Source: Candidatus Zixiibacteriota bacterium
GTDB taxonomy: Bacteria > Zixibacteria > MSB-5A5 > GN15 > FEB-12
Direction of reading: 5' to 3'
DNA length: 64,000 nucleotides
NCBI GenBank assembly: GCA_028289585.1
Contig: JANQPI010000026.1
Location: 434,001-498,000 of the forward strand
Shown here: piece by piece, positions 1 to 64,000 of the stretch
How the letters are laid out: each line of letters opens with the position of its first letter
Position numbering within the stretch: the first letter of the stretch is position 1
The notes under the pieces: generated by a model
Database searches by the model: none
What the model saw: the letters and a program-made list of their open reading frames with translations, nothing else
Told to the model about the DNA's origin: nothing
Translations under genes and position numbers: made by a program

Positions 1-152
1 GTATGACGTCACTTGCCGAGCAACCGCTTGCTGACTTGCAAGCGCATCGGCCAGTAGCGCCTGTATCGACCTCAGCGACTGCGACCGATGCACCGCTGTC
101 ATTCAATGGATGGTTGCAGCGAGCGCTCGGTCACCGGAGTTCGACCAGCTAG
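1..152 (+). CDS. 3' end of an upstream gene, possibly fliO
   Basis: An open frame enters from the left edge and stops at TAG 150-152, leaving about 50 residues rich in Ala, Pro, Ser and Thr and ending in a basic stretch. No domain can be recognised in so short a piece. In most flagellar operons the gene just before fliP is fliO, whose cytoplasmic C-terminus is poorly conserved and often rich in these residues, so FliO is the natural guess. The stop lies 55 bases before the fliP start. The identity is inferred from position only. Confidence 0.4.
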   Translation, partial: MTSLAEQPLADLQAHRPVAPVSTSATATDAPLSFNGWLQRALGHRSSTS

Positions 153-207
153 GATTGGTACCCGACTCACCTTGCGACACGGATGTCGCGAGCGAAAGAC
201 AATAGGA

Positions 208-957
208 ATGGCCGCACACATGCGAAAAGCTGCCGTCTTGGCGCTGGCCCTCGGTATCTCTGCCGTGTCCGCCGCCGCCCAGTCGGTCCCCAAGCTCTCG
301 CTCGAGTTTGGCGACGTTACCGCACCGGACGAGCTCTCGACGACCCTTCAGATCGTCCTGTTGCTCACTGTGCTTGCCCTTGCGCCGTCGATACTCGTCA
401 TGACGACCTCGTTTATTCGTATTGTCGTCGTCTTGTCGTTCCTGCGCCATGCAATGGGTACGCAGCAGATGCCACCGAATCAGCTGCTGACCGGTCTGGC
501 GTTGATTCTCACATTCTTCATCATGGCCCCCGTCGCTGACCGTGCTTACAACGAGGGACTGGCGCCATATTTGGAAGAGACGATCAGTGGGGAAGAAGCA
601 TTCGCTCGAACGGTCGCGCCATTCCGAGAATTCATGCTGAAGCATACCCACGAGCGTGACCTGGCGTTGTTTGTCAATCTCACGAACATGGAACAGCCGA
701 ATACACCGGATGACATTCCGCTGCATGTACTCGTTCCTGGCTTTGTGCTCTCGGAACTCCGAACCGCGTTTCAGATCGCGTTTGTCATTTTTATACCGTT
801 CCTCGTGATCGACATGGTTGTGGCGTCGGTGTTGATGTCGATGGGTATGATGATGTTGCCCCCGATTATCGTGTCCCTTCCGTTCAAGATCTTGCTCTTC
901 GTTCTTGTCGATGGCTGGTATCTGCTGATCCGGTCACTGGTCGACTCATTCGTGTAG
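208..957 (+). CDS. fliP: Flagellar type III export gate protein FliP
   Basis: FliP is a core subunit of the flagellar export gate (FliP5-FliQ4-FliR1) in the inner membrane. The product is about 249 residues, with an N-terminal cleavable-type signal peptide (MRKAAVLALALGISAVSA). The family signature follows: a membrane segment continuing into MTTSFIRIVVVLSFLRHAMG, then QMPPNQLLTGLAL, and near the C-terminus FQIAFVIFIPFLVIDMVVAS. The open frame runs upstream to 88, but that extension is basic and unlike FliP. ATG 208 or ATG 220 places the signal peptide correctly; neither has a strong ribosome site. fliQ follows after 9 bases. Confidence 0.95.
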   Translation: MAAHMRKAAVLALALGISAVSAAAQSVPKLSLEFGDVTAPDELSTTLQIVLLLTVLALAPSILVMTTSFIRIVVVLSFLRHAMGTQQMPPNQLLTGLALILTFFIMAPVADRAYNEGLAPYLEETISGEEAFARTVAPFREFMLKHTHERDLALFVNLTNMEQPNTPDDIPLHVLVPGFVLSELRTAFQIAFVIFIPFLVIDMVVASVLMSMGMMMLPPIIVSLPFKILLFVLVDGWYLLIRSLVDSFV

Positions 958-966
958 GAGGGTGTG

Positions 967-1236
967 ATGTCCGCCGAAATGATCGTAACGATTGGCCGTG
1001 AGGCCTTGATGACGACTCTGCTGGTGTCGGCTCCGCTGCTGATCGCGGCCCTGGTGATTGGTCTGATCATCTCACTGTTCCAGGCGGTGACACAAATCAA
1101 CGAGATGACGATGACGTTTGTGCCGAAGATCATCGCCGTAGCGGCCGCCCTGCTGATCTTTCTCCCGTGGATCGTCAACCGCCTGACCGATTTCACGCAG
1201 AACCTGTATCAGTTGATCCCAGGTCTCGGGACCTGA
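967..1236 (+). CDS. fliQ: Flagellar export gate protein FliQ
   Basis: This 89-residue protein has two hydrophobic helices, the usual size and layout of FliQ, a partner of FliP and FliR in the export gate. Typical segments are SAPLLIAALVIGLIISLFQA and TQINEMTMTFVPKI. ATG 967 is preferred over GTG 964 because AGGAGG (956-962, overlapping the fliP stop) is at a workable distance only from the ATG. A gap of about 195 bases follows before fliR, the longest in this part of the operon. Confidence 0.94.
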   Translation: MSAEMIVTIGREALMTTLLVSAPLLIAALVIGLIISLFQAVTQINEMTMTFVPKIIAVAAALLIFLPWIVNRLTDFTQNLYQLIPGLGT

Positions 1237-1374
1237 CCGCGCCGCCGCGCCACTTTCCTACACCCCTGGTAAATTCTTCCCCAGGATCGTTGATCCAACT
1301 ATCCCCGCCCCTGGCTCGATCCCGTAAGTCATTGCAAGACAGGGTGATTGACTGTGGGGGTTCCCCCTCTGTCA

Positions 1375-1391
1375 CTGGCATGCTGATTGTA
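1375..1391 (+). promoter_or_regulatory. Candidate sigma-54 type promoter before fliR
   Basis: CTGGCATGCTGATTGTA lies in the fliQ-fliR gap with GG at 1377-1378 and GT at 1389-1390, exactly the 12-base spacing of -24/-12 elements. The -24 half matches YTGGCAY. The -12 half reads TTGT instead of TTGC, a mismatch that weakens the call. Transcription would start near 1402, 30 bases before the fliR start. Sigma-54 control of flagellar genes is known in many bacteria; use of this site here is inference. Confidence 0.3.
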
Positions 1392-1431
1392 ATCTCTGAC
1401 GTTGGGAGATAGCTCGACCAAGGGAGTTTGC

Positions 1432-2220
1432 GTGGAACAACTGTTAGGCGTGGGGGGCGCCCAGCTTCAATTACTGTTGCTTGTCCTGCTGAGGGCGACC
1501 GGACTCTTTCTGATCGCTCCGATCTTCAGCGACGGTGCCGTTCCGGTTCGCTTCCGGGTCGGTCTGGCGTTCCTTGTCAGCCTGTTGGTTGTTGGTCTCC
1601 CGACCGTGGGGCCGCTTCCCGAGGTCATGACCACAGGCACACTCGCCTGGCTGGCCATTCGCGAAATCTTCGTCGGCGTCGCCATCGGATTTGTGTTTCA
1701 GTTGCTCTTCTACGCCGTGCAGACGGCTGGTACGCTCGTTGGCTTCCAGATCGGTCTCGCTATGGCGTCGGTGTTCGATCCCTCCAGCAACTCTCAGCAG
1801 TCAGTCATCGGTCGGGTGTGGTTTGTATCGGCGATCGTGTTGTTTATGGCGATTGACGGTCACCACCTGCTGCTGCAGGGGATGAGTGACTCGTATCGCG
1901 CGATTCCCATGGCCGCGACCTGGCCGAATCTGTCAAGTGCGGAACTGTTCATGTCCGCCTCTGCGGCTGTCTTCGTAATCGCACTCAAGTTAGCGTCGCC
2001 GATCGTGATGACGTTTTTCATCACCGATGCGGCGCTTGGCATTATCGCTAAAATGATGCCGACGATGAACGTCTTCTTCGTCGGTTTTGCCCTCAAGGCG
2101 GGACTCGGTCTGGCCGTGATTGGCCTGGCGCTTCCTGCATTCGCGTACGTTCTCCGGCAATCAACCGGCATGCTTTCGAATGAACTGGATCGTTTGTTGA
2201 TCGTGATGGGTCAGGCGTAG
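1432..2220 (+). CDS. fliR: Flagellar export gate protein FliR
   Basis: FliR is the single-copy export-gate subunit that completes the FliPQR complex. The product is about 262 residues and strongly hydrophobic, with a recognisable N-terminal segment (LLVLLRATGLFLIAPIFSD) and the conserved AGTLVGFQIGLAMASVFDPS stretch. GTG 1432 is chosen as start because AGGGAG sits 5 bases upstream; the frame is open to 1402 but the extra residues do not look like FliR. flhB begins 9 bases after the stop. Confidence 0.94.
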   Translation: MEQLLGVGGAQLQLLLLVLLRATGLFLIAPIFSDGAVPVRFRVGLAFLVSLLVVGLPTVGPLPEVMTTGTLAWLAIREIFVGVAIGFVFQLLFYAVQTAGTLVGFQIGLAMASVFDPSSNSQQSVIGRVWFVSAIVLFMAIDGHHLLLQGMSDSYRAIPMAATWPNLSSAELFMSASAAVFVIALKLASPIVMTFFITDAALGIIAKMMPTMNVFFVGFALKAGLGLAVIGLALPAFAYVLRQSTGMLSNELDRLLIVMGQA

Positions 2221-2229
2221 GAGCATCGG

Positions 2230-3303
2230 GTGGCCGACGAGCAATTCCAAGAACGGACAGAACAAGCAACACCTCGCCGCTTGGAAAAAGCACGCGAGGA
2301 GGGGCGAGTTGTCAAATCGATGGAGTTGTCGAACGCCTTGATGATCGGTCTGGGTATCTCGGCACTTTTTGTTCTTGGGCCGCAGGTATCTCGAATCCTC
2401 ACGTCGATTATGAGTCACACGATGAACAACGCGACATTCATGGCGCCGACACCAGCCTCGATCCAGGCGTATTTCCGGGATCACATGGAGGCGTACTTCA
2501 TCGCTGTCCTGCCGGTCTTTGCGGTCATGCTCGTGATCGGTATGGGCTCGCAGATCACCCAGATCGGCTTCCGGATTACGCCAAAGGCGATGGAGCCGAA
2601 ACTGGAGAAGTTGAATCCGCTGAAGGGTTTGAAACGAATCTTTTCACTTAAGACGGCGGTACATCTTGTTCGCGATGTGATCAAGTTGACGATCGTTGGA
2701 ATCGTCGGTTGGTCGGTTATTGCTCAGGAATTTCCTCAGTTCTTCGCACTACCGGATCTCTCGGTGGCTCAGTTTGCGATTCAGATGGCGCAGTTGGCGA
2801 TGATTGTCGCGCTTAAGATTGGGGCGGCGGTCTTCGTCCTCGCGATCCTCGATTATCTCTATCAGAAGTACGAGCACAACAAGTCGCTCAAGATGTCCAA
2901 GCAGGAAATCAAAGACGAGAGCAAGGACACCGAAGGCCTCCCACAGACGAAGAGCCGTATCCGACAGATTCAGCGTGAGATGTCGCGGCGTCGCATGATG
3001 AACGACGTGCCAACCGCTGATGTTGTGATTACGAACCCGACCCATATCGCGGTCGCTCTCAAATACGACGTCAATGACGATCATGCACCGGTCGTTATCG
3101 CCAAGGGTGAGCGACTGATCGCTCAGCGGATCAAAGAGATTGCTCGCGCTTCTGGCGTTCCCTGTTTTGAAGATAAGCCACTGGCTCGCGCATTGTTCCG
3201 GACGTGCGAGGTTGGTCAGGCGATTCCGCAGGCGCTCTATCGTGCTGTCGCTGAGGTCCTGGCGTTCGTCTATCGCACCAAGACGAAGCAGGAGGCCCGC
3301 TAG
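2230..3303 (+). CDS. flhB: Flagellar export switch protein FlhB
   Basis: FlhB controls the switch from rod/hook to filament substrates. It has 357 residues, with an N-terminal cytoplasmic start typical of the family (QERTEQATPRRLEKAREEG), four membrane helices, then a cytoplasmic domain. The autocleavage motif NPTH is intact at residues 269-272, inside VVITNPTHIAVALKYD. The start is GTG 2230, with AGGAG overlapping the fliR stop. The stop TAG shares one base with the flhA start, implying translational coupling. Confidence 0.96.
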   Translation: MADEQFQERTEQATPRRLEKAREEGRVVKSMELSNALMIGLGISALFVLGPQVSRILTSIMSHTMNNATFMAPTPASIQAYFRDHMEAYFIAVLPVFAVMLVIGMGSQITQIGFRITPKAMEPKLEKLNPLKGLKRIFSLKTAVHLVRDVIKLTIVGIVGWSVIAQEFPQFFALPDLSVAQFAIQMAQLAMIVALKIGAAVFVLAILDYLYQKYEHNKSLKMSKQEIKDESKDTEGLPQTKSRIRQIQREMSRRRMMNDVPTADVVITNPTHIAVALKYDVNDDHAPVVIAKGERLIAQRIKEIARASGVPCFEDKPLARALFRTCEVGQAIPQALYRAVAEVLAFVYRTKTKQEAR

Positions 3304-5381
3304 TGGCGGAGTCACGTGCCAACGTGCTACAGTTGCTGACCCGCCGTGCGGATATTCCGCTCGCCTTTGCGGTCATTGGCATCATTACGGTCTTGGTCAT
3401 TCCGATTCCGCCGGCCCTGCTCGATTTCGCCCTCGCATTCAATATCACGTTTTCACTGATCGTGCTGCTGGCAACGCTATATGTAACGCGACCGCTCGAC
3501 CTGTCGGTCTTCCCTGGCATGCTCCTGATCGTCACACTCTTACGCCTGGCCCTCAATGTTGCCTCGACACGAATGATTCTGGGACAGGGATACGCTGGTG
3601 AGGTGATCAACTCCTTCGGTAGTTTCGTTGTCCAGGGGAACTACGTTGTCGGGTTCATCATCTTTGTCATCCTTGTCATTATTCAATTCGTTGTTATCAC
3701 CAAGGGTGCCGGACGTATCTCGGAGGTTGCCGCTCGCTTCACCCTCGATGCGATGCCCGGTAAGCAGATGGCAATCGATGCCGATCTGAACGCCGGGCTT
3801 ATTTCCGAAGCGGATGCCCGTCATCGTCGTGAGACGATTGCCCAGGAAGCTGATTTCTACGGTGCGATGGACGGTGCCTCCAAGTTCGTCCGCGGCGATG
3901 CAATCGCAGGCATCCTCATTACCCTGATCAATATCATTGGTGGTTTCGTGATCGGTGCGGCGATGCGGGATATGTCGCTCGCCGATGCTGCCAAGACGTA
4001 TTCGCTGCTGTCAATCGGTGATGGTCTGGTAACACAGATTCCGTCACTCCTTGTATCGACCGCTTCCGGTGTCATTGTGACACGAGCTGCGTCGGATGCT
4101 CATATGGGTGCCGACATAACCAGTCAATTGAGCCGTCAGCCGCGAGCGATTCAAATCGCCGCCGGTTGTTTGATTCTCTTCGGACTTGTTCCGGGCATGC
4201 CAACCCTCGCGTTCGTTATGATCGGATTGATCGTTGGCGGTGTCGGCTACTTGACCGAACAGCATGCGAAGGGACAGGCAGCGGAAGCTGCTGCCGCGGA
4301 AGCACAAGAGCAGCAACCGACAGCGGCTGAAGAACGAACTGAAGATCTCATCAAGGTCGATACGATTTCACTCGAGATCGGCTATGGCTTGATTCCGATG
4401 GTCGATGCCTCGCAGAACGGTGATCTCCTCGAACGTATCTCTACAATTCGTAAGCAACTTGCCGGGGAGCTGGGCATCATCGTCCCGCCCGTTCGTATTC
4501 GCGACAACGTTCGTTTGGGACCAAACGAATACCTGATCAAGATTAAGGGCCTGCCGGCCGCGAAAATGGAACTGATGCCCGATCATCATCTGGCAATCAA
4601 CCCCGGTTACCTTGAAGAGAAGATCGATGGTTTCGCGACGCGGGAACCAGCGTTCGGTCTGAAGGCGACGTGGGTACTTCCTAACCTGAAAGATGTCGCG
4701 GAGGCGAAGGGCTTCACCGTCGTGCGCCCATCGGCTGTGCTCGCGACCCATCTTACCGAGGTTGTCCGGGCGTCGGCCGCTGAAATTCTCAGTCGTCAGG
4801 ATGTTCAGCATCTGCTTGATACGCTAAAAGAGGATGCACCGGTTCTGGTTGATTCGGTCATCCCCGAACATGTCACCGTTGGCACACTACAGAAAGTACT
4901 GCAGGCGCTGTTGGCTGAGCGAGTTCCGGTTCGAGATCTGGCGACAATTCTTGAGACGCTGTCGGATTACGCTGCGACCACCAAAGAGACTGATCTTCTC
5001 ACCGAGTATGTCCGTATGGCGCTGAAGCGTCAGATCACGGAGCTCTACCGAGACGATAAGGGGCAGATTGCGGTCTTCGCGCTCGACCCGGCGATTGAGC
5101 AACAACTGGGTGAGGCCGTACAGAACACGAAGCAGGGTCTGATGCTCGTACTTGATCCTGCGTTAGCCGACTCCCTGATCGCCCGTATTGGTGAGCACGT
5201 AGAACGTCAGCAGACTACCGGCCAACAACCGATCGTGATCTGTTCACCCAATGTTCGCCTCGCGTTGCGCCGACTCCTCGAAACGAATTACCCGAACCTC
5301 GCGGTCATCTCCTTCAATGAGCTCCTTCCGACCGCCGAGGTGACGTCAACCGGAATGGTGAGTTTAGACGATGATCGTTAA
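3303..5381 (+). CDS. flhA: Flagellar export protein FlhA
   Basis: FlhA is the large export-gate ring subunit that docks chaperone-substrate complexes and uses the proton motive force. The product has 692 residues, the usual length. The N-terminal half has about eight membrane segments and the highly conserved FHIPEP-type loop KGAGRISEVAARFTLDAMPG followed by KQMAIDADLNAGLI. The C-terminal half is the cytoplasmic docking domain. The start is GTG 3303, overlapping flhB by one base; the end overlaps flhF by 11 bases. Confidence 0.97.
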   Translation: MAESRANVLQLLTRRADIPLAFAVIGIITVLVIPIPPALLDFALAFNITFSLIVLLATLYVTRPLDLSVFPGMLLIVTLLRLALNVASTRMILGQGYAGEVINSFGSFVVQGNYVVGFIIFVILVIIQFVVITKGAGRISEVAARFTLDAMPGKQMAIDADLNAGLISEADARHRRETIAQEADFYGAMDGASKFVRGDAIAGILITLINIIGGFVIGAAMRDMSLADAAKTYSLLSIGDGLVTQIPSLLVSTASGVIVTRAASDAHMGADITSQLSRQPRAIQIAAGCLILFGLVPGMPTLAFVMIGLIVGGVGYLTEQHAKGQAAEAAAAEAQEQQPTAAEERTEDLIKVDTISLEIGYGLIPMVDASQNGDLLERISTIRKQLAGELGIIVPPVRIRDNVRLGPNEYLIKIKGLPAAKMELMPDHHLAINPGYLEEKIDGFATREPAFGLKATWVLPNLKDVAEAKGFTVVRPSAVLATHLTEVVRASAAEILSRQDVQHLLDTLKEDAPVLVDSVIPEHVTVGTLQKVLQALLAERVPVRDLATILETLSDYAATTKETDLLTEYVRMALKRQITELYRDDKGQIAVFALDPAIEQQLGEAVQNTKQGLMLVLDPALADSLIARIGEHVERQQTTGQQPIVICSPNVRLALRRLLETNYPNLAVISFNELLPTAEVTSTGMVSLDDDR

Positions 5382-6534
5382 AACGTACACCGGCCACACG
5401 GCCACGGCAGCGATGAATCAAGCTCGCCTTGAGCTTGGGGATGAAGCGATTGTTCTCGCAACGCGTCCGGCCACTGATTCGTCGGGACAGACAGTAACCG
5501 AGGTGACCGTCTGTCTGCCGCAACCCTCGGCTGCTCAGACGTCCGTAGCCCTCCACCGTGATGATGTCAGTGATCATGCAACGCCAACGAAGACCGCACC
5601 GGCTGACGCGTCTGTACCGGTACTGTCTCCGACTGAACCGACTGAGTCCGAGGAAGAGGTGGTCTTTGCACCGGATGAAACGGAGTTATACTCCGAGGCG
5701 CCCACCTGGTTGCCCCACTACACGAAGCTGAACAACAAAGTTGAGTCAATCCTCAAGGCGCTCCAGGGTTTTCAGCCGGGTGAGTCGACCGATCCTGAGG
5801 TTGCACATCTGATGTCGCTCCTTGCGGATGCCGATCTCCCGATGTCGGTTGTTTCGTCGTTGCTGAACGATACCGCGGAGATCGCTCCGCATTTGTCACC
5901 GCACGAGCGGATCCGAACGACGGTTCAGAATCTCATTTCGCCGGTACTCACGTTCGACGGAGGAGAGCGAATCATGGTGATTGGACCGTCAGGGGCGGGG
6001 AAGACGACCGTTCTGGGTAAACTGGCCGCACAGTTGGTTGTCGGTGACAGTTTACCAACGCGCTTTGCCTCACTCGATCAGAACAAAGTTGGGGCGGTCG
6101 ATGAGATTCATGCCTACGCCGATCTTCTGGGCGGCGAGGTTATCGACGTCGAATTATGTCATGCGCTAACACCGCGCGACGTAGTTCTGATCGACACTCC
6201 CGGTTTACCGTCGGATTCCAATGATCTCATGCGATTGATACGCCAGCGCAAAGCGTTAAAGCCAACGGCGGTGGTCTTTGTCTTTCCGGCAACGATGCGG
6301 GCCCTTGATCTGATGGACCAGCTCGATCGGGCACAGGCACTTGCACCGACGCACGTGGCTATGACTATGACCGATCTGACACCCCGATGGGGGAACATCC
6401 TGGTTGCTGCCGAGGCGGAGCGACGTCCGCTCGTGTGGCTCTCGGAGGGACCGACCAGCCGCGGCAAACTGTATCGTCCCGATCTTACCACACTCATGGC
6501 GCACATGGTGCGGGAGGATGAGTCCGATGCGTAA
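5371..6534 (+). CDS. flhF: Flagellar SRP-type GTPase FlhF
   Basis: FlhF is an SRP-family GTPase that decides flagellar position, working with FlhG. The 387-residue protein has an N-terminal B domain (MIVKTYTGHTATAAMNQARL), an acidic linker, then the NG domain with P-loop GPSGAGKT at 205-212 and G3 motif DTPG at 275-278. Two motifs depart from the family pattern. The usual DTYR is DQNK at 236-239, and the usual TKxD specificity motif is TMTD at 332-335. GTP affinity may therefore differ. The gene overlaps flhA at its start and flhG at its end. Confidence 0.93.
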   Translation: MIVKTYTGHTATAAMNQARLELGDEAIVLATRPATDSSGQTVTEVTVCLPQPSAAQTSVALHRDDVSDHATPTKTAPADASVPVLSPTEPTESEEEVVFAPDETELYSEAPTWLPHYTKLNNKVESILKALQGFQPGESTDPEVAHLMSLLADADLPMSVVSSLLNDTAEIAPHLSPHERIRTTVQNLISPVLTFDGGERIMVIGPSGAGKTTVLGKLAAQLVVGDSLPTRFASLDQNKVGAVDEIHAYADLLGGEVIDVELCHALTPRDVVLIDTPGLPSDSNDLMRLIRQRKALKPTAVVFVFPATMRALDLMDQLDRAQALAPTHVAMTMTDLTPRWGNILVAAEAERRPLVWLSEGPTSRGKLYRPDLTTLMAHMVREDESDA

Positions 6535-7342
6535 GTCGCTGGTCGTTTCGATTCAATCCGGTAAGGGGGGGGTCGGCAAGTCACTGGTTGCGGCCAATGC
6601 CGCGGCGATGATCGCCGGCCGCCAGGCCCGCACGCTGTTGATCGATGCCGACATCAACTTCGGTAACCAGCACATTCTCATGAACGTGGCGCCAACCCAC
6701 TCGATCATCGACTGTGTTGTTTCGAGTCAGGTGCTGGCGGACACGGTTGTTCGCATCAACCCATTCTTTGACCTGCTTGCTGCGCCTTTACAGCCACATA
6801 CAATTGATGAGGAGATTCGAACAGGCCTCAGTCTCGATTCGCTCCTTGTTACCGCTCGTCAGACGTACGACGTCGTCATTATTGATCATGCCTCCGGTAT
6901 CGATCGTCTCGGGCAGCAGGCAGTGAAGAAGGCCGATCGCATTGCGGTGGTGACGCTTCCCGAACTACCGGCAATCGCCGACGCCGTCGGGCTGTGCAAA
7001 TATCTCACAACTGCTGGTGCTCAGGCGAACATTGACCTGGTGGTCAATCGTGTCGACGAGACTGACGATGCTCCAGTATTGGGCGAATCGTTTCGACAGA
7101 TCTGCCGACAACTCGGGCTTCGAGAACCCCAGTCAATCACTGATTTACCCAATGATAGTGCGGCTCGACAGGCCCTGGCCCGACAGGCGGGATTGGCCGA
7201 TGTAGCGCCTGAGGCCGCACTTACCGTTTCTCTGCGTCGCTGGGCACATAGCCTGCTGACGCCTCAGGGACCCGCACCAGGGTCCACCGCCACGTTCCGC
7301 TCGATTAATGAATTGATGACCATCGCCGAAGAAAAGGAATAG
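6527..7342 (+). CDS. flhG: Flagellar number regulator FlhG (FleN, MinD-like ATPase)
   Basis: FlhG is a ParA/MinD-type ATPase that limits flagellar number and regulates FlhF. The 271-residue protein carries the deviant Walker A motif GKGGVGKS at residues 12-19, then LLIDADINFGNQHILMN and the Walker B-like strand YDVVIIDHASG. ATG 6527 fits the family N-terminus and lies 9 bases after GGGAGG; an in-frame ATG at 6518 is an alternative. The start overlaps the end of flhF by 8 bases, and fliA starts 7 bases after the stop. Confidence 0.93.
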   Translation: MRKSLVVSIQSGKGGVGKSLVAANAAAMIAGRQARTLLIDADINFGNQHILMNVAPTHSIIDCVVSSQVLADTVVRINPFFDLLAAPLQPHTIDEEIRTGLSLDSLLVTARQTYDVVIIDHASGIDRLGQQAVKKADRIAVVTLPELPAIADAVGLCKYLTTAGAQANIDLVVNRVDETDDAPVLGESFRQICRQLGLREPQSITDLPNDSAARQALARQAGLADVAPEAALTVSLRRWAHSLLTPQGPAPGSTATFRSINELMTIAEEKE

Positions 7343-7349
7343 CACCGGT

Positions 7350-8222
7350 ATGGCTACACAACAGAAAGCGACGATGAAGACCGAGGTTGCGGAGGCGACG
7401 CCGACGCCGACCCCGACCCGTACGGCCACCAATCGGACCGGCACCGGACGGAAGTGGGAGGTTACGCAACGGGAATGGAAGCGCTACAAGCGATTCCAAA
7501 CCGAAGAGATGCGTAAGGACCTGCTAGTCAAATACCTGCCGCTCGTCCGCAATGTTGCCGCTCGCATGGCGATGGGGTTTCCTCGCTCGGTTGAACTCAC
7601 CGATCTCATCAACACCGGTGTGGTCGGATTGATCGAGGCCTTCGCTAACTATGACCCCGATCGCGGGGTGAAGTTTGAGACATACGCGGTTCCGCGTATT
7701 CGCGGTGCGATCCTTGATGAACTGCGTTCGCTTGACTGGGTGCCGCGATCAACGCGTGCTAAATCACGTGAGATTGATCGTGCGACCACGGAACTCGAGA
7801 ACAGTCTCGGCCGCCCGCCAGAGCTTACCGAACTGGCGGCGCATCTCGACATAACCGAACGGGAGCTGCACTTGGCCATGGATGACATTTCGAGCACGAC
7901 CATTCTTTCGCTCGATGAAATCGTGTTTCCCGAGGATGACAATCGCCAGGTGCCCCGGGTCGAGACGATTTCGGATGGTTCAGGGAAAACGATCCTCGGT
8001 GATATCGAACGTGGTGAGCTGCGTTCGTTCATGCTTTATGCGATCGAACGTCTGACCAATCAGGAAAAGCTGGTCATTGCCCTCTACTACTTTGAAGAGC
8101 TCACGCTCAAGGAGATCGGTGAGGTGATGACGATTTCTGAGTCACGAGTATCGCAGATTCACACGCGCGGTGTCAGTAAACTTCGCACCATGGTGCGCGA
8201 AAAGTTTGCGCTGACGGCGTAG
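7350..8222 (+). CDS. fliA: Flagellar sigma factor FliA (sigma-28)
   Basis: This is a group 3 sigma factor of the FliA/WhiG type, which directs RNA polymerase to late flagellar genes. Of 290 residues, the first 60 or so form a low-complexity Thr/Pro and basic extension longer than usual for FliA. Region 2 follows (NVAARMAMGFPRSVELTDLI ... YDPDRGVKFETYAVPRIRGA ... DELRSLDWVPRS). Region 3 is ENSLGRPPELTELAAHLDI. Region 4 holds the helix-turn-helix LTLKEIGEVMTISESRVSQI. The gene sits directly after flhG, as in many flagellar operons. Confidence 0.94.
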   Translation: MATQQKATMKTEVAEATPTPTPTRTATNRTGTGRKWEVTQREWKRYKRFQTEEMRKDLLVKYLPLVRNVAARMAMGFPRSVELTDLINTGVVGLIEAFANYDPDRGVKFETYAVPRIRGAILDELRSLDWVPRSTRAKSREIDRATTELENSLGRPPELTELAAHLDITERELHLAMDDISSTTILSLDEIVFPEDDNRQVPRVETISDGSGKTILGDIERGELRSFMLYAIERLTNQEKLVIALYYFEELTLKEIGEVMTISESRVSQIHTRGVSKLRTMVREKFALTA

Positions 8223-8233
8223 GAGTGTGACCG

Positions 8234-8485
8234 GTGATGGCTGATGATCTGGTTCCGCCCGTGAATGGCTATGTCACGGCAGCTGCCATTCGGCAGTCGG
8301 ATCCCGATGCGCAACGCCGCAAACGGCGACGCCAGGAGGATCCTGAACCCGACGAGGAGGCCGTGGAAACCACGCCCGATGTGGTGTTGGAGGTATCGTC
8401 TCTCGACACCGGGGAACCGGACCAGCCGGAGATCGATGACAATTCTGAGGAATCAACTGATGGGCGGCTGGATATTACCGCCTAA
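8234..8485 (+). CDS. Small acidic protein of the flagellar operon, unknown function
   Basis: The product has 83 or 84 residues. A short N-terminus is followed by a basic patch (QRRKRRRQE) and a long acidic, probably disordered tail. No domain is recognised. GTG 8234 lies 8 bases after AGGAG; ATG 8237 is the alternative. The gene is fixed between fliA and the DUF2802-like gene with 11- and 14-base gaps, so a motility role is likely by association only. Some flagellar operons carry small unnamed genes here. Confidence 0.65.
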   Translation: MMADDLVPPVNGYVTAAAIRQSDPDAQRRKRRRQEDPEPDEEAVETTPDVVLEVSSLDTGEPDQPEIDDNSEESTDGRLDITA

Positions 8486-8499
8486 CAAGGACAAGTCGC

Positions 8500-8973
8500 A
8501 TGAACATGGATGTTCTCAATCAATTGACCGTCGATCACGCAATCGACCTCGGTCTCTATCTTATCGCCTTCCTTGCCAGCGGGCTGTTTTGGCGGCTCGC
8601 GCTGGGTCGCCGCACGGAACCGGCACCGGTTGCTGAAACCGTCGCCGAACCTCGCTCTCCCGCTCCGTCAATCACGCTCCAGCGGGGACCGGAGGAGGCT
8701 GAGACAACAACATCTCCATCGAAAGCACCGGGTACCTTCGTCAGTCTGACCGAATCCAGCGCCGGTGTTCGTCGATCCGAATCAGCTCCCCGGAGTGAAC
8801 GAACGACTCCACGTCTCTCGCCTCGTGACCGTGGCGCGCGTCTGGCCGCTATTGAACGTGCCCGCGCGATGCTGGCGGAGGGGCAGAGCGTCTCCACAAT
8901 ACGAGCCAGTGTTGGGTTATCCGATGGTGAACTAGCGCTTCTTCAGATGGCCCAGGCCCAGGCGGCGAGGTAG
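8500..8973 (+). CDS. DUF2802-like single-pass membrane protein
   Basis: The 157-residue protein has one N-terminal membrane helix (LGLYLIAFLASGLFWRLALG), a Pro/Ser-rich linker, and a C-terminal helical segment. That segment, about residues 117-155, reads RLAAIERARAMLAEGQSVST then GLSDGELALLQMA. This matches the pattern of DUF2802 proteins, found beside flagellar genes in many Proteobacteria: a repeated helix with a G-x-S turn and a GLS-x-GE-x-x-LL ending. The function of DUF2802 is unknown. The DUF2225 gene follows after 3 bases. Confidence 0.7.
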   Translation: MNMDVLNQLTVDHAIDLGLYLIAFLASGLFWRLALGRRTEPAPVAETVAEPRSPAPSITLQRGPEEAETTTSPSKAPGTFVSLTESSAGVRRSESAPRSERTTPRLSPRDRGARLAAIERARAMLAEGQSVSTIRASVGLSDGELALLQMAQAQAAR

Positions 8974-8976
8974 ATA

Positions 8977-10167
8977 ATGGCTAGCGATACTCCCTTCATT
9001 CGGGTCAAGATTGAGTGCCCGATCTGTAAGACGATCAATGAGTTCGAGTTGCTTCGCGTCGGCGCCTATGTCGAAGAGGGGCGAGACACTGATTTCTCAC
9101 CGAAGAATATCAAGTGGCGGTATCCAAAATATCAGGCGTATCACCCGCTGGTCTTCTTTGTCGCCACCTGCGCCAATTGCCACTACTCTCGCGAGCTGAC
9201 TAACGACTACAAGGATTGGCGCAGCGACAACAAGTACCGGACGTTCAAGCTCAAGGCGCAGAAGGCAAAGCACCTCGAGGAACTTGCCAATGCGGATACC
9301 GTGGTTCGTTCGCTCGGAGAGCACGTAGATGTTCCTCGCTATCCGAACGAATCCGCGATCATCAAGTTGCATCTAGCAGTCTACAACGAACTCATGTACG
9401 AGTACTTCTCGCAGCTCGATCTGGGTCGCTTCTACCTGCGCATTGGCTGGCTCTTCCGGGAGCTGGAACGGGGTGACAATCCCAATGCTGCGATTCTCCG
9501 CACGCTGCTGACGGATCTGAGTGAAGAGGAGTCGCGACTCGGAGAAACGATTCGGCAGTTGGTTGAGCGACGCGATGCGTTTACGACCGCGCTGACCAAG
9601 CACTTCGAAACCGAGCCGATCCCAACCGATCTCCAGGCCCAGATGATGACCGGCGGTGAACTGCTGGGTGAATCTTCAACGGCCTTCGCACAGGCTGTCG
9701 ATACCGCTCGCAGTACATTCAGTGATTTGACCAAGCAGTACGAGACGTATCGCAACGGTCTCGTCGGCACGACCGATGGTTCGCTGGTCGCTCCGTTTGG
9801 TAAATGGTCGAGCTTTGATCAGTTCCTCCGCCATCTCCGGGAACGTTGGGATGGTATCGCTTTGAGTGAAACGGATGCCCTCCAACGTGCGATCTACCAT
9901 TACAAACGAGCGTTCGAAGACGGTCGTGATATCCAGCCGGGGAACCAGCAGATACAGGCCTCTTATCTGATCGCTGAACTGTCTCGACGGGTCGGAGATT
10001 ACGACCAGGCGAAACAGTACTTCACCAGCACGATTAAGAATGGCCAGGAGTTCATTTACCGGAATCGCGATGACAAGTCGCGTACGGCGTTGGCTCGGAA
10101 GATTCTTGAGCTAGCGGTTGAGCAGGGTCGCACCAATCTGGCCGCTGCGGAGCCAACTGCCGGGTAA
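8977..10167 (+). CDS. DUF2225 family protein with zinc-ribbon-like cysteines and TPR-like tail
   Basis: The 396-residue soluble protein starts with a cysteine-paired domain: CPIC near residues 14-17 and CANC near 70, with the block SPKNIKWRYPKYQAYHPLVF between them. This is characteristic of DUF2225. The paired cysteines suggest a metal site. The middle is helical, and the C-terminal part (YLIAELSRRVGDYDQAKQYF) resembles tetratricopeptide repeats. DUF2225 has no established biochemical role. Here the gene is embedded in the motility operon, between the DUF2802-like and first PilZ genes. Confidence 0.8.
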   Translation: MASDTPFIRVKIECPICKTINEFELLRVGAYVEEGRDTDFSPKNIKWRYPKYQAYHPLVFFVATCANCHYSRELTNDYKDWRSDNKYRTFKLKAQKAKHLEELANADTVVRSLGEHVDVPRYPNESAIIKLHLAVYNELMYEYFSQLDLGRFYLRIGWLFRELERGDNPNAAILRTLLTDLSEEESRLGETIRQLVERRDAFTTALTKHFETEPIPTDLQAQMMTGGELLGESSTAFAQAVDTARSTFSDLTKQYETYRNGLVGTTDGSLVAPFGKWSSFDQFLRHLRERWDGIALSETDALQRAIYHYKRAFEDGRDIQPGNQQIQASYLIAELSRRVGDYDQAKQYFTSTIKNGQEFIYRNRDDKSRTALARKILELAVEQGRTNLAAAEPTAG

Positions 10168-10170
10168 CTC

Positions 10171-10926
10171 ATGCCGGGCTCACGGGTACCGGCCCGCAAT
10201 CAACCGGAACTTCAGGCGTGGGAGAAGCTTCTGCTCTGTGTCGGGGATGGATCCGAAACTGGATACTACGAGGCGCGTATCGAAGATTTTGTTGCCGATG
10301 CCGTCGTCGTTACCGAACCGGAGATGGTCGGTGGATCGACTCGACTTCGCGAAGGAAGCGACGTCGTGGTTCGCCTGACTCGAGATGACGCGATCTATCA
10401 GTTCCGATCCCGCGTTCGTCGCTTGGGACACCGAGCCGATGGTCGTGTTGCTCTGCGTCGTCCCGAATTCATGGAGCGAGTGCAGCGTCGCCTGTTCGTC
10501 CGACTCGCGGTCACCGATCCGATTGATCTCGCACTTCTGCCGACTGATCAAGTTCCCTTCGACGCCGATGGCGCGTTGTGGCATACCAGTAAGCTGGTGA
10601 ATATCTCAGGGGGAGGGGCCGGACTGGTAACGACTGAGCCGGTCGAGATGAATTCGGTTATTGTTGTCAGGTCACCGTTGTTTGTTCGCATCGGTATCCC
10701 CGAGTACCTCATCGCTATGGTACGGCGTATGCAGCGGGCCGAACGCAAAGGGTTTCAGATTGGTCTGGAGTTCCTTGTTACCGACGAGCCGCGACCAACC
10801 GCACTGACCCCGCTCCGCGGATCATTACCCCGATTCCTCCTGCAGTTCACGGCAATTGAGCAGGAGAAGCTCGTGGCGTGGGTCTTCAATGAGCAGATCT
10901 CGTTGCGTCAGAAAGGGCTGCTGTAA
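10171..10926 (+). CDS. PilZ domain protein 1 (YcgR-like)
   Basis: PilZ domains bind cyclic-di-GMP; in YcgR-type proteins this brakes or retunes the flagellar motor. The 251-residue protein has an N-terminal beta-rich YcgR-N-like half, then a PilZ half with the binding pair RRLFVRLAV (RxxxR) near residues 108-116 and NISGGGAGL (N/DxSxxG) near 145-153. Both motifs look intact. The gene follows DUF2225 by 3 bases and precedes PilZ 2 by 1 base, so the PilZ proteins are made together with the export and sigma-28 genes. Confidence 0.85.
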   Translation: MPGSRVPARNQPELQAWEKLLLCVGDGSETGYYEARIEDFVADAVVVTEPEMVGGSTRLREGSDVVVRLTRDDAIYQFRSRVRRLGHRADGRVALRRPEFMERVQRRLFVRLAVTDPIDLALLPTDQVPFDADGALWHTSKLVNISGGGAGLVTTEPVEMNSVIVVRSPLFVRIGIPEYLIAMVRRMQRAERKGFQIGLEFLVTDEPRPTALTPLRGSLPRFLLQFTAIEQEKLVAWVFNEQISLRQKGLL

Positions 10927-10927
10927 T

Positions 10928-11710
10928 ATGGCCCCGTCGACGACAACAAAACCCACCCGTGCGGTTCCGGCGATTCGACTTGAACTCTCCGTCTTAGTCG
11001 GCCACGTCGTGTCAATCTACTCTGAGCAGTTTCCTGGTCAGGAGCTGCGGACACGTGTCTTGTCAGTCGCCGACCGTCTCCTCGCCATCGGTGCCGCCGG
11101 AGCCCAGCAGCATATCGACAACCTAATTAACAACCAGCCGGTCACGGTTCAGTTTCGTTACAAACAGCAGACGCTGTCGGTACGAGGCATTCTCAAGCGG
11201 CGCGATGGTGGTCGACTGTTTCTTGAACTCGATGATCTCGTCAGGCCGCTCGCGAAGCGCCGGTGGCTTCGTCATCCGATTCAGGAAACAGTTCGACTGG
11301 CCGCAGTACCGACCCAGTCGTACGGGCGCCGTCATCTCACCCGACTGCGCTGGCTGGAGACAACGACGCTCAATATGTCGGCCGGGGGGCTGTTGGTAAC
11401 GCTTCCGTCGTATCTGGAGCGCGACGTCGTTGTCCTCCTCAATGTCACAATCGATGCCGAACCGTTACCGGCCCTACTTCTCGGTCGGGTTCGTCATTGC
11501 TTTGCAATCAGCCCGACGACCTACCAGGCAGGCATTGAGTTTCTCACCGGGGAAGCGATTCAGAAGATGTTCCCGCGTGATCGTTTGCGCGATTTCCCTG
11601 CGGTCGTGCTCGAATACACTGAGTCAACGCGGGGAGAGCTGAACAACGTAATGCTGAAATTTGACATGGATGACTCATCATCTTCAGACAAGGAATCTCG
11701 TCATGGCTGA
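10928..11710 (+). CDS. PilZ domain protein 2
   Basis: This is the second PilZ protein, 260 residues from ATG 10928, one base after the previous stop. The N-terminal half resembles a flagellar-brake-type domain (LVGHVVSIYSEQFPGQELRT). The C-terminal PilZ half has the binding motif in the variant form KRRWLRHPI and the second motif NMSAGGLLV. It is probably a cyclic-di-GMP receptor acting on motility. Its last 8 bases overlap the start of PilZ 3. Confidence 0.82.
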   Translation: MAPSTTTKPTRAVPAIRLELSVLVGHVVSIYSEQFPGQELRTRVLSVADRLLAIGAAGAQQHIDNLINNQPVTVQFRYKQQTLSVRGILKRRDGGRLFLELDDLVRPLAKRRWLRHPIQETVRLAAVPTQSYGRRHLTRLRWLETTTLNMSAGGLLVTLPSYLERDVVVLLNVTIDAEPLPALLLGRVRHCFAISPTTYQAGIEFLTGEAIQKMFPRDRLRDFPAVVLEYTESTRGELNNVMLKFDMDDSSSSDKESRHG

Positions 11711-12218
11711 ACAGATTTCGGGTACCTCAATCAAAGCCGATCTCACACCGGCGACCAAGCTTCGTGCTCCCTTTCAGGTTGAGGAGGAAGATCGCCGCAA
11801 GTTTGTCCGGATTGATTTCGCCGCACCAGTGGCGATCCGACGGGTCAAAGATGCCGACGGCACCTGGACCGACCCGGCATTGTCCGCCCCGATTCACGGA
11901 ATGATCCTCAACCTCTCTGCTGGTGGTGTCCTGGTCGATACCGATGTGGCGCTGGCCGAAGGAGAGGTCGTGCTTCTCTACATGACAGTACAGGACAATG
12001 CGCCGCTCAATGACATCTTAGGCGTCGTTAAGCGGGTTGATATCGATCCGGATGGTTGTCTCGTGGGCGTCGAATTCTCCTGTCGCGATCGACTGACGGA
12101 TCGACTCTCCCACGCCGAAATCGAACTGTTGCCGCCGGCTGCCGATACGTTTGTCGCCGTGATCACGACCGTTCTGGAATCATATCTGGAACCGCCCACC
12201 GAGGCGAAACGAGGCTAG
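11703..12218 (+). CDS. PilZ domain protein 3
   Basis: The third consecutive PilZ protein has 171 residues from ATG 11703, with AAGGA about 7 bases upstream. It is essentially a lone PilZ domain: DRRKFVRIDF supplies the RxxxR motif and NLSAGGVLVDT the second motif. It lacks the N-terminal YcgR-N-like half seen in the first two and may act as a single-domain receptor or partner. It overlaps PilZ 2 by 8 bases, and the next gene starts 1 base after its stop. Confidence 0.84.
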   Translation: MAEQISGTSIKADLTPATKLRAPFQVEEEDRRKFVRIDFAAPVAIRRVKDADGTWTDPALSAPIHGMILNLSAGGVLVDTDVALAEGEVVLLYMTVQDNAPLNDILGVVKRVDIDPDGCLVGVEFSCRDRLTDRLSHAEIELLPPAADTFVAVITTVLESYLEPPTEAKRG

Positions 12219-12219
12219 C

Positions 12220-12789
12220 ATGTACCGTCTGATCGTTGCGCTGGGATGCCTTGTAGGGACTGCTTCAGTCGGTGCGACTGACGTTGCACTGGTCGTTCAG
12301 CAAAAGCCCGTTGCCTGGGCCGATGCCGCCTTGGCCAACCAGCTTGAAATCGCTGTCGCCACCCAGACCGACTGGACGCTTCATACCTTACCCACGCCGT
12401 CTGTTCCGATGGCAAAGATGTTTACCGACGACTGGGTTGGGCTCGGTCGCGAGTCCGGAGCACGTTACACGGTTGTTGTCCATATCGAGGAAACATCGCT
12501 GGAGCGTCGCAAGACTTTTAACATCCCGCTGGTTGGGCAGAAGTGGGAATTGATGGCGCAATTCGATGGTGTCGTGCGCGTCATTGACCTGGAGCGCGGA
12601 CGTGACCTTTTGGTAGAGGTTATTGAGTACGCACTTCCCCTTCGGAAAGTTGTCCAGTCGTCAGCCGATGACAATGTACACGATCCCGATCTCCACCTGA
12701 CGCCACGTCAGAAACAGCAGGCCTGCCGTCATTTGGAAACGCAATTTGCCGCCCAGCTCGTTTCCCGTCTCGAGGAGGTCATGCGATGA
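12220..12789 (+). CDS. Secreted protein of the motility operon, unknown function
   Basis: The 189-residue protein has a short signal peptide (MYRLIVALGCLVGTASVGAT), so it is probably periplasmic. The body mixes beta strands and helices, including RYTVVVHIEETSLERRKTF and a strand region WELMAQFDGVVRVIDLERGR. It recalls periplasmic proteins that assemble around secretion or flagellar basal structures (CsgG/FlgT style), but the resemblance is too weak to name it. It follows PilZ 3 by one base and overlaps the next gene by 4. Confidence 0.65.
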   Translation: MYRLIVALGCLVGTASVGATDVALVVQQKPVAWADAALANQLEIAVATQTDWTLHTLPTPSVPMAKMFTDDWVGLGRESGARYTVVVHIEETSLERRKTFNIPLVGQKWELMAQFDGVVRVIDLERGRDLLVEVIEYALPLRKVVQSSADDNVHDPDLHLTPRQKQQACRHLETQFAAQLVSRLEEVMR

Positions 12790-13172
12790 CACCGACGCCC
12801 GATTCGTTTCTGCCGGAGGACAATCTTCCTGAACTCGTTACCGAGGTAGAGCAGCTCAACGATGAGCTACGGTCGATGGCCTTGTCGCTCGCGTTGTACC
12901 TTGCCAAGGCGAAGTCAGATGGACATGACGAGCAGTTTGCTCATCTCGAACCGGAACTCATTCGTCTGGTCAACGCTGCGGTCGCGATCGTTCGCGAAGT
13001 GTCTGCCCTGCTCCAGGCGGCCAAGAACATGGAAGCGCTGGCCTATGATGAGCCCTCCGGCGACCACCATGGGGGCGCCTTGGCAGCCCAACTGGGAGAT
13101 GTACTCAACCAGTGCACGTCGATCAGCGAGCAGCTGGCAAGTGTTCGGACCCGACAGGCAGAGGCAGAATGA
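12786..13172 (+). CDS. Small helical protein, unknown function
   Basis: This 128-residue, acidic and almost entirely helical protein has heptad-like segments (LVTEVEQLNDELRSMALSLA and AAVAIVREVSALLQAAKNME) suggesting a coiled-coil or helical bundle. Size and character would suit a flagellar chaperone (FlgN/FliT type) or a chemotaxis-like partner, but no motif decides. It overlaps the secreted protein gene by 4 bases (ATGA). A 68-base gap with a small inverted repeat (CCGCACGTAGCGG) separates it from the receiver genes. Confidence 0.6.
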   Translation: MTPTPDSFLPEDNLPELVTEVEQLNDELRSMALSLALYLAKAKSDGHDEQFAHLEPELIRLVNAAVAIVREVSALLQAAKNMEALAYDEPSGDHHGGALAAQLGDVLNQCTSISEQLASVRTRQAEAE

Positions 13173-13240
13173 TCAAGAACCGAATAAACATGGACGATAC
13201 TTATCCTAAAAACCGCACGTAGCGGTCTCGGGAGAATGTA

Positions 13241-13684
13241 ATGAACCATTCCGGAATAACCGGGCTCACCACGCTCGCCCAGCTTGCCGAAGCACACGGT
13301 CGACGATTCCATCTGTTGATCGTCGACGACGAACCGTGGGTGCGCGATGCCTTTCGCGAGTTTGCCGAACTTTCTGAGGCGGTAACAGTCGATATCGCGT
13401 CGTGCGGTAATGAGGCTGTCGAGTCAGTGCGATCGACAGAGTACGACTTGATCACGGTCGATCTCATCATGCCGGATATCTCCGGACTTGAAGCGATCGC
13501 AGAGTTCAAGGCGATTCGTCCCAAAACACCGATCATGATTATCACCGGTAACGCGACCGAGAAGCTTATTCGCGAAGCCGGAGTTCAAGGTGCGGCCCGG
13601 GTACTGCACAAGCCGGTCGCGTTGGAGACGTTTGTCAGCGCTGTGGCTTCGATGCTGGGGCGCTACTATGGAATGAACGTATGA
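13241..13684 (+). CDS. Stand-alone response regulator receiver 1
   Basis: The 147-residue protein is a receiver domain with no output domain. The acidic pocket is D29-D30, the phosphoacceptor is D74 (TVDLIMPD), the switch residue is T102 and the conserved lysine is K124 (HKP). A 23-residue N-terminal extension precedes the domain. It probably acts CheY-like, by protein contact, in motility or operon control. Its end overlaps the second receiver by 4 bases (ATGA), so the two are translated together. Confidence 0.88.
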   Translation: MNHSGITGLTTLAQLAEAHGRRFHLLIVDDEPWVRDAFREFAELSEAVTVDIASCGNEAVESVRSTEYDLITVDLIMPDISGLEAIAEFKAIRPKTPIMIITGNATEKLIREAGVQGAARVLHKPVALETFVSAVASMLGRYYGMNV

Positions 13685-14100
13685 GTGCAACGCGTGACGA
13701 TCGTCTAACGGCCGATATCCTCGTCGTCGATGACGAGGCGGTCATGCGTGATCTGGTCGCGAAGATTCTGACGCGAGCCGGCTTTGCTGTGAGCACTGCT
13801 GTCGATGGACCGAGCGCACTCGCGCACCTTGAACAATCGGCCGTCGACTTGGTCATCTCCGATGTCAAAATGCCGGGCATGACGGGCTTTGACCTCCTCA
13901 CCGCAATCAAACGGGAGCGTCCTGAAATTCTGGTCATCATGATGACTGCCTACGGCGACCTGTATACGGTGAAAGATGCCATGCTGTTAGGCGCGGATGA
14001 ATACATTACGAAACCCTTTAAGAGCCACGAACTGGCCTTGATTGTCGAGCGGGCGCTCTGGCGGCGGCGGGCAAATCAACCGGTACCGGCATCAGAATAG
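13681..14100 (+). CDS. Stand-alone response regulator receiver 2
   Basis: The 139-residue CheY-like receiver domain has acidic pair D17-D18, phosphoacceptor D61 (ISDVKMPGMTGFD), switch T89 and K111 (KPF). All catalytic positions are present, and there is no DNA-binding or enzymatic output domain. It overlaps receiver 1 by 4 bases; two adjacent stand-alone receivers could form a phosphorelay or act as phosphate sink and signal. The partner kinase is not in this window. Confidence 0.88.
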   Translation: MSATRDDRLTADILVVDDEAVMRDLVAKILTRAGFAVSTAVDGPSALAHLEQSAVDLVISDVKMPGMTGFDLLTAIKRERPEILVIMMTAYGDLYTVKDAMLLGADEYITKPFKSHELALIVERALWRRRANQPVPASE

Positions 14101-14104
14101 TTCT

Positions 14105-15523
14105 ATGAGCACCGCTACGGCTACTGACCAGCAGCGTATTAAGGTCGTCATTGCTAAAGATGGCATGTCGGCATCGGTGCTGGTAAGGAAGCCGACCGGT
14201 GACGAAACGACCACTGCCCAGCAGATTCTTGACGAGCTGACGGCGGCAGGCGTGATCGAGGGGATCGACCACCAACGTATCCAACTCGTGATCGACCAGG
14301 AGGAATTTGGCGTCCCGGTGAAAGTCGCCGAGGGCGTGGCACCATCGCGAGGAGAATCGAGTCAGTTCGATTTCGTCTATCGCGAACGCCACGATCATCG
14401 TCCGACTCAGGATGAAGACGGTCGTATCGACTACCGCGAAATGAACTTCATCAAGAACACCGAGGCCGGTCAGGTCCTGGTGCTTAAGACCCCACCTACG
14501 ATGGGTGAGTCGGGAATAACGGTATTGGGCAAAGTGCTGCCCGGACTGCCCGGTCGCGATGTACCGCTTAACCCCGGTGCTAACACGGAGATAACCGAAG
14601 ACGGCTTGTCGCTGGTGGCAACCGCGGGCGGTGTCGTTCAGGAGACGATGGGTAAGGTGTCGGTTAAGAACCTCATTACAATCGCCTCCGATGTCGATCA
14701 CACGACCGGAAACATCGATTGCCGAGGTTCCTGCCGGATTAAAGGGACAATTCGTGCCGGATACACGGTGACGGTCGATGGCGACCTGGAAGTATCAGGA
14801 AGTGTCGAGGATGCGGTGGTCACCGTTGGAGGTTCGGCGTTAATCTCGGGTGGTTTCTACGGCAAGGGTGACGGTATCCTCAAAGCAGAGGGGGATATCG
14901 CCGTCAAATTCGCCGAAGGTCAGAAGATTGTCGCCGGCGGATCGGTAATCGCGGGCCATGAATTGATCGGCTGTCAGGTAACTGCGAAGGATCGAGTCGT
15001 TGTCCGGGCCCGCGGCGGTAAGATTGTCGGCGGGGATGTCCGGGCCGGAAACATAGTGCGGGCTTCAGTTGTGGGGTCGAACACCGGCACCCGTACGCAG
15101 ATTGGCATCGCCGTCGACCCGTCGGTCATCAAGCGGATGCAGGAGATCGAACGAGAGGAAGAGCGCCTGGGTGAGGATGACGCTCGCGTCAAAGAGGCCC
15201 TGATTGAGCTCTTTAAGCTCGAAGTCGATAATCAGCTGCCACCGGAGAAACGTGACGTTATGCGGCAGTTGAAGTCATTTCGGGAATCGATTCCCGAAGC
15301 CCTTCAGGAACTACAGATTGAACGCAAAGAGCTTCAGGAGAAACTCGACGAGATCCGGAAGTCGCGGGTCCTGGTAGAGCAAACGGTCTATGCGGGGACG
15401 CGGGCGATCTTCGGTGTCGTCTATCGTGAGATCGATCAGGACCTACAGGCCTGTCGTTTGTCTCTTGAAGGAAATCAAATTCTCGTTTCCGAGCTCACCA
15501 AGTCCGACACCGGCGATGCGTAG
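14105..15523 (+). CDS. FapA / DUF342 family polymer-binding protein
   Basis: The 472-residue protein has an N-terminal helical region, a central glycine- and valine-rich beta-helix (DGDLEVSGSVEDAVVTVGGS, GGSVIAGHELIGCQVTAKDR), and a C-terminal coiled coil rich in E, K and L. This is the layout of DUF342/FapA proteins; in Vibrio the family member is needed for polar flagellar function and interacts with the signalling machinery. ATG 14105 is 4 bases after the receiver stop. It ends the plus-strand operon, facing the next gene tail to tail across 3 bases. Confidence 0.85.
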   Translation: MSTATATDQQRIKVVIAKDGMSASVLVRKPTGDETTTAQQILDELTAAGVIEGIDHQRIQLVIDQEEFGVPVKVAEGVAPSRGESSQFDFVYRERHDHRPTQDEDGRIDYREMNFIKNTEAGQVLVLKTPPTMGESGITVLGKVLPGLPGRDVPLNPGANTEITEDGLSLVATAGGVVQETMGKVSVKNLITIASDVDHTTGNIDCRGSCRIKGTIRAGYTVTVDGDLEVSGSVEDAVVTVGGSALISGGFYGKGDGILKAEGDIAVKFAEGQKIVAGGSVIAGHELIGCQVTAKDRVVVRARGGKIVGGDVRAGNIVRASVVGSNTGTRTQIGIAVDPSVIKRMQEIEREEERLGEDDARVKEALIELFKLEVDNQLPPEKRDVMRQLKSFRESIPEALQELQIERKELQEKLDEIRKSRVLVEQTVYAGTRAIFGVVYREIDQDLQACRLSLEGNQILVSELTKSDTGDA

Positions 15524-15526
15524 TTG

Positions 15527-16651
15527 CTAACTGCGGGACTTGAGTGGTAGCGCATCCGACGGTTCGGTCTGTGTATTGTCTACGGAACTCGTCGTATCAG
15601 CCTCAGTATCATTGGAACTCGTCAGATCAACTCCCGGTCCGGCAAGCGCCAATCCCACGGCTCCCAGCATCAGGGCGAGATAGAACGTCAGAAAGCGCCA
15701 AATTGACGTCAAGACAGGCATGACGGCAATCGGAAGAACGGCTCCGAAGACAACGTAGAAGACAACCTCTGCACCCCCGACTGCTCCTGGGGTGGGGATA
15801 AGTGTCATCGAGCCAAAGATCAGCCAATGCAGTAGTGAGTAGAGTGGCCAGTCGGTCGCCAGGCCAAGTCCGAGGATGAGGGCGTTGACCGATGCGTACC
15901 GCATGCCCCAACCGAGCGCGGCACAGAACGACCCGAAGGCGAAGGCGCCTTTGCCATTTTTCCAGGCGAAGCTGATCGCAGCCGCCAGATCATGGCGGTA
16001 GGCATGCCACCGTTCCTTGAGGGATTTAGGTCGATCGGTAGTTTCGGTTGGTATCTCGTTCGTTTTGCGACGGGTTAGTACCCAACGAACGCCAACAGCA
16101 AGCAGGATGACGCCAAGGGCGATGGCCAGGGCGATTGGCCAGCGAGCCAGGAGCTGTTGGCCGACATCGGCGATATGCGGATTCGTCCAGGCTTTGGTCA
16201 GGATGATGGTGGCGGGAACGACTCCCAAAACGAAGACCAGATCCTCAACTGAACCGACGACCATCATGAGTGTCGCACGTCCGGGAGAGAGACCACACTT
16301 ATACAGGTAATAGAGTTTTGCATAACCGCCGCCGAAGGCTGTCGGTGTGACTGCTCCACCAAGTTCATTGATGGCGACAGCGCGAAGGGCCTGGCCAGGT
16401 CGCAGCGGATTGCCGAAAACACGGCTCCAGACGAAAATCCGAGCCGCATGGGCGAGATGAGGAATGAGGACCATGACACCGGCGGCGATTAACCAGCCGG
16501 GTTTGATGCGGGCGACGGAGTCGAGAAGCTCTGGTTGTGTCGCGAGGATGACATAGACGAGGTGTGCGAGCAGACCAAGGGGAACGGCAATAAAGGCACC
16601 GCGAATGAGGCGTCTTATCGTCTGCCCATTAAACGTCGTCAGTTTCGGCAT
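15527..16651 (-). CDS. LPG-synthase-type flippase-like integral membrane protein
   Basis: The 374-residue protein has about eight hydrophobic helices and the family features of the lysylphosphatidylglycerol synthase TM region (UPF0104). These include NELGGAVTPTAFGGGYAKLY and the C-terminal LIPTPGAVGGAEVVFYVVFG. Members without a synthetase domain are often linked to glycolipid or polysaccharide export. It lies 3 bases after a GT4 glycosyltransferase on the same strand, which supports a role in handling a lipid-linked glycan. The C-terminal tail is low-complexity and hydrophilic. Confidence 0.85.
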   Translation of the reverse strand: MPKLTTFNGQTIRRLIRGAFIAVPLGLLAHLVYVILATQPELLDSVARIKPGWLIAAGVMVLIPHLAHAARIFVWSRVFGNPLRPGQALRAVAINELGGAVTPTAFGGGYAKLYYLYKCGLSPGRATLMMVVGSVEDLVFVLGVVPATIILTKAWTNPHIADVGQQLLARWPIALAIALGVILLAVGVRWVLTRRKTNEIPTETTDRPKSLKERWHAYRHDLAAAISFAWKNGKGAFAFGSFCAALGWGMRYASVNALILGLGLATDWPLYSLLHWLIFGSMTLIPTPGAVGGAEVVFYVVFGAVLPIAVMPVLTSIWRFLTFYLALMLGAVGLALAGPGVDLTSSNDTEADTTSSVDNTQTEPSDALPLKSRS

Positions 16652-16654
16652 TGG

Positions 16655-17938
16655 CTACAGTCTCAGGCGTCGCTCGTGAGCCATCTCTTGAAACAGATGA
16701 TCGAAGATCTCCGTGTACGTTGTTGCGATCCGTTCCATCGAATACGTCTTATACGTGAATTCGCGTATCTGTTGCGCGAGCTCGGGCGTGCGGCGTCGTT
16801 GGTCAACAACTGAGGTGATCGCTGCGTGTATCGCTCGCGGATCGTCGTGATCCACCAGCAGTCCGTTGGCCCCGTCCGTCACCGCATCTGTAATCCCCTC
16901 TAAACGCGAGGCGACCACGGGCAGACCCCGGGCCGATGCTTCGAGCACGACAATGCCGAATCCTTCCATATCGCCCAGCACAGGCTGGTTCGGAACGACC
17001 ATCACGTCAGCTATCGAGTAGAGGAGATTCCGAACTTCTTCGGAAACGTTATTGAGGTAGATGACGCGCGGATGGTTTGAGGCAAGCGTAACGAGGTGAT
17101 CATGACAGGTATGGCATCCGCACGCGATCTGCAATCGCTTGTAGCGCTCTTTGGACAATAGTCCTCGAGCTGTTCTGAGCCAGCGCGGGGGGGTAGGTCG
17201 TGGTCCGGCAACGACGTAGACATAATCATCATCAAACAACGGAAAGGTCGTCTCGATAAAGTGAGCGAATCCTTTGCGAACTACTGGACGGCCTAGTGAA
17301 AAAAGCACTTTGCGGTTTCGTAAATCGAAACCGGTCAGGGCTTCCAGGCGGTCAAACGTTTCAGCGTTACGGAGCGGAAGCTCGGGCACCTCTTCGGCGA
17401 CGTTTGGGACAACCGTGATTCGGGTGGGATCGGCACCACGACTGCTTGCCTGCTCCGCTGTTGCCCGGCTGACACACACAAGATGATCGACGCGCGTGAG
17501 CATTCGTCGAACCAGCGCCTGATACGGCGCCAGCGGCGCAATCATGTCAAGACCATGGACCGTGGCTACGATCCTGTTGCGCGTACGGCCGTAAGCTATC
17601 GTTCCGATCAACCCGGAGATGGTAGCGTCACAGTAAACAACACTGGCATCTGCCCGACTCGGGTGTACCGCCCACTCGCTTGCCTTCCGTAAGAGGTGGA
17701 GAGGGAGATGTGCGTAATCGAAGCGGGCCAAATCGAACTGGCCTTGGAGGGCGTTGTACAGTCGAGCTGAGGCACGCTGAATTCCGCCGACGGGGTTCGT
17801 ATGGTTTTGGGAAATGAAGGTGACGCGCTGGTGGCGGGTTCGAGAAGCAAGAACCGGGGCCGCTTCTACCGTTGCCTCGCCACCGTAGGCGAACGCTTCG
17901 GCATCGGCGACTTGAGGCGTAAGGGTCTTATACGGCAA
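16655..17938 (-). CDS. Glycosyltransferase family 4
   Basis: The 427-residue GT-B enzyme has the N-terminal glycine-rich turn TNPVGGIQRASARLY and the donor-binding C-domain features KVLFSLGRPVVRKGFAHFIE and GFGIVVLEASARGLPVVASR. The EX7E-type region sits around MEGFGIVVLE, and a C-terminal helix returns to the N-domain. The likely start is TTG 17938, preceded by AAGGATG; an ATG in the leader leads to an early stop in another frame. It should transfer a nucleotide-activated sugar; the acceptor is unknown. It is in an operon with the downstream LPG-synthase-type membrane protein. Confidence 0.88.
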   Translation of the reverse strand: MPYKTLTPQVADAEAFAYGGEATVEAAPVLASRTRHQRVTFISQNHTNPVGGIQRASARLYNALQGQFDLARFDYAHLPLHLLRKASEWAVHPSRADASVVYCDATISGLIGTIAYGRTRNRIVATVHGLDMIAPLAPYQALVRRMLTRVDHLVCVSRATAEQASSRGADPTRITVVPNVAEEVPELPLRNAETFDRLEALTGFDLRNRKVLFSLGRPVVRKGFAHFIETTFPLFDDDYVYVVAGPRPTPPRWLRTARGLLSKERYKRLQIACGCHTCHDHLVTLASNHPRVIYLNNVSEEVRNLLYSIADVMVVPNQPVLGDMEGFGIVVLEASARGLPVVASRLEGITDAVTDGANGLLVDHDDPRAIHAAITSVVDQRRRTPELAQQIREFTYKTYSMERIATTYTEIFDHLFQEMAHERRLRL

Positions 17939-18003
17939 AATCCATCCTTAGACTCTGACCGGTAGAATCAAGCAGGTAACAACACGACTGCTTCGAACCG
18001 GTG

Positions 18004-19404
18004 CTACGATGTCGCGGGAATTGAGTTCGGATCAAGAGCGGGCGATGTCGCTTTATCCATCGCCCGCAGTGCTTTTCCCGCGGCGTCGGCGGCCCCCCTG
18101 TCGCCAATCGCCACCTGGATGAAGCCGGCGGCGGATGCCTTCTCCTGCGGGATGCAGTTGCGCGTATCGATCAGGAGCCGCCGGTGCATCGATAGTGCCA
18201 GACGACTCCAATCCTGGTCAGCAAACTCGGACCATTCAGTGGCGACCACGACGGCGTCGGCCTCGGCTACCGCTGTCTCAATCGAAGAAACGACGCTGAC
18301 GCGCTTATCGACCTCCGGCGGATGCGACGGCACCAGTGGATCGTATGCCCGCACAACAAAACCTCGTGCGACCAGTTCATTGGCGACATCGACCGCCGGG
18401 GAACAGCGGAGATCATCAGTACCGGCTTTGAAGGTGAGGCCGAGCAGAGCTATTTCTCGTTTGCTGGTCTTGCCAACAGAACGCCAGATTGTGTCAACAA
18501 CGGTCGAAGATCGATCGTTGTTACTCGGCAGAATTGACTGCAACACCGGTAGTCGTACGTCTACTCCCTTGGCGATGAGAGAGAGTGCCATGACGTCTTT
18601 GGGCAAACAGGAACCACCGAATCCCGGTCCGGGCTTGAGATACTTGGGACCGATCCGATTGTCAGCACCGACGGCCGATAGAACCTCAGCCGGGTCAATG
18701 CTATACGCGGCGGCCAGTGAGGCGAGTTCATTGACAAACGCCAGGCGCGCGGCAAGCATCGCATTGGCGGCGTACTTGATCATCTCCGCGGCCTCGTTAG
18801 AGACAACCAGTACCGGCGTATCGTCGCCGAGTGTTGCTTTGTACAGGTCGACCAGTGGTTGGGCGTCGACTTCCGACTTGGCGCCTAATACAACTCGGTC
18901 GGGTTGTTCGAAGTCGCGAACCGCTGTCCCCTGAGCCAGAAACTCCGGGTTCGACAGCACAGCGATCGATGATCCCTGGGCGCGAATCTTGGCGCGCACC
19001 TCGGCAGCATACCCGATCGGCACGGTCGATTTCACGATGATCGCTGAGGCCTTCGCCAGGCGCGGCAGGGTTCCGATGATGGCATCGGTCAGCGCGCCGA
19101 CCTCAGGACGCCCGTCGGCACCCTCAGGCGTTCCGATAGCGTAAAAGGCAAGGTCGCAATCAGGGGCTGATTCATCGACTTCAGCCGCAACCGTCAGTCG
19201 ACCATCGGCAACCGCCTCCGCAACGAGGGGCTGCAGGCCCGGTTCCTCGATGGGCGACTGACCGGCGAGAATACGTTCACGCCGACGCGGATTGGCTTCG
19301 AGACAATGGACTCGGGCGCCTTTGGCAGCGAACACCGCTGCCGCTGTAATGCCGACGTACCCGGCGCCAAAAACCCACACGGTTGGTTGGGTAGACTGTG
19401 TCAT
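18004..19404 (-). CDS. UDP-glucose/GDP-mannose 6-dehydrogenase family
   Basis: The enzyme oxidises C6 of a nucleotide sugar with two NAD+ to the uronic acid. It has 466 residues from ATG 19404, with NAD-binding GAGYVG at 13-18, SNPEFL at 152-157, the lysine of MIKYAANAMLAAR (K210) and catalytic Cys266 in GGSCLPKD. The C-terminal domain LGLTFKAGTDDLRCSP is present. UDP-glucose is the most likely substrate (ugd/tuaD type), but UDP-GlcNAc or GDP-mannose cannot be excluded. The frame is open to 19524 without conserved residues. The neighbouring glycosyltransferases suit an exopolysaccharide role. Confidence 0.92.
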   Translation of the reverse strand: MTQSTQPTVWVFGAGYVGITAAAVFAAKGARVHCLEANPRRRERILAGQSPIEEPGLQPLVAEAVADGRLTVAAEVDESAPDCDLAFYAIGTPEGADGRPEVGALTDAIIGTLPRLAKASAIIVKSTVPIGYAAEVRAKIRAQGSSIAVLSNPEFLAQGTAVRDFEQPDRVVLGAKSEVDAQPLVDLYKATLGDDTPVLVVSNEAAEMIKYAANAMLAARLAFVNELASLAAAYSIDPAEVLSAVGADNRIGPKYLKPGPGFGGSCLPKDVMALSLIAKGVDVRLPVLQSILPSNNDRSSTVVDTIWRSVGKTSKREIALLGLTFKAGTDDLRCSPAVDVANELVARGFVVRAYDPLVPSHPPEVDKRVSVVSSIETAVAEADAVVVATEWSEFADQDWSRLALSMHRRLLIDTRNCIPQEKASAAGFIQVAIGDRGAADAAGKALRAMDKATSPALDPNSIPATS

Positions 19405-19693
19405 ACGCGTTTCACTAGCTTTCCTTGATTGCGAGGTCCGCCCTCGCTGGCATTGATAGCGGGGAGGGTAGGGCCCCCGTGGCCTGTCGTCAATCTTTAG
19501 CATTTCGGCGGCACAGCCGGACACGGCTACCCTCCGATTGCGGGTAAGGCGTCAGTTTTTTGTGAGACGAGCGTTCATCGCTGATTCGGGCTGCGTTCCG
19601 AATGGGTTAGGATTAGGTTAGGGCGTGCTGGGGCACTTTTTGAGGTTGCCCTCGCCAGTCGCGCTCGTTTGTTGAGTCAACGTCAGGACGAAC
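19405..19693. other. Divergent intergenic region between dehydrogenase and GT4
   Basis: About 290 bases hold no convincing gene. Both flanking genes are transcribed outwards, so two promoters must lie here. A GGTTAGG doublet (GGGTTAGGATTAGGTTAGGG) is visible near 19602-19622, but no clear -35/-10 pair can be fixed by eye. Confidence 0.4.
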
Positions 19694-20857
19694 ATGCGTT
19701 TACTCCTTATCTCAGCATTCATCGGTCGCTATGGCGAAACCGATGGGGTCGTTACGACTTACAGCAATCTCCTGCATCGGTTCAAAGATACTGATATCGA
19801 GGTCGATTGCATTGCTTATGCCCCGGAAGACGATATTGAGGTCGACGGCAATGTCCGACTGATCCTGCACCGGCCTCGTCTGTCGCTAAAGATCGATCCG
19901 ATCCGCTGGATTGACGGCATCGCTCCCTGGCTGCCGAGTTTGATGGAGCGGTTGCGGGACCGCTATGATCTCGTGCAGTCATCGTCACCCGATTCGCTGG
20001 GGCTGTTGGCGCACCGTGTCGCCAAACGGGATAGTATTCCGCTGCTCGGCGTGTACCACACCGCGCTCGACCAGTACCTGCAGATACGCACGACCGCCAA
20101 GGCGGGGGAAGCACTCGGTAAGATTGCGGGCGATATGCTGCGCGTCTGGCTCAATTGGTACTACAGTCAGTGCGATCTGGTTCTCACGCCGTCGCATGCA
20201 GTTGCCGAGGAGATTGGCGTGTGGCTGGAAAAACCAATCGATGTCTGGCGACGGGGTGTCGATACGGATAAGTTTTCTCCTGCTCATCGAACGCGCACCA
20301 ATGGCAAGGTCCGGGCTATCTACGTTGGCCGTGTCGCTCCCGAGAAGGGACTCGCCGACCTGGTTCCGATCTTTCGGGATCGCGATGACGTCGAATTGCA
20401 GGTGGTTGGCGATGGTCCGTATCTCGATGAGATTCGTGACCTTCTACCCAATGCCACTATCCCCGGTAAACTTGTTGGTGACGATCTGCAGCGAGCGTAC
20501 GCCGACGCTGATTTCTTCGTCTTTCCTTCACGGACCGATACGCTCGGCAACGTTGTTCTGGAGGGAATGGCCTCGGGTTTGCCAGCTATTGTCACAGATA
20601 CAATGGGGCCGAAAGAGTTGATCACCGAGGGGGTTGACGGTTTCATCATTAGTGACATGACGGACTTTGCCGAACGTGTCGACCGGTTAGTTGCAAACGC
20701 TGAGCGGCGCAAGCTGATGAGCGAGGCAGCTCGTGCTAGCTCCCTCACCAAGTCATGGCAATCGGTCTTTGAGGCGATGCTTGAGTTTCAGCAGCGTGTC
20801 CTGCGCGATTTCGACAACAAGGAAACGCCCGTCGATTCAGCGGCGTCAGCAGTTTAG
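19694..20857 (+). CDS. Glycosyltransferase family 4 (mannosyltransferase-like)
   Basis: The 387-residue GT-B enzyme has an N-terminal acceptor domain with YGETDGVVTTYSNLLHRF and a His motif in GVYHTALDQYL. The donor domain has AIYVGRVAPEKGLADLVPIF, VGDGPYLDEI, VFPSRTDTLGNVVLEGMASG and VTDTMGPKELI. These features are those of GDP-mannose- or diacylglycerol-directed mannosyl/glucosyltransferases (MgtA/PimB type). AGGA lies 6 bases before ATG 19694. Transcribed away from the dehydrogenase, it may belong to the same glycan pathway. Confidence 0.9.
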   Translation: MRLLLISAFIGRYGETDGVVTTYSNLLHRFKDTDIEVDCIAYAPEDDIEVDGNVRLILHRPRLSLKIDPIRWIDGIAPWLPSLMERLRDRYDLVQSSSPDSLGLLAHRVAKRDSIPLLGVYHTALDQYLQIRTTAKAGEALGKIAGDMLRVWLNWYYSQCDLVLTPSHAVAEEIGVWLEKPIDVWRRGVDTDKFSPAHRTRTNGKVRAIYVGRVAPEKGLADLVPIFRDRDDVELQVVGDGPYLDEIRDLLPNATIPGKLVGDDLQRAYADADFFVFPSRTDTLGNVVLEGMASGLPAIVTDTMGPKELITEGVDGFIISDMTDFAERVDRLVANAERRKLMSEAARASSLTKSWQSVFEAMLEFQQRVLRDFDNKETPVDSAASAV

Positions 20858-20907
20858 CGGGTCTGGGTGACCCACTGTTTACGATGGGGAGTTTGACGTT
20901 CCGTCGG

Positions 20908-20960
20908 GGCAGGTGAGGCTTGTCCTGAGCTTGTCGAAGGGACACCTGCCGCCCACAACA
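20908..20960 (+). repeat. Intergenic hairpin repeat, family A, copy 1
   Basis: GGCAGGTG at 20908 pairs with CACCTGCC ending at 20950, and an inner TGTCC pairs with GGACA. The loop carries TGAGCTTGTCGAAG, and the motif GCCCACAA follows. Related copies occur near 23721, 26792, 26940 and 27962. It sits between the GT4 gene and the VOC-family gene. Such TGAGCxTGTCGAAG elements are known as dispersed non-coding repeats in several bacterial groups. Confidence 0.75.
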
Positions 20961-20977
20961 AAGTAAGGAAGCGAGAA

Positions 20978-21460
20978 ATGCCCGAAATCGTTACCTGCCT
21001 GTGGTTCGACCATGATGAAGCTAAAAAAGCAGCAGAGTTTTACGCTGCGACCTTTCCTGATAGCCATGTCGATCGCGTGAACACCGCACCTGTTGATTTT
21101 CCGGGGGGCAAGCAGGGTGCTGAGTTAACCGTTGAGTTCACCGTGCTCGGCCGGAAATTTCTCGGTTTAAACGGGGGGCCAGCGTTCACGCCAAATGAAG
21201 CGGTCAGCTTCATGGTTGTCACCGATAGCCAGGCTGAAACCGACCATTACTGGAATGCCATCGTGGGCGGTGGAGGAGAGGAAAGTGCCTGTGGCTGGTG
21301 CAAGGACCGCTGGGGCCATTCGTGGCAGATTACACCGAAACTACTGCTCGACCTGACGACGAGTCCGGATAGGGACAAAGCTAAGCGGGCTTTCGACGCC
21401 ATGATGACCATGCGGAAGATCGATATTGCGGCGTTGAAAGCCGCGATTGATGGTAAGTGA
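20978..21460 (+). CDS. VOC superfamily protein, PhnB / 3-demethylubiquinone methyltransferase-like fold
   Basis: The 160-residue protein has the PhnB-like (glyoxalase/bleomycin resistance) pattern: [73 protein letters not shown] and a final [20 protein letters not shown]. This subgroup is widely annotated as 3-demethylubiquinone-9 3-methyltransferase, but its real substrate is generally unknown. AAGGAAG precedes ATG 20978. It stands alone, flanked by a family A repeat and a terminator. Confidence 0.88.
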
Positions 21461-21483
21461 TGGGTTAGCCATTCAGCGAAGAA

Positions 21484-21510
21484 CGGAGCGATCGTGGAAC
21501 GATCGCTCCG
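21484..21510. terminator. Bidirectional hairpin between converging genes
   Basis: A perfect 11-bp inverted repeat (CGGAGCGATCG / CGATCGCTCCG, 5-base loop) lies between the VOC gene stop (21460) and the lipoprotein gene stop (21529). No long T-run follows, but the position suits termination from both sides. Confidence 0.75.
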
Positions 21511-21528
21511 AACATTCCCAAGCTCATA

Positions 21529-23322
21529 TCACGGCCGGTAGCGGAAAATTCCGCCTCCGAACGACGTTGCCAGGTAGAGGGTACCGTCGTCGAAACCCCA
21601 GATCCCATTCAGGTTAGCGTCCATCGGCAGCGAGTGGTCAATCCACATAACACCGTCCCAGTTATACAGCAGTCCCTCGTCACCGCAGACCCAGATGTTG
21701 TCGTCGTCGTCGGCCCAGATGCGCTCAAGGCGAACCGAAGAATCGGCCGAGATCGGTGGCATCAGCAACCAGTCAGTACCATCCCACATCGCAAATTCAC
21801 CGAATATGTCCGCGGCGAAGACGGTCTGACTATCGAGCGCAAACAGGTGATGCCAGAACTGGTTACCGAGGTCGTCGACTGTCCAGCTCGTGCCGTTGTA
21901 ATGCGCCACCTCGCCATTGCCGGCACCAATGAAGACGTTGGTCGCCGATGTTCCGTCGACAGATCTCGCCCGTTCATTGAGGCCGGTCAGCACGTTGCTC
22001 CATGAGGAACCGTTGTACATGCGAACGTTGCTCTCGTCAGGGGTATATGCGGTGGAAAAGATTGCGTCGGTCGATGCCGCATAGAGACGAATTTTTCGCT
22101 CCGTATCACTGATATCCCGCCAGACACCGCTTTCGTAGATCCGGACATCGCCGGAATGGCTCCACCCGAGCACAAACGTGTCGGGAGAGATGATTGACAC
22201 ATCGTAGCACTGCGAACTTGTCCCGAGCGTGCTGACCGGACCCCAACCGGAGTTATCTTTGAGGAATGGTTCCGGCGAGGCACCGCCGGCGATCATGTTG
22301 TTCGGCGACGTTCCCTCGATGAAATAGAAGAACTGCTGGTCGCCGTTACCGTCGGAGATCTTCGTCCAACCCGACCCATTGTTGATGAAGTTCTGATTGA
22401 AGCGACCCGTGGCGACGATTAGCCCATCTCTCGTGCCGCCGATGCGGCTCGGCCCTTGCGTGCGTCCGGGAATCGTCAGGAGCGAGAACGAACTGTCGTA
22501 CATGTAGAAATCGTCACGCGCCCGCAGATAGTACGTGCCGTTACCGGGGGCGAAGGCTCGGAACATTTCGCCATCGGGGACGGGCGAGGTCGGCTTCGTC
22601 CAGGTTCCGGTATCACGAACAAACAGGCCGTTGTCACAGAGGATCATCTGGTTGCTGTCATTGTCGGCAGCAAAATCGTAGATAAAGGCTGCCCCGGCGG
22701 GGGCGACGTCCGGTACCCAATGACCGCTATCAAACGTGAGCAGTGTCGCATTGTCGCCGGTTGCCCAAGCCCGCCCCGACTCGAGGACATCGATTGTCCT
22801 CAGTATCTCGCTCGTACCGCTTGGTATCGAAGTCCAGTTTCCGGCAACGCGGGTAAGAATCGTTCCGTTACTGCCAACCGCGAAGACGAGTCCTGAGGAG
22901 TTGCCATCGATACTGACCACCGTCTCGGCCGTCGGACTGGGAACAAGCTGCCAGGACGCTCCGGTGAAGTGAGCGATCTGCCCTACCTCGCCGGAGACGT
23001 AGACATCGTTCGGGCCAGACCCCCAGACGCCGTAGACCTGGCCATCGATCGGAATATCCTGTAGACGCCAGGTCGTGCCGTCGTAGCGGATGGGGAAGGT
23101 GCCGACGAGCAAGATGTCGTTCGGGCCGGAGGCCCAGATCCGGCCGTAGGTGAAGTTGTTCATTTCGATTTCGAAGTTCGGGACGGAGCCGGCGGCACCA
23201 ACCCCGCCTCCGCCGCCACCCGGCCCGGCAGGGCTATTGCTATCGGAGTCGCTGCAGCCGATCAGAGCGGCGAGGAGGAGGATAACACCGCTGCGGGAGA
23301 GTAGTTTAGCTGTCTGTCGCAC
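21529..23322 (-). CDS. Beta-propeller lipoprotein, unknown function
   Basis: The 597-residue protein has a lipoprotein signal peptide ending in LIGC (Cys near residue 23), a Gly/Pro-rich linker, then repeated blades of the type WASGPNDILLVG and VWGSGPNDVYVSG with aromatic strands (TGASWQLVPS). This repeat style is common in secreted propeller proteins of FCB-group and delta-proteobacterial genomes. The start is GTG 23322 with AAGGA 8 bases upstream. It is probably anchored to a membrane facing the periplasm or cell surface. The ligand is unknown. Confidence 0.8.
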   Translation of the reverse strand: MRQTAKLLSRSGVILLLAALIGCSDSDSNSPAGPGGGGGGVGAAGSVPNFEIEMNNFTYGRIWASGPNDILLVGTFPIRYDGTTWRLQDIPIDGQVYGVWGSGPNDVYVSGEVGQIAHFTGASWQLVPSPTAETVVSIDGNSSGLVFAVGSNGTILTRVAGNWTSIPSGTSEILRTIDVLESGRAWATGDNATLLTFDSGHWVPDVAPAGAAFIYDFAADNDSNQMILCDNGLFVRDTGTWTKPTSPVPDGEMFRAFAPGNGTYYLRARDDFYMYDSSFSLLTIPGRTQGPSRIGGTRDGLIVATGRFNQNFINNGSGWTKISDGNGDQQFFYFIEGTSPNNMIAGGASPEPFLKDNSGWGPVSTLGTSSQCYDVSIISPDTFVLGWSHSGDVRIYESGVWRDISDTERKIRLYAASTDAIFSTAYTPDESNVRMYNGSSWSNVLTGLNERARSVDGTSATNVFIGAGNGEVAHYNGTSWTVDDLGNQFWHHLFALDSQTVFAADIFGEFAMWDGTDWLLMPPISADSSVRLERIWADDDDNIWVCGDEGLLYNWDGVMWIDHSLPMDANLNGIWGFDDGTLYLATSFGGGIFRYRP

Positions 23323-23454
23323 GTGTAAGTCCTTGTCGTTGCAAGAGGTCGCGAGGCAGCGGTATAGCGGCCTCCAACGAGTACGCGCGAAGACCCAGAC
23401 GATCCGGTCAGGTTACTTTGATCTTTTTTTAAGATTTCTAGCGCTGGGATAACT

Positions 23455-23752
23455 CAGCTACGGGCAGGCCGAGGTCCTGCCGTGCACACAGCGTCTTGTT
23501 GTGCCCGTCAGGCGCCCTCACCTGACGGGAAACTCTCTGCGGCAGCCGGGGGAGACTGCGGTGCACGTTGACATGAGCGACCGGTCTTCACACTAGTCAC
23601 CCCGAGCGGAGCCGAGGGGGGACAAGGAGCGAAGCGGAGTAGATGTCGGATTTGTTCGAACTGGACTACCTCCGAGCCCCTTTGTCTGGTGGCCGAGCCT
23701 TCTAGGTTGGGGTGATCTCGGGCAGGATGGGACACCTGCCGCGCACAAAGGC
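23455..23752. repeat. Composite intergenic repeat block (families A, B, C)
   Basis: About 550 bases between 23323 and the tRNA-like sequence hold no gene. This stretch contains an inverted GGGCAGG..CCTGCC segment and a family C segment (CCCGTCAGGCGCCCTC, then GCGGCAGCCGGG). It also has a family B segment (CGTTGACATGAGCGACCGGT, then TAGTCACCCCGAGC) and a shortened family A unit at 23721-23740 (GGCAGGATGGGACACCTGCC). The same order, C then B then A, recurs at 26750-26992. Short open frames here are repeat artefacts. Confidence 0.7.
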
Positions 23753-23876
23753 GAGAGCTCGAAGGTTTTTTCTCCTCCAGTAATAATCGGAAAATGCATT
23801 CTGCAACCCGGGGTTGTAACGGAAACTGTTTGACTGGATTGCCAGATAGACTAGCGAATATGTGACGTCTAGAATG

Positions 23877-23966
23877 CGGAGAGGGAGAGATTCGTACCCT
23901 CGATAGAGGTTGTACCCTTACAACGGATTAGCAATCCGCCGCCCTCAGCCACTCGGCTACCTCTCA
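23877..23966 (-). pseudogene. Decayed tRNA-Ser(GCU) copy
   Basis: A 90-base sequence on the minus strand is nearly identical to the intact tRNA-Ser at 30188-30277, with the same anticodon (AGC on the plus strand at 23930-23932) and same-length variable arm. It carries damage. The first acceptor pair is T opposite C, and the T-loop reads TACGAAT instead of TTCGAAT, losing the invariant T55. The T stem is weakened by a G-T pair. Short flanks (AGAATG and GGCAACGC) are shared with the intact copy, which points to a duplication. It might still be scored as a tRNA by software. Confidence 0.7.
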
Positions 23967-24026
23967 GGCAACGCTCCCAGTTGGTTGTCAGCACTGATTG
24001 AGACGCTGCGTCCTAATCTATCGGTT

Positions 24027-26066
24027 CTATTCTCGCTTGAGCTTGGCAACTTCGGCCTTGAGCTTATCGATTTCCTCTGCCAGTTCTCGGTTGCGTTGAG
24101 CCAGCTCCTTGATAGCAGCGAGCGCAATCCCGGCCGGGTCGATCGTGGAAATCGTCAGACTGTCTTTTCCTATGCCAAATGACCGGTAGAAGTCCTGGGC
24201 TGTCGGACCAATATGTCGGATACTGTCAGATTCAGTTCGATAATTCCACTCTGAAATTTCGAGCGCCTGGAGCTTGGTAAGCAGTCTGTTGCCATCAACT
24301 TCACGGAAGTTCTCTTTCGCATACTGATCGGAGCTGTTTGTCCACGTACCACCAGCGCTGAGGTATGCGCCGGTGCTGGTATTGACTAACCGACCACCGC
24401 CGGATGGAGCGACTCCGGGTTGATCAGTCAGATACAAACCGCCGTCAGCACGAAGGACCATCTGTCCGACTTTGTTCGATACGATCGAATCCCCTCCGCT
24501 GCTAAACGGGTGGGCCGACAGGACTACCGTGCCATTGCCCAGCGCTCGCGCCGCCGTTCCGATCGCTACCGCTCCCTCTCCAGCGGCTTCATTGGAGCGA
24601 CCGCCTCCGACGAAACCATGTGGACCGGAAAGCGAGTTGTCTAACCCTCCGGCGATAACCCCGTACTCAGCGGCACCATCCACGGAATTGTTGTCCCCAC
24701 CTCCGACAAAGGCGTAATCAGCTTGAATCACGTTTCCAAACGTGCCGCCACCAGCACCTATCAGTGAGTAGCTGCCGCTTACAGCGTTGTTTGACCCACC
24801 AGCGACAGTCGAGAAATCTCCGCTTGCAGTGTTCGCATCTCCCGTCAGGAAGGAGCCTATTCCCAAATTCGGATCGTGATTTGCACCGAAGGCTGCTGTA
24901 CCTGTGGTACGGATGTGGTTATCCGCGAAGCTCAGCGTATCATTGGCTGCCGTCACTGTGTTGTTGGACCCATTGATGATTATCGAGTTGTCACTCGACA
25001 GCGTTCCTGATGCACGAATGTTCCCCTCGACATCGAGGTGTTCGGTCGGAGTAAGCGTGCCAATGCCAACCGAGTCTGAACTTCCAGCCAACCTGACTAC
25101 GGTACCGTCATCGGTCCAGGCTCGCTCGGTCCGGAGTGCCGCGGCTGTATCTCCCAGTTCGCTTGCCGCAACGAGTCCCAGCTCAGGCGGGGTATGCCAC
25201 TCGAAGTCACCAATAGTAGATTCGAACGTCAATATCGACTCATCAGACGGTGCATCGACCGCCTTCAAGTGCACCTCTTCAACAATATCAGGACTGAGAC
25301 CCGTTGTTAGATCAGGTTGAACAGACCAGGATGAACCGGTCCACTTTATCACATCACCGGTAGACGCGCCGTTCTGACCGATGTCTTGTAGATCAACGCC
25401 TCCATCGGTAATGGCATCGGTCGAATCGCAGGTTGTGCACTTGTCGGCATAAACGGCCGTGTCTGCGTACAATGATGAATCACACCACGTGCAGCTGTCG
25501 GCATAGAGCGCCGAGTCGGCATACCCTGCACTGTCCGCGTAGCCCGATGAATCCGAAAAGCCTGACGAGTCGGCGTAGCCAGAAGAATCTGAGTATCCCG
25601 AGGAATCTGAGTATCCGGAGCTATCTGCGTAGTCAGAAGAGTCTGCGCGCCTCGCCGAGTCTGTGAATAGTGCAAAGTCTGAGAGCATCGATTGTGGGAC
25701 TTTACCAAACTCCTTTCGGGGAAGAAACTCGTCCTGACCCGCCAGCTGGACCGAAAGCCAGCGCTCACCACCAAGGAATAGCAAGTTGGGGATAGGGGTT
25801 ACTGTACCGAGTGAGACCGTGAACAGTCCGTTTGAAACCAATACCGAAGTCTGTAGTTCGCTCCAAAGCTGGTTTCCTTCACCAACATCCGGATCGTCCC
25901 AGACACCGAAAATGAAATCGTAGGTACCGGTAAGTGGATTCTCGTTGATATCTGTCAAGTACCCCTGGAAGCTGATCGTGTTGGAAGCGCGGGCGCGCTC
26001 CGCAAGCTCTCCAAGAAACAGCCAGATCATCAGTGCCGAGCTGAGCAGTGTTAGGCTCCTACGCAT
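24027..26066 (-). CDS. Secreted surface protein with S74-type intramolecular chaperone domain
   Basis: The 679-residue protein begins with a signal peptide at ATG 26066 (AGGGG upstream) and an N-terminal beta domain (NTISFQGYLTDINENPLTGT). A repeat region of hexapeptides like YADSSG follows, then a YadA-head-like region (ANTASGDFSTVAGGSNNAVS). It ends with an S74 endosialidase-type chaperone domain (SSDQYAKENFREVDG ... IGPTAQDFYRSFGIG) and a coiled coil. In phage tail spikes S74 domains trimerise the protein and cut themselves off. This is probably a trimeric surface fibre. It lies beside the decayed tRNA. Confidence 0.82.
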   Translation of the reverse strand: MRRSLTLLSSALMIWLFLGELAERARASNTISFQGYLTDINENPLTGTYDFIFGVWDDPDVGEGNQLWSELQTSVLVSNGLFTVSLGTVTPIPNLLFLGGERWLSVQLAGQDEFLPRKEFGKVPQSMLSDFALFTDSARRADSSDYADSSGYSDSSGYSDSSGYADSSGFSDSSGYADSAGYADSALYADSCTWCDSSLYADTAVYADKCTTCDSTDAITDGGVDLQDIGQNGASTGDVIKWTGSSWSVQPDLTTGLSPDIVEEVHLKAVDAPSDESILTFESTIGDFEWHTPPELGLVAASELGDTAAALRTERAWTDDGTVVRLAGSSDSVGIGTLTPTEHLDVEGNIRASGTLSSDNSIIINGSNNTVTAANDTLSFADNHIRTTGTAAFGANHDPNLGIGSFLTGDANTASGDFSTVAGGSNNAVSGSYSLIGAGGGTFGNVIQADYAFVGGGDNNSVDGAAEYGVIAGGLDNSLSGPHGFVGGGRSNEAAGEGAVAIGTAARALGNGTVVLSAHPFSSGGDSIVSNKVGQMVLRADGGLYLTDQPGVAPSGGGRLVNTSTGAYLSAGGTWTNSSDQYAKENFREVDGNRLLTKLQALEISEWNYRTESDSIRHIGPTAQDFYRSFGIGKDSLTISTIDPAGIALAAIKELAQRNRELAEEIDKLKAEVAKLKRE
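25480..25675 (-). repeat. Hexapeptide-coding tandem repeat in the S74 protein
   Basis: Roughly ten degenerate 18-base units encode YADSSG/YSDSSG-like hexapeptides, and a looser continuation includes paired cysteines (CTWC, CTTC). The regular spacing suggests a beta-solenoid or stalk rather than a DNA-level element. Confidence 0.75.
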
Positions 26067-26219
26067 GGTGTTATCCCCTTCGGTCTCTTTGATAGGACTT
26101 GGCGTCGATTTCGTCGTGATGTCTAAGATGGACAAATATACTCATGATACTGTCACATGCAAGACAGCGCTGCGCGGTTACTATCAGATCAGATTGTAAG
26201 AGAACTATCAGCGTAAGTG

Positions 26220-26346
26220 CCGCGCGTGCCACTAGTTAGGGTGTGGTGCACCGTTCGCGCACGTTGACTTGAACGACCGGTCTCCACGCTAGTCACCCCG
26301 AGCCTGTCCCGAGCTTGTTGAGGGGCGGTGTCGAGGGAGACACGTT
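26220..26346. repeat. Intergenic repeat block, family B plus partial family A
   Basis: The gap 26067-26474 has no convincing gene. It contains CGTTGACTTGAACGACCGGT with CTAGTCACCCCGAGC following (family B, also at 23567 and 26838). A CCTGTCCCGAGCTTGTTGAG stretch then leads to GAGACACGTTGA, as in the block at 26880-26930. It lies upstream of the orphan gene at 26475. Confidence 0.65.
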
Positions 26347-26474
26347 GATAGATCGAAATGGCAATGTCAGCCCTCAATCGTCAAAAAGAAACCTAATGCC
26401 GCGCCAGCGGTTGAACAGCAGTATGTTTCTCACTACCTATCCCATTGATTGCACAGCTGAGAAGGAGGTGTCAT

Positions 26475-26711
26475 ATGGGTTCCGTTGGTCTTCATCTGTT
26501 GCGACAGGATAACCCCGGAAAGTCCGATGCCGAGCTGGCCCGAATACTGGCCGAGAAATACGGACATATGGTCGTCGTTCGGTACAAGAACACTGAGGGA
26601 TTGGAAAACTTTACCAACCTGGGGTGCGCCGACAGTCAGGCGGCAGTGGACGAGTATTTCAACAGTCCCTACTGCCATGAGACCGAGATCGTCTATGATG
26701 TCCGCAAATAG
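26475..26711 (+). CDS. Orphan 78-residue protein
   Basis: ATG 26475 is preceded by a textbook ribosome site (AAGGAGG, 6-base spacing), which makes this small gene credible. The product is soluble and mixed alpha/beta: a helix (KSDAELARILAEKYGHMVVV), a strand, and a C-terminal part with two cysteines (NLGCADSQAAVDEY, NSPYCHETEIVYD). No family is recognised. It sits between repeat blocks in the accessory region, transcribed opposite to its neighbours. Confidence 0.6.
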   Translation: MGSVGLHLLRQDNPGKSDAELARILAEKYGHMVVVRYKNTEGLENFTNLGCADSQAAVDEYFNSPYCHETEIVYDVRK

Positions 26712-26749
26712 TTCTGTGCGTTCTCTCGTAGAGGGTCCCTGTTGGTACT

Positions 26750-26992
26750 TCGTGCCCGTCAGGCGCCCTCGCCTGACGACTCATGGAAAGCGGCAGCCGG
26801 GCTTGCCTTGAGCCTGTCGAAGGGGCGACTGCCGCACACGTTGACTTGAGCAACTCTTCTTGGCCCCAGTCACTCCAAGTCTGTCCCGAGCTTGTCGAGG
26901 GGCGGAGTCGAGGAGAGACACGTTGCGACATCGAGATTGGGCAGGTGGGGTGTGTCCCGAACCAATCGAAGGGACACCTGCCGCGCACGAAT
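26750..26992. repeat. Composite intergenic repeat block (families C, A, B, A)
   Basis: The gap 26712-27039 has no gene. It holds CCCGTCAGGCGCCCTCGCCT (family C), a family A variant from GGCAGCCG (26792) with TGAGCCTGTCGAAGG, and a family B segment (CGTTGACTTGAGC). A TGTCCCGAGCTTGTCGAGG segment and a full family A unit at 26940-26982 complete it. It is the most complete copy of the block also seen at 23455-23752. Confidence 0.7.
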
Positions 26993-27039
26993 CAAACAAG
27001 ATTCTCAAGTCGCTCGTTGTCTAGGCATCTCAGTTTCCA

Positions 27040-27768
27040 TTAACGTGGGTGCAACCAGCCACCGTCGGTTACCAGCGGATCGTCGGCAAGTGCCTCGGCA
27101 ACGGCGTAAGATGCAAGTAGACTTGTCGAATCAAGTGTCGGTAGAGGAGAGTTCTCGGGAGTCACGATCAACGGGATCTCCGTGCAACCGAGGATCACGC
27201 ACTCGGCTCCTCTCGCCTCGAGTGATGCAATCGCTTCGATGAATCTCACGATCGTGCCATCTTTGAATTCACCATTACACAGCTCTTTGAATATCGCGTC
27301 ATCGATAAACCGACGTGTTTCCCCATCGGGTATCAATAACTCCCATCCGGCCGCTTGAATTCGACTCGCGTAGATTGGGCCGGTCATCGTCCAGTCGGTG
27401 CCAAGCAACGCTACTCGTGTCCAGTTGTTCGATACTATTTCGTGACAGACAACGTCGGCGATATGTAACCCCGGTATCGGGAAGCGATCGGCTACTTTTT
27501 CCAGAACGATGTGTGCTGTGTTGTCGGGACAGACAAAGAAATCCGCACCTGCTTTGTCAACCATGTCGATGCCATCTAAAAGGTGGTGAGCAACTGTCTC
27601 GTGATCGTCGGATCGCCAGGCCGCCATCGACAGACCCATCGGGATTGCGCTCGCAGCAATATTCGGATGCATGTGTTCGCCGAGATGCTTCGCACCCTCG
27701 CGGCAGGCTGTAACGAAACAGAGAGCGCCACCCTCAGCGCTGTGTGTCGCGATTCCAATAGTCTTCAC
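27040..27768 (-). CDS. Aspartate/glutamate racemase family protein
   Basis: The 242-residue protein has the two catalytic cysteines of cofactor-independent racemases: Cys80 in VCPDNTAH and Cys195 in ILGCTEIPL. It starts with MKTIGIATHSAEGGALCFVT. The YgeA/RacX-type branch includes racemases of Asp, Glu and other amino acids as well as proteins of unknown specificity. The start is GTG 27768 with AGGAGGG close upstream. It stands alone between repeat blocks; D-amino acids for cell-wall or surface use are possible but not shown. Confidence 0.9.
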   Translation of the reverse strand: MKTIGIATHSAEGGALCFVTACREGAKHLGEHMHPNIAASAIPMGLSMAAWRSDDHETVAHHLLDGIDMVDKAGADFFVCPDNTAHIVLEKVADRFPIPGLHIADVVCHEIVSNNWTRVALLGTDWTMTGPIYASRIQAAGWELLIPDGETRRFIDDAIFKELCNGEFKDGTIVRFIEAIASLEARGAECVILGCTEIPLIVTPENSPLPTLDSTSLLASYAVAEALADDPLVTDGGWLHPR

Positions 27769-27874
27769 AATCCCTCCTGCTGATACCTCCTACGACCAAA
27801 CTCGACACTACTACGTACGCAAGACGTTCGTGTTTCACCTCTGCATAGGTTGGTGTCGCGTGGAGATGTGGTGT

Positions 27875-28018
27875 CGTCCTAGCACTGGGAAGGCCGGGGG
27901 CCTGCCGTACAGATAAACGTGTCAGGTCGGTGTGGCCCATTCTTTTGGGTGGGGTGATTGCGGTCAGGTGGGGATTGTCCTGAGCCTGTCGAGGGGACAC
28001 CTGCCGCGCACGAAGAAG
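27875..28018. repeat. Intergenic repeat block with family A unit
   Basis: The gap 27769-28111 holds no gene. An inverted GGCCGGGGGCCTGCC segment near 27892 recalls the one at 23463. A family A unit runs from 27962 (GGTCAGGTG) to 28005 with TGAGCCTGTCGAGG in its loop and CGCGCACGAAG after it. The S74 gene terminator follows. Confidence 0.65.
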
Positions 28019-28053
28019 ATTCATAAGCTGGGATGGATGCTCGACCTCATTCG

Positions 28054-28089
28054 GAAAAAGACAGCCCCGATCGACAGACGATCGGGGCT
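28054..28089 (-). terminator. Rho-independent terminator of the second S74 gene
   Basis: A perfect 11-bp stem (AGCCCCGATCG at 28063-28073 with CGATCGGGGCT at 28079-28089) lies 23 bases beyond the gene's stop. Read on the minus strand it is followed by GTCTTTTT, a proper U-tract. Confidence 0.88.
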
Positions 28090-28111
28090 TAAGGCTAAAA
28101 AGTGTTTGCCG

Positions 28112-29860
28112 CTACTTTGAGCTAAGTTGTCGGTCGCCGGCAGAATTCCCCTCGACTAGTGTTGTCATCGCGCGTTCGAGTTTGGCCAGGCGCTGGGTAA
28201 GGGATTCAATTTCGGTTTGCTGCTCCTTGACTGCTTGAACCAACAGGGGGGTGAGGCGGGCATAGTCGATCGCGAGCATGCCATCGGAACCCTGAGTTAC
28301 AATCTCAGGTACGATGTCCTGTACCTCCTGTGCAATAAATCCTAACTGTCGCTCTCTGGAGAACTGACGCTCGGGGTACTGTTCGTTGCGCCAGTTGTAG
28401 CGTACAGGTGTCAATACGAGGATCGCTGATAGTGCATCCGACAATGCTTCAATGTCCTTCTTCAGACGGCGGTCAGACTGCTGACACACCCCATTCGATG
28501 CGCACATCGTTCCCACGACGTCGAGTTCGTAGGCCGGGGTCAGCGTATTGACACCGATCCGCCCGCTTGAAGTCGAGCCGTCGGCTGCAAGCATGATCGA
28601 ACCTCCGGAGCCACTGCCACCCTGCAGCACAAACGACGCCGAATCACCGCTCCCACTCATCTCGGCTACATTGGTCGTATCGTTTCCTCCGTTAGAGATC
28701 TTCAGAATAGTCACGTGACCTCTGTGCTTATGGTCAACTGCGGCCTGTACAACCATGCCGCTATCCGGATCGTCACTGTCGCCGACTTCAAGTCTGGGGC
28801 TGTCTGAATCTCCATACATCCCAACCATGCCAGTCGTATCGGAACCGCCATTGGATATTTTCAGGATGGTAACATGTCCACGGTGCTTATGATCGACAGC
28901 GCTTTGAACGACAACACCGCTATCGAGATCGGTGTCGTCACCGACGGTAATGTTCGGGAAGTCACTATCACCGTACATGCCTACCAGATCGGTCGTATCG
29001 AAACCGCCATTGGATATTTTTAGGATGGTGACGTGTCCGCGATGTTTGTGATCGACAGCGCTCTGAACGACAACACCACTATCGAGATCGGTGTCGTCAC
29101 CGACGGTAATGTTCGGGAAGTCGCTATCACCGTACATGCCTACCAGATCGGTCGTGTCGGAACCACCATTGGATATTTTCAGGATGGTGACGTGTCCGCG
29201 ATGTTTGTGATCGACAGCGCTTTGAACGACAACACCGCTATCGAGATCGGTGTCGTCACCGAGTGTGACATTTGGGAAGTCGCCATCGCCATAGATGCCG
29301 ACCAAGTCTGTGGTGTCTGTTCCGCCGTTAGATATTTTGAGAATGGTAACGTGACCCCGGTGATCAAATGTACTCGCCCTGCTATCTACAACAACCGTGC
29401 TGTCGAAACCCTGCCCCGTCCGTCCGTCGCCCACAGTGAGTTGTCCCAGTGATGTTGTGACATCACCCCTCACACTTGATGACACAGCGGCCGTTGGTGA
29501 TCCCGTGAGTAATATCCGTGGAGTCAACTCAGGGTCGACTCCTACCTGGGTACCGAGCCACAGACCTGAATCTCGGTTAAACAGACTGTAGTCTAATGCC
29601 ACGGTATCGCCCAGTACGTACGTATAGAGTCCATCGGTTACGGTCACCTGTCGAGCCGAGCTGCTCCAGAGCGGCGTACCTGCGATTGGCGAATCATAGA
29701 GGCTGAATGTCATGGTGTAGGTGCCATCCGGCACCGGCGTTCCACCTGATGATGTTAGCCGACCCTGATGACTCAGCAGCATCGGCGGTCCCTGGGCTAC
29801 CGCAGTCACCGCCCACAGTAATACGATACCCAACAACGCCTGTGTCGTTCTCTTCCGCAT
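28112..29860 (-). CDS. Secreted tandem-repeat protein with S74-type chaperone domain
   Basis: The 582-residue protein has a signal peptide (MRKRTTQALLGIVLLWAVTA) and an N-terminal domain related to that of the other S74 protein (LLSHQGRLTSSGGTPVPDGT). Four to five copies of a 53-residue unit beginning HRGHVTILKISNGG follow. A C-terminal S74 domain has the expected Ser/Lys signature QQSDRRLKKDIEAL, then QLGFIAQEVQDIVPE and a coiled coil. It is likely a trimeric surface fibre that trims its own chaperone. GAGGAA precedes ATG 29860 and a strong terminator follows the gene. Confidence 0.85.
   Translation of the reverse strand: MRKRTTQALLGIVLLWAVTAVAQGPPMLLSHQGRLTSSGGTPVPDGTYTMTFSLYDSPIAGTPLWSSSARQVTVTDGLYTYVLGDTVALDYSLFNRDSGLWLGTQVGVDPELTPRILLTGSPTAAVSSSVRGDVTTSLGQLTVGDGRTGQGFDSTVVVDSRASTFDHRGHVTILKISNGGTDTTDLVGIYGDGDFPNVTLGDDTDLDSGVVVQSAVDHKHRGHVTILKISNGGSDTTDLVGMYGDSDFPNITVGDDTDLDSGVVVQSAVDHKHRGHVTILKISNGGFDTTDLVGMYGDSDFPNITVGDDTDLDSGVVVQSAVDHKHRGHVTILKISNGGSDTTGMVGMYGDSDSPRLEVGDSDDPDSGMVVQAAVDHKHRGHVTILKISNGGNDTTNVAEMSGSGDSASFVLQGGSGSGGSIMLAADGSTSSGRIGVNTLTPAYELDVVGTMCASNGVCQQSDRRLKKDIEALSDALSAILVLTPVRYNWRNEQYPERQFSRERQLGFIAQEVQDIVPEIVTQGSDGMLAIDYARLTPLLVQAVKEQQTEIESLTQRLAKLERAMTTLVEGNSAGDRQLSSK
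28695..29375 (-). repeat. 159-bp in-frame tandem repeat
   Basis: GATCGACAGCGC recurs at 28891, 29050 and 29209, a period of exactly 159 bases (53 codons), with two more diverged units at the edges. The three central units are nearly identical at DNA level, which suggests recent expansion or homogenisation. Confidence 0.9.
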
Positions 29861-30187
29861 AGGATTCCTCTTTTCTCGTTACAGATCGTACGATACCGAC
29901 TGAGGGGCAGTACGATTGGCGAATAATGATTGAGCTATCCATGATAATGAATGACCTCTGGACGGTCAACGGACATCCAACAGCGCTGCTGACTCAAGGT
30001 TACATGACATGAGAGGGGGAGTGCGCGCCTGACATCGCTTTGCGAATTCGGATTGCGAGGTATGCCCTATGCACAGTAATCGAGAATCGATTTGTAGAAC
30101 GGTCACACAGCGGAAGCATCTATGCTCACGCCAAGCGTCGTTGCCAAGGTGCTGGAAATTGTTGCCTGGATAGGGATTACAAGAATG
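29861..30187. other. Intergenic region between S74 gene and tRNA-Ser
   Basis: No gene is supported in these 327 bases. The promoter of the S74 gene must lie at the left end; no convincing element can be fixed by eye. No family A, B or C repeat is present, unlike the other gaps of this region. Confidence 0.4.
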
Positions 30188-30277
30188 CGGAGAGAGAGGG
30201 ATTCGAACCCTCGATAGAGGTTATACCCCTATAACGGATTAGCAATCCGCCGCCTTCAGCCACTCGGCCACCTCTCC
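30188..30277 (-). tRNA. tRNA-Ser(GCU)
   Basis: The 90-base class II tRNA starts GGAGAGGTGGCCGAGTGGCT, has the anticodon GCT (plus-strand AGC at 30241-30243), a long variable arm, and an intact T-loop TTCGAAT. The acceptor stem closes with one G-T pair at position 7. CCA is not encoded. The anticodon stem GGATT/AATCC and the T stem GAGGG/CCCTC are perfect. A decayed copy lies at 23877-23966 in the same orientation. Confidence 0.96.
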
Positions 30278-30345
30278 GGCAACGCGCGAATATAGAGCGA
30301 CGGCCGGGGCGTGGCAAGCACCCGCCCCAACCCCCATCCAATACG

Positions 30346-30930
30346 CTAGCCGTGAAGCTTCAGCGCGACCTCGGCGACCCGACGCCCGTAGATCTCGGCG
30401 GTCTCCCGGTCCCCCACCGGCGGGGCATCGGGCGGTGCCACCTGGAACGACGACGCCAGCGCACCGCCAAAGCCGCCTACGCGATTGTGTGCCTCCGGAC
30501 CCGGCCCGGTGATTGCGTTCATGTCGTCCGGACGATTGCTGCACGGATGCAGCCCGAGCGACACCCAGATCATGCCGTGTTGCATCGCATTGTGCCAGAG
30601 GTCCTGCAGGGTGTTGACCTTATCACCAGAAAACGACGAGGAGTTCGTGAACCCACCCGCGACTTTGTCTTTCCAGGCGAGCGTGAACCACTTCTTGGCG
30701 GATGCTTCGATAAACGTCTTCATCCCCGCCGACAGCGACCCCATGTAGGTCGGGCAGCCAAAGATGATGCCGGCGGCATCGTCGAGCGAATCGAGGTTGG
30801 CAGTCGCCTCCTCGGCGGTCATCAGGACGCCCTCGACACCGTCGACCGACGATATCCCTGCGAGGACCGCTTTTGCCTGAACTTCGGTGTGACCGTACTG
30901 GGAATGATAAACAACGGCTACTTTGGCCAT
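30346..30930 (-). CDS. WrbA-like flavodoxin-fold NAD(P)H:quinone oxidoreductase
   Basis: The 194-residue protein starts MAKVAVVYHSQYGHTEVQAK, the FMN phosphate-binding loop of flavodoxins. It continues with GIIFGCPTYMGSLSAGMKTF and GGFTNSSSFSGDKVNTLQDL, as in WrbA and related flavoproteins. Such enzymes reduce quinones by two electrons to avoid semiquinone stress. It is a single gene near the tRNA; GGAGAG precedes ATG 30930. WrbA itself or a flavodoxin-family NADPH oxidoreductase are both compatible. Confidence 0.88.
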   Translation of the reverse strand: MAKVAVVYHSQYGHTEVQAKAVLAGISSVDGVEGVLMTAEEATANLDSLDDAAGIIFGCPTYMGSLSAGMKTFIEASAKKWFTLAWKDKVAGGFTNSSSFSGDKVNTLQDLWHNAMQHGMIWVSLGLHPCSNRPDDMNAITGPGPEAHNRVGGFGGALASSFQVAPPDAPPVGDRETAEIYGRRVAEVALKLHG

Positions 30931-31019
30931 GAGTCTGTCTCTCCGTGGCGTGTGTGGCTTCTGTTAACTATGGCGAGAGAGTACACACGAATCGGGCGCT
31001 TCGCCAGTCCTGGCAACAC

Positions 31020-31051
31020 AAAGAAAGACCCGGTCCGAAAGGACCGGGTCT
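31020..31051 (-). terminator. Rho-independent terminator of the CxxCH/propeller gene
   Basis: AGACCCGGTCC at 31026-31036 pairs perfectly with GGACCGGGTCT at 31041-31051 around a GAAA loop. On the minus strand the stem is followed by TTCTTTG. It lies about 70 bases after the stop of the gene at 31123. Confidence 0.85.
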
Positions 31052-31122
31052 CAAGCATTTCATGCTGTTGTATCGGCAAGCACTACGAGGTAAGAAGGCT
31101 TGCCAGCGTGGTGGCGAGCCAC

Positions 31123-32928
31123 CTACGGGTTGGGCTGCCACTCGATACCGAACGGCTCCCGGCCGACGGTAACCGAATCGATTTTGGCATACGTGGTACC
31201 GTCGATCACGTAGAACGCACCCGGACCGGTGGTGCGGACGTTCGTGCACGAGACGTAGATACGGCTACCGTCGTCACTGCGTGTGATACCGAACGGACGC
31301 GGGACGCTGAAATCGATCGTTTCGATAATCGTCCGGCTCGGCAGATCGATGACAACCATTGTCGGCTCGAAATGGTTGGTCAGGAAGAGCTTCGTGTTGT
31401 CTGGTGACATTGTCATGTACGTCGGACCATTACGGCCCGGATTCATGGCGTTGGAAACCGGAACGAGGATCGAGTCGACAAATGACAGCGTCGTCAGGTC
31501 GAACAGACGAATCTGGTCGGTGCCCTTCGAGCAGGCAATGATCGCCGTGTCGCCGGTATTGTCGATGAAGACACCGTACGGACCGTAGGTCGACGACGGC
31601 GGATTGAACTGCTGCAGTGCCGAGTCGATGGTCAGCGGTGTGACCGTGCCGGTAGCGGTATTGAAGACGGTGATGTCGTCGGACCCGAATCCGGCGGAGA
31701 CAACGTAGTCACCGTCGGGGGAGATATCGATATCGTGCGTCTGGATTCCGGCGAACAGCGTCGAGTCGATGAAGCTGAAGTTCGTGCCGGAGACGTCGTA
31801 GCGATGCGTCCGACCCGAGGCGTTGGTGAAGTCGGTGACAAACAGCGTATCGCCTGAGGCTGAGCTAACCAGAGCGGTCGGGAAGTGCGTTCCCTGAACC
31901 GTCGGGTTGGCGATCAACGCATCGGTGGCGACGTCGTACTTCGCCAGTGATCCGCCGACCTGGCGGCCAACGATGTAGTAGTACTGATCGTTGGCGTCAC
32001 TGCGGATAAAGTGCGGTTCAACAACCGGCGTGGCGAACGAATCGGTGCGAATCAACGTCTCGCTGTCGTAGATGTAGATCGTTGTATCGGCCTGGTTGAG
32101 AATCACGAGTCGACCCGCCGGCTCGGGTGTTGTCACTGGACACTGGGCAAGCGGCGAGAAGGTGATGAAGAGATGGTCGATCAGGGTCGAGAGATCGGGG
32201 AGACCAACCGAGCCATCGGTATTCAAATCAGCCTCTTCATCGCAGCAGAGCGGCGAGAAGGTGATAAACAGATTGTCGATAAGTGTCGAGAGATCGGGGA
32301 GACCAACCGAGCCGTCGCAGTTAGCATCGCCAACAACGCCGATACAACACGGTGCCCCGGCACCCTCAGACACTGACTGAGAGGTCGTGTAGATGAAGTC
32401 TCCAGAGTTCGCACCGTTGCCATTAGCGGCATTACCGGCAGCGTAGAACGTCACCGGCCCGCCACCGGAGGTGAGCGGAGCGACCCAGCCAACGGTCCAT
32501 CCGGGGGCGGCGTCGGGCGTGCCAGCGTCGGTACCTGCCGAGGTGTGCTTGGCGTATTCGCGGCCGGTGGAGCCATCGGTATCGATTTGTGTTCGGGTTG
32601 GGTCAACCGTTACAAACGTTCCAAACGGGGCCAGGGCCGAGTCGAGAGCGGTGATTTCAAACCCCCAGCGGAACTGGCCGGTTTGCGCCAGATCGATATC
32701 GACCAGCACCGTATCGCCGGGAACGTAGGTACCAGGAGCGGAAACGGTCAGTGTACCACCGCCGGAATTGACTGTCCCACTGTGGCACTGCGTGCAGTTG
32801 AGCTCATTGCCACCACCGATGAGCGGAGCTCCGGTGCGGGCGTTCGGTGGGCCACCGGAGAAGGCGATGACCAGGCTTGTTGACGTGAAGAGCAGGATTG
32901 CAAGTGTCGTTATCCGACGCAGTTTCAT
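31123..32928 (-). CDS. Secreted protein with CxxCH motif, dockerin-like repeats and beta-propeller
   Basis: The 601-residue protein (ATG 32928, AGGAG 7 bases upstream) has a signal peptide and a haem-type motif CTQCH at 45-49 in a beta-rich domain (FRWGFEITALD). Two dockerin-like calcium loops follow (GDANCDGSVGLPDLSTLID and DLNTDGSVGLPDLSTLIDHL). A C-terminal YVTN-type propeller completes it (YDVSGTNFSF, DISPDGDYVVSAGFGSDDIT). The pairing of a single CxxCH with a reeler-like domain is seen in secreted proteins of several uncultured phyla. A single c-type haem or a structural metal site is possible. The C-terminus is a plain propeller end with no sorting signal. Confidence 0.8.
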   Translation of the reverse strand: MKLRRITTLAILLFTSTSLVIAFSGGPPNARTGAPLIGGGNELNCTQCHSGTVNSGGGTLTVSAPGTYVPGDTVLVDIDLAQTGQFRWGFEITALDSALAPFGTFVTVDPTRTQIDTDGSTGREYAKHTSAGTDAGTPDAAPGWTVGWVAPLTSGGGPVTFYAAGNAANGNGANSGDFIYTTSQSVSEGAGAPCCIGVVGDANCDGSVGLPDLSTLIDNLFITFSPLCCDEEADLNTDGSVGLPDLSTLIDHLFITFSPLAQCPVTTPEPAGRLVILNQADTTIYIYDSETLIRTDSFATPVVEPHFIRSDANDQYYYIVGRQVGGSLAKYDVATDALIANPTVQGTHFPTALVSSASGDTLFVTDFTNASGRTHRYDVSGTNFSFIDSTLFAGIQTHDIDISPDGDYVVSAGFGSDDITVFNTATGTVTPLTIDSALQQFNPPSSTYGPYGVFIDNTGDTAIIACSKGTDQIRLFDLTTLSFVDSILVPVSNAMNPGRNGPTYMTMSPDNTKLFLTNHFEPTMVVIDLPSRTIIETIDFSVPRPFGITRSDDGSRIYVSCTNVRTTGPGAFYVIDGTTYAKIDSVTVGREPFGIEWQPNP

Positions 32929-33193
32929 TGCAGGGCTCCTTACCAATTGGGCAACCGGAAAGTTCGGTGAATAATTGTTACGTTCTGCACAAGCAAGTAC
33001 CGGGCGGATGAGTCAGGACGGCAGACGTGAGGTATCGTCTGCACGACAGCCTTAAGTATAGCCGAATAGTCGATTTTGGCACCCCCTTTCTCGGACTTTT
33101 TTTGAACATCGATTCTGCGTGCTCCACCCGCTCTGAGCGCCTATATTCTCCTACCCGCCAGCAACGATATCTGCCAGAGGAGAACGAATAGCC

Positions 33194-34615
33194 ATGACTG
33201 CCAACTTCCGCCGTTGGGCCTTTGCTACGCTTGCCATCGGATTGATAGCGACAGGTGTTGTCGCCGATGATGGCGCGCTTACCGATGACCTTCTCGACGA
33301 CATGCGGTCGCGAGTTGTTGCCGATCCGGCATACCGACAGCTGGTCAACGCGACGACCAATAATGCCATCAAGGACCTGGCGCTCAACCGGGAGAAGCTT
33401 TCGGTCTACGACAAGCACTTTGATTTGAAGCTTGAGGGGTCGAAAGTCATCAATCAGCGGTCCTCGGGCCGGTGCTGGATGTTTGCCGGGTCAAACGTTG
33501 TCGCGCCGAAAGTGATGGATAAGCTCGATCTGAAGGACTTCAAGCTCTCCGAGGCGTACTTCTCCTTCTGGGATAAGCTTGAAAAGTCGAACCATTTCCT
33601 TGAGAAGATGATTGATCTGGCGGACAAGCCGCTCGATAACCGCGTCGTCATGATGTACCTCGAATCGCCGATCGGTGATGGCGGATGGTGGCACTATTTC
33701 ACCGGGCTCATTGAGAAGTACGGAGTCGTGCCGGCATCGGTGATGCCGGAGACCAAACAATCGACGCGAACCGGCACGTTGAACCGTCTTATCAACCGCA
33801 AGCTGCGTCAGGCGACCGGAGAGATTCGTGATCGCCATGCCAATGGTGCCCGGGTCTCGGCGCTGCGGGACTACAAGGCCGAGGTTCTCGACGATATCTA
33901 TCGGTTACTGACGTTCTCGTATGGTGTTCCGCCGACCGAGTTCACGTTCCGCTGGGAAGAGACCGTCGATTCAACCAAAGTTCTGCAGGAAGAGCGGTTC
34001 ACGCCGCAGGAGTTTCGTGCGGCGTACTTTGGCGCTGAGATGCCCGACTATGTTGCCGTGACGCATAATCCGACGATGGACTATGATCAGCCGTATCTGA
34101 TGGAGCGCACGCGCAACATTATGGAGACCGACGACCCGGTCTTCTTGAATCTCGGGGTTGAGCGGCTCAAGAACTACGCGCTCAAGTCACTCCGCGATAG
34201 TCAGCTTGTCTGGTTCGCCTGCGACGTTGGCGAAGACAATTTCAACGACTCGGGCCTCTTCGTGGTCGACATCTATGATTACACGACCGCGTTCGGTATC
34301 GACTTCGATATGTCGAAAGATGACATGCTCTACTACAACGAATTGGTGCCGAACCACGCTATGGTTTTGACCGCGGTTGATACGACCGACGATGGTCGGC
34401 CGGTCAAATGGCAGGTCGAGAACTCCTGGGGGACGTCCCGGGGGGATGGTGGTAAGTGGGTCATGTCGGATGGATGGTTTGATGCGTACGTGCTCATGGT
34501 CATTGTCCCGCGTGACATGTTAGAGCCAGAGGACGAACTCGCTCTCATGAAACCACCAACGCCGATCGAGGAGTGGCAGCCATTCTTCCAGAGCCTTACC
34601 AACCTCGAGTGGTAG
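33194..34615 (+). CDS. C1B aminopeptidase (bleomycin hydrolase / PepC family), secreted form
   Basis: The 473-residue papain-fold peptidase has Gln88 and catalytic Cys94 in QRSSGRCWMFAGS, His388 in NHAMVLTAV and Asn410 in VENSWG. These are the full set for a C1B enzyme, a self-compartmentalised hexameric aminopeptidase. Unlike cytosolic PepC, it begins with an apparent signal peptide (RRWAFATLAIGLIATGVVAD), so it may act in the periplasm. GAGGAG precedes ATG 33194. It is monocistronic, divergent from the propeller gene. Confidence 0.93.
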   Translation: MTANFRRWAFATLAIGLIATGVVADDGALTDDLLDDMRSRVVADPAYRQLVNATTNNAIKDLALNREKLSVYDKHFDLKLEGSKVINQRSSGRCWMFAGSNVVAPKVMDKLDLKDFKLSEAYFSFWDKLEKSNHFLEKMIDLADKPLDNRVVMMYLESPIGDGGWWHYFTGLIEKYGVVPASVMPETKQSTRTGTLNRLINRKLRQATGEIRDRHANGARVSALRDYKAEVLDDIYRLLTFSYGVPPTEFTFRWEETVDSTKVLQEERFTPQEFRAAYFGAEMPDYVAVTHNPTMDYDQPYLMERTRNIMETDDPVFLNLGVERLKNYALKSLRDSQLVWFACDVGEDNFNDSGLFVVDIYDYTTAFGIDFDMSKDDMLYYNELVPNHAMVLTAVDTTDDGRPVKWQVENSWGTSRGDGGKWVMSDGWFDAYVLMVIVPRDMLEPEDELALMKPPTPIEEWQPFFQSLTNLEW

Positions 34616-34644
34616 GGACGATCACGATTCACTGATGGCTTGAC

Positions 34645-34682
34645 AAAAAGAGAGCCGCCGGGTGTGTGGGGTCCCGGCGGCT
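34645..34682 (-). terminator. Terminator hairpin between converging genes
   Basis: AGCCGCCGGG (34653-34662) pairs with CCCGGCGGCT (34673-34682). On the minus strand a CTCTTTTTG tract follows, so it serves mainly the DUF427 gene, which ends at 34744. It can also stop read-through from the aminopeptidase gene. Confidence 0.82.
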
Positions 34683-34743
34683 TGCACCACAGAGCATAGA
34701 GCCAAGAGCGTGTGAATGGAGTGTGGTATCTCTAGTACACGCG

Positions 34744-35241
34744 CTACCAGCCAAGAGTTCCGGGAGCGCCCTTAAACGGTCCCACGACAGTGCTGGTGAT
34801 CCATCCGCCATAGAAGTTCCCCGGCTGCGGTGTCACACGCTCGCCGGCGACATGGCAGGCATCCATCAGGTGAGCATAGACAGCAACGTGGTCCTTGAGT
34901 GCTCGAAAATCGGGAAACGGATCCGGGTAGAACCACCCGGCTCGGTCGGCCCGCTTATCGTTGACAACGATATCGTAGTACCCAGCCAAACCTTTCCATT
35001 CGCACCACGACTCACCTGACACGCGTTGGAGCACTCCCGACAGGAATGAATCGGGAGGGAGATAGTAGGTTGGCGGATGGCTGGTTTCGCACACGCGATA
35101 GGCCGACGTCGTGTCCGCGATACGTGCGCCGTTGAAGTCGATCGTGATGCGCGCAGGGACCGGTTCGAGTTTCGGGGGACGGGGATAATCCCATACCGAC
35201 TCCTGCCCGGGTCCGACGGCTTCGCGCTCGGGTGGATACAT
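34744..35241 (-). CDS. DUF427 family protein
   Basis: The 165-residue protein from ATG 35241 (AAGGA 7 bases upstream) matches the DUF427 pattern from end to end: ESVWDYPRPPKLEPVPARIT, TTSAYRVCETSHPPTYYLPP, SWCEWKGLAGYYDIVV, PDPFPDFRALKDHVAVYAHL and NFYGGWITSTVVGPFKGAPG. DUF427 has a compact beta fold, conserved Trp, His and Glu residues, and no firmly known reaction. It is followed by a terminator and preceded by another, so it is transcribed alone. Confidence 0.9.
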   Translation of the reverse strand: MYPPEREAVGPGQESVWDYPRPPKLEPVPARITIDFNGARIADTTSAYRVCETSHPPTYYLPPDSFLSGVLQRVSGESWCEWKGLAGYYDIVVNDKRADRAGWFYPDPFPDFRALKDHVAVYAHLMDACHVAGERVTPQPGNFYGGWITSTVVGPFKGAPGTLGW

Positions 35242-35303
35242 AGGCTGGTCCTTTCGTCGTTCTGTCCCCTCGAACGCGCTCCGTCCTACGCTGAGTTCCC
35301 CAA

Positions 35304-35338
35304 AACAATCGGCCGGCCGTTCCGAAGAACGACCGGCC
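35304..35338 (-). terminator. Terminator hairpin after the DUF2721-like gene
   Basis: GGCCGGCCGTTC (35311-35322) pairs with GAACGACCGGCC (35327-35338) with one C-A mismatch and a CGAA loop. On the minus strand GATTGTTTTGG follows. It lies downstream of the gene ending at 35452. Confidence 0.75.
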
Positions 35339-35451
35339 AATGGAGTTGTGACGGTATGCTGTACCGGTCGGGAGAAGCAACCTCCCGTCGCGGTAGACGT
35401 CTGTTTTTACCGCGTCACACTGAATCGGTTCCAGAAATCGGAACCAGCGGT

Positions 35452-35871
35452 TCAGTCCTCGCTGTTGGAAGCGTCTCGTCGCAGCACCGCAACGAGATGG
35501 CTGACGATCTCCATCGACATTGTCGCCTCTCGGATCAGCTGCACGGTGGCGAATGCGATCGCCGCAATGGCAAGGCAGATCGTTCCCAGACCGACCCATT
35601 CAGCTGACGGGGGGAAGACGCGAATTTCAACCATCAAGGCGATAAGTGCGGCGATGGCGAGGAGAGCCGCCGCGAGATACAGACTGACAAGAACATCTCG
35701 GAAATAGCGAGCCCGTCGAAGGAGGCGGTCGGCCTGCATGTGATCGCAGAGCTGCGGATGCAGGCTGAATTCACGTAGGTCGACATCGATCTGCTGGTAC
35801 CGAACCGACGTTGAGAGAATCAGCAGACCGACGCCCGGGATGAGCAGCAATGGCTGTACCCAGAGATCCAT
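35452..35871 (-). CDS. DUF2721-like small membrane protein
   Basis: The 139-residue protein has three hydrophobic helices: LLLIPGVGLLILSTSVRYQQ near the N-terminus, then LYLAAALLAIAALIALM and TICLAIAAIAFATVQLIREA. The sequence STSVRYQQ with a following RRARYFRD segment is typical of DUF2721 proteins. The function is unknown. No strong ribosome site is visible before ATG 35871. It is flanked by a terminator and, on the other side, the divergent promoter region of the fibre locus. Confidence 0.7.
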   Translation of the reverse strand: MDLWVQPLLLIPGVGLLILSTSVRYQQIDVDLREFSLHPQLCDHMQADRLLRRARYFRDVLVSLYLAAALLAIAALIALMVEIRVFPPSAEWVGLGTICLAIAAIAFATVQLIREATMSMEIVSHLVAVLRRDASNSED

Positions 35872-36031
35872 ACGTGCAGAGAGTCGCTTGTCAGTATCCC
35901 CGTCAAGCGTTCCTTCGCGTAACCGGTAGCTGTGGGGGCTAGCCTATAGCTGTCACCCAATGCAGCTTATCCGGCATCCCCGCCCTTTCAGTAAGTCCTT
36001 GTTATACAATGCATTAGACGGTCCGCCTTCC

Positions 36032-36050
36032 TTGGCATAGCGTCTGCCCA
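36032..36050 (+). promoter_or_regulatory. Candidate sigma-54 type promoter of the DUF4402 fibre locus
   Basis: TTGGCATAGCGTCTGCC has GG at 36034-36035 and GC at 36046-36047, exact -24/-12 spacing. The -24 half is TTGGCA and the -12 half is CTGC rather than TTGC. The predicted transcript would start near 36059, 30 bases before ATG 36089. Confidence 0.35.
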
Positions 36051-36088
36051 CCTATCCTGAGAAACAATCGCGAAACAGGGAGGGAACG

Positions 36089-36616
36089 ATGCGCCCCTTG
36101 TATCTGCGCCTCGTCGCCACCGTGGTCTGCGCCATCCTCGCTTTAGGGGGATCGAGTGCGGCTCAGGAAGTTGCTACAATTCAGGCGACCGCTACCGTGG
36201 TCAGTGGGCTGACGGTAGTCGGAGCCAACAATCTACAGTTTGGAACAGTCACGCCGGGTGTTCCGACGACAGTCGACAAGGCAGCGGTCACGTCGGCCGG
36301 ACGCTGGGATATCTCGGGGACCGCGGGGTCGGAGATCTCCGTCACGTTTACGTTGCCGTTGATCCTCGACAACACCAGTTCCCCGACATCAATGCCGATT
36401 TCGTTTTCGGCGACGGATGCCTCGTACAACGACGGTACCGGTTCCCAGAGCAGCCCCACCGGGGTTCTCGATCCGGCTGCGCCGCAGACGCTTCGACTCG
36501 GGACGGTCGGCCTGCTTGAGATCTTCATCGGTGGCACCGTGAGTCCGACGATTTCACAGGGGGGCGGTGACTACACCGCCGACGTGACCATAACCGTTGC
36601 CTACACCGGGAATTGA
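36089..36616 (+). CDS. DUF4402-like secreted subunit 1
   Basis: The 175-residue protein has a signal peptide (cleavage probably after GGSSAA) and a beta-sandwich with the DUF4402 pattern. Features are ATATVVSGLTVVGANNLQFG, TPGVPTTVDK, an AGRWDISGTAGSEISVTFTL strand pair, and the end GGDYTADVTITVAYTGN. DUF4402 proteins resemble fimbrial or spore-coat-U-type subunits, and the alternating C-terminal strand suits donor-strand assembly. Two further proteins end in the same YTGN. GGGAGG precedes ATG 36089. It is the first gene of a likely chaperone-usher-like operon. Confidence 0.78.
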   Translation: MRPLYLRLVATVVCAILALGGSSAAQEVATIQATATVVSGLTVVGANNLQFGTVTPGVPTTVDKAAVTSAGRWDISGTAGSEISVTFTLPLILDNTSSPTSMPISFSATDASYNDGTGSQSSPTGVLDPAAPQTLRLGTVGLLEIFIGGTVSPTISQGGGDYTADVTITVAYTGN

Positions 36617-36685
36617 CATTTTGCGACAATCCGTTATCATGGTTCCGAGCGTCGACAGTCGTCGCCCTAACTGTGAAAGTCGGAT

Positions 36686-36970
36686 ATGTCACGTCTGCTC
36701 CGGTACAGCTTCGCGCTTGTCATTTTCATCTGCGGACTCACGTTCTGGCCGCGAGCGGAGGAGACGGCATCGATCCGGGCGACAGCGCGGGTAGCCTATA
36801 GCGCCGTTTCGTTGACCCAGCCGATCGTGCTTCCGGACCACGCAGAACGTGGCCCCGGCTACGTTGGTTATCCTGATTCGGTCTATTCCGGTGGACCCCA
36901 CGGCTACCTCGTGACAGTCGAGCGCCGTGGTTCCGAGGTGCACTGCGCCATCACAATCATCGACCAGTAA
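36686..36970 (+). CDS. Small secreted protein of the fibre locus, unknown function
   Basis: The 94-residue protein has a signal peptide (FALVIFICGLTFWPRAE), then a short beta-rich domain: TASIRATARVAYSAVSL, a Gly/Pro-rich loop, and HGYLVTVERRGSEVHCAITI. Its opening after the signal peptide resembles the first strand of the DUF4402 proteins, so it may be a shortened or partial subunit, perhaps a tip or anchor. It lies between DUF4402 subunits 1 and 2. No strong ribosome site is seen. Confidence 0.55.
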   Translation: MSRLLRYSFALVIFICGLTFWPRAEETASIRATARVAYSAVSLTQPIVLPDHAERGPGYVGYPDSVYSGGPHGYLVTVERRGSEVHCAITIIDQ

Positions 36971-37025
36971 CATCTGCCCACGGTTCAAACTTGTGCCAGC
37001 GTGACTCCGCAGTGTACGGTTGCGC

Positions 37026-37505
37026 ATGCCGCGATCGGTTTTTCGACTCGGATTCGGTTTCCTGATGCTGCTGGGACTGGCGATGACGTCCTCGGGGCAG
37101 ACGATCACCACGACCAATAACCTCGTCTTTGGCTTGGTCTACCCGGGTCAACCCAAGCAGATCTTACCCACGGCCGTGGGGGAGGCGGGAGAGTGGCTGA
37201 TTGCCGGCAATGAAGGGGACGAGGTTCGCATCACGTTCACGACCCTGCCTACCTACCTGAATCTGAACGGGGTAAATGTGTCGGTTGTCATCAGTGAAAC
37301 CGACGCCGCGCTGGATACCGCCGCGGTGCCGAATCAGACGAGTCCGCCAGTCAGTGGCCTCGATCCCTGGCAACCGATCATCTATCGGCTGGGGGCCAAT
37401 GGACTGACCCTCTGGCTCGGGGGCTCGATCATTCCACGTCAAGCCCAGGCTGAGGGTGACTACTCCAATCTGATCCAGGTTCAGGTCGAATACACCGGCA
37501 ACTAG
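37026..37505 (+). CDS. DUF4402-like secreted subunit 2
   Basis: The 159-residue protein (ATG 37026; a TTG 6 bases earlier is in frame) has a signal peptide and the same layout as subunit 1: TNNLVFGLVYPGQPKQILPT, GEWLIAGNEGDEVRITFTTL, RLGANGLTLWLGGSIIP and the ending GDYSNLIQVQVEYTGN. It lacks the N-terminal repeated Ala/Thr strand of the others. It is probably a minor structural subunit of the fibre. A short terminator-like hairpin follows it. Confidence 0.72.
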   Translation: MPRSVFRLGFGFLMLLGLAMTSSGQTITTTNNLVFGLVYPGQPKQILPTAVGEAGEWLIAGNEGDEVRITFTTLPTYLNLNGVNVSVVISETDAALDTAAVPNQTSPPVSGLDPWQPIIYRLGANGLTLWLGGSIIPRQAQAEGDYSNLIQVQVEYTGN

Positions 37506-37564
37506 CCCCCGCCAATCAGCTTGGATCGGCTCACCCCGGGATGCGGGATATCACCCCCCACCTC

Positions 37565-37585
37565 TGGGGTTTCCCCACTCTTTTT
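37565..37585 (+). terminator. Short terminator-like hairpin with T-tract
   Basis: TGGGG TTT CCCCA is followed by CTCTTTTT. The stem is only 5 bp but the T-tract is good. It separates subunits 1 and 2 from the third subunit, which may then have its own promoter in 37586-37754. Confidence 0.5.
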
Positions 37586-37754
37586 CCCGCTTTCTCTGTC
37601 AAGAAAATGAACGATTGACCGAAAATCTCGAAGGAGAGCGGTAAATCAGGTCAAAGCCAATAATCGGTGCCGGTCGGATCCACTCTCCTGGACACGGATG
37701 TAGCAGAGCGATTGAATAGCGGGGAAGAATTCCCCGAGCGCAAGGAGTAAGGGA

Positions 37755-38297
37755 ATGCTAGAAGTCAGAAACAACACGCGTTGGCTCAAGGCGGCGGTCA
37801 TTGCCGTCTTGCTGCTTGCCAGCCCGTCCCTGGTTAAGGCTCAGGATGCCGCCACGGGTACCGCCACCGCCACCGTCGTCGCCGCCCTGCAGGTGACTGC
37901 GACCGCGAGCTTGGCTTTCGGAAGTGTTATCCAGGGTGTACCGACCACCATCGCGCCGACGTCGGCGTCCGCTGGTATCTTCAACATCGTTGGTTCGGGT
38001 ACGCTCGAAATCCTGATCAACCTTGTGCTGCCGGAATATCTCTCGTCCTCGTCGGGTGACCGCATGGTGATCACCTTCGCCCCGACCGACGGAGAATTCG
38101 AAGGTCTGGTTGCGGCCGACGGTACCGATTTCACCGCCGGTTCGACGACGTTCAATCCGTACACGACCCTGACCGCCAACCTGGTTGCCAACTCGGGTGC
38201 TGTTGGCCTGGGTGGTAAGGTGTACCCATCGGAAAATCAGTCCGCGGGTGCCTACACGGCGGATGTTACGCTGATGGTTTCCTACACCGGAAACTAA
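37755..38297 (+). CDS. DUF4402-like secreted subunit 3, probable major subunit
   Basis: The 180-residue protein has a signal peptide (AAVIAVLLLASPSLVKAQ) and the DUF4402 pattern TATATVVAALQVTATASLAF, GSVIQGVPTTIAPTSASAG, FNIVGSGTLEILINLVLPEY, VGLGGKVYPSENQSAGAY and the ending TADVTLMVSYTGN. A long leader of about 170 bases with pairing segments (GGAGAG 37633-37638 with CTCTCC 37683-37688) and a strong CAAGGAG site precede it. This fits a highly expressed main subunit; that role is inference. The chaperone gene follows 63 bases later. Confidence 0.77.
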   Translation: MLEVRNNTRWLKAAVIAVLLLASPSLVKAQDAATGTATATVVAALQVTATASLAFGSVIQGVPTTIAPTSASAGIFNIVGSGTLEILINLVLPEYLSSSSGDRMVITFAPTDGEFEGLVAADGTDFTAGSTTFNPYTTLTANLVANSGAVGLGGKVYPSENQSAGAYTADVTLMVSYTGN

Positions 38298-38360
38298 GCG
38301 ATTCGCGCTGCGGTCCGACAGGATGTCGCCCGACCGTTAACTTGCGATAGGAGCGCTCAC

Positions 38361-39233
38361 ATGTTCAGTCTCGGCTTTTACGACGCCTCGAAAGTGGTCC
38401 GTTGGTGGACCGGTCGGGGCGTTGTCTTTTCCCTCCTCCTGCTCATTTCGTTGACCTCAGTCGATGCCTCGATCATCGTTGCACCTACCTCGGCGATTCT
38501 CGGTGATCGTGAACGAACGACCACGCTTGAACTCCACAATCCGACGACTGACCCGGTCGAGGTATCGGTTGCCCTCGCGTTCGGCTTTCCGGTTTCCGAT
38601 TCGCTCGGGGAGATTACGGTTCCGGTTGAGGACAGTAACATCACCGATCCACAATCGGTGGTCGGGTGGATTCGCGCCTTCCCGCGACAGGTGATTGTTC
38701 CTCCCCTGTCCAAGCAGGCGCTCCGGTTGATGGCCCGGCCGCCGGCTGATCTTCCCGAAGGCGAGTACTGGGGGCGCCTGATCGTAACCTCGCGGCCCGT
38801 GAGCGAACCGTCGGTATCAACCGACGAGGGCGCGATTACGACTGAGCTGCGGATGGTGACGATGACATCGATGACAGTCAAGTATCGCCGCGGTGATCCG
38901 TCTGCCGGCCTTGCGTTACGAAACGTGAAAACGATTCGTGACACCAGTGAGGTCCGGCTTCTGCTTGATCTGGTGGCCACCGGTTCGGCCTCGTACGTGG
39001 GGGTCCTTACCGCTATTGCCCGCGACGCAGACGGCCGTCAACTCGATCGCCAGGAGATCAACCTGGCGGTCTATCGCCAATTGACCCGTCGTGTCATTTT
39101 TCCAACGTCGCAACTGACGGCTGCGATCGCCTCGGTCGACATTTCGATCTCGACCGACGGTCGGACCGACATTGATCCGCGCTTAATGATCCACGGTAAC
39201 CGTCTGGAACGACGGATCGCCCTGACGGAGTAG
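38361..39233 (+). CDS. PapD-like periplasmic chaperone of the fibre locus
   Basis: The 290-residue protein has a signal peptide or N-terminal membrane helix (FSLLLLISLTSVDAS), then an immunoglobulin-like domain. Chaperone-style strands are present: IIVAPTSAILGDRERTTTLE with HNPTTDPVEVSVAL, then VVGWIRAFPRQVIVPPLSKQ with LRLMARPPADLPEGEYWGRL. The order matches fimbrial chaperones that deliver subunits by donor-strand complementation. A C-terminal second domain is less conserved. It sits between the major subunit and the usher-like gene, 8 bases before the latter. Confidence 0.78.
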   Translation: MFSLGFYDASKVVRWWTGRGVVFSLLLLISLTSVDASIIVAPTSAILGDRERTTTLELHNPTTDPVEVSVALAFGFPVSDSLGEITVPVEDSNITDPQSVVGWIRAFPRQVIVPPLSKQALRLMARPPADLPEGEYWGRLIVTSRPVSEPSVSTDEGAITTELRMVTMTSMTVKYRRGDPSAGLALRNVKTIRDTSEVRLLLDLVATGSASYVGVLTAIARDADGRQLDRQEINLAVYRQLTRRVIFPTSQLTAAIASVDISISTDGRTDIDPRLMIHGNRLERRIALTE

Positions 39234-39241
39234 CTGGTTCG

Positions 39242-41812
39242 ATGTTCGGGTGGTCGCAGCGGAACGCCACGTGGTGGCGCCTGGTAGTCGTACTGATCCT
39301 GAGTGGATCGGTGTCGGCGGCGGCTCAGGTGGCGTCTCGGGAAGAGGTCCCGCTGACGTTCAGTGTGCCCCGGTTGATCTCACAGGAGATCATCGTCTGG
39401 TACGATGGCGATCAGCTCTTTCTACCGATGCTGGAGGTCTTTGGCCTTCTTTCGGTTGATGCCCGTTACGATTCCGATCGGAATACGATCAGTGGCTTCT
39501 TTCTCGAACAGGAACGCGAGTTCGCGCTCGCTCTGCGTACCGCCCGACTGACGACGTGGGAGAAACAGCAATTCCTGGCACCATCGGAAGCAATCGTCGT
39601 CTCGCCGGAAGTCTATCTCCGCTCGGATTTGTACGCCGAATTCTTCGGTCTCGAATTCACCTTCGACTTCGCCGAACTTTCAATCACGCTGCCGTTCGAC
39701 TCGACGTTCCCAGCCTGGGAACGAATTGAGCGGGAACGCCGGAGAACGCGTCTGCTTGCCCAGGAAGAGCAACTTGGGCGCGTAACACCGCTGGCGACCG
39801 TGCGGCCGTGGCTGGGTGGCGCCGTTCTCGATTGGTCACTCTCGACCACGCCTTATGGTCCGGGCAACGAACTCTATTCCGGCCAGCTCGGAGCAGTCGT
39901 TGCGAAGGGAGACTTGGAAGTTGGCTTTACCGGCGATTCTCGTCGTGGTATCGACGCTGATGCTCTGAATGGACGTTGGCGTTTCGTGGTCGATCGTACT
40001 CCCTACCTCGGTCAGGTGCTTCTCGGCGATGTCAATGCGACCGGTTCGATCGGACGTGGCTTGCGGGGCGCTGCTCTGACCAACCGACCCGTTGTTCCGC
40101 GTCGCTATTTCCAGACAATCGAAATTGCCGGGACAACCGGACCCGACTGGGAGGTCGAACTCTACGTAGGTGGTCGTCTGGTCGATTTCCAGACAACCGG
40201 TCCGAGTGGTCGATACCGGTTTTCTGTGGACGTCGACTACGGAGGGTCGATCATCGAGGTCCGCAAGTTTGGTCCTAATGGCGAACAGGAGACCGAGCAG
40301 CGCTACTTGCAGGTGCCGTTCGATCTCGTTCCGGAAGGGGAGCTCGAATACCAGGCCGTGGCGGGGGAGGACCGCTTTGGCAGCGATTCCGGCTGGTATG
40401 CGCTTGGCAACATCGCTTACGGCGTGGCTCCCAACGTTACGCTTGGGGTCGGTGTGGAACACCTCCTCAGCGGCGATTCGTCCGTGTCTCCCCAGTTGGC
40501 GGCCAGCCTGAGTGGTCAGCTTACCGGTAACGTTACGGCCGCGGCACGCTGGCTGCCTCGCCGTTCGATTGGTGGTAATCTGCTTCTGACCATGCCCGCA
40601 TCGGTAAGTGCCTCGTTGAGCCACAGTCGGTACTTTGATCGTTCGGATGAGTTGGCGCGAGGTCTGGTCAGCGAAACGGATCTGACGCTCTCGACGCCAC
40701 TTCGGATTGCCGGGCAGCAGGTGTCGGCGCGCTATAACCTGGCGTTTGATCAATTTGATGAGCGGGCTGTCTATCGCATGTACGCCTCGGTCGGTGTCTC
40801 AACCCGCTACGCGTTCCTCTCGGCGCTCGGTCGATACTCGGGGGCGAGCGATATCGATGGGCCCATCGAGAACCGCATTCAGCTCATCGCCTCAATCCAG
40901 CGGCTGCGCCTCGCCCGACCGCTCCTTCGCTTTGAGTACGATCTGTTGACAAAGCGTGTTACGTCGTACGGGATAGATGTATCCCGATCCGTACTCGGAA
41001 CGTCGCAGCTTACTCTCAGTTATCGCGAATCGCCACTCGCCGGCAGTCGTTCTGTTGGCTTGACGTTTACTTACCTGACAGATTTTGCCCAAACCACCGC
41101 GAGAGCCTCGAGTTCAACGCGGCAGACGGTCGTCACAACCAGTCACCGTGGCTCGATTCAGTGGGATCAGGCAACTGGCGGTGTGCATCTTTCGCGACGA
41201 GCGGGAGTCGGCCGTGGACATGCCCGCTTGCGACCGTTCCTCGACTATGATGCCGACGGTACGATTGATGCTGGCGAACCGCTGGTTGAGACCGCAACCG
41301 CTCGACTCTGGCGGAGCACCGGTCGACCGGCCGGTGGGCGCCGTCGTACCCATCCCGGACTCCAGGCGTATGATTCCTATGTCCTGCAGGTTGATCCTAC
41401 CTCGCTCCCGGATCCGCTAACCCGGCCGCTCTTTGATGACGTTGCCATTGACGTCATGCCGAACATGGTGACGGCAGTCGATGTCCCCGTGGTGGTGGCG
41501 GCGGATATCTCCGGTGTGGTGGAACGGCAATCAACGTCCGGTCGCCTGGGTATCGGTGGACTTCGCATTCAGATGATCAACCTCGGTCGCGATCAGTTGA
41601 CCGAAATCTCGACGTTCACGACCGGCGATTATTACCATCTCGGCCTGATTCCGGGTCGTTATCGTATCCAGCTCGATCCGGAACAGTTGGGTCAACTCGG
41701 CTACCAGTCAGAACCGGCCAGTCATGAGGTAATCGTTCCGGCCGGGGCCGATCCGATTTCATTGGAACAGATTAATTTCCTGCTTCTGCCGACGACGGCG
41801 CTACCGCGCTAG
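39242..41812 (+). CDS. Usher-like outer-membrane protein of the fibre locus
   Basis: The 856-residue protein has a signal peptide. Its N-terminal domain (DGDQLFLPMLEVFGLLSVDA) resembles the periplasmic domain of alternative ushers, and the middle domain has the usher-style sequence WEVELYVGGRLVDFQTTGPS then GRYRFSVDVDYGGSIIEVRK. A long beta-barrel of alternating strands follows. The C-terminus contains a calcium-loop-like FLDYDADGTIDAGEPLVE and a carboxypeptidase-regulatory-like beta domain. It is expected to export and assemble the DUF4402 subunits. Its last 4 bases overlap the converging lipoprotein gene. It is diverged from classical FimD/PapC. Confidence 0.72.
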   Translation: MFGWSQRNATWWRLVVVLILSGSVSAAAQVASREEVPLTFSVPRLISQEIIVWYDGDQLFLPMLEVFGLLSVDARYDSDRNTISGFFLEQEREFALALRTARLTTWEKQQFLAPSEAIVVSPEVYLRSDLYAEFFGLEFTFDFAELSITLPFDSTFPAWERIERERRRTRLLAQEEQLGRVTPLATVRPWLGGAVLDWSLSTTPYGPGNELYSGQLGAVVAKGDLEVGFTGDSRRGIDADALNGRWRFVVDRTPYLGQVLLGDVNATGSIGRGLRGAALTNRPVVPRRYFQTIEIAGTTGPDWEVELYVGGRLVDFQTTGPSGRYRFSVDVDYGGSIIEVRKFGPNGEQETEQRYLQVPFDLVPEGELEYQAVAGEDRFGSDSGWYALGNIAYGVAPNVTLGVGVEHLLSGDSSVSPQLAASLSGQLTGNVTAAARWLPRRSIGGNLLLTMPASVSASLSHSRYFDRSDELARGLVSETDLTLSTPLRIAGQQVSARYNLAFDQFDERAVYRMYASVGVSTRYAFLSALGRYSGASDIDGPIENRIQLIASIQRLRLARPLLRFEYDLLTKRVTSYGIDVSRSVLGTSQLTLSYRESPLAGSRSVGLTFTYLTDFAQTTARASSSTRQTVVTTSHRGSIQWDQATGGVHLSRRAGVGRGHARLRPFLDYDADGTIDAGEPLVETATARLWRSTGRPAGGRRRTHPGLQAYDSYVLQVDPTSLPDPLTRPLFDDVAIDVMPNMVTAVDVPVVVAADISGVVERQSTSGRLGIGGLRIQMINLGRDQLTEISTFTTGDYYHLGLIPGRYRIQLDPEQLGQLGYQSEPASHEVIVPAGADPISLEQINFLLLPTTALPR

Positions 41813-42867
41813 CGAGACCGATCCGCGGCAAACTGACGCATCAGCAGACTAATCAGTTCGTCGGCCCGGTGAGGAAGATCGGGGCGGCGTGAACCGGCGA
41901 AAATCGCTCCCGACCAGACCGCCTGGCGATAGTAGGGAGGACCGGCCCAGACATCGACCCACACGCCCATTGCCGTGCGGCGGGATTCTTCCTGATGACG
42001 TCGGATCGCGTCGAGCGACGACGGTTCGTTCCCGTCGAACGGAATATCGAGCGTACCGGTCTGTTGCCAGAAGTAGGCCTGCATGATCAGGTCGGGGAAT
42101 GTTTCCCCACGAAAGCGGACATGGATTGAGTCGGCTTCGAACTGGTCGGGACGAAGGGGAACAAAGAACTCCCGATAGCCACGAGTTTTCACCAGGCGCT
42201 CAGGTGTACGTTCGAGCTCCCGGATCGAGTCAAGCATCGCGAACGCACGATCGGCCGTGCTGTCGGTTTGCAGCATGATTACGAGAGAGTCACGGAGCTG
42301 CCGACTGATGGGATCGAGCGAAGGGTCAACGGGAGGACGAAGATGCGCCCCGGTGGAATCGCGGTACGTGGAGTATACGCTCTCCGTATCGGTAACGTTC
42401 AATGAACCCTCGTCGATACTACGCGGATCGAACTGTCGATTGCGAAGCGAAGCAACGATCGGAGAACCGCGAAAACTCGGTCGGTCGAGTGGGATGTAAG
42501 TGACCCTATACCCCAACTCCGCCAGGTCATCAGCGAAGCTTCCATAGAACGCCTTCTCTTGCAGCTCGGTCAGTCCGGTTGAGTCGGCGGGGAGCCAATT
42601 GATCGGCGTTGCTTTGGCATCGGAGCGAAACGTTGTTCCGAACAGGTCGCGCTGCTGGAACTCATTGAGAAGCTGGATTGGGTTGTCGCGGCGATAGACC
42701 GAGTGCCAGTAGATCGGGATGAAGCCAATCGTTTGCGCCCGTTCAAACTGGTAGGTCGGATCGGCGGCTGATTCGATGAGTGGTGTTCGCACCGCGGGGA
42801 TACATCCAGTGAGAATGATCGAGCAGGCGAGGAGCAACACGGTAGTCCGTTGGCAGAAACTTCGCAT
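41809..42867 (-). CDS. Putative lipoprotein, unknown function
   Basis: From ATG 42867 the product is 352 residues, with a lipoprotein signal MRSFCQRTTVLLLACSIILT followed by GC. The body is hydrophilic with alternating motifs (YQFERAQTIGFIPIYWHSVY, FYGSFADDLAELGYRVTYIP) that recall periplasmic or outer-membrane accessory lipoproteins of the DUF4136 style, though no family is certain. A GTG at 42927 is in frame, but choosing it would bury the lipobox and overlap the next gene. It converges with the usher gene and may share its surface function. Confidence 0.65.
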   Translation of the reverse strand: MRSFCQRTTVLLLACSIILTGCIPAVRTPLIESAADPTYQFERAQTIGFIPIYWHSVYRRDNPIQLLNEFQQRDLFGTTFRSDAKATPINWLPADSTGLTELQEKAFYGSFADDLAELGYRVTYIPLDRPSFRGSPIVASLRNRQFDPRSIDEGSLNVTDTESVYSTYRDSTGAHLRPPVDPSLDPISRQLRDSLVIMLQTDSTADRAFAMLDSIRELERTPERLVKTRGYREFFVPLRPDQFEADSIHVRFRGETFPDLIMQAYFWQQTGTLDIPFDGNEPSSLDAIRRHQEESRRTAMGVWVDVWAGPPYYRQAVWSGAIFAGSRRPDLPHRADELISLLMRQFAADRSR

Positions 42868-42908
42868 AGCGAAGTCAACGGCAGCGAGACCGGAGTGGAC
42901 AAGTTTTT

Positions 42909-43439
42909 TTACGGTCGCCGCGACCACGGGTCAAGCGTGCCGACCGTTACCGAGTCATTCCCAGTAAGAATAGCCTCGGCGACACCAGCCACGATTTCGT
43001 GGTCTGACAACCATCGGGAGCGGTCGCCCTCGATTACGAATCCGAGCCGCACGGTGACAAAGGTAGAGGTATCGGGCAGCCATTCCGGCATGGCCGCATG
43101 TACTGGCCGCGACGCCGCCGAGCTTCGGATGGCAACCCAGCGACACTTCAGGTAGCGAGCAAGAAGGGGTTGAATGAGCCTTCGTTCGACGTCTTCAGTC
43201 GGGCTATGAATCCAGCTGACAATCAGGTCAATCGGTCGCGGATCGGCAATCAACCGGTCGACGGCGTCATTCACGTCGGCGTTGTTCTGATAGTCACAAC
43301 GAACCGTTGTGATCGGTTCGGTCGGCCAGGGATGGGTAAGACCACGAGCCAAAGCGATGACATTGTGCGAGTCGAGGAGCCGATCAAGGAGTCCGGCAAG
43401 CATACCGGTACCGCCAATGACGACTGCTCGCGGCTTCAT
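42909..43439 (-). CDS. Short Rossmann-fold protein, SDR-like
   Basis: The 176-residue protein from ATG 43439 (GTG 43454 is the alternative) begins MKPRAVVIGGTGMLAGLLDR, the nucleotide-binding glycine motif of atypical short-chain dehydrogenases. It continues with alternating strands and helices (ALARGLTHPWPTEPITTVRC, IDLIVSWIHSPTEDVERRLI). It lacks a YxxxK catalytic pair and is shorter than usual, so it may bind NAD(P) without a classical SDR reaction. It is transcribed together with the gene at 43471. Confidence 0.65.
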   Translation of the reverse strand: MKPRAVVIGGTGMLAGLLDRLLDSHNVIALARGLTHPWPTEPITTVRCDYQNNADVNDAVDRLIADPRPIDLIVSWIHSPTEDVERRLIQPLLARYLKCRWVAIRSSAASRPVHAAMPEWLPDTSTFVTVRLGFVIEGDRSRWLSDHEIVAGVAEAILTGNDSVTVGTLDPWSRRP

Positions 43440-43470
43440 TGAACTCTTGTGCACGAGATGTCCCGTGATG

Positions 43471-44373
43471 CTATCGCATCATGTACGAATAGCCGACACT
43501 CAAACCGAACTGTAGTGCTTCTTCCAGCTGGTTGGTAACATCCGATTCGAATGGTATGAAGCTGGCCGTCACACCAATGCTGATACCGGTCGATCGACCA
43601 AGTGAAAATCGGTAGCCGAGCGCTCCGTATAGTGCCACCCGCGTTTCTGAGGCTGTCAGTCCTCCTAATGACAGGCGGTCCACATTGGCTCCGATGCCAA
43701 TTCGACTATAGAGGTGGCTGAGGCTGCCGTTGTATCGCCAGGAAGTGAAGTACGACTCCTGGAAGAAGACGAAGTAATGACGAATGCTAAACGTCCAATC
43801 GTCGGGCAGACCGCTCATCGTTCCAGCGAAGCGGACTTCATCACTCACCGAACCGCCGGCTATATCCACTTGGACACCAATTGAGTACTTCCGGCTTAGG
43901 GAAAAATGAACGAGTGCCGATCCACCGAAACCGCCTCCTAGTCCTGAGTACCAGTCACCCGAGGGTATCCAGCCGAAGCCCGATAACTCAAATCCCACTC
44001 GAAACGGGCGTACGGGGCGACCGAAGTCGTCGTCCCAGGAATCTTCCCCAACCCATGGATCAAAGGCAACTGGCTGGCTCGCACGAGTCTCCGCGTCGGA
44101 CTGTTGGGCCTCGACGATCAGCGGAAGTCGACCTAGCAGCACTTCGGACGTAACGTCGGTTCCACCGCTCGACTCAATGCGCTTCAGTTGATGAAATTGG
44201 ATTAGCGAATCTTTGTTATCGTACCGGATGGCAAACTGTTTGGCGTCGGTATCAATTGCGGTGATGGCAACGTTTTCGAGAATCGAGCCGTCTTTGAGAA
44301 AGACAGTGAACGAGGAAGCCTCGGCAGAGCCGAGGACGAGAAGCCCCACAACTACCCAGATCCACCGGCGCAT
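43471..44373 (-). CDS. Outer-membrane beta-barrel protein, unknown function
   Basis: The 300-residue protein from ATG 44373 (AGGAG 6 bases upstream) has a signal peptide (WIWVVVGLLVLGSAEAS). A small beta domain follows (FTVFLKDGSILENVAITAID). A C-terminal barrel of alternating strands (FRVGFELSGFGWIPSGDWYS, FGLSVGYSYMMR) ends in an aromatic/Arg pair, as outer-membrane proteins do. The N-terminal domain resembles small beta modules that follow KDGS-type motifs in secreted proteins. No specific family is recognised. Confidence 0.68.
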   Translation of the reverse strand: MRRWIWVVVGLLVLGSAEASSFTVFLKDGSILENVAITAIDTDAKQFAIRYDNKDSLIQFHQLKRIESSGGTDVTSEVLLGRLPLIVEAQQSDAETRASQPVAFDPWVGEDSWDDDFGRPVRPFRVGFELSGFGWIPSGDWYSGLGGGFGGSALVHFSLSRKYSIGVQVDIAGGSVSDEVRFAGTMSGLPDDWTFSIRHYFVFFQESYFTSWRYNGSLSHLYSRIGIGANVDRLSLGGLTASETRVALYGALGYRFSLGRSTGISIGVTASFIPFESDVTNQLEEALQFGLSVGYSYMMR

Positions 44374-44498
44374 CGTTCTCTCCTGTCCCTCCCCAGTACC
44401 AAAAATATAGCCGCTTTGCCACAAACCGTCAACAGATCCGGGGAGCCGTGAACCTTTGTTCTTGGCAGGCGTTTCTAATGATGCAGGAGGTTTGTATC

Positions 44499-45860
44499 AT
44501 GACCATCACCATGACCGCAACTCGACCATACTCGGCGACCGAAACATCTGGACCGTTGCCGGCTCGTCCCCATGTCGTCATCGTGGGGGGTGGCTTCGGA
44601 GGGCTGTATCTGGCTAAGGCGCTCAAGCGTGTCAAATGCGACGTAACGATTATCGATCGCCGCAACTTTCATCTTTTTCAACCCCTTCTCTATCAGGTGG
44701 CAACCGGGGGCCTGGCGCCGGGTGACATTGCCTCTCCGCTGCGAGCAATCGTTCGTCGTCAGCGCAACACGCGCGTGCTGCTGGGTGAGGTAACCACCGT
44801 CGATCGCGAGAAGCGGTCGGTGTCGCTGGCCGATGGAGAGGAGATTACCTACGACTTCCTCGTCATTGCTACTGGTGCGAGTCATGACTACTTCGGCAAT
44901 CCGGACTGGGAGAGTCTGGCCCCGGGTCTCAAGACAGTTGAGGACGCCCTTACTATTCGCAGCCGTTTCTACCGGGCCTTTGAAAAAGCGGAACGAGAAG
45001 CCAATTCTGTGCGTCGTCGGCAGCTTATGACCTTCGTCGTTGTCGGAGGGGGACCGACCGGAGTCGAACTCGCCGGAGCAATCAGTGAAATTGCCTTCAA
45101 TACGCTCCTCCAGGACTTCCGAACGATCAATCCGACCGAGGCGCGCATTGTCCTTGTTGATAGTGGTCCGCAGGTTCTGGCGGCCTTTCCGGAATCACTG
45201 GGCGCTGCGGCCAAACGAGCTCTGGAGCGTATGCATGTCGACGTCCTCACCGGATCTCTGGCGACTGACATATCGTCTGATGGCGTGACGGTGCGTCACC
45301 GCGACGGCAGTACCGAACAAATTGCCACCGAAACGGTCCTCTGGGCAGCCGGGGTAAAGGCGTCTCCTCTTGGTGCTCTTCTGGTCGATGGTCGTGACGA
45401 TCTGCTTGATGCCTCAGGACGGGTACGAGTCGCCGCCAATTGTGCCTTGCCGCACGATGAGCGGGTCTTTGTCATTGGTGATCTTGCCAGCTACGAACAT
45501 CAGGGGAGCGAGCCGCTGCCGGGAGTCGCGCCCGTAGCGATGTCACAAGCGGCTTATGTCGCCAAAGTAATCCGGCATCGGATGGCGGATAAACCGGATC
45601 CAGCGTATCGGTATTTCAACAAAGGTGCTCTGGCAACAATCGGTCGTTCCCGTGCCGTGGCCGACTTCGGTTGGTTGCGTCTCACCGGATTTCCCGCCTG
45701 GTTCATTTGGGTGTTTGTTCATCTGATGTCTCTGGTTGGCTTCCAGAACCGATTGGTCGTTTTTGTCCAATGGGTCTGGGGCTATATCACTCAGGACCGG
45801 GGAAATCGTCTCATTACCCAGCGGGACGGCACCGACCACGATCTGCGGGTCCCGGCCTAG
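44499..45860 (+). CDS. ndh: Type II NADH dehydrogenase (NDH-2)
   Basis: NDH-2 passes electrons from NADH to the quinone pool without pumping protons. The 453-residue protein (ATG 44499, AGGAGG 8 bases upstream) has the FAD motif VVIVGGGFGGLYLAKAL near 27-43, RNFHLFQPLLYQVATGGLAP, the NADH motif VVVGGGPTGVELAGAISEIA, and VFVIGDLASYEHQG. A C-terminal amphipathic and hydrophobic segment (FPAWFIWVFVHLMSLVGFQN) binds the membrane. It is transcribed divergently from the barrel protein and is monocistronic. Confidence 0.94.
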   Translation: MTITMTATRPYSATETSGPLPARPHVVIVGGGFGGLYLAKALKRVKCDVTIIDRRNFHLFQPLLYQVATGGLAPGDIASPLRAIVRRQRNTRVLLGEVTTVDREKRSVSLADGEEITYDFLVIATGASHDYFGNPDWESLAPGLKTVEDALTIRSRFYRAFEKAEREANSVRRRQLMTFVVVGGGPTGVELAGAISEIAFNTLLQDFRTINPTEARIVLVDSGPQVLAAFPESLGAAAKRALERMHVDVLTGSLATDISSDGVTVRHRDGSTEQIATETVLWAAGVKASPLGALLVDGRDDLLDASGRVRVAANCALPHDERVFVIGDLASYEHQGSEPLPGVAPVAMSQAAYVAKVIRHRMADKPDPAYRYFNKGALATIGRSRAVADFGWLRLTGFPAWFIWVFVHLMSLVGFQNRLVVFVQWVWGYITQDRGNRLITQRDGTDHDLRVPA

Positions 45861-45920
45861 CCAAACGACTACGAAAACGAGAAATCTCGTCGGTCCGGCC
45901 GAAGCCGGGTATAACCGGCG

Positions 45921-46850
45921 ATGGAGTATTCTGCCGCTCAAATCCGATCAGGAGGGGGTCGACCTCGCCAGCCGGAGTACCGCCCGGTCGTGATGGCCGC
46001 CTCTATGGATATCCCGGGGATCCGGGAGCTCTCCGACCACCTCCGAGCGGCCGGGGTTGAGGTCGCCGATGTCGCTCTGACTGCGCCCCTGATCAATCGA
46101 GCCCGACTTCGCCCGTGGCGTCCCCGAACCGAGGTCATCGTCGCTCTCTCCCGGCGCCGTCAGTTACTCTTCGCTCCGCTCTGGGCAGCGCTTGCCCAAT
46201 GGGGGCAGGGGCGCATACGGATTTTTCTGACCGCGTCACTTGCCAACAAAATTGCCTCTTCTCGGCAGCTGCCGTGGTTGCTGACAGCTTTGCGCGTGGA
46301 ATTGATCGTACCGACCGAGCCGCTAGTCAGTGCGTTGCGTTCTGCTGGGTTGACGGCAACCCGACTACTTCTGCCGCGAGATGGGGCGCCCGTGGCAACG
46401 AAGCCGTCCAATGAGATCGCCGGTCGCGTGCTGATCGATCCCCGGGACGGTGCTGAGGCGAACGGCGTTGTCGAACGGGCGATCGATCTTGTCCGCCAGA
46501 AGTATCCCCGGGCCGCCATCATCTGCAGTTGTGAAAATCCGGCCACGATTGATGCTGATATCTACGTCCACGCCTCGACCGGACCGCTGGACCTGGAACG
46601 GCTGCACCAGATTCGCAGTCGCCAGTTGGTTCTCATTGCCACCCCACACGGGATTTCGGATGGCCGGGCAGGCGCAGGCGATGACTGTCTGGTGATCCCG
46701 CCCCTCGATCACATCGGGCTCGCTGACGTGATCGTGCAGCTCATCGAAGCTCCGGATATCGCTGCCGCATTGATCCGTCGGGGTTTGTGGCATCGGGAGC
46801 AATCGACGTGGCGCGCCGTGCGGCGCGGTTGGCTCCCCCCGGCTATGTGA
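45921..46850 (+). CDS. Hypothetical protein, possibly GT-B-like
   Basis: The product is up to 309 residues; later in-frame starts at ATG 45993 and ATG 46005 are about as plausible, since none has a clear ribosome site. From 46005 the sequence reads MDIPGIRELSDHLRAAGVEV, which looks like the first Rossmann unit of a GT-B protein. Further alternating segments (FAPLWAALAQWGQGRIRIFL, YVHASTGPLDLERLHQIRSR) fit a two-domain nucleotide-sugar or ligand-binding fold. No catalytic motif decides. The nuclease gene follows 35 bases later. Confidence 0.55.
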   Translation: MEYSAAQIRSGGGRPRQPEYRPVVMAASMDIPGIRELSDHLRAAGVEVADVALTAPLINRARLRPWRPRTEVIVALSRRRQLLFAPLWAALAQWGQGRIRIFLTASLANKIASSRQLPWLLTALRVELIVPTEPLVSALRSAGLTATRLLLPRDGAPVATKPSNEIAGRVLIDPRDGAEANGVVERAIDLVRQKYPRAAIICSCENPATIDADIYVHASTGPLDLERLHQIRSRQLVLIATPHGISDGRAGAGDDCLVIPPLDHIGLADVIVQLIEAPDIAAALIRRGLWHREQSTWRAVRRGWLPPAM

Positions 46851-46885
46851 TTGTCTCGCCGTTGTTGCTGCCGTAGCTTGGCGGC

Positions 46886-48118
46886 ATGCAGACGTATTCC
46901 CATTCGCAGGTTGGCCTATTCACGACGTGTCCCCGTCGATACGCCTTCAAGCACGTCGAGCGGGTCGACGTTCCGGCGGCCCCATCAGCCGACATCGCCC
47001 TGGGCGACGTACTCCACGAGGTCATTCGGGGGTTGTACGATGCTGCCCGCATGTCACGCGTGCTTTCGCTGGCCGATACGCTGGCCATCTACGCAGCGGA
47101 ATGGAGCAAGCCAAAGCGTGAGAATGTTATCCTCACCAACGAGCGACTGACGATTACTGATTACATCGCTACCGGTGAAACGATGTTGCGCCGCTTCTAC
47201 GAACGGTTCCAACCGTTTGATGAGGGGAAGACACTGGCGATTGAGCAGATGTTCACCTTTCAGTTCCCGCATAGTCCCTGGCAGATGCGTCTGAAGGTCG
47301 ATCGCCTTTGGCGACGCGATGATGGTGTTGTCGAGATTCTCGATTACAAGACCGGCCGTCGTCTCCCCAACGGGGTGGCGGATCCGGCGTTTACTCGTCA
47401 GCTGGCCTTGTATCAACTCGGGATTCAGGCGACCTATCCGGAGTTTGTACCGATTGAGGTAGCACAGTACTTCCTGCACCACGAAGAACTGCTTCGTCAT
47501 CGATTCACGCCCGATGAGCTAGACGAGGAGACCGAGGGGATTCGTCAGGATATCCTCGGTATTCGCGACGCCGTACGCCGGGAGGACTTCCCGCCCAAGG
47601 AGGGCGAGCACTGTCGGTGGTGCGAGTTTCGGACGCTTTGTCCGGCCAAGCGGCATCGTGTTCAACTCGAAGCTGAGGCGGGAGAGGAGTCGTCGACAGA
47701 GCTGTCGTCGGCCCAGGCGGCGTCCCGAGTAGCAGAGGCGTGGCTTCAGGCGAAAGAGGAGGAACGACATCTGAGGTCTACGCTCGCCGCGTTGCGCGAA
47801 GATCTGATCCGTATTGCGTCAGATCTCGACATAACGACAATTGCAGGCGCTTCCGCAGACGTTGTCGTGAAGCAAAGTCTGGTTGATGCACTGCCACAAC
47901 GAAGTAATCAAGAAGATGACTATGTTGCGTTGAGCCATCTTGCCCGCCGCCTTGGGCTCGAAACGGCCTTCAAGCTTGATACCAATGAGCTGCTGAAGCT
48001 CTGGCGAGCAGACCGTCTGACCGCGGAACAGCGGGAGCAGATCGCTGCCTATATCACATCGCGTCAAACCGCGAAAGTCAGCAGTAAGAAACGACGGAGC
48101 GATGCGGTCGACGACTAG
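46886..48118 (+). CDS. PD-(D/E)XK nuclease, Cas4/AddB-like with 4Fe-4S cysteines
   Basis: The 410-residue protein is a RecB-family nuclease. Motifs are H44 in GDVLHEV, D139 in LKVDRLW, E150-D153-K155 in VEILDYKTG and Q172-Y176 in RQLALY. One cysteine near the N-terminus (C15, TTCPRRYAF) and three near the C-terminus (C243, C246, C252 in CRWCEFRTLCP) form the iron-sulphur clamp seen in Cas4, AddB and related proteins. A helical C-terminal extension of about 150 residues follows. No helicase or CRISPR gene is adjacent, so a general DNA-repair role is likelier. Confidence 0.85.
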   Translation: MQTYSHSQVGLFTTCPRRYAFKHVERVDVPAAPSADIALGDVLHEVIRGLYDAARMSRVLSLADTLAIYAAEWSKPKRENVILTNERLTITDYIATGETMLRRFYERFQPFDEGKTLAIEQMFTFQFPHSPWQMRLKVDRLWRRDDGVVEILDYKTGRRLPNGVADPAFTRQLALYQLGIQATYPEFVPIEVAQYFLHHEELLRHRFTPDELDEETEGIRQDILGIRDAVRREDFPPKEGEHCRWCEFRTLCPAKRHRVQLEAEAGEESSTELSSAQAASRVAEAWLQAKEEERHLRSTLAALREDLIRIASDLDITTIAGASADVVVKQSLVDALPQRSNQEDDYVALSHLARRLGLETAFKLDTNELLKLWRADRLTAEQREQIAAYITSRQTAKVSSKKRRSDAVDD

Positions 48119-48127
48119 TCAGTAGTG

Positions 48128-48688
48128 CTACTGAGCTCGTCGAATAACCCACGCGGGGTAAATCTTTCGTTCCTGCATCGACGTTACACGCGTGGTATCA
48201 TCCATCCCCGGCTGCACCGAATCGGCGATCACCTCAAGGCTGTTGTTTGGATGCGTCGTTGTTGTGTCGATGTCGAGTTCTGGAATCGGGTTACCATCGA
48301 GCGATGAAATGAACACGGTAACCAGTCTTCCAGAACCTGCGGTCAGACGATGGGTGGTTGGACCGATGTTTGCGATCATGCCGAGCGTAACGGCCTGGAT
48401 CGCGGTATCGGCACGGAAAGCAAGGTAGTCCCAGTCTTCGACGCGACCACCGACATACGACGCTGAATCCGCGACAATGCGATTCATGCCCGCAGTAATG
48501 CGGAGAGGAACAACGAGTCCGACGATGTTCTGATCGTTGCTGTAGGAGACGGTAACTTTCCAGCTCTGCGCGGAGATAGGTTCAAGCTCGGCGTAGAGGG
48601 TATCAAGGATGCCAAAACTGTCGGATTGGGCTGCTGCCGTACCGCAGAGAAGCAAGATAGTAGAGGCGATCATTTTCAGTCGGGTCAT
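48128..48688 (-). CDS. Secreted cohesin-like beta protein, unknown function
   Basis: The 186-residue protein has a signal peptide (MIASTILLLCGTAAAQS) and a beta-sandwich body with strands typical of cohesin-like or Big-type domains (WKVTVSYSNDQNIVGLVVPL, LAFRADTAIQAVTLGMIANI, GSGRLVTVFISSLDG). Proteins with dockerin-like repeats occur in this genome (31123-32928), so such beta domains may belong to the same extracellular toolkit, though no partner is shown. A GGAGG site lies before ATG 48688. Confidence 0.6.
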   Translation of the reverse strand: MTRLKMIASTILLLCGTAAAQSDSFGILDTLYAELEPISAQSWKVTVSYSNDQNIVGLVVPLRITAGMNRIVADSASYVGGRVEDWDYLAFRADTAIQAVTLGMIANIGPTTHRLTAGSGRLVTVFISSLDGNPIPELDIDTTTTHPNNSLEVIADSVQPGMDDTTRVTSMQERKIYPAWVIRRAQ

Positions 48689-48774
48689 AGGTCCTCCGGC
48701 AGGCGCCGTATCGCGGGGGTGTCGGCCGCGTTTGTTTACATCGTTCGTTGTACCGAACAGGAGCGGTTAAGATC

Positions 48775-50256
48775 CTATCCCGCTGCGGCTTCGTCAAGCG
48801 GCGTCAGGCTTCGCCGCAGGGCCTCGAGGAGTTCGTCGGCGCGCTCCGGACGGTTGAGTCGATCCCGGTAGATCAGAGCCGCGGTCAATTGTGCCTGGCG
48901 GCCTGGTTCGGTGTTCGGGAATCGGGCGAAGATAGCCTCCATCGTCTCGGCCGCCGGCTCCCACTGCTCCTGCTGTCGGTACATAAGTGCCTTGTAGTAG
49001 AGCGCCGAGGCCTCCCGAGCTGTCCCGGCCGACCGGGCAGCAACGCGCGTGAAGAGCTCCTCGGCCCGCTCGTACCAGCGATTTGCTTCGGCACTGTTTC
49101 CCTGCTCCTCCGCCCGTTCGGCCAGGTAGAGGATCGTCTGGAACGCCTCTTCAGAGTTGGACTGGTTCTCGATGAGGAAGCTGTACTCAGCGAGGGCCCG
49201 TTCCCAGTTACCTTCCCGTTCAAATGTTCGGGCCTTGGCCTGTTGAGCCGCGGGCGTTGACCGCCAGAAGCCGGGATACTCGTTCTCGAGTTGAACCAGC
49301 CGCCGTCGAGCCTCCTGATAGCGGCGCTGGTTAAGCACCGCTACGGCTTGTCGGAAATCAAGGAGGGGGCGGTACACCGTATCCTCGCCACGAAGCTGGG
49401 CGTCGATCGCTTCATAGCGGATGAGGGCGGTGTCGAATTCTGCCAATTGTTCAGCATAGATATCGGCAATCCGTAACTGAGCAGTAAGATCGACCGTACC
49501 GACGTCATCGGTAAGGCGATTCAGGGCGTCGATCGCCTGGCGCCACTCGCCGCTTCCGCTGTAGAGCACGGCAAGATTCGACCACGCGGCTGGTTCCAGT
49601 TTGGTTCCGGGAAACTTGGCGAGGAGTTGGCGATAATACGTTTCCGCGGCGGCAGTACGAGTGCGTGTCGCCACGCTGTCTCCCAAACGACGCTCGATCC
49701 CTGCGATCTGAATAGGAGCATTAAACAACCGAAAATAGATATCTCCGGCACCATCGACCGGTGGCCAAAATCGTTCCAGTGAGGAGTCATAGACCACGAG
49801 CGCCGAATCCCAGGCTCCCGCCGATTGCAGCGAACGAGCGAGGTTGGTCAACGCGTTCATCCGAGCCGTTCGACCAAGAGGAACGTTCGTCAGCATGGCG
49901 TTGAGCACTGTTGCCGCCGAGTCGTAGCGGCGCGATCGATAGAGGAACTGAGAGAGTCGGGTCGAGGCCCGAAAAGCGAGTTCGCCGAGGTCAGCCCAGA
50001 CCGCTGAGTCGCGAGTCGCCGGAACGGAGTCGAGAGCGGCGAAGCAGTTACGCACAGCCGCGGCATAGTCGGATTGAATCGCGCGAATAGAGTCGGGACC
50101 AAAGAGATCGGGCGCCAAACGTGCCGCGTCGAGCCGTCGTTCGAGCCCGTGAATTTCGCGCTCAATGTCATAGCGCAATGCGACTGGCATACTGTCCTGA
50201 CAGCCAACGAGGACGAACAGAACGACAGCCAGCGTTGCGGGTAGACAGTGTTTCAT
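48775..50256 (-). CDS. TPR-repeat lipoprotein, unknown function
   Basis: The 493-residue protein from ATG 50256 (ATG 50271 also in frame) has a lipobox after a signal peptide (LPATLAVVLFVLVGC). A long series of tetratricopeptide-like helix pairs follows (NLAVLYSGSGEWRQAIDALN, ALAEYSFLIENQSNSEEAFQ, ALYYKALMYRQQEQWEPAAE). It resembles YfgC/BamD-style outer-membrane-associated scaffold lipoproteins. It probably organises partners at the inner face of the outer membrane. Its upstream region follows the PEP-CTERM gene terminator. Confidence 0.75.
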   Translation of the reverse strand: MKHCLPATLAVVLFVLVGCQDSMPVALRYDIEREIHGLERRLDAARLAPDLFGPDSIRAIQSDYAAAVRNCFAALDSVPATRDSAVWADLGELAFRASTRLSQFLYRSRRYDSAATVLNAMLTNVPLGRTARMNALTNLARSLQSAGAWDSALVVYDSSLERFWPPVDGAGDIYFRLFNAPIQIAGIERRLGDSVATRTRTAAAETYYRQLLAKFPGTKLEPAAWSNLAVLYSGSGEWRQAIDALNRLTDDVGTVDLTAQLRIADIYAEQLAEFDTALIRYEAIDAQLRGEDTVYRPLLDFRQAVAVLNQRRYQEARRRLVQLENEYPGFWRSTPAAQQAKARTFEREGNWERALAEYSFLIENQSNSEEAFQTILYLAERAEEQGNSAEANRWYERAEELFTRVAARSAGTAREASALYYKALMYRQQEQWEPAAETMEAIFARFPNTEPGRQAQLTAALIYRDRLNRPERADELLEALRRSLTPLDEAAAG

Positions 50257-50329
50257 TCGAGGACAACCCATGGTGTCTCAAGTATCAGGCCCGATGCATC
50301 GACAGACAAGTTTGAACGACCGCAAATGA

Positions 50330-50361
50330 CAACGGCCGATCGGTTCTCCGATCGGCCGTTG
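50330..50361 (-). terminator. Terminator of the PEP-CTERM gene
   Basis: A perfect 14-bp inverted repeat (CAACGGCCGATCGG / CCGATCGGCCGTTG) with a TTCT loop lies 27 bases after the stop of the gene at 50389. On the minus strand GTCATTTGC follows, so the T-tract is short. Confidence 0.82.
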
Positions 50362-50388
50362 CCGGTAGCACTATCCGTATGGATGATC

Positions 50389-51198
50389 TTAGGCGATCTT
50401 GCGACGACGGCGATAAAGGCCGGCACCTGCCAGGCCGAGCGAGAAGAGCAGAACGGTCGCCGGTTCGGGGATGGCGTCGTACGTCTCGCGCATGAAGTCG
50501 TTTCCACAGCCGAGCGCGATCTGGAAGTCGAGACTTGAGAAATCGCCAAGCAGTGACTTATCGATCTTGAATTCCCAGACATACGTGTCGCCGTTGGCGT
50601 ATTTCAGGCCACCAAAGTCGGTTTCGTATCCGGCCGCGAAGCTCTTGGCGAACTCGACGGAACCAAGCGACTGGGCGCCACCATTAGCGGTTCCGGCCGG
50701 ATCGATCTCGAAGGCACCGATCATATTGCGTACGGTGTTATTGCCATAGTACGAGCCCGACACGTTCTGGATCGGGTTGGTATTGCCATTGACCTGATAG
50801 AGTGACGTCGTTCCGGTGTTGGCGATATCAAAGATATCAATCGCGTACTGATCCCCCGACTCAGTCGTCATAAAGAGATCACCGAGACGATACGATTGAT
50901 TGTGCCGCGATGAATACGCCGAGTAGCCGAACGAGTTAGCGATCGCTACATACAGATGGTCGCCGCCGTCTTCGACGCGAAGGCCTTCAAGGTCGTAGCG
51001 GTCGTCGCCGGGTGACGGATACGGGCCGACTCGCGGGTAGTTGTAGGCTGATCCGCCGATGTAGCCGGAGCTGTTATTATTGCGATCAAAGATCTCTGAC
51101 CCTTGACCGAACACGTCACCGTAATGGTAGTTGCTGAACGCTAACGCCGGTGACGAAACGATTGCAGCGGCGAGAACGAGAATGACGAGTTTCTTCAT
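50389..51198 (-). CDS. PEP-CTERM sorting-signal protein
   Basis: The 269-residue protein from ATG 51198 has an N-terminal signal peptide (MKKLVILVLAAAIVSSPALA), a Tyr- and Asn-rich body with WEFKIDKSLLGDFSSLDFQI, and a C-terminal PEP-CTERM tripartite signal. That signal is the motif PEP in AIPEPATVLLFSLGLAG, a hydrophobic helix and a basic end (YRRRRK). Such proteins are cut and exported by an exosortase (EpsH/XrtA) and are linked to exopolysaccharide. The exosortase is not in this window. A -24/-12 promoter candidate precedes the gene and a strong terminator follows it. Confidence 0.88.
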   Translation of the reverse strand: MKKLVILVLAAAIVSSPALAFSNYHYGDVFGQGSEIFDRNNNSSGYIGGSAYNYPRVGPYPSPGDDRYDLEGLRVEDGGDHLYVAIANSFGYSAYSSRHNQSYRLGDLFMTTESGDQYAIDIFDIANTGTTSLYQVNGNTNPIQNVSGSYYGNNTVRNMIGAFEIDPAGTANGGAQSLGSVEFAKSFAAGYETDFGGLKYANGDTYVWEFKIDKSLLGDFSSLDFQIALGCGNDFMRETYDAIPEPATVLLFSLGLAGAGLYRRRRKIA

Positions 51199-51243
51199 CT
51201 GAATATTTCCTGGGTTGGCAAACACTTTCTCGGATAGCACAAC

Positions 51244-51260
51244 AACAAGTCCTGTGCCAA
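51244..51260 (-). promoter_or_regulatory. Candidate sigma-54 promoter of the PEP-CTERM gene
   Basis: On the minus strand the sequence is TTGGCACAGGACTTGTT. The -24 half TTGGCAC is a perfect match, the GG to GT spacing is exactly 12, and the -12 half has TTGT instead of TTGC. The transcript would start near 51232, giving a leader of about 34 bases. PEP-CTERM genes are known in several bacteria to be controlled by sigma-54 with PrsK/PrsR. Confidence 0.5.
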
Positions 51261-51444
51261 TTGCTGCGAGCTGCCCGGTCTCAGTTGTAAGGCGCTGTAG
51301 TGCAGCGAGTTAAACCTTTGCCTTGGGTCGCGGGACCTGCTTGTCGTGACCTGTTCGCTGACTTTCCTGCAGTCGATTGCACGACAATTACACAACTAGA
51401 TTGGTGGTGAACACGACGTCTGGGCGTCGTCCAAAGGAGAATCT

Positions 51445-52701
51445 ATGACCGCTAAGTCTGCTCCGTCCACTCGTCCGTTCTCCGACCGTTTGGCCATGAT
51501 ACGAACGCCTCGATCCCGCCGCCTGACTCCCGGTCATACAACAACCCTACCATGGTCAACCCCGGACTATACCGGGTCACCCTATCGCCTTCGCCTCTAC
51601 CGGTTTCTGAGTGAATCGATTCCATTGCTCTCGGCTGTTCTCTGGACGTGGACACGTCTGGTGGCGGCACCCGGCGACTGGCGAATTGTAGCCGCTTCGG
51701 AGCGAGTAGAAACGGCTGCCCGCCGCCGTCTCACTGACTTGAGTGATCGACTGCACCCGAGTATTGCCGGATCGCCGCTGGGTCTTGCCGGGCTGCTGCC
51801 GGAACTGGTCTCCGGACTGTTTCGTGATGGTACGCTCGCGGGGATGCTCCGTTTGTCCGAAGACGGGAGCCGGATTGAGCAGTTTGTCCCGGTCGACGCG
51901 GCTGTGCTCTCGCTTCAGGAACCGGCATCCAAGACGCCTCGATTGGTTGCCGAGATTGGCGATCGACTGCTCGACATGACAGCTTCCGACTGTTTTGTCC
52001 TCCCGTTAAATCCGAACGGAGCCCATCCCCTCGGCCGCTCGGTGTTTCAGGCAATACCGTTTGTGGCCTTTATCGAACAACAACTGGTTGACGACATGCG
52101 TCGGTCGAGTCATAACGCCGGATTTCATCGGTTGCACGTTAAGATCTCGCCACCTGATCGGACGGTGGGCGAGAGCGACGATGCCTACACCGAGCGGATT
52201 AACGCGTATTTTGATGCTACCGTTGAGATGGTCAGATCGTGCGATGTCGATGACAATCCGGTTACCTGGGACAACGTGACGATTGACCATATTGGTCCAG
52301 ATCGGGCCCGAGCGGTCTCGAACAGTTGGTTCATGACGCATCGCGCTATGATTGAGGATATCGCCGCCGGGACCAACCTGGCACCTTTTCTTCTTGGCTA
52401 TTCTTACGGAGCAACATCAACGTGGGCCGACTTCAAGTTTGATGTTGTCATGCGCGAGGTTCGATCGGTGCAGGCCCAGTTGAGCCGATGGCTGAAATGG
52501 CTGGGCCGAGTCGAACTGGCCCTGACAGGCATAGACGCCGAAATTGAATGGCACTTCGATAACACTTTTGCCTACCAGGCGGCGAACCAGATGACTATCC
52601 AGTCTCAGGCGGTCGACAACCTGATTCGTCTGCACGAGGCCGGGCTCATCGACACGGCTGATGCTCGTCAACGCGCCGAGGGCCTCAATCACGTCGGATG
52701 A
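51445..52701 (+). CDS. Phage portal protein-like
   Basis: The 418-residue protein fits phage portal proteins: a clip/stem region, a hydrophilic ring-forming body (ISPPDRTVGESDDAYTERIN ... WDNVTIDHIGPDRARAVSNS) and the helical crown/wing region (EVRSVQAQLSRWLKWLGRVE ... IEWHFDNTFAYQAANQM). Portals form the dodecameric DNA gate at one capsid vertex. AAAGGAG lies 6 bases before ATG 51445. It precedes the terminase gene, with a 41-base overlap. The homology is by pattern, so some doubt remains. Confidence 0.7.
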   Translation: MTAKSAPSTRPFSDRLAMIRTPRSRRLTPGHTTTLPWSTPDYTGSPYRLRLYRFLSESIPLLSAVLWTWTRLVAAPGDWRIVAASERVETAARRRLTDLSDRLHPSIAGSPLGLAGLLPELVSGLFRDGTLAGMLRLSEDGSRIEQFVPVDAAVLSLQEPASKTPRLVAEIGDRLLDMTASDCFVLPLNPNGAHPLGRSVFQAIPFVAFIEQQLVDDMRRSSHNAGFHRLHVKISPPDRTVGESDDAYTERINAYFDATVEMVRSCDVDDNPVTWDNVTIDHIGPDRARAVSNSWFMTHRAMIEDIAAGTNLAPFLLGYSYGATSTWADFKFDVVMREVRSVQAQLSRWLKWLGRVELALTGIDAEIEWHFDNTFAYQAANQMTIQSQAVDNLIRLHEAGLIDTADARQRAEGLNHVG

Positions 52702-54019
52702 GACGACGTTTCCCTGGCGAGCGGGTCTGCACGAACCGGATCGTTTTGCGGACTTCGGGCTCGGCGTTCAACTTCATGATGGCCAGCGAGCGTGGCTGCG
52801 CAATGCCACGACCGGTGAGAATTGTTTGGTTACGGGGAACCGCTGGGGAAAGTCATTCGTCAGTGCGGTTAAGGCGATTCACCGGGCGATCTATCGCCCG
52901 CGAAAGCGGCGTTACGATCGTTCCGGACGCTATCGTATTCTCATTGCGTCGATTACTCAGGATCAGGCTAACCGACTCTGGCGAGAGGCACGCCGCCTGA
53001 TCGACCAATCGCCGGTTATCGCTCCACTTGTTGTCGACAGTCAACGAGCTCCGTTTCCGGTGATCACGTTCGGTAACGGCGCCACGATTGAGGCCCGCTC
53101 GACACAGAATCGTGGCGAGTATCTTCTTGGCAATGACTTCGATCTGATCATTTTCGATGAGGTCGCGTTTGAGACGGACCCGGAATATGTGGTTGACGAG
53201 GTTCTCACTATGCGTCTCGCTGATCGCGACGGCCAACTGGACCTTGTCTCAACGCCGAATGGGAGGAACTGGTTCTACCTGCGATGTCGTGACATTGAAC
53301 GCAGGCGCCGACCGGGGTATCTTCAGTTCGGAGACAGTCGCGACAATCAGTTCATTGCGCGGTCATTTCTGGATGACCGCATGGCTACGTTTTCTCCCGA
53401 ACGGATTCAACAGAACATCATGGGACAGTTCGTTGACTCTGGCGGTGAGATTCTTCGCGGGAGCTATGTCGATCGAGCAATGGCGCGTCGTCCGCCCGCT
53501 CCGATTTCCGAAGAGAAGTCTGTCTTTCTGACGGGATGGGATCTGGCGCGCAAACGGACAGCAACAGTCGGTATTACCGTAACCGCGAACCACGGTTCGG
53601 TGCGCGTGGTTGCATTGGAGCGCCTGCGCAGACTCGACTGGGCCGTTGTGACAGCTCGGATCGCTCAGCGGCAACAGTGGTATCCCGGTCGACTAACGAT
53701 TGATGGCACCGGACTTGGCGATGTGGTCGTTGAGCAGCTTGCGAATTATCGCCCGGAGTCGGTGATCTTTACTCCAGCGACCAAAGCGGCACTGCTGACA
53801 CATCTGGAACTTCTGCACGCTCGCGATCGAATCGCCTACGATCGCTGGGAGCTACCCGATGGTCCGGGTCGAATTTGGTCTTTAGAGGATGAACTTCGAC
53901 GAGCGCGCTGGGACGATAACAATGACTGCGACGGCGTTATGGCGCTAGCCCTGGCCGTTTGGCCTTTACGTCATCAGACCAAGCTCACTCCGCCGCCACG
54001 ATTTACCGGTGTTCAGTAG
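52661..54019 (+). CDS. Phage terminase large subunit-like
   Basis: The 452-residue protein has a packaging ATPase domain (Walker A GNRWGKS, with CLVTGNRWGKSFVSAVKA; Walker B DLIIFDEVAFE). A C-terminal RNase H-like nuclease domain follows (GWDLARKRTATVGITVTANH; IDGTGLGDVVVEQLANYRPE; RWDDNNDCDGVMALALAVWP). These are the two activities of TerL. ATG 52661 lies inside the end of the portal gene, and there is no later in-frame ATG close by. A small terminase subunit is not recognised nearby. Confidence 0.82.
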   Translation: MLVNAPRASITSDETTFPWRAGLHEPDRFADFGLGVQLHDGQRAWLRNATTGENCLVTGNRWGKSFVSAVKAIHRAIYRPRKRRYDRSGRYRILIASITQDQANRLWREARRLIDQSPVIAPLVVDSQRAPFPVITFGNGATIEARSTQNRGEYLLGNDFDLIIFDEVAFETDPEYVVDEVLTMRLADRDGQLDLVSTPNGRNWFYLRCRDIERRRRPGYLQFGDSRDNQFIARSFLDDRMATFSPERIQQNIMGQFVDSGGEILRGSYVDRAMARRPPAPISEEKSVFLTGWDLARKRTATVGITVTANHGSVRVVALERLRRLDWAVVTARIAQRQQWYPGRLTIDGTGLGDVVVEQLANYRPESVIFTPATKAALLTHLELLHARDRIAYDRWELPDGPGRIWSLEDELRRARWDDNNDCDGVMALALAVWPLRHQTKLTPPPRFTGVQ

Positions 54020-54495
54020 TTATAAGGAAGCGCCCCGGGAGGGAAGGAATCTCCGCGAGGCGCCACACAGGGAGGGGTTGGGAAGGCTGCGTGCAATACG
54101 TTGCTGACCGTTTCTCGTGTGTCTCTAAAGAGACAACAATAGTCAGCTCATCATTCGTCTAGAGACTGGCGGTCGTAATCGTTAAACCCAGGATGAACAC
54201 GACAAAGGCCAGAACGTAAACGAACGGTGGTTTCTTTCTCTTTCGATACGGCTTCTTCATGTCACTTTACTCACTGTTACCAGTCTACCTTCCCTAGGGC
54301 AAACAGGATGCCGATTACTGTCCGTGACGTGGTGTCTCGCGTAAGTCATTAGCGGATAGAGACGTCCATGACCGCTGTGCAGTTTTTGCGCAGGCGCTAT
54401 CAGCTCTGAGTTCTGCAGCACGGTGCAGCATATTCGGTAGTCATTCGGTGGTAAACAGAGAGACGGACTCACTGATAGACACTCAGGAGGACCTC
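54020..54495. other. Gap between terminase and prohead-protease genes
   Basis: The plus strand has no gene here. A small inverted repeat TGTCTC TAAA GAGACA sits at 54120-54135. Half of the gap is taken by a candidate small gene on the minus strand (54159-54260). A ribosome site AGGAGG at 54485-54490 belongs to the next gene. A new promoter for the capsid genes may lie between 54261 and 54480, but no clear element is visible. Confidence 0.4.
54159..54260 (-). CDS. Candidate 33-residue basic membrane peptide
   Basis: On the minus strand ATG 54258-54260 opens a 33-codon frame closing at TAG 54159-54161. The peptide is MKKPYRKRKKPPFVYVLAFV followed by VFILGLTITTASL: a basic start of 10 residues and one hydrophobic helix. 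The shape is that of a small inner-membrane protein, such as a phage holin/antiholin or toxin-like peptide. The ribosome site is weak and no family is recognised, so this is a tentative call. Confidence 0.4.
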   Translation of the reverse strand: MKKPYRKRKKPPFVYVLAFVVFILGLTITTASL

Positions 54496-55875
54496 ATGGC
54501 ACCACCGGCCACGGCCCGGATTCGAGCCGCGCTTGCCGACCACGCCGACGTTATCGCCGACGATCAAATCGACCTGATCCGTCAGCGGATTCAACCTGAC
54601 GGAGAACTTCGGCGCGACGAACTTGCCGTCCGTGCGCTTTACGTCGTCTCCGATGAGATCAATGCCTATGGAGGACGGTTTCCGCGTGACGAGCATCAGC
54701 GTATCGCACAACTGCTCATCGATTCACCCGTCCTGATTGGTCATCGACGCGACAAACTACCGTTCGGGAGAACGTTCGATGCGGTGTTGACTGAGCGTAA
54801 CGGTGTTCCGTGGGTGAAATCACTGATCTATTGGCACGTTGCCGATCCAATCGCCCAAGCTGTTGCCGAGAAGATAGACGCCGGGATCATCAAAGAATGT
54901 TCGATTAGTTTCACCTTTGGTCGCGCCGAATGCTCGAACTGTGGACAGGATATCCGCACGTGTGAGTGTGAACTCGGCTCCACTGTTGACAGTGGTGGTT
55001 CACCGCGCACGGTGCACTTCGCGTATCGCGAAATCGACCGGGTTCTCGAAACATCACTCGTCTATCGCGGTGCCATTCCGAATACCGCTATTGTTGCCGC
55101 AGAGGAGTCGAAAGCCAACACGGTCGATCTTACTGTTCCTAAGATCAATGACACCGGTGTGATACCCGAAGCCGGCACCTGGATCGCTACGCCCGCCTAC
55201 GACAGCTTGACCGCGTGTGCGATCTATCGCAACGGCTGGTGGTCGATTGTCGATGAGCAGTCGTGTCTCTGGCGCTCCCGAGGTACCGTACCGTCGGCTC
55301 TTGAGGAGAGGCCATTCTCGATTCAGCTCGTTGGCTTTCGAGGGCGCACCCGCTGTCGGGTCGAGCATCTTCGTGCTTATCTGGCTGGTAACCGAACACC
55401 GGTGTCACGGGTCGTGGCCTATACGTTTCCCGATGCGCTCCGCGTCCATACGCTTGTCGATACCCACCTTGCCGGTCTCCGATTCCGTCCGTTACCCCAT
55501 CGCCGAATCGAGTTACCTGATCAAAACTGTCAGCTCGAAGAGATCGCGACCCGCGACGGAGTTGTTCTCTGGCCTGTCGACGGTGAAACTCAGGCGTTCA
55601 CCGAAGGGCGAGCTATCTCCCGAGCGACCATCATGAATGCCCGTCAGACAACCGAATTGTCGACCGTTGTTGATGGCTATCGGTGGACGGCAACGAGATC
55701 TGCGGAGCTTGACGATCTGGCCGCAGGTTCTGCCTGCCTGCTTTCGGCCAGTCTTGTACCAGCAGAGGATAAGGCTCCGCGGTTCCATCCCGCTTCCCCT
55801 CAGACATACACGATTCGAGCCGCGCGACGCCATAACCAGAACTGGCTTCTGGTGAACCAATCAGGAACGAAGTAG
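54496..55875 (+). CDS. Putative prohead protease
   Basis: From ATG 54496 (AGGAGG 5 bases upstream) the product is 459 residues. The N-terminal half matches phage prohead (maturation) proteases: VLIGHRRDKLPFGRTFDAVL with H83, an alternating strand region, and CSISFTFG with Ser136/138. A Cys cluster C146-C149-C156-C158 (CSNCG ... CEC) follows as a zinc-ribbon-like insert, seen in a subset of such proteases. The C-terminal half is a beta-rich domain of unknown role. It would cleave the scaffold and capsid during maturation. Confidence 0.62.
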   Translation: MAPPATARIRAALADHADVIADDQIDLIRQRIQPDGELRRDELAVRALYVVSDEINAYGGRFPRDEHQRIAQLLIDSPVLIGHRRDKLPFGRTFDAVLTERNGVPWVKSLIYWHVADPIAQAVAEKIDAGIIKECSISFTFGRAECSNCGQDIRTCECELGSTVDSGGSPRTVHFAYREIDRVLETSLVYRGAIPNTAIVAAEESKANTVDLTVPKINDTGVIPEAGTWIATPAYDSLTACAIYRNGWWSIVDEQSCLWRSRGTVPSALEERPFSIQLVGFRGRTRCRVEHLRAYLAGNRTPVSRVVAYTFPDALRVHTLVDTHLAGLRFRPLPHRRIELPDQNCQLEEIATRDGVVLWPVDGETQAFTEGRAISRATIMNARQTTELSTVVDGYRWTATRSAELDDLAAGSACLLSASLVPAEDKAPRFHPASPQTYTIRAARRHNQNWLLVNQSGTK

Positions 55876-55883
55876 GAACCCCC

Positions 55884-56288
55884 ATGTCAGATCATTCGAA
55901 TTCTGCCACTGAGTTACTCACCGCAGCGGTCGCCACTCTTGAGTCGAACGAGTCCGTCATTGACCTCGATCTGATACTGCGGTCGCTCCAGCTCGCTCGA
56001 CGGGAGCTCGAACGCGCGGATTCGACAACAGATGACTACCGCTCGCTGCGGCAGGATTGTGAAGATCGCATCGCAGGAATGATTAAGGCGACCGCCGCGG
56101 TAACCGCTTCGGCCGACCTGATGGCTGCCGCCCTTGCTGAAATCGACGAGTTGTCGACGTTATCAGTGGATGCATTGTTGACGCGCTATCGACGTGTCTC
56201 AGCCCGATTCCGTGATGCGTTCCCGCAGTCGTTCCGGCACAGTCGGTCGGCATCTACACGTCCGAGTGATCCGTCTGTCTACCGTTAA
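55884..56288 (+). CDS. Small helical phage protein, scaffold-like
   Basis: The 134-residue protein is mostly helical with charged heptads (LILRSLQLARRELERADSTT, AAALAEIDELSTLSVDALLT). Its place just after the protease and before the capsid genes fits a scaffold or an accessory protein. No family motif is seen. It starts 8 bases after the protease stop with a partial ribosome site. Confidence 0.5.
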   Translation: MSDHSNSATELLTAAVATLESNESVIDLDLILRSLQLARRELERADSTTDDYRSLRQDCEDRIAGMIKATAAVTASADLMAAALAEIDELSTLSVDALLTRYRRVSARFRDAFPQSFRHSRSASTRPSDPSVYR

Positions 56289-56331
56289 AACCACTTTGTA
56301 ACCCAGCTCTCCCTACGACTAAGGACTTGCC

Positions 56332-56754
56332 ATGGCTATTCGATCCCAGGACCTCAGTACCATCGCTCCTATTCTCGCCACGTTTGCGGTGAAACAGACT
56401 AATGACGTCGATGACCTATCGGACAGCGACCTCGGAGCACCGGTTACCGTTTCTGCTTCCAACGAAGTCGGTCCCTGCAGCAACGGCGATCTGGTGCTCG
56501 GCAAACTGATCGCGCTGACGCTCTCAGACAACGATCACGGTCGACGGCTCGCAACCGTCCAGATCGGTGGCGTCTGCCGATTTCCAGTTACGACGACGTA
56601 TCCCGTTGTCGGCAATCGCATCGTTGCGGGTGGCAACGGCACGGTACGGCAAGCACCGGCGTTGACTGGTGACGATCCAGCCGGTGGAACGATCGCTCGT
56701 GGTATCGTTCTCGCCGTCAACGGCACGATCGATTGCGTCATTTACTTGAACTAG
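56332..56754 (+). CDS. Head decoration-like protein
   Basis: The 140-residue protein is beta-rich: DLVLGKLIALTLSDND, HGRRLATVQIGGVCRFPVTT, GNRIVAGGNGTVRQAPALTG, ARGIVLAVNGTIDCVIYLN. This pattern resembles phage head decoration proteins (DUF2190 type), which bind the capsid surface. AAGGA precedes ATG 56332. It lies directly before the major capsid gene, as decoration genes often do. Confidence 0.6.
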   Translation: MAIRSQDLSTIAPILATFAVKQTNDVDDLSDSDLGAPVTVSASNEVGPCSNGDLVLGKLIALTLSDNDHGRRLATVQIGGVCRFPVTTTYPVVGNRIVAGGNGTVRQAPALTGDDPAGGTIARGIVLAVNGTIDCVIYLN

Positions 56755-56764
56755 GAGAAACCTT

Positions 56765-57865
56765 GTGACCATGCATGAATTTTTAGCGCTACCGTCGGTG
56801 CGCCACGCAGCAGCAGTACCCGATCAGACACCGCCACCGCATCTCGATCTCACTCGAGCTGCCGAACTCGATATCTCCCGCGACCTTTACCTGGAAGCCG
56901 AGAGTCGGGGACTTACACTTACCGAACTCCTTGAAACCGACGACTTTGATCCGTCGCCCGCCGGATCACCACTCGATGCCTTCGAACGTCAACTGGCGTT
57001 GGCCGGAGTCGAGGTCGCCGGACGACGCCCGTCGACTGTTGAGGCTCTCTTTCAGCGGGCAGCGGCCCTGATGCCGGAGTTCGTGCTTCGCGAGATTCGC
57101 CGGGGACAAGCGCTTCGACCGGAGCTGAGTCGTCTCATCGCTGGTTCAACGACAATCAACACCAATCGATACACGCCATTCGCGATTGATACATCGGATA
57201 CCTCTCGTTTCTCACTCCGTCCGATTGGCGATGGTGCGGAAGTCCCGGCCCTGCTCGTGACCGAACAGAACAACACCGTAACAGTTCGCGACTTCGGGCT
57301 GTCGCTTAAGGCGAGCTACCGAGCCTTACGCTGGCGTTCACTGGCCCAGTTCCGCGTGCTGCTGTGGTACATCGGCTTCCGCATGCAGACGGACAAGATC
57401 GGTATGATCGTCGATGTATTGCTGAACGGGGACGGTAACGACAACGGTGCTGCTGTCGTCAATGCCGCCAGCAGTGGATCGTTGACCTATGACGACCTCA
57501 TTACACTCTGGTCTCAGTTTGAGCCGTTTGAGATGAACACCCTGTTGGCGCACATCAACTCCTTGACGACGATCCTGACGCTCGACGAGTTCAAGGATCC
57601 TCTGGCTGGCTATCGTTTTCAGGGATCAGGAGAACTGTTCACACCACTCGGGGCGACCATTGTTCGTTCGGATGAAGTCCCCACCGATTACGTGATCGGC
57701 CTCGATCGTCGCTTTGCTATCGAAGAGGTGATAACACAACCGCTCAAAGTTGAATACGACAAGATCATCGATCAGCGCTTTGAGGAGGCGGTCATCACCG
57801 AATCGGTTGCCTATGCCAAAGTCATCACTGATGCCACGGTTGTTCTCGACACTGTCTTCAGCTAA
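56765..57865 (+). CDS. Major capsid protein, HK97-fold
   Basis: The 366-residue protein has an N-terminal helical, processed-type region of about 110 residues. The shell domain follows (TPFAIDTSDTSRFSLRPIGD, NNTVTVRDFGLSLKASYRAL, MIVDVLLNGDGND). It ends TPLGATIVRSDEVPTDYVIG and LDRRFAIEEVITQPLKVEYD, typical of HK97-fold capsid proteins. GTG 56765 is preferred because AGGAG lies 7 bases before it; ATG 56771 is the alternative. The placement and hairpin after it support high expression of a structural protein. Confidence 0.8.
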   Translation: MTMHEFLALPSVRHAAAVPDQTPPPHLDLTRAAELDISRDLYLEAESRGLTLTELLETDDFDPSPAGSPLDAFERQLALAGVEVAGRRPSTVEALFQRAAALMPEFVLREIRRGQALRPELSRLIAGSTTINTNRYTPFAIDTSDTSRFSLRPIGDGAEVPALLVTEQNNTVTVRDFGLSLKASYRALRWRSLAQFRVLLWYIGFRMQTDKIGMIVDVLLNGDGNDNGAAVVNAASSGSLTYDDLITLWSQFEPFEMNTLLAHINSLTTILTLDEFKDPLAGYRFQGSGELFTPLGATIVRSDEVPTDYVIGLDRRFAIEEVITQPLKVEYDKIIDQRFEEAVITESVAYAKVITDATVVLDTVFS

Positions 57866-57873
57866 TGGAGATC

Positions 57874-57898
57874 GCCGGCCGGGGACCCTCCGGCCGGC
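57874..57898 (+). terminator. Hairpin after the capsid gene, possible attenuator
   Basis: GCCGGCCGG pairs perfectly with CCGGCCGGC around a 7-base loop, just after the major capsid stop. No T-tract follows, so partial termination or RNA processing is likelier than a full stop. Many phages reduce transcription at this point. Confidence 0.55.
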
Positions 57899-57907
57899 AA
57901 CCTGACT

Positions 57908-59326
57908 ATGGATCTAAATCTTTCACTCTCAACAGCTGCGTCGTCATTGGGGCGATCTGGTGATCGTGCCCTTATCCGTCTGCCGAGCGGACCGTGGGCG
58001 GGCAGGCTCATCGCCTGCTTTCTCAGTTCGCCCACTGAGCTTGTCGTCCGCTGGTCCGACCCACCGTACCGCGACTGGACAGAACCGATCGTCATCGCCA
58101 ATGACGTCTCGGATGACGCGTTCGGAGTGTTGCGCTTAGACAACAACGATTTAGTGGTAGCGTATTCACAAACGACGACCGGAGCGCTGTGTACACGCCG
58201 ATTACCGCTTGTCGACGGCGCCTGGACTGTCAATCCCGTGGTTATCGTTTACGATCAACTCACCAACATCAATCCGTCGCTCGCGTCGACTCCCGATGGC
58301 CGGATTTGGATAGCCTGGACACGACTTGTCGTGCCACAGCAGGAGATTCGACTCAAGTCGACCCTGGATCCCGACGTCGAGTGGGGGAGTGGCTCAACGG
58401 ATGCGGGTTTCTCTCCGGGCATCGCTGATAGCTTCGTTTCCAGCCGCCTCATTCGCACAACAACGAACACGTATCTTGTCACCGCCGCACAAGACACGCA
58501 GATCAGCGTACAGTCAGTTCCACATGGATCAACAACCTGGTCAGACGGAGCGACGATTGCTACGGGAACCGGTTTTTCAACCGAGCTTGCGGTTGCTCGC
58601 AGCGCCACCAACCGACTCTCAGTGGTATGGGGTCGATCGGGTATCTGGTGGCGTGAATTCGACGGCGATAGCTGGTCAACGGCTGAAGAGATCGGCCCAG
58701 CGAGTGCCTCACGGCCACTTGTTACCTACGTCGATTCCAGCCCCGTGGTTATCTGGCAGGAAACGTGGCAGGGGGAACAACGCTGGCTGCGTTACCGGGT
58801 CAAGCTCGGGGCGGAATGGTCCGAGCCGGCACCGCTTGATCCTCGCAGTCAACAATTGGCATCCGTGATCCTTTTTCACCAGGCGAGCGGACAGGCGGTC
58901 GACCGGACCGTTGAAGCTGCCGACCCCGCGTCAGGAAACGTGAGTCACCCACAGAGTGCGGCCCTGCTGTCCGGTAGTGGCGACAGAATCTATCTTGGTC
59001 AGGATCTGCCGTTCCGCATAGCGTATCTGTTGCTGAGTACACCGGGAAGCGGTGGTTCGATCAGAACGTCATACTGGGACGGATCAATCTGGCGGTTGTT
59101 TACACCGGTCAGTGGCGACCTGGCGTTGTCTGATGTCGAGACAACCGTTCGGTTTTGGGACACCAACAATGCTATTCCTCAGGATTGGCAGAAGACAGCA
59201 GTCTCGGCAACCGTCCGCTACTGGATCCGTTTAGAGGTCAACTCACCGTTTTCGCAGGCACCCATCGGCAGTCGTTTGTCGTCAATTGGAGCTATGACCA
59301 GCTATGCCGTGGGGGTCGACTCATGA
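57908..59326 (+). CDS. Propeller-type structural protein of the capsid cluster
   Basis: The 472-residue protein has repeated blades with Asp/Trp patterns (DDAFGVLRLDNNDLVVAYSQ, TRIWIAWT-like strands, RLSVVWGRSGIWWREFDGDS), similar to sialidase/BNR propellers. The C-terminal part (YWIRLEVNSPFSQAPIGSRL) is typical of tail-fibre or appendage tips. No catalytic Asp-box set is evident. It has no signal peptide, so it is probably assembled with the particle. It sits between capsid and connector genes and overlaps the next gene by 4 bases. Confidence 0.6.
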   Translation: MDLNLSLSTAASSLGRSGDRALIRLPSGPWAGRLIACFLSSPTELVVRWSDPPYRDWTEPIVIANDVSDDAFGVLRLDNNDLVVAYSQTTTGALCTRRLPLVDGAWTVNPVVIVYDQLTNINPSLASTPDGRIWIAWTRLVVPQQEIRLKSTLDPDVEWGSGSTDAGFSPGIADSFVSSRLIRTTTNTYLVTAAQDTQISVQSVPHGSTTWSDGATIATGTGFSTELAVARSATNRLSVVWGRSGIWWREFDGDSWSTAEEIGPASASRPLVTYVDSSPVVIWQETWQGEQRWLRYRVKLGAEWSEPAPLDPRSQQLASVILFHQASGQAVDRTVEAADPASGNVSHPQSAALLSGSGDRIYLGQDLPFRIAYLLLSTPGSGGSIRTSYWDGSIWRLFTPVSGDLALSDVETTVRFWDTNNAIPQDWQKTAVSATVRYWIRLEVNSPFSQAPIGSRLSSIGAMTSYAVGVDS

Positions 59327-60135
59327 GTTACACGACCGTCGAACAACTGCGTCCACATCTTACCGACGATCGACCGGTCTATGATCGCATTGTGGATCAG
59401 CAGGTCATACTGAGCGATACGAACTGGCACCGGTTCTTCAATGGTTCCCTCCAACCCGATTCATTTCGGGCAAAGTCACTGACTGTCAACCAACTTACGA
59501 AGGCATCTTATCCGACTGCTGGTCTCCAGGTTTTCCTCGCCGACAGTCCGTTGGTACGAGAGTCTTTGTTAGTCGCTGACAATCGTTCGCTGAACCGCCT
59601 CTATCGATCAGGCATTGACTATACAATCGATGTTTCAACGAGCTTACTGACGATCGTCGCCGATTCCGAACTGGCACAGCAGGATTTGTTTTTTGCCAGC
59701 TTTCTTCCGTGGACGGTCTGGCTTCCTGATGAAGACTTTCTGCTCGATCCTGATCGAGGGCAGCTCCGCCGGTTAAGTGCGGGGTCGATTGTGAGCGGAG
59801 TGTCGCTCTATATAGACTATCAGCCACTGGCACCGGCGTTGACCGATGCGTTGCTCTCTTCAGCAGTCGCACGGGCCAATCAGTTGGTTGCTGCCGAAAT
59901 CGATCCCGATCAGAGCCACCTGTCTCATCCCGTTCTCTCCGCAGCCGCCACGGCTCGTGCGCTGGCCATTGCTTGCCGTACGGCCGCTGCTCGTGAACTC
60001 AGCGGACAGCGAGGCGATAGTCGAATCGCAGCCAGTTGGCGAGATCTTGCCGAGCAACATGATCGCGAAGCCGAACGCTGGTTACGCAATTTCGTTCCAC
60101 CCGCTTTGCCGCCCCGTCACCCGATTACCTCTTAG
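59323..60135 (+). CDS. Connector-like protein
   Basis: From ATG 59323 (ATGA overlap) the product is 270 residues. It begins MSYTTVEQLRPHLTDDRPVY, the usual opening of head-tail connector or adaptor proteins. The middle is beta-rich, and it ends in long helices (VARANQLVAAEIDPDQSHLS, AASWRDLAEQHDREAERWLR). The identity is by position and start pattern; it is longer than most gp6-like connectors, so it may be a fusion. Confidence 0.5.
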   Translation: MSYTTVEQLRPHLTDDRPVYDRIVDQQVILSDTNWHRFFNGSLQPDSFRAKSLTVNQLTKASYPTAGLQVFLADSPLVRESLLVADNRSLNRLYRSGIDYTIDVSTSLLTIVADSELAQQDLFFASFLPWTVWLPDEDFLLDPDRGQLRRLSAGSIVSGVSLYIDYQPLAPALTDALLSSAVARANQLVAAEIDPDQSHLSHPVLSAAATARALAIACRTAAARELSGQRGDSRIAASWRDLAEQHDREAERWLRNFVPPALPPRHPITS

Positions 60136-60143
60136 GAGAATCT

Positions 60144-60521
60144 ATGTTATCCGGTCTCTCTCTGGCGACTGCTCGTCGCCTCTGGTTTGTCCCCGAACTC
60201 CTGGTCAGCGGCGATCCGTCACTCGGACAGCTCCCGATCCTGACAGCGACAGCCGAGTCAGGTCAAATGACCATCGGATTCTCGCAGCTTGTCGTCGCCG
60301 GAGGAGAACAACGAGTCCGTTACGACTCGCTCTTCGATCATCGCGGTTTCCGGCTCCCGGAGTCGATCCCCGGAGCTCACGTTCTGTTACGACCCCGATC
60401 GTCGGGACAGGCGTGGATCGTTGGTCGTGAGACGGATGAGTCATTCCTGATTGCTCGTGACCCGAGTATCGGTCGCACGATTACTACCGATTTGCTGGTA
60501 ATCGAACTTGGGTCAGCGTAA
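60144..60521 (+). CDS. Small beta-rich protein of the capsid cluster
   Basis: The 125-residue protein has strands (ESGQMTIGFSQLVVAGGEQR, FRLPESIPGAHVLLRPRSSG, WIVGRETDESFLIARDPSIG). Size and position suggest a head-closure or neck protein, but no family is recognised. It lies 8 bases after the connector-like gene with a TAGGAG site, and overlaps the next gene. Confidence 0.5.
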   Translation: MLSGLSLATARRLWFVPELLVSGDPSLGQLPILTATAESGQMTIGFSQLVVAGGEQRVRYDSLFDHRGFRLPESIPGAHVLLRPRSSGQAWIVGRETDESFLIARDPSIGRTITTDLLVIELGSA

Positions 60522-60774
60522 GAAACAGGCGCGACGTTCACCCGCGCCGGAGCCGTTGGCGCTTCTCGACGATCTCATTCGTCTCGGGTTTGCACCGCTT
60601 CAAGACGAAATGCGATCCCGACCCAGTCTCAATGCCTGGCTTAAACTTTTGGAGGTTCGTATGAAACTCGCTCCCACCGAACAGTCCCAGGCCGAACTGT
60701 GGCAATTACTCGAAGAAATACGCGCTGCAGAACTGGAAGAGAATGGCAGCCACCAGCCGCCGGTGGAAAACTAA
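60508..60774 (+). CDS. Small helical protein of the capsid cluster
   Basis: The 88-residue protein starts at TTG 60508, the only start that keeps it coupled to its neighbour; an in-frame ATG at 60610 would leave a shorter product. The sequence is basic at the start (QRKKQARRSP), then helical (SLNAWLKLLEVRMKLAPTEQ; WQLLEEIRAAELEENG). It could be a misplaced small terminase-like or a connector-associated protein, but there is no motif to decide. Confidence 0.45.
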   Translation: MGQRKKQARRSPAPEPLALLDDLIRLGFAPLQDEMRSRPSLNAWLKLLEVRMKLAPTEQSQAELWQLLEEIRAAELEENGSHQPPVEN

Positions 60775-61007
60775 TGTGGCCAATCCATCTTGATCTCAAT
60801 TCGGGCGAATTGATCCGCGTTGGTCTCTACCTAATCGCCGGGTTGACCGCCTACTTCCGGACGATTGCCAAACTCGATAAGGGCATCGATGCGCTGCATC
60901 GTATCCTCGTTACCCATTCGGTTCGGCTCGACCATCTCGAGAAACAGGTCGATCAGGCCGAGCGCTCACTGTACGAACTTCATCGCCATCCCGAGGCCCA
61001 TTCATGA
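60774..61007 (+). CDS. Holin-like membrane protein with coiled coil
   Basis: The 77-residue protein from ATG 60774 (1-base overlap with the previous stop) has an N-terminal hydrophobic helix (LIRVGLYLIAGLTAYFRTIA) and a coiled-coil tail (HSVRLDHLEKQVDQAERSLY). The order resembles small phage membrane proteins such as XhlA-type holin partners, though XhlA has the helix at the other end. No lysis enzyme is adjacent. It overlaps the next gene by 4 bases. Confidence 0.5.
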   Translation: MWPIHLDLNSGELIRVGLYLIAGLTAYFRTIAKLDKGIDALHRILVTHSVRLDHLEKQVDQAERSLYELHRHPEAHS

Positions 61008-61582
61008 TTCGTGTCTTCGGCCTTCTCTTAGTCTGTCTCCTACCTTTGGCCGCCTCGCCCCTGGGTGATCGCTTGGGAATTCCGATTGGTTCCGGTCGCG
61101 ATCTCGCGGTTGACCAACCGTATGCCTGGCCCGACACGGCCAGTGCCGGTGGGTTGTTGACCGTTGGTTATGTCGCGGCACGGCTTGACGGTGCGGATTC
61201 GGCCCGTGTGCGCATTATCGTCTCGCACGATGACAATGCCGCTCCCGGTCTGCCGATCGATTCGACCTCGGTCATTCTGGTAACAAGCGGAACGGTTGCA
61301 GAGCTCGCGTCCAGCTTCATTGAGCAGGCACCGATCGACAGTGGCTCCGTCTACTGGTTATGGCTCATTGCAACTGAATCGTATGGAGCGACGGGTGCCC
61401 TCGAAGTGGCCCGCGCCGCTGACATCGACCGACAACTGTACTTTGCAAACACCACCGCCCCTGATCCACCTACGTCGTTTCCTAGCCCGATTGCCATCGG
61501 CATCGAAGGAGCAGGTTTGGTAGCCGCTGCCTTCGCAAGCAGCGGAGGTGTTTCTGTCCAACGCATTGGGCTACGCCGATGA
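61004..61582 (+). CDS. Sec-exported protein coupled to the capsid cluster, unknown function
   Basis: The 192-residue protein has a signal peptide (RVFGLLLVCLLPLAASPLG), then a beta-rich domain (LLTVGYVAARLDGADSARVR, IIVSHDDNAAPGLPIDS, YWLWLIATESYGATGALEVA) ending in a hydrophobic Gly/Ala-rich segment. The domain recalls immunoglobulin-like folds that clamp fibre or tail proteins. It is joined to the holin-like gene by an ATGA overlap, so it belongs to the same operon as the phage genes. An exported protein here is unusual for a phage. Confidence 0.6.
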   Translation: MIRVFGLLLVCLLPLAASPLGDRLGIPIGSGRDLAVDQPYAWPDTASAGGLLTVGYVAARLDGADSARVRIIVSHDDNAAPGLPIDSTSVILVTSGTVAELASSFIEQAPIDSGSVYWLWLIATESYGATGALEVARAADIDRQLYFANTTAPDPPTSFPSPIAIGIEGAGLVAAAFASSGGVSVQRIGLRR

Positions 61583-63294
61583 GAATGTTATCCGTTGTCA
61601 TCACTCTGCTGTTGGTTGCACTGCTGGCGACCGCAGCATTCGCCACGACACACGACCACGGTGGTCCCGCTCCTCGATCGCTGCAGCTGAAAATCGGAGT
61701 CTATGCCTACGGCGGTTCACAACTGTGGCAAAACGATAACAGCAATGCGACTCGCCTCCGATCCTTTGCCGGTGAACGATACTTCTTCATTGTTGGCAAT
61801 CCGGCCAACAACGACAAAGTCGACTCGATCATCGCGCACAACGATTCTCTTCGACACTTCATCTACGATCTGTGGGTCATGCAACTCGAGGATACCATCG
61901 AAATCTATGCGTGGGGGGTGAACCACGCCGGGTACGACTCTGTACAGATCGATTCGATGTTTCTGATAACCGGTCCGACGTCTGCTGATTCGGTACGGTT
62001 TCGTGTCAATCCCTCGGGTATCTTCGGCTCGACGTATCGAACGACTCCCGGTGGCGGTGCCAAAATCATAATGGATGGGTTCGCCGGTCAGCCCCGTGTC
62101 TTTGCCGACTGGCGGCAGTATCGCAAGTGGGGGGAGTGGCTCGGCTATTTTTGGACTGGCCGCATCGACGCTGTCAGGGGCGTCGGTACGGGTCCGCGCG
62201 GTGTTTTCATTGACGAATTCTCGCACATCGGTGCGACCGGACGCTTTGATCAGACCGGCGTCAACGCCTATCCGCTGCGCGAAACGTTGTCCGATTGGTG
62301 GTCGACCGATTGGCAGAATGTCTATCCCCGGTGGGATCAATCGTTGTCTCACGACGAGGTACGGGATTCGACTTTCAGTCTGATCCTCGAAGCGATGCGC
62401 ATTGCCGGGGACTCGCTGAAGAGCGAAGGCTATCTGGGAATGCCGAATGGCGCGTCCGACTGGGGGCCGTATCGAGGTTCTCCCAATTGGGAAGTCGAGG
62501 GGATCCCGATCTCCTCTGCACTTGGCGTGGGGGCATGGGGTGAATATTGCTATCTCTATCCGACGATCAATTCTGAGTGGGAGAGCTTGTGGCGAACACG
62601 CGACATGATACGCGCCTATGCCGATTCGATACCGTTCTTCTCACTCATGCAGGTATCTGTCGGCACCGACTCCTCGGCTGCCGATTCGCTGACGATTGCC
62701 GACACGCGCATGGCCGCGCTCGGATTCTTCCTCGATTGCCTCGTGCCGGGGACGGACGTCTGGTTCTCTGTGCATAACAACCTCTACAATAATCTCTACT
62801 TCGACTATGCCGACAACGACGGAACCGGCGATGGTCAGATCGAAGACACGATTACGAACTGGGACGACGCCTGGGGAAAGTACTTCGGTGTACCTCGGCG
62901 TCAGCGTGACAGTCTACTGGTTATCGACGCTGCCGGTCAGTTAGTCCAGATCTACCACTTCAGTCTCGGCAAGCCCGGGGATACGATAGCACCACAGACG
63001 CTGGTGGTTGGTCGTTATCCCCGCAACGACGGTTCGGTTGACAATCGCCGGCCCAGCGCCACCGCTGGTTTTACGTTACCTCCCTCGCCCAACGCTGATT
63101 CGTCCTGGTTTGAACTCACGACTGGTGGCCAGTTTCTTGCCGGGTTCCGCGCCGGAGATGTTGTCGACATCCAACCGGTGCGATGGCGGTTTTTTGTAGT
63201 CGATACCGTGCTCGCGTCCACAGGAAAGGCCACGGCGCCAATCGATCCGAGCCCGTCACCCGCCCGACTTCGTATTAAAGGATTCCAACGATGA
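61579..63294 (+). CDS. Exported TIM-barrel protein, glycoside-hydrolase-like
   Basis: The 571-residue protein has a signal peptide (VVITLLLVALLATAAFATTH) and a TIM-barrel-like body. Features are RGVFIDEFSHIGATGRFDQT, YLGMPNGASDWGPYRGSPNW, a long series of barrel strands, then NNLYFDYADNDGTGDGQIED. The FIDEF strand with acidic residues is the kind of site found in putative glycoside hydrolases of the GHL15/GH114-like group. It ends in a beta domain. It is coupled by ATGA to both neighbours and presumably acts on a surface polysaccharide. Confidence 0.6.
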   Translation: MRMLSVVITLLLVALLATAAFATTHDHGGPAPRSLQLKIGVYAYGGSQLWQNDNSNATRLRSFAGERYFFIVGNPANNDKVDSIIAHNDSLRHFIYDLWVMQLEDTIEIYAWGVNHAGYDSVQIDSMFLITGPTSADSVRFRVNPSGIFGSTYRTTPGGGAKIIMDGFAGQPRVFADWRQYRKWGEWLGYFWTGRIDAVRGVGTGPRGVFIDEFSHIGATGRFDQTGVNAYPLRETLSDWWSTDWQNVYPRWDQSLSHDEVRDSTFSLILEAMRIAGDSLKSEGYLGMPNGASDWGPYRGSPNWEVEGIPISSALGVGAWGEYCYLYPTINSEWESLWRTRDMIRAYADSIPFFSLMQVSVGTDSSAADSLTIADTRMAALGFFLDCLVPGTDVWFSVHNNLYNNLYFDYADNDGTGDGQIEDTITNWDDAWGKYFGVPRRQRDSLLVIDAAGQLVQIYHFSLGKPGDTIAPQTLVVGRYPRNDGSVDNRRPSATAGFTLPPSPNADSSWFELTTGGQFLAGFRAGDVVDIQPVRWRFFVVDTVLASTGKATAPIDPSPSPARLRIKGFQR

Positions 63295-63959
63295 ACAAAA
63301 CGTCGCTGCTCCTGGCGCTGGTGCTTGTCAGTAGCCCGCCACTGAGCCGGGCGGTATCACTGGTCGATACCCTCTGGCCAACAGCCGACGTTGGCGGTTC
63401 AGCGCAGTGGTCGACCTCTTCAGGTGTAACCTTTTGGAATCTTATTAACTCTCTGGAGACGTCGACTTGGATCGAATCGGACGACTACAATACGTTTCGC
63501 CGCTTCGCATTTGACAACCTCACGGTTGCTACCGGATTCGAACTGGCTTCAATCACTCAGTATCAATTTTGGATTAAAGGTCAATGTATGTCGTGTCTCT
63601 TTTCTGGCGACGCGGTGTCAGCTCGAGTGGTTCGTCACGATAATGCTGGCGGATCCGAATCGACCGTTAGTCTCACGTTGAATTGGGAGTTCGTTGAAGT
63701 CAGCGCTCCGATTCAAACACAGGACATGTTTGGTGCCCCTCTGACCATAGACACCGACGATAACGTCCTGATGCTGCCAGCGGTCAATTCCCTTGAAGGC
63801 TCGATCTACAATCGAGACTTTGCCTCACCCGCCTCCGATGCCGATCAGCTACGCGTCTATTCGGTCTTCGTTATCGTGGCATATGAGGCGACGCCGGTCT
63901 CAACGCCTTCGTCATCTCGCCGCCGCCATGTTTCTCAATCGCTCGTACTGGGAGAATAG
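63291..63959 (+). CDS. Exported protein, unknown function
   Basis: The 222-residue protein has a signal peptide (SLLLALVLVSSPPLSRAVS) and an acidic, aromatic-rich beta body (WNLINSLETSTWIESDDYNT, YQFWIKGQCMSCLFSGDAVS, LNWEFVEVSAPIQTQDMFGA), with a CxxC pair in its middle. A basic tail (SSSRRRHVSQSLVLGE) ends it. It may be a carbohydrate-binding or appendage protein. It is coupled to the glycosidase-like gene by ATGA. Confidence 0.55.
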   Translation: MNKTSLLLALVLVSSPPLSRAVSLVDTLWPTADVGGSAQWSTSSGVTFWNLINSLETSTWIESDDYNTFRRFAFDNLTVATGFELASITQYQFWIKGQCMSCLFSGDAVSARVVRHDNAGGSESTVSLTLNWEFVEVSAPIQTQDMFGAPLTIDTDDNVLMLPAVNSLEGSIYNRDFASPASDADQLRVYSVFVIVAYEATPVSTPSSSRRRHVSQSLVLGE

Positions 63960-63960
63960 C

Positions 63961-64000
63961 ATGCTACGGTTGCTTTTTGCTTTCGCTATCGCCTTGGTCG
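63961..64000 (+). CDS. Start of a further exported protein (cut by window end)
   Basis: ATG 63961 starts MLRLLFAFAIALV, the beginning of a signal peptide, one base after the previous stop and 6 bases after GGGAG. The operon therefore goes on beyond the window with at least one more exported protein. Confidence 0.55.
   Translation, partial: MLRLLFAFAIALV

Follow-up and report, generated by a model that had tools for sequence, protein, structure and literature searches.

A putative chaperone-usher fibre system with DUF4402 subunits in Candidatus Zixiibacteriota

A compact group of genes in a Candidatus Zixiibacteriota genome raises the question whether DUF4402, a domain of unknown function, serves as the building block of a pilus-like fibre. 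The window, i.e. the whole stretch of DNA that was analyzed, comprises 64,000 nucleotides and contains six plus-strand genes at 36089–41812 that encode, in this order, a DUF4402 subunit (A), a small secreted protein, two further DUF4402 subunits (B and C), a chaperone and an usher, all of them with signal sequences for export. An earlier note on this DNA had proposed a chaperone-usher locus at 36032–41812; the end is correct, whereas the stated start precedes the first start codon, at 36089, by 57 bases. Our computations gave the gene content, a near-constant gene order in relatives, an usher fold for the outer-membrane protein, a pilin-like subunit fold, a pattern of N-terminal extensions and homology to proteobacterial DUF4402-chaperone-usher operons. 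Together with PapD_N matches and the precedent of the Csu pili, the two folds, the gene order and the extension pattern support the conclusion that the locus very probably represents a complete chaperone-usher fibre system of a DUF4402-subunit type, so that the original interpretation holds in substance, with the pilin-like matches of the subunits being weak.

The usher gene (39242–41812, plus strand) encodes a protein of 856 residues, the structure of which was predicted with AlphaFold2 using 20 homologues (pLDDT 82, pTM 0.62). The model comprises an N-terminal domain (residues ~34–150), a barrel (~191–642) of approximately 24 strands, an inserted five-stranded plug-like domain (~304–356) and two C-terminal Ig-like domains (~658–850). 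The stretch WEVELYVGGRLVD, noticed before as marking a middle domain of this protein, sits within the inserted plug-like domain. Comparison of the model with the PDB using Foldseek placed FimD or PapC on all of the first 18 ranks (E 6e-28 to 3e-13), followed by a single-domain match to SdrD (2.5e-9) and, from 2.7e-6, by unrelated barrels (LptD), and the barrel and plug that had been anticipated are thus both present in the model. In its predicted shape the protein resembles the classic pilus ushers of E. coli, while its sequence has drifted far, which is why standard databases miss the usher in Zixibacteria. The window usher has no Usher match in Pfam and only a SdrD_B/CarboxypepD_reg-like domain at its C-terminal end; the usher model PF00577 and the Fimbrial subunit models gave no match above cut-off, and no TcfC E-set or CooC_C usher domain was found in 20 ushers. 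A single-sequence search of the PDB returned no match and a profile search of the PDB failed, one run matching mainly the SdrD-like C-terminal domain. Profile alignment by hhalign, in contrast, related the ushers of Zixibacteria to the DUF4402-linked ushers of Proteobacteria (100%, E 3e-56), and the joint profile of this DUF4402 type aligned with archaic ushers (98.2%, E 4e-14) and with FimD (95.9%, E 5e-9; 0.15% for the LptD control). The ushers of Zixibacteria by themselves reached only 46% against FimD by profile, and the sequence link passes through the proteobacterial relatives. We propose an usher identity for an outer-membrane protein family that is now labelled after its small C-terminal domain.

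The gene at 38361–39233 (plus strand) encodes a protein of 290 residues, which sequence comparisons of its family support as a PapD-like two-domain periplasmic chaperone, in agreement with the first reading. While the window protein itself has no Pfam match, PapD_N matches 16 of 21 aligned homologues (best 3e-6), and the chaperone profile aligns over ~217 columns with archaic chaperones (92.8%, E 4e-7), better than with FimC or EcpB. In the PDB, the single-sequence search found no match and the profile reached marginal values only (CupB2, E 0.82; PapD, 0.84). Conserved Arg and Tyr columns are apparent in the sequence alignment of the family; the carboxylate anchor of archaic chaperones is of the Arg89/Arg174/Tyr196 type. 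An NCBIfam search of the locus yielded nothing useful.

All three DUF4402 proteins of the window end in YTGN, as had been noticed. Subunit A (36089–36616, plus strand, 175 aa) carries a signal peptide and the N-terminal extension EVATIQATATVVSGLTV, and subunit C (37755–38297, plus strand, 180 aa) carries the extension DAATGTATATVVAALQV. Subunit B (37020–37505, plus strand, 161 aa) lacks such an extension and is counted here from a TTG codon, the ATG at 37026, two codons further downstream, being an equally likely start. Pfam DUF4402 matches one of the three at its cut-off (A, 2.8e-5) and the other two below it (8.1e-4 and 1.0e-3); at E ≤ 0.1 the family (PF14352) matches 84 of 89 subunit family members, confirming their assignment as DUF4402-like. 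The spore-coat-U model SCPU (PF05229) matches 2 of these 89 (best 0.024), and in 129 genomes of the phylum it found nothing, with the control silent as well. An AlphaFold2 model of subunit C built with 89 subunits (pLDDT 90, pTM 0.74) shows an unpaired N-terminal extension (~30–44) and has a strand as its last C-terminal element. Among the best 50 Foldseek matches of this model in the PDB, 42 are chaperone-usher pilins or pilin domains, including the PapG pilin domain, CfaB, FimA, FimG, CsuA/B and Caf1; the matches are weak (best E 1.6e-3). Taken with the operon context, they are good but not decisive evidence for a pilin identity.

The three subunits represent three separate lineages. In a tree computed from the core only, leaving out the extension, all A (15/15), B (21/21) and C (53/53) members fall into one clade each (supports 0.98, 0.99 and 0.96, respectively). 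The aligned A and C members share an extension of ~13–15 residues in which small and hydrophobic residues alternate (e.g. TATATVV), whereas the 21 aligned B members begin directly at the first strand. A loose regular expression for the extension motif likewise matched 27/28 A and 96/103 C members but only 6/37 of B. The distance from the hydrophobic core to the first strand is 14–24 residues in B versus 30–37 in A and C, one A being misplaced by the method, with a p value of 1e-11 that is overstated since the members share kinship. Because B forms a single clade, its missing extension is, on these alignments, one ancient difference that has long been kept and not 21 separate events. No A member has a pair of cysteines, and few of the B and C members do. 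A lone cysteine is conserved in 20 of 21 B members in a motif such as TDCA and is replaced by alanine in the window copy; being unpaired in a secreted protein, it may form a bond to a partner. An adhesin domain is not visible, and in size B does not exceed the other subunits.

The small secreted protein, also listed in the earlier note, is encoded between the genes for A and B at 36686–36970 (plus strand, 94 aa) and consists of the donor-strand-like sequence ASIRATARV after the signal peptide, a short variable body and the C-terminal strand AITIIDQ. Its relatives follow the same plan, with I-x-A/V-x-A-x-V after the signal peptide, usually P-x-G, a variable body of varying length and a C-terminal strand such as TLIYTEN or SVIYADQ. 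A 26-residue donor-strand HMM lacked the power to detect these proteins, and we used the motif together with controls: of the 28 loci that have an A–B gap, 26 contain a secreted ORF with the strand motif in this gap, compared to 6 of 140 control ORFs and 4% of shuffles.

The analysis gave no support to the view that the six genes form one transcription unit. A gap of 250 bases separates B from C and contains a terminator-like hairpin with a T-rich tail (37565–37577, plus strand), identified by a pattern scan for promoters and terminators in which the number of sites was not above chance. A or B can moreover stand far off or inverted in relatives. The hairpin may split the locus into an A–small protein–B part and a C–chaperone–usher part.

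Within its own family, 38 of 54 genomes encode the usher, a conservation that excludes chance. Across the phylum, related ushers were found in 67 of 132 genomes, which represent 47 of 85 genera, a few of these being short matches to the C-terminal domain only. The Pfam Usher model found none in 129 genomes of the phylum while the E. coli control was positive; the known range of chaperone-usher fibres would thereby come to include a phylum where this model detects no usher. Named relatives belong nearly all to Candidatus Zixiibacteriota or candidate division GN15, with a few labelled FCB group or Calditrichota. Gene order, read in 20 neighbourhoods and in the 51 distinct loci holding the upstream genes, is A–small protein–B–C(1–3)–chaperone–usher in nearly all of them, and the conservation of order that had been named as a check is thus borne out; many contigs end within the locus. 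The exceptions are an inverted B in one genome, an A that is inverted or downstream in two and a duplicated B in three. The locus in the window is the smallest copy, with a single C where relatives usually have 2–3, the shortest small protein (94 aa) and a B without the otherwise conserved cysteine. Since it is reduced in this way, it could be a degrading copy.

The expectation of a non-proteobacterial diderm holds for Zixibacteria, whereas a confinement to such a phylum does not, as the same operon exists in alpha-, beta- and gammaproteobacteria. DUF4402-chaperone-usher operons were found in Erythrobacter colymbi, Polaromonas sp. JS666 and E5S, Sphingopyxis indica and Pseudoalteromonas xiamenensis, and four of their ushers are annotated as "carboxypeptidase-like regulatory"; an usher-like protein of Pseudoalteromonas sp. 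Bsw20308 is annotated as SdrD B-like. Three subunit-like genes of Polaromonas repeat the pattern seen in Zixibacteria, namely a full subunit, a strand with a variable body and a DUF4402 protein, the extension of which is absent in JS666 and reduced in E5S. P. xiamenensis similarly has a second DUF4402 protein without extension. Two genomes of Zixibacteria carry a second DUF4402-chaperone-usher locus (L049, 5981–11258; L050) with strong DUF4402 and PapD_N matches, and since the ushers of these loci group with Polaromonas (support 0.99), the tree suggests a horizontal transfer between phyla. A DUF4402 locus on a Deferribacter desulfuricans plasmid (L108) was rejected as a candidate, its two large upstream proteins matching no ushers; it encodes a DUF4402 protein with a donor-strand-like N-terminus (5824–6273) and a truncated-looking chaperone-like ORF (6797–7150) followed by an IS200/IS605 insertion. 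SPOR-domain proteins flank the P. xiamenensis operon (L115, 3307–3792 and 8609–9247), and in the usher-like protein at 5236–8424 of L104 the C-terminal Ig-like domain is followed by a SPOR domain.

Where, then, does the locus stand among chaperone-usher systems? Archaic (sigma) pili, e.g. Csu of Acinetobacter and the SCPU operons L120 and L121, likewise have the order subunits–chaperone–usher, share the N-terminal donor strand and the PapD-like chaperone and give the closest reference profiles (usher 98.2%, chaperone 97.5% and, with the subunits of Zixibacteria, subunit 80%). They differ in that their subunits are SCPU and not DUF4402 proteins and possess an invariant cysteine pair, in the position of their ushers in the tree, and in a tip that carries an adhesin domain, while the tip proposed here is a one-domain protein without donor strand; B is accordingly unlike the two-domain tip adhesins FimH or CsuE. 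Classical pili (type 1, P) share the usher fold with barrel, plug and N- and C-terminal domains, but identity is ~15%, the Fimbrial and Usher models of Pfam do not match above cut-off and no FimH-like adhesin was seen. With the alternative (alpha) pili, ECP and CFA/I, the match of the subunit model to CfaB (E 1.7e-3) contrasts with a weak usher profile, no TcfC/CooC_C match and no EcpD- or CfaE-like adhesin seen. The proteobacterial operons of Polaromonas, Sphingopyxis, Erythrobacter and Pseudoalteromonas (L103, L109, L105, L101, L115) agree in gene set and order and in the profiles of usher (100%, E 3e-56) and subunits (98%, E 6e-15), but have fewer subunits, an usher that annotation does not recognize and no division into A, B and C with C genes in tandem.

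The locus might simply be an archaic (sigma, spore-coat-U) system in which drift has turned the subunits into DUF4402 proteins, making a separate branch unneeded, which we consider unlikely though well short of negligible. Usher, chaperone and subunits are all nearest to the archaic type by profile among the references, and since an archaic-like usher of an alphaproteobacterial genome also scores below the Pfam cut-off, absent Pfam matches are weak evidence of distance. This reading is opposed by the near-silence of SCPU on the 89 subunits and by the cysteine pair, which is invariant in archaic pilin domains (PMC4654587) but which A lacks and B and C seldom possess. It is further opposed by the usher tree (FastTree, 815 columns, ~15% identity across groups, five archaic-like ushers), in which the DUF4402-type set stands apart from the alternative ushers as well as from the archaic and classical ones together (support 0.98) and does not group with the archaic ushers, which join the classical ones (0.975), the deep nodes being fragile. 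A fourth branch of the chaperone-usher pathway is thus, judged from sequence, a reasonable hypothesis and not a conclusion. Its fuller form, in which DUF4402 systems of Zixibacteria and Proteobacteria constitute this branch, with a tip subunit that lacks the donor strand and a fibre-ending minor subunit of which little more than this strand is left, is possible but tentative; such a branch would have been overlooked because its usher goes unrecognized.

For the DUF4402 chaperone-usher system itself, we infer fibre formation, donor-strand exchange and the tip and base roles as follows. The chaperone would lend a strand to the presumably incomplete Ig-like fold of each DUF4402 subunit (donor-strand complementation). 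Once at the usher, this strand would give way to the N-terminal extension of the subunit that follows (donor-strand exchange), with the fibre leaving through the usher barrel. A and C, having both core and extension, would polymerize; we propose A as a polymerizing subunit and C as the main one. Since the groove of a subunit would be filled by the extension of the next and B has none, B could only take the first place in the fibre and would cap the tip, a role that we regard as fairly probable. Csu pili show the same logic: the N-terminal strand of CsuA/B (Val8, Leu10, Ile12) is the polymerization sequence, whereas the tip subunit CsuE does not polymerize (PMC4654587). We propose the small protein as a terminator or minor subunit. 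The terminator role suits a protein that offers a donor strand but hardly any groove or none, the mechanism being a guess: in this most tentative step, it would plug the last groove and end growth, and we hold this role for possible rather than probable. The fibre probably functions in adhesion or biofilm formation outside the cell.

A different distribution of roles, with the small protein at the tip and B as a regulator, a surface subunit or a separately secreted protein, appears quite unlikely to us. The lone conserved cysteine of B would fit a special pairing, B is sometimes inverted or apart from the C–chaperone–usher block, and the variable body of the small protein resembles what is expected of a receptor-binding tip. 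A donor strand at the tip, however, has no groove to fill, and B keeps the core of a chaperone client and the C-terminal strand while lacking the donor strand. That there is no fibre system at all, but secreted beta-sandwich proteins beside an unrelated porin-like barrel, is highly improbable, since the only Pfam matches of the locus, DUF4402 and SdrD_B/CarboxypepD_reg, stand against the FimD/PapC fold match, far ahead of unrelated barrels, a PapD_N-matching chaperone and a constant gene order.

A literature search for DUF4402 found no paper, subscription journals and preprints being outside its scope, and of the two papers in it that mention both Zixibacteria and an usher, neither concerns such a system, judged by title and abstract. 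Within this scope, the DUF4402 chaperone-usher locus is new as a variant, and it is broader than one odd phylum. It suggests a function, as pilus subunit, for a domain of unknown function, and, because some subunits have a donor strand and others do not, their sequences allow a prediction of subunit order in the fibre that a laboratory strain could put to the test.

Further features were apparent in the surroundings of the locus. A convergent gene on the minus strand (41809–42927), the stop codon of which overlaps that of the usher gene by 4 bases, encodes a likely lipoprotein of 372 aa with a signal ending in LTGC and no family match. Two tRNA-Ser(GCT) genes (23876–23966 and 30187–30277, both on the minus strand) lie ~6.2 kb apart, one with a far lower score (42.1 versus 58.3 bits), possibly reflecting a duplication or the boundary of a mobile element. 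Upstream of the locus, a C1-like peptidase of the bleomycin hydrolase type (33194–34615, plus strand; Pfam 8.8e-124) has an apparent signal peptide, which is unusual, as peptidases of this type are normally cytoplasmic.
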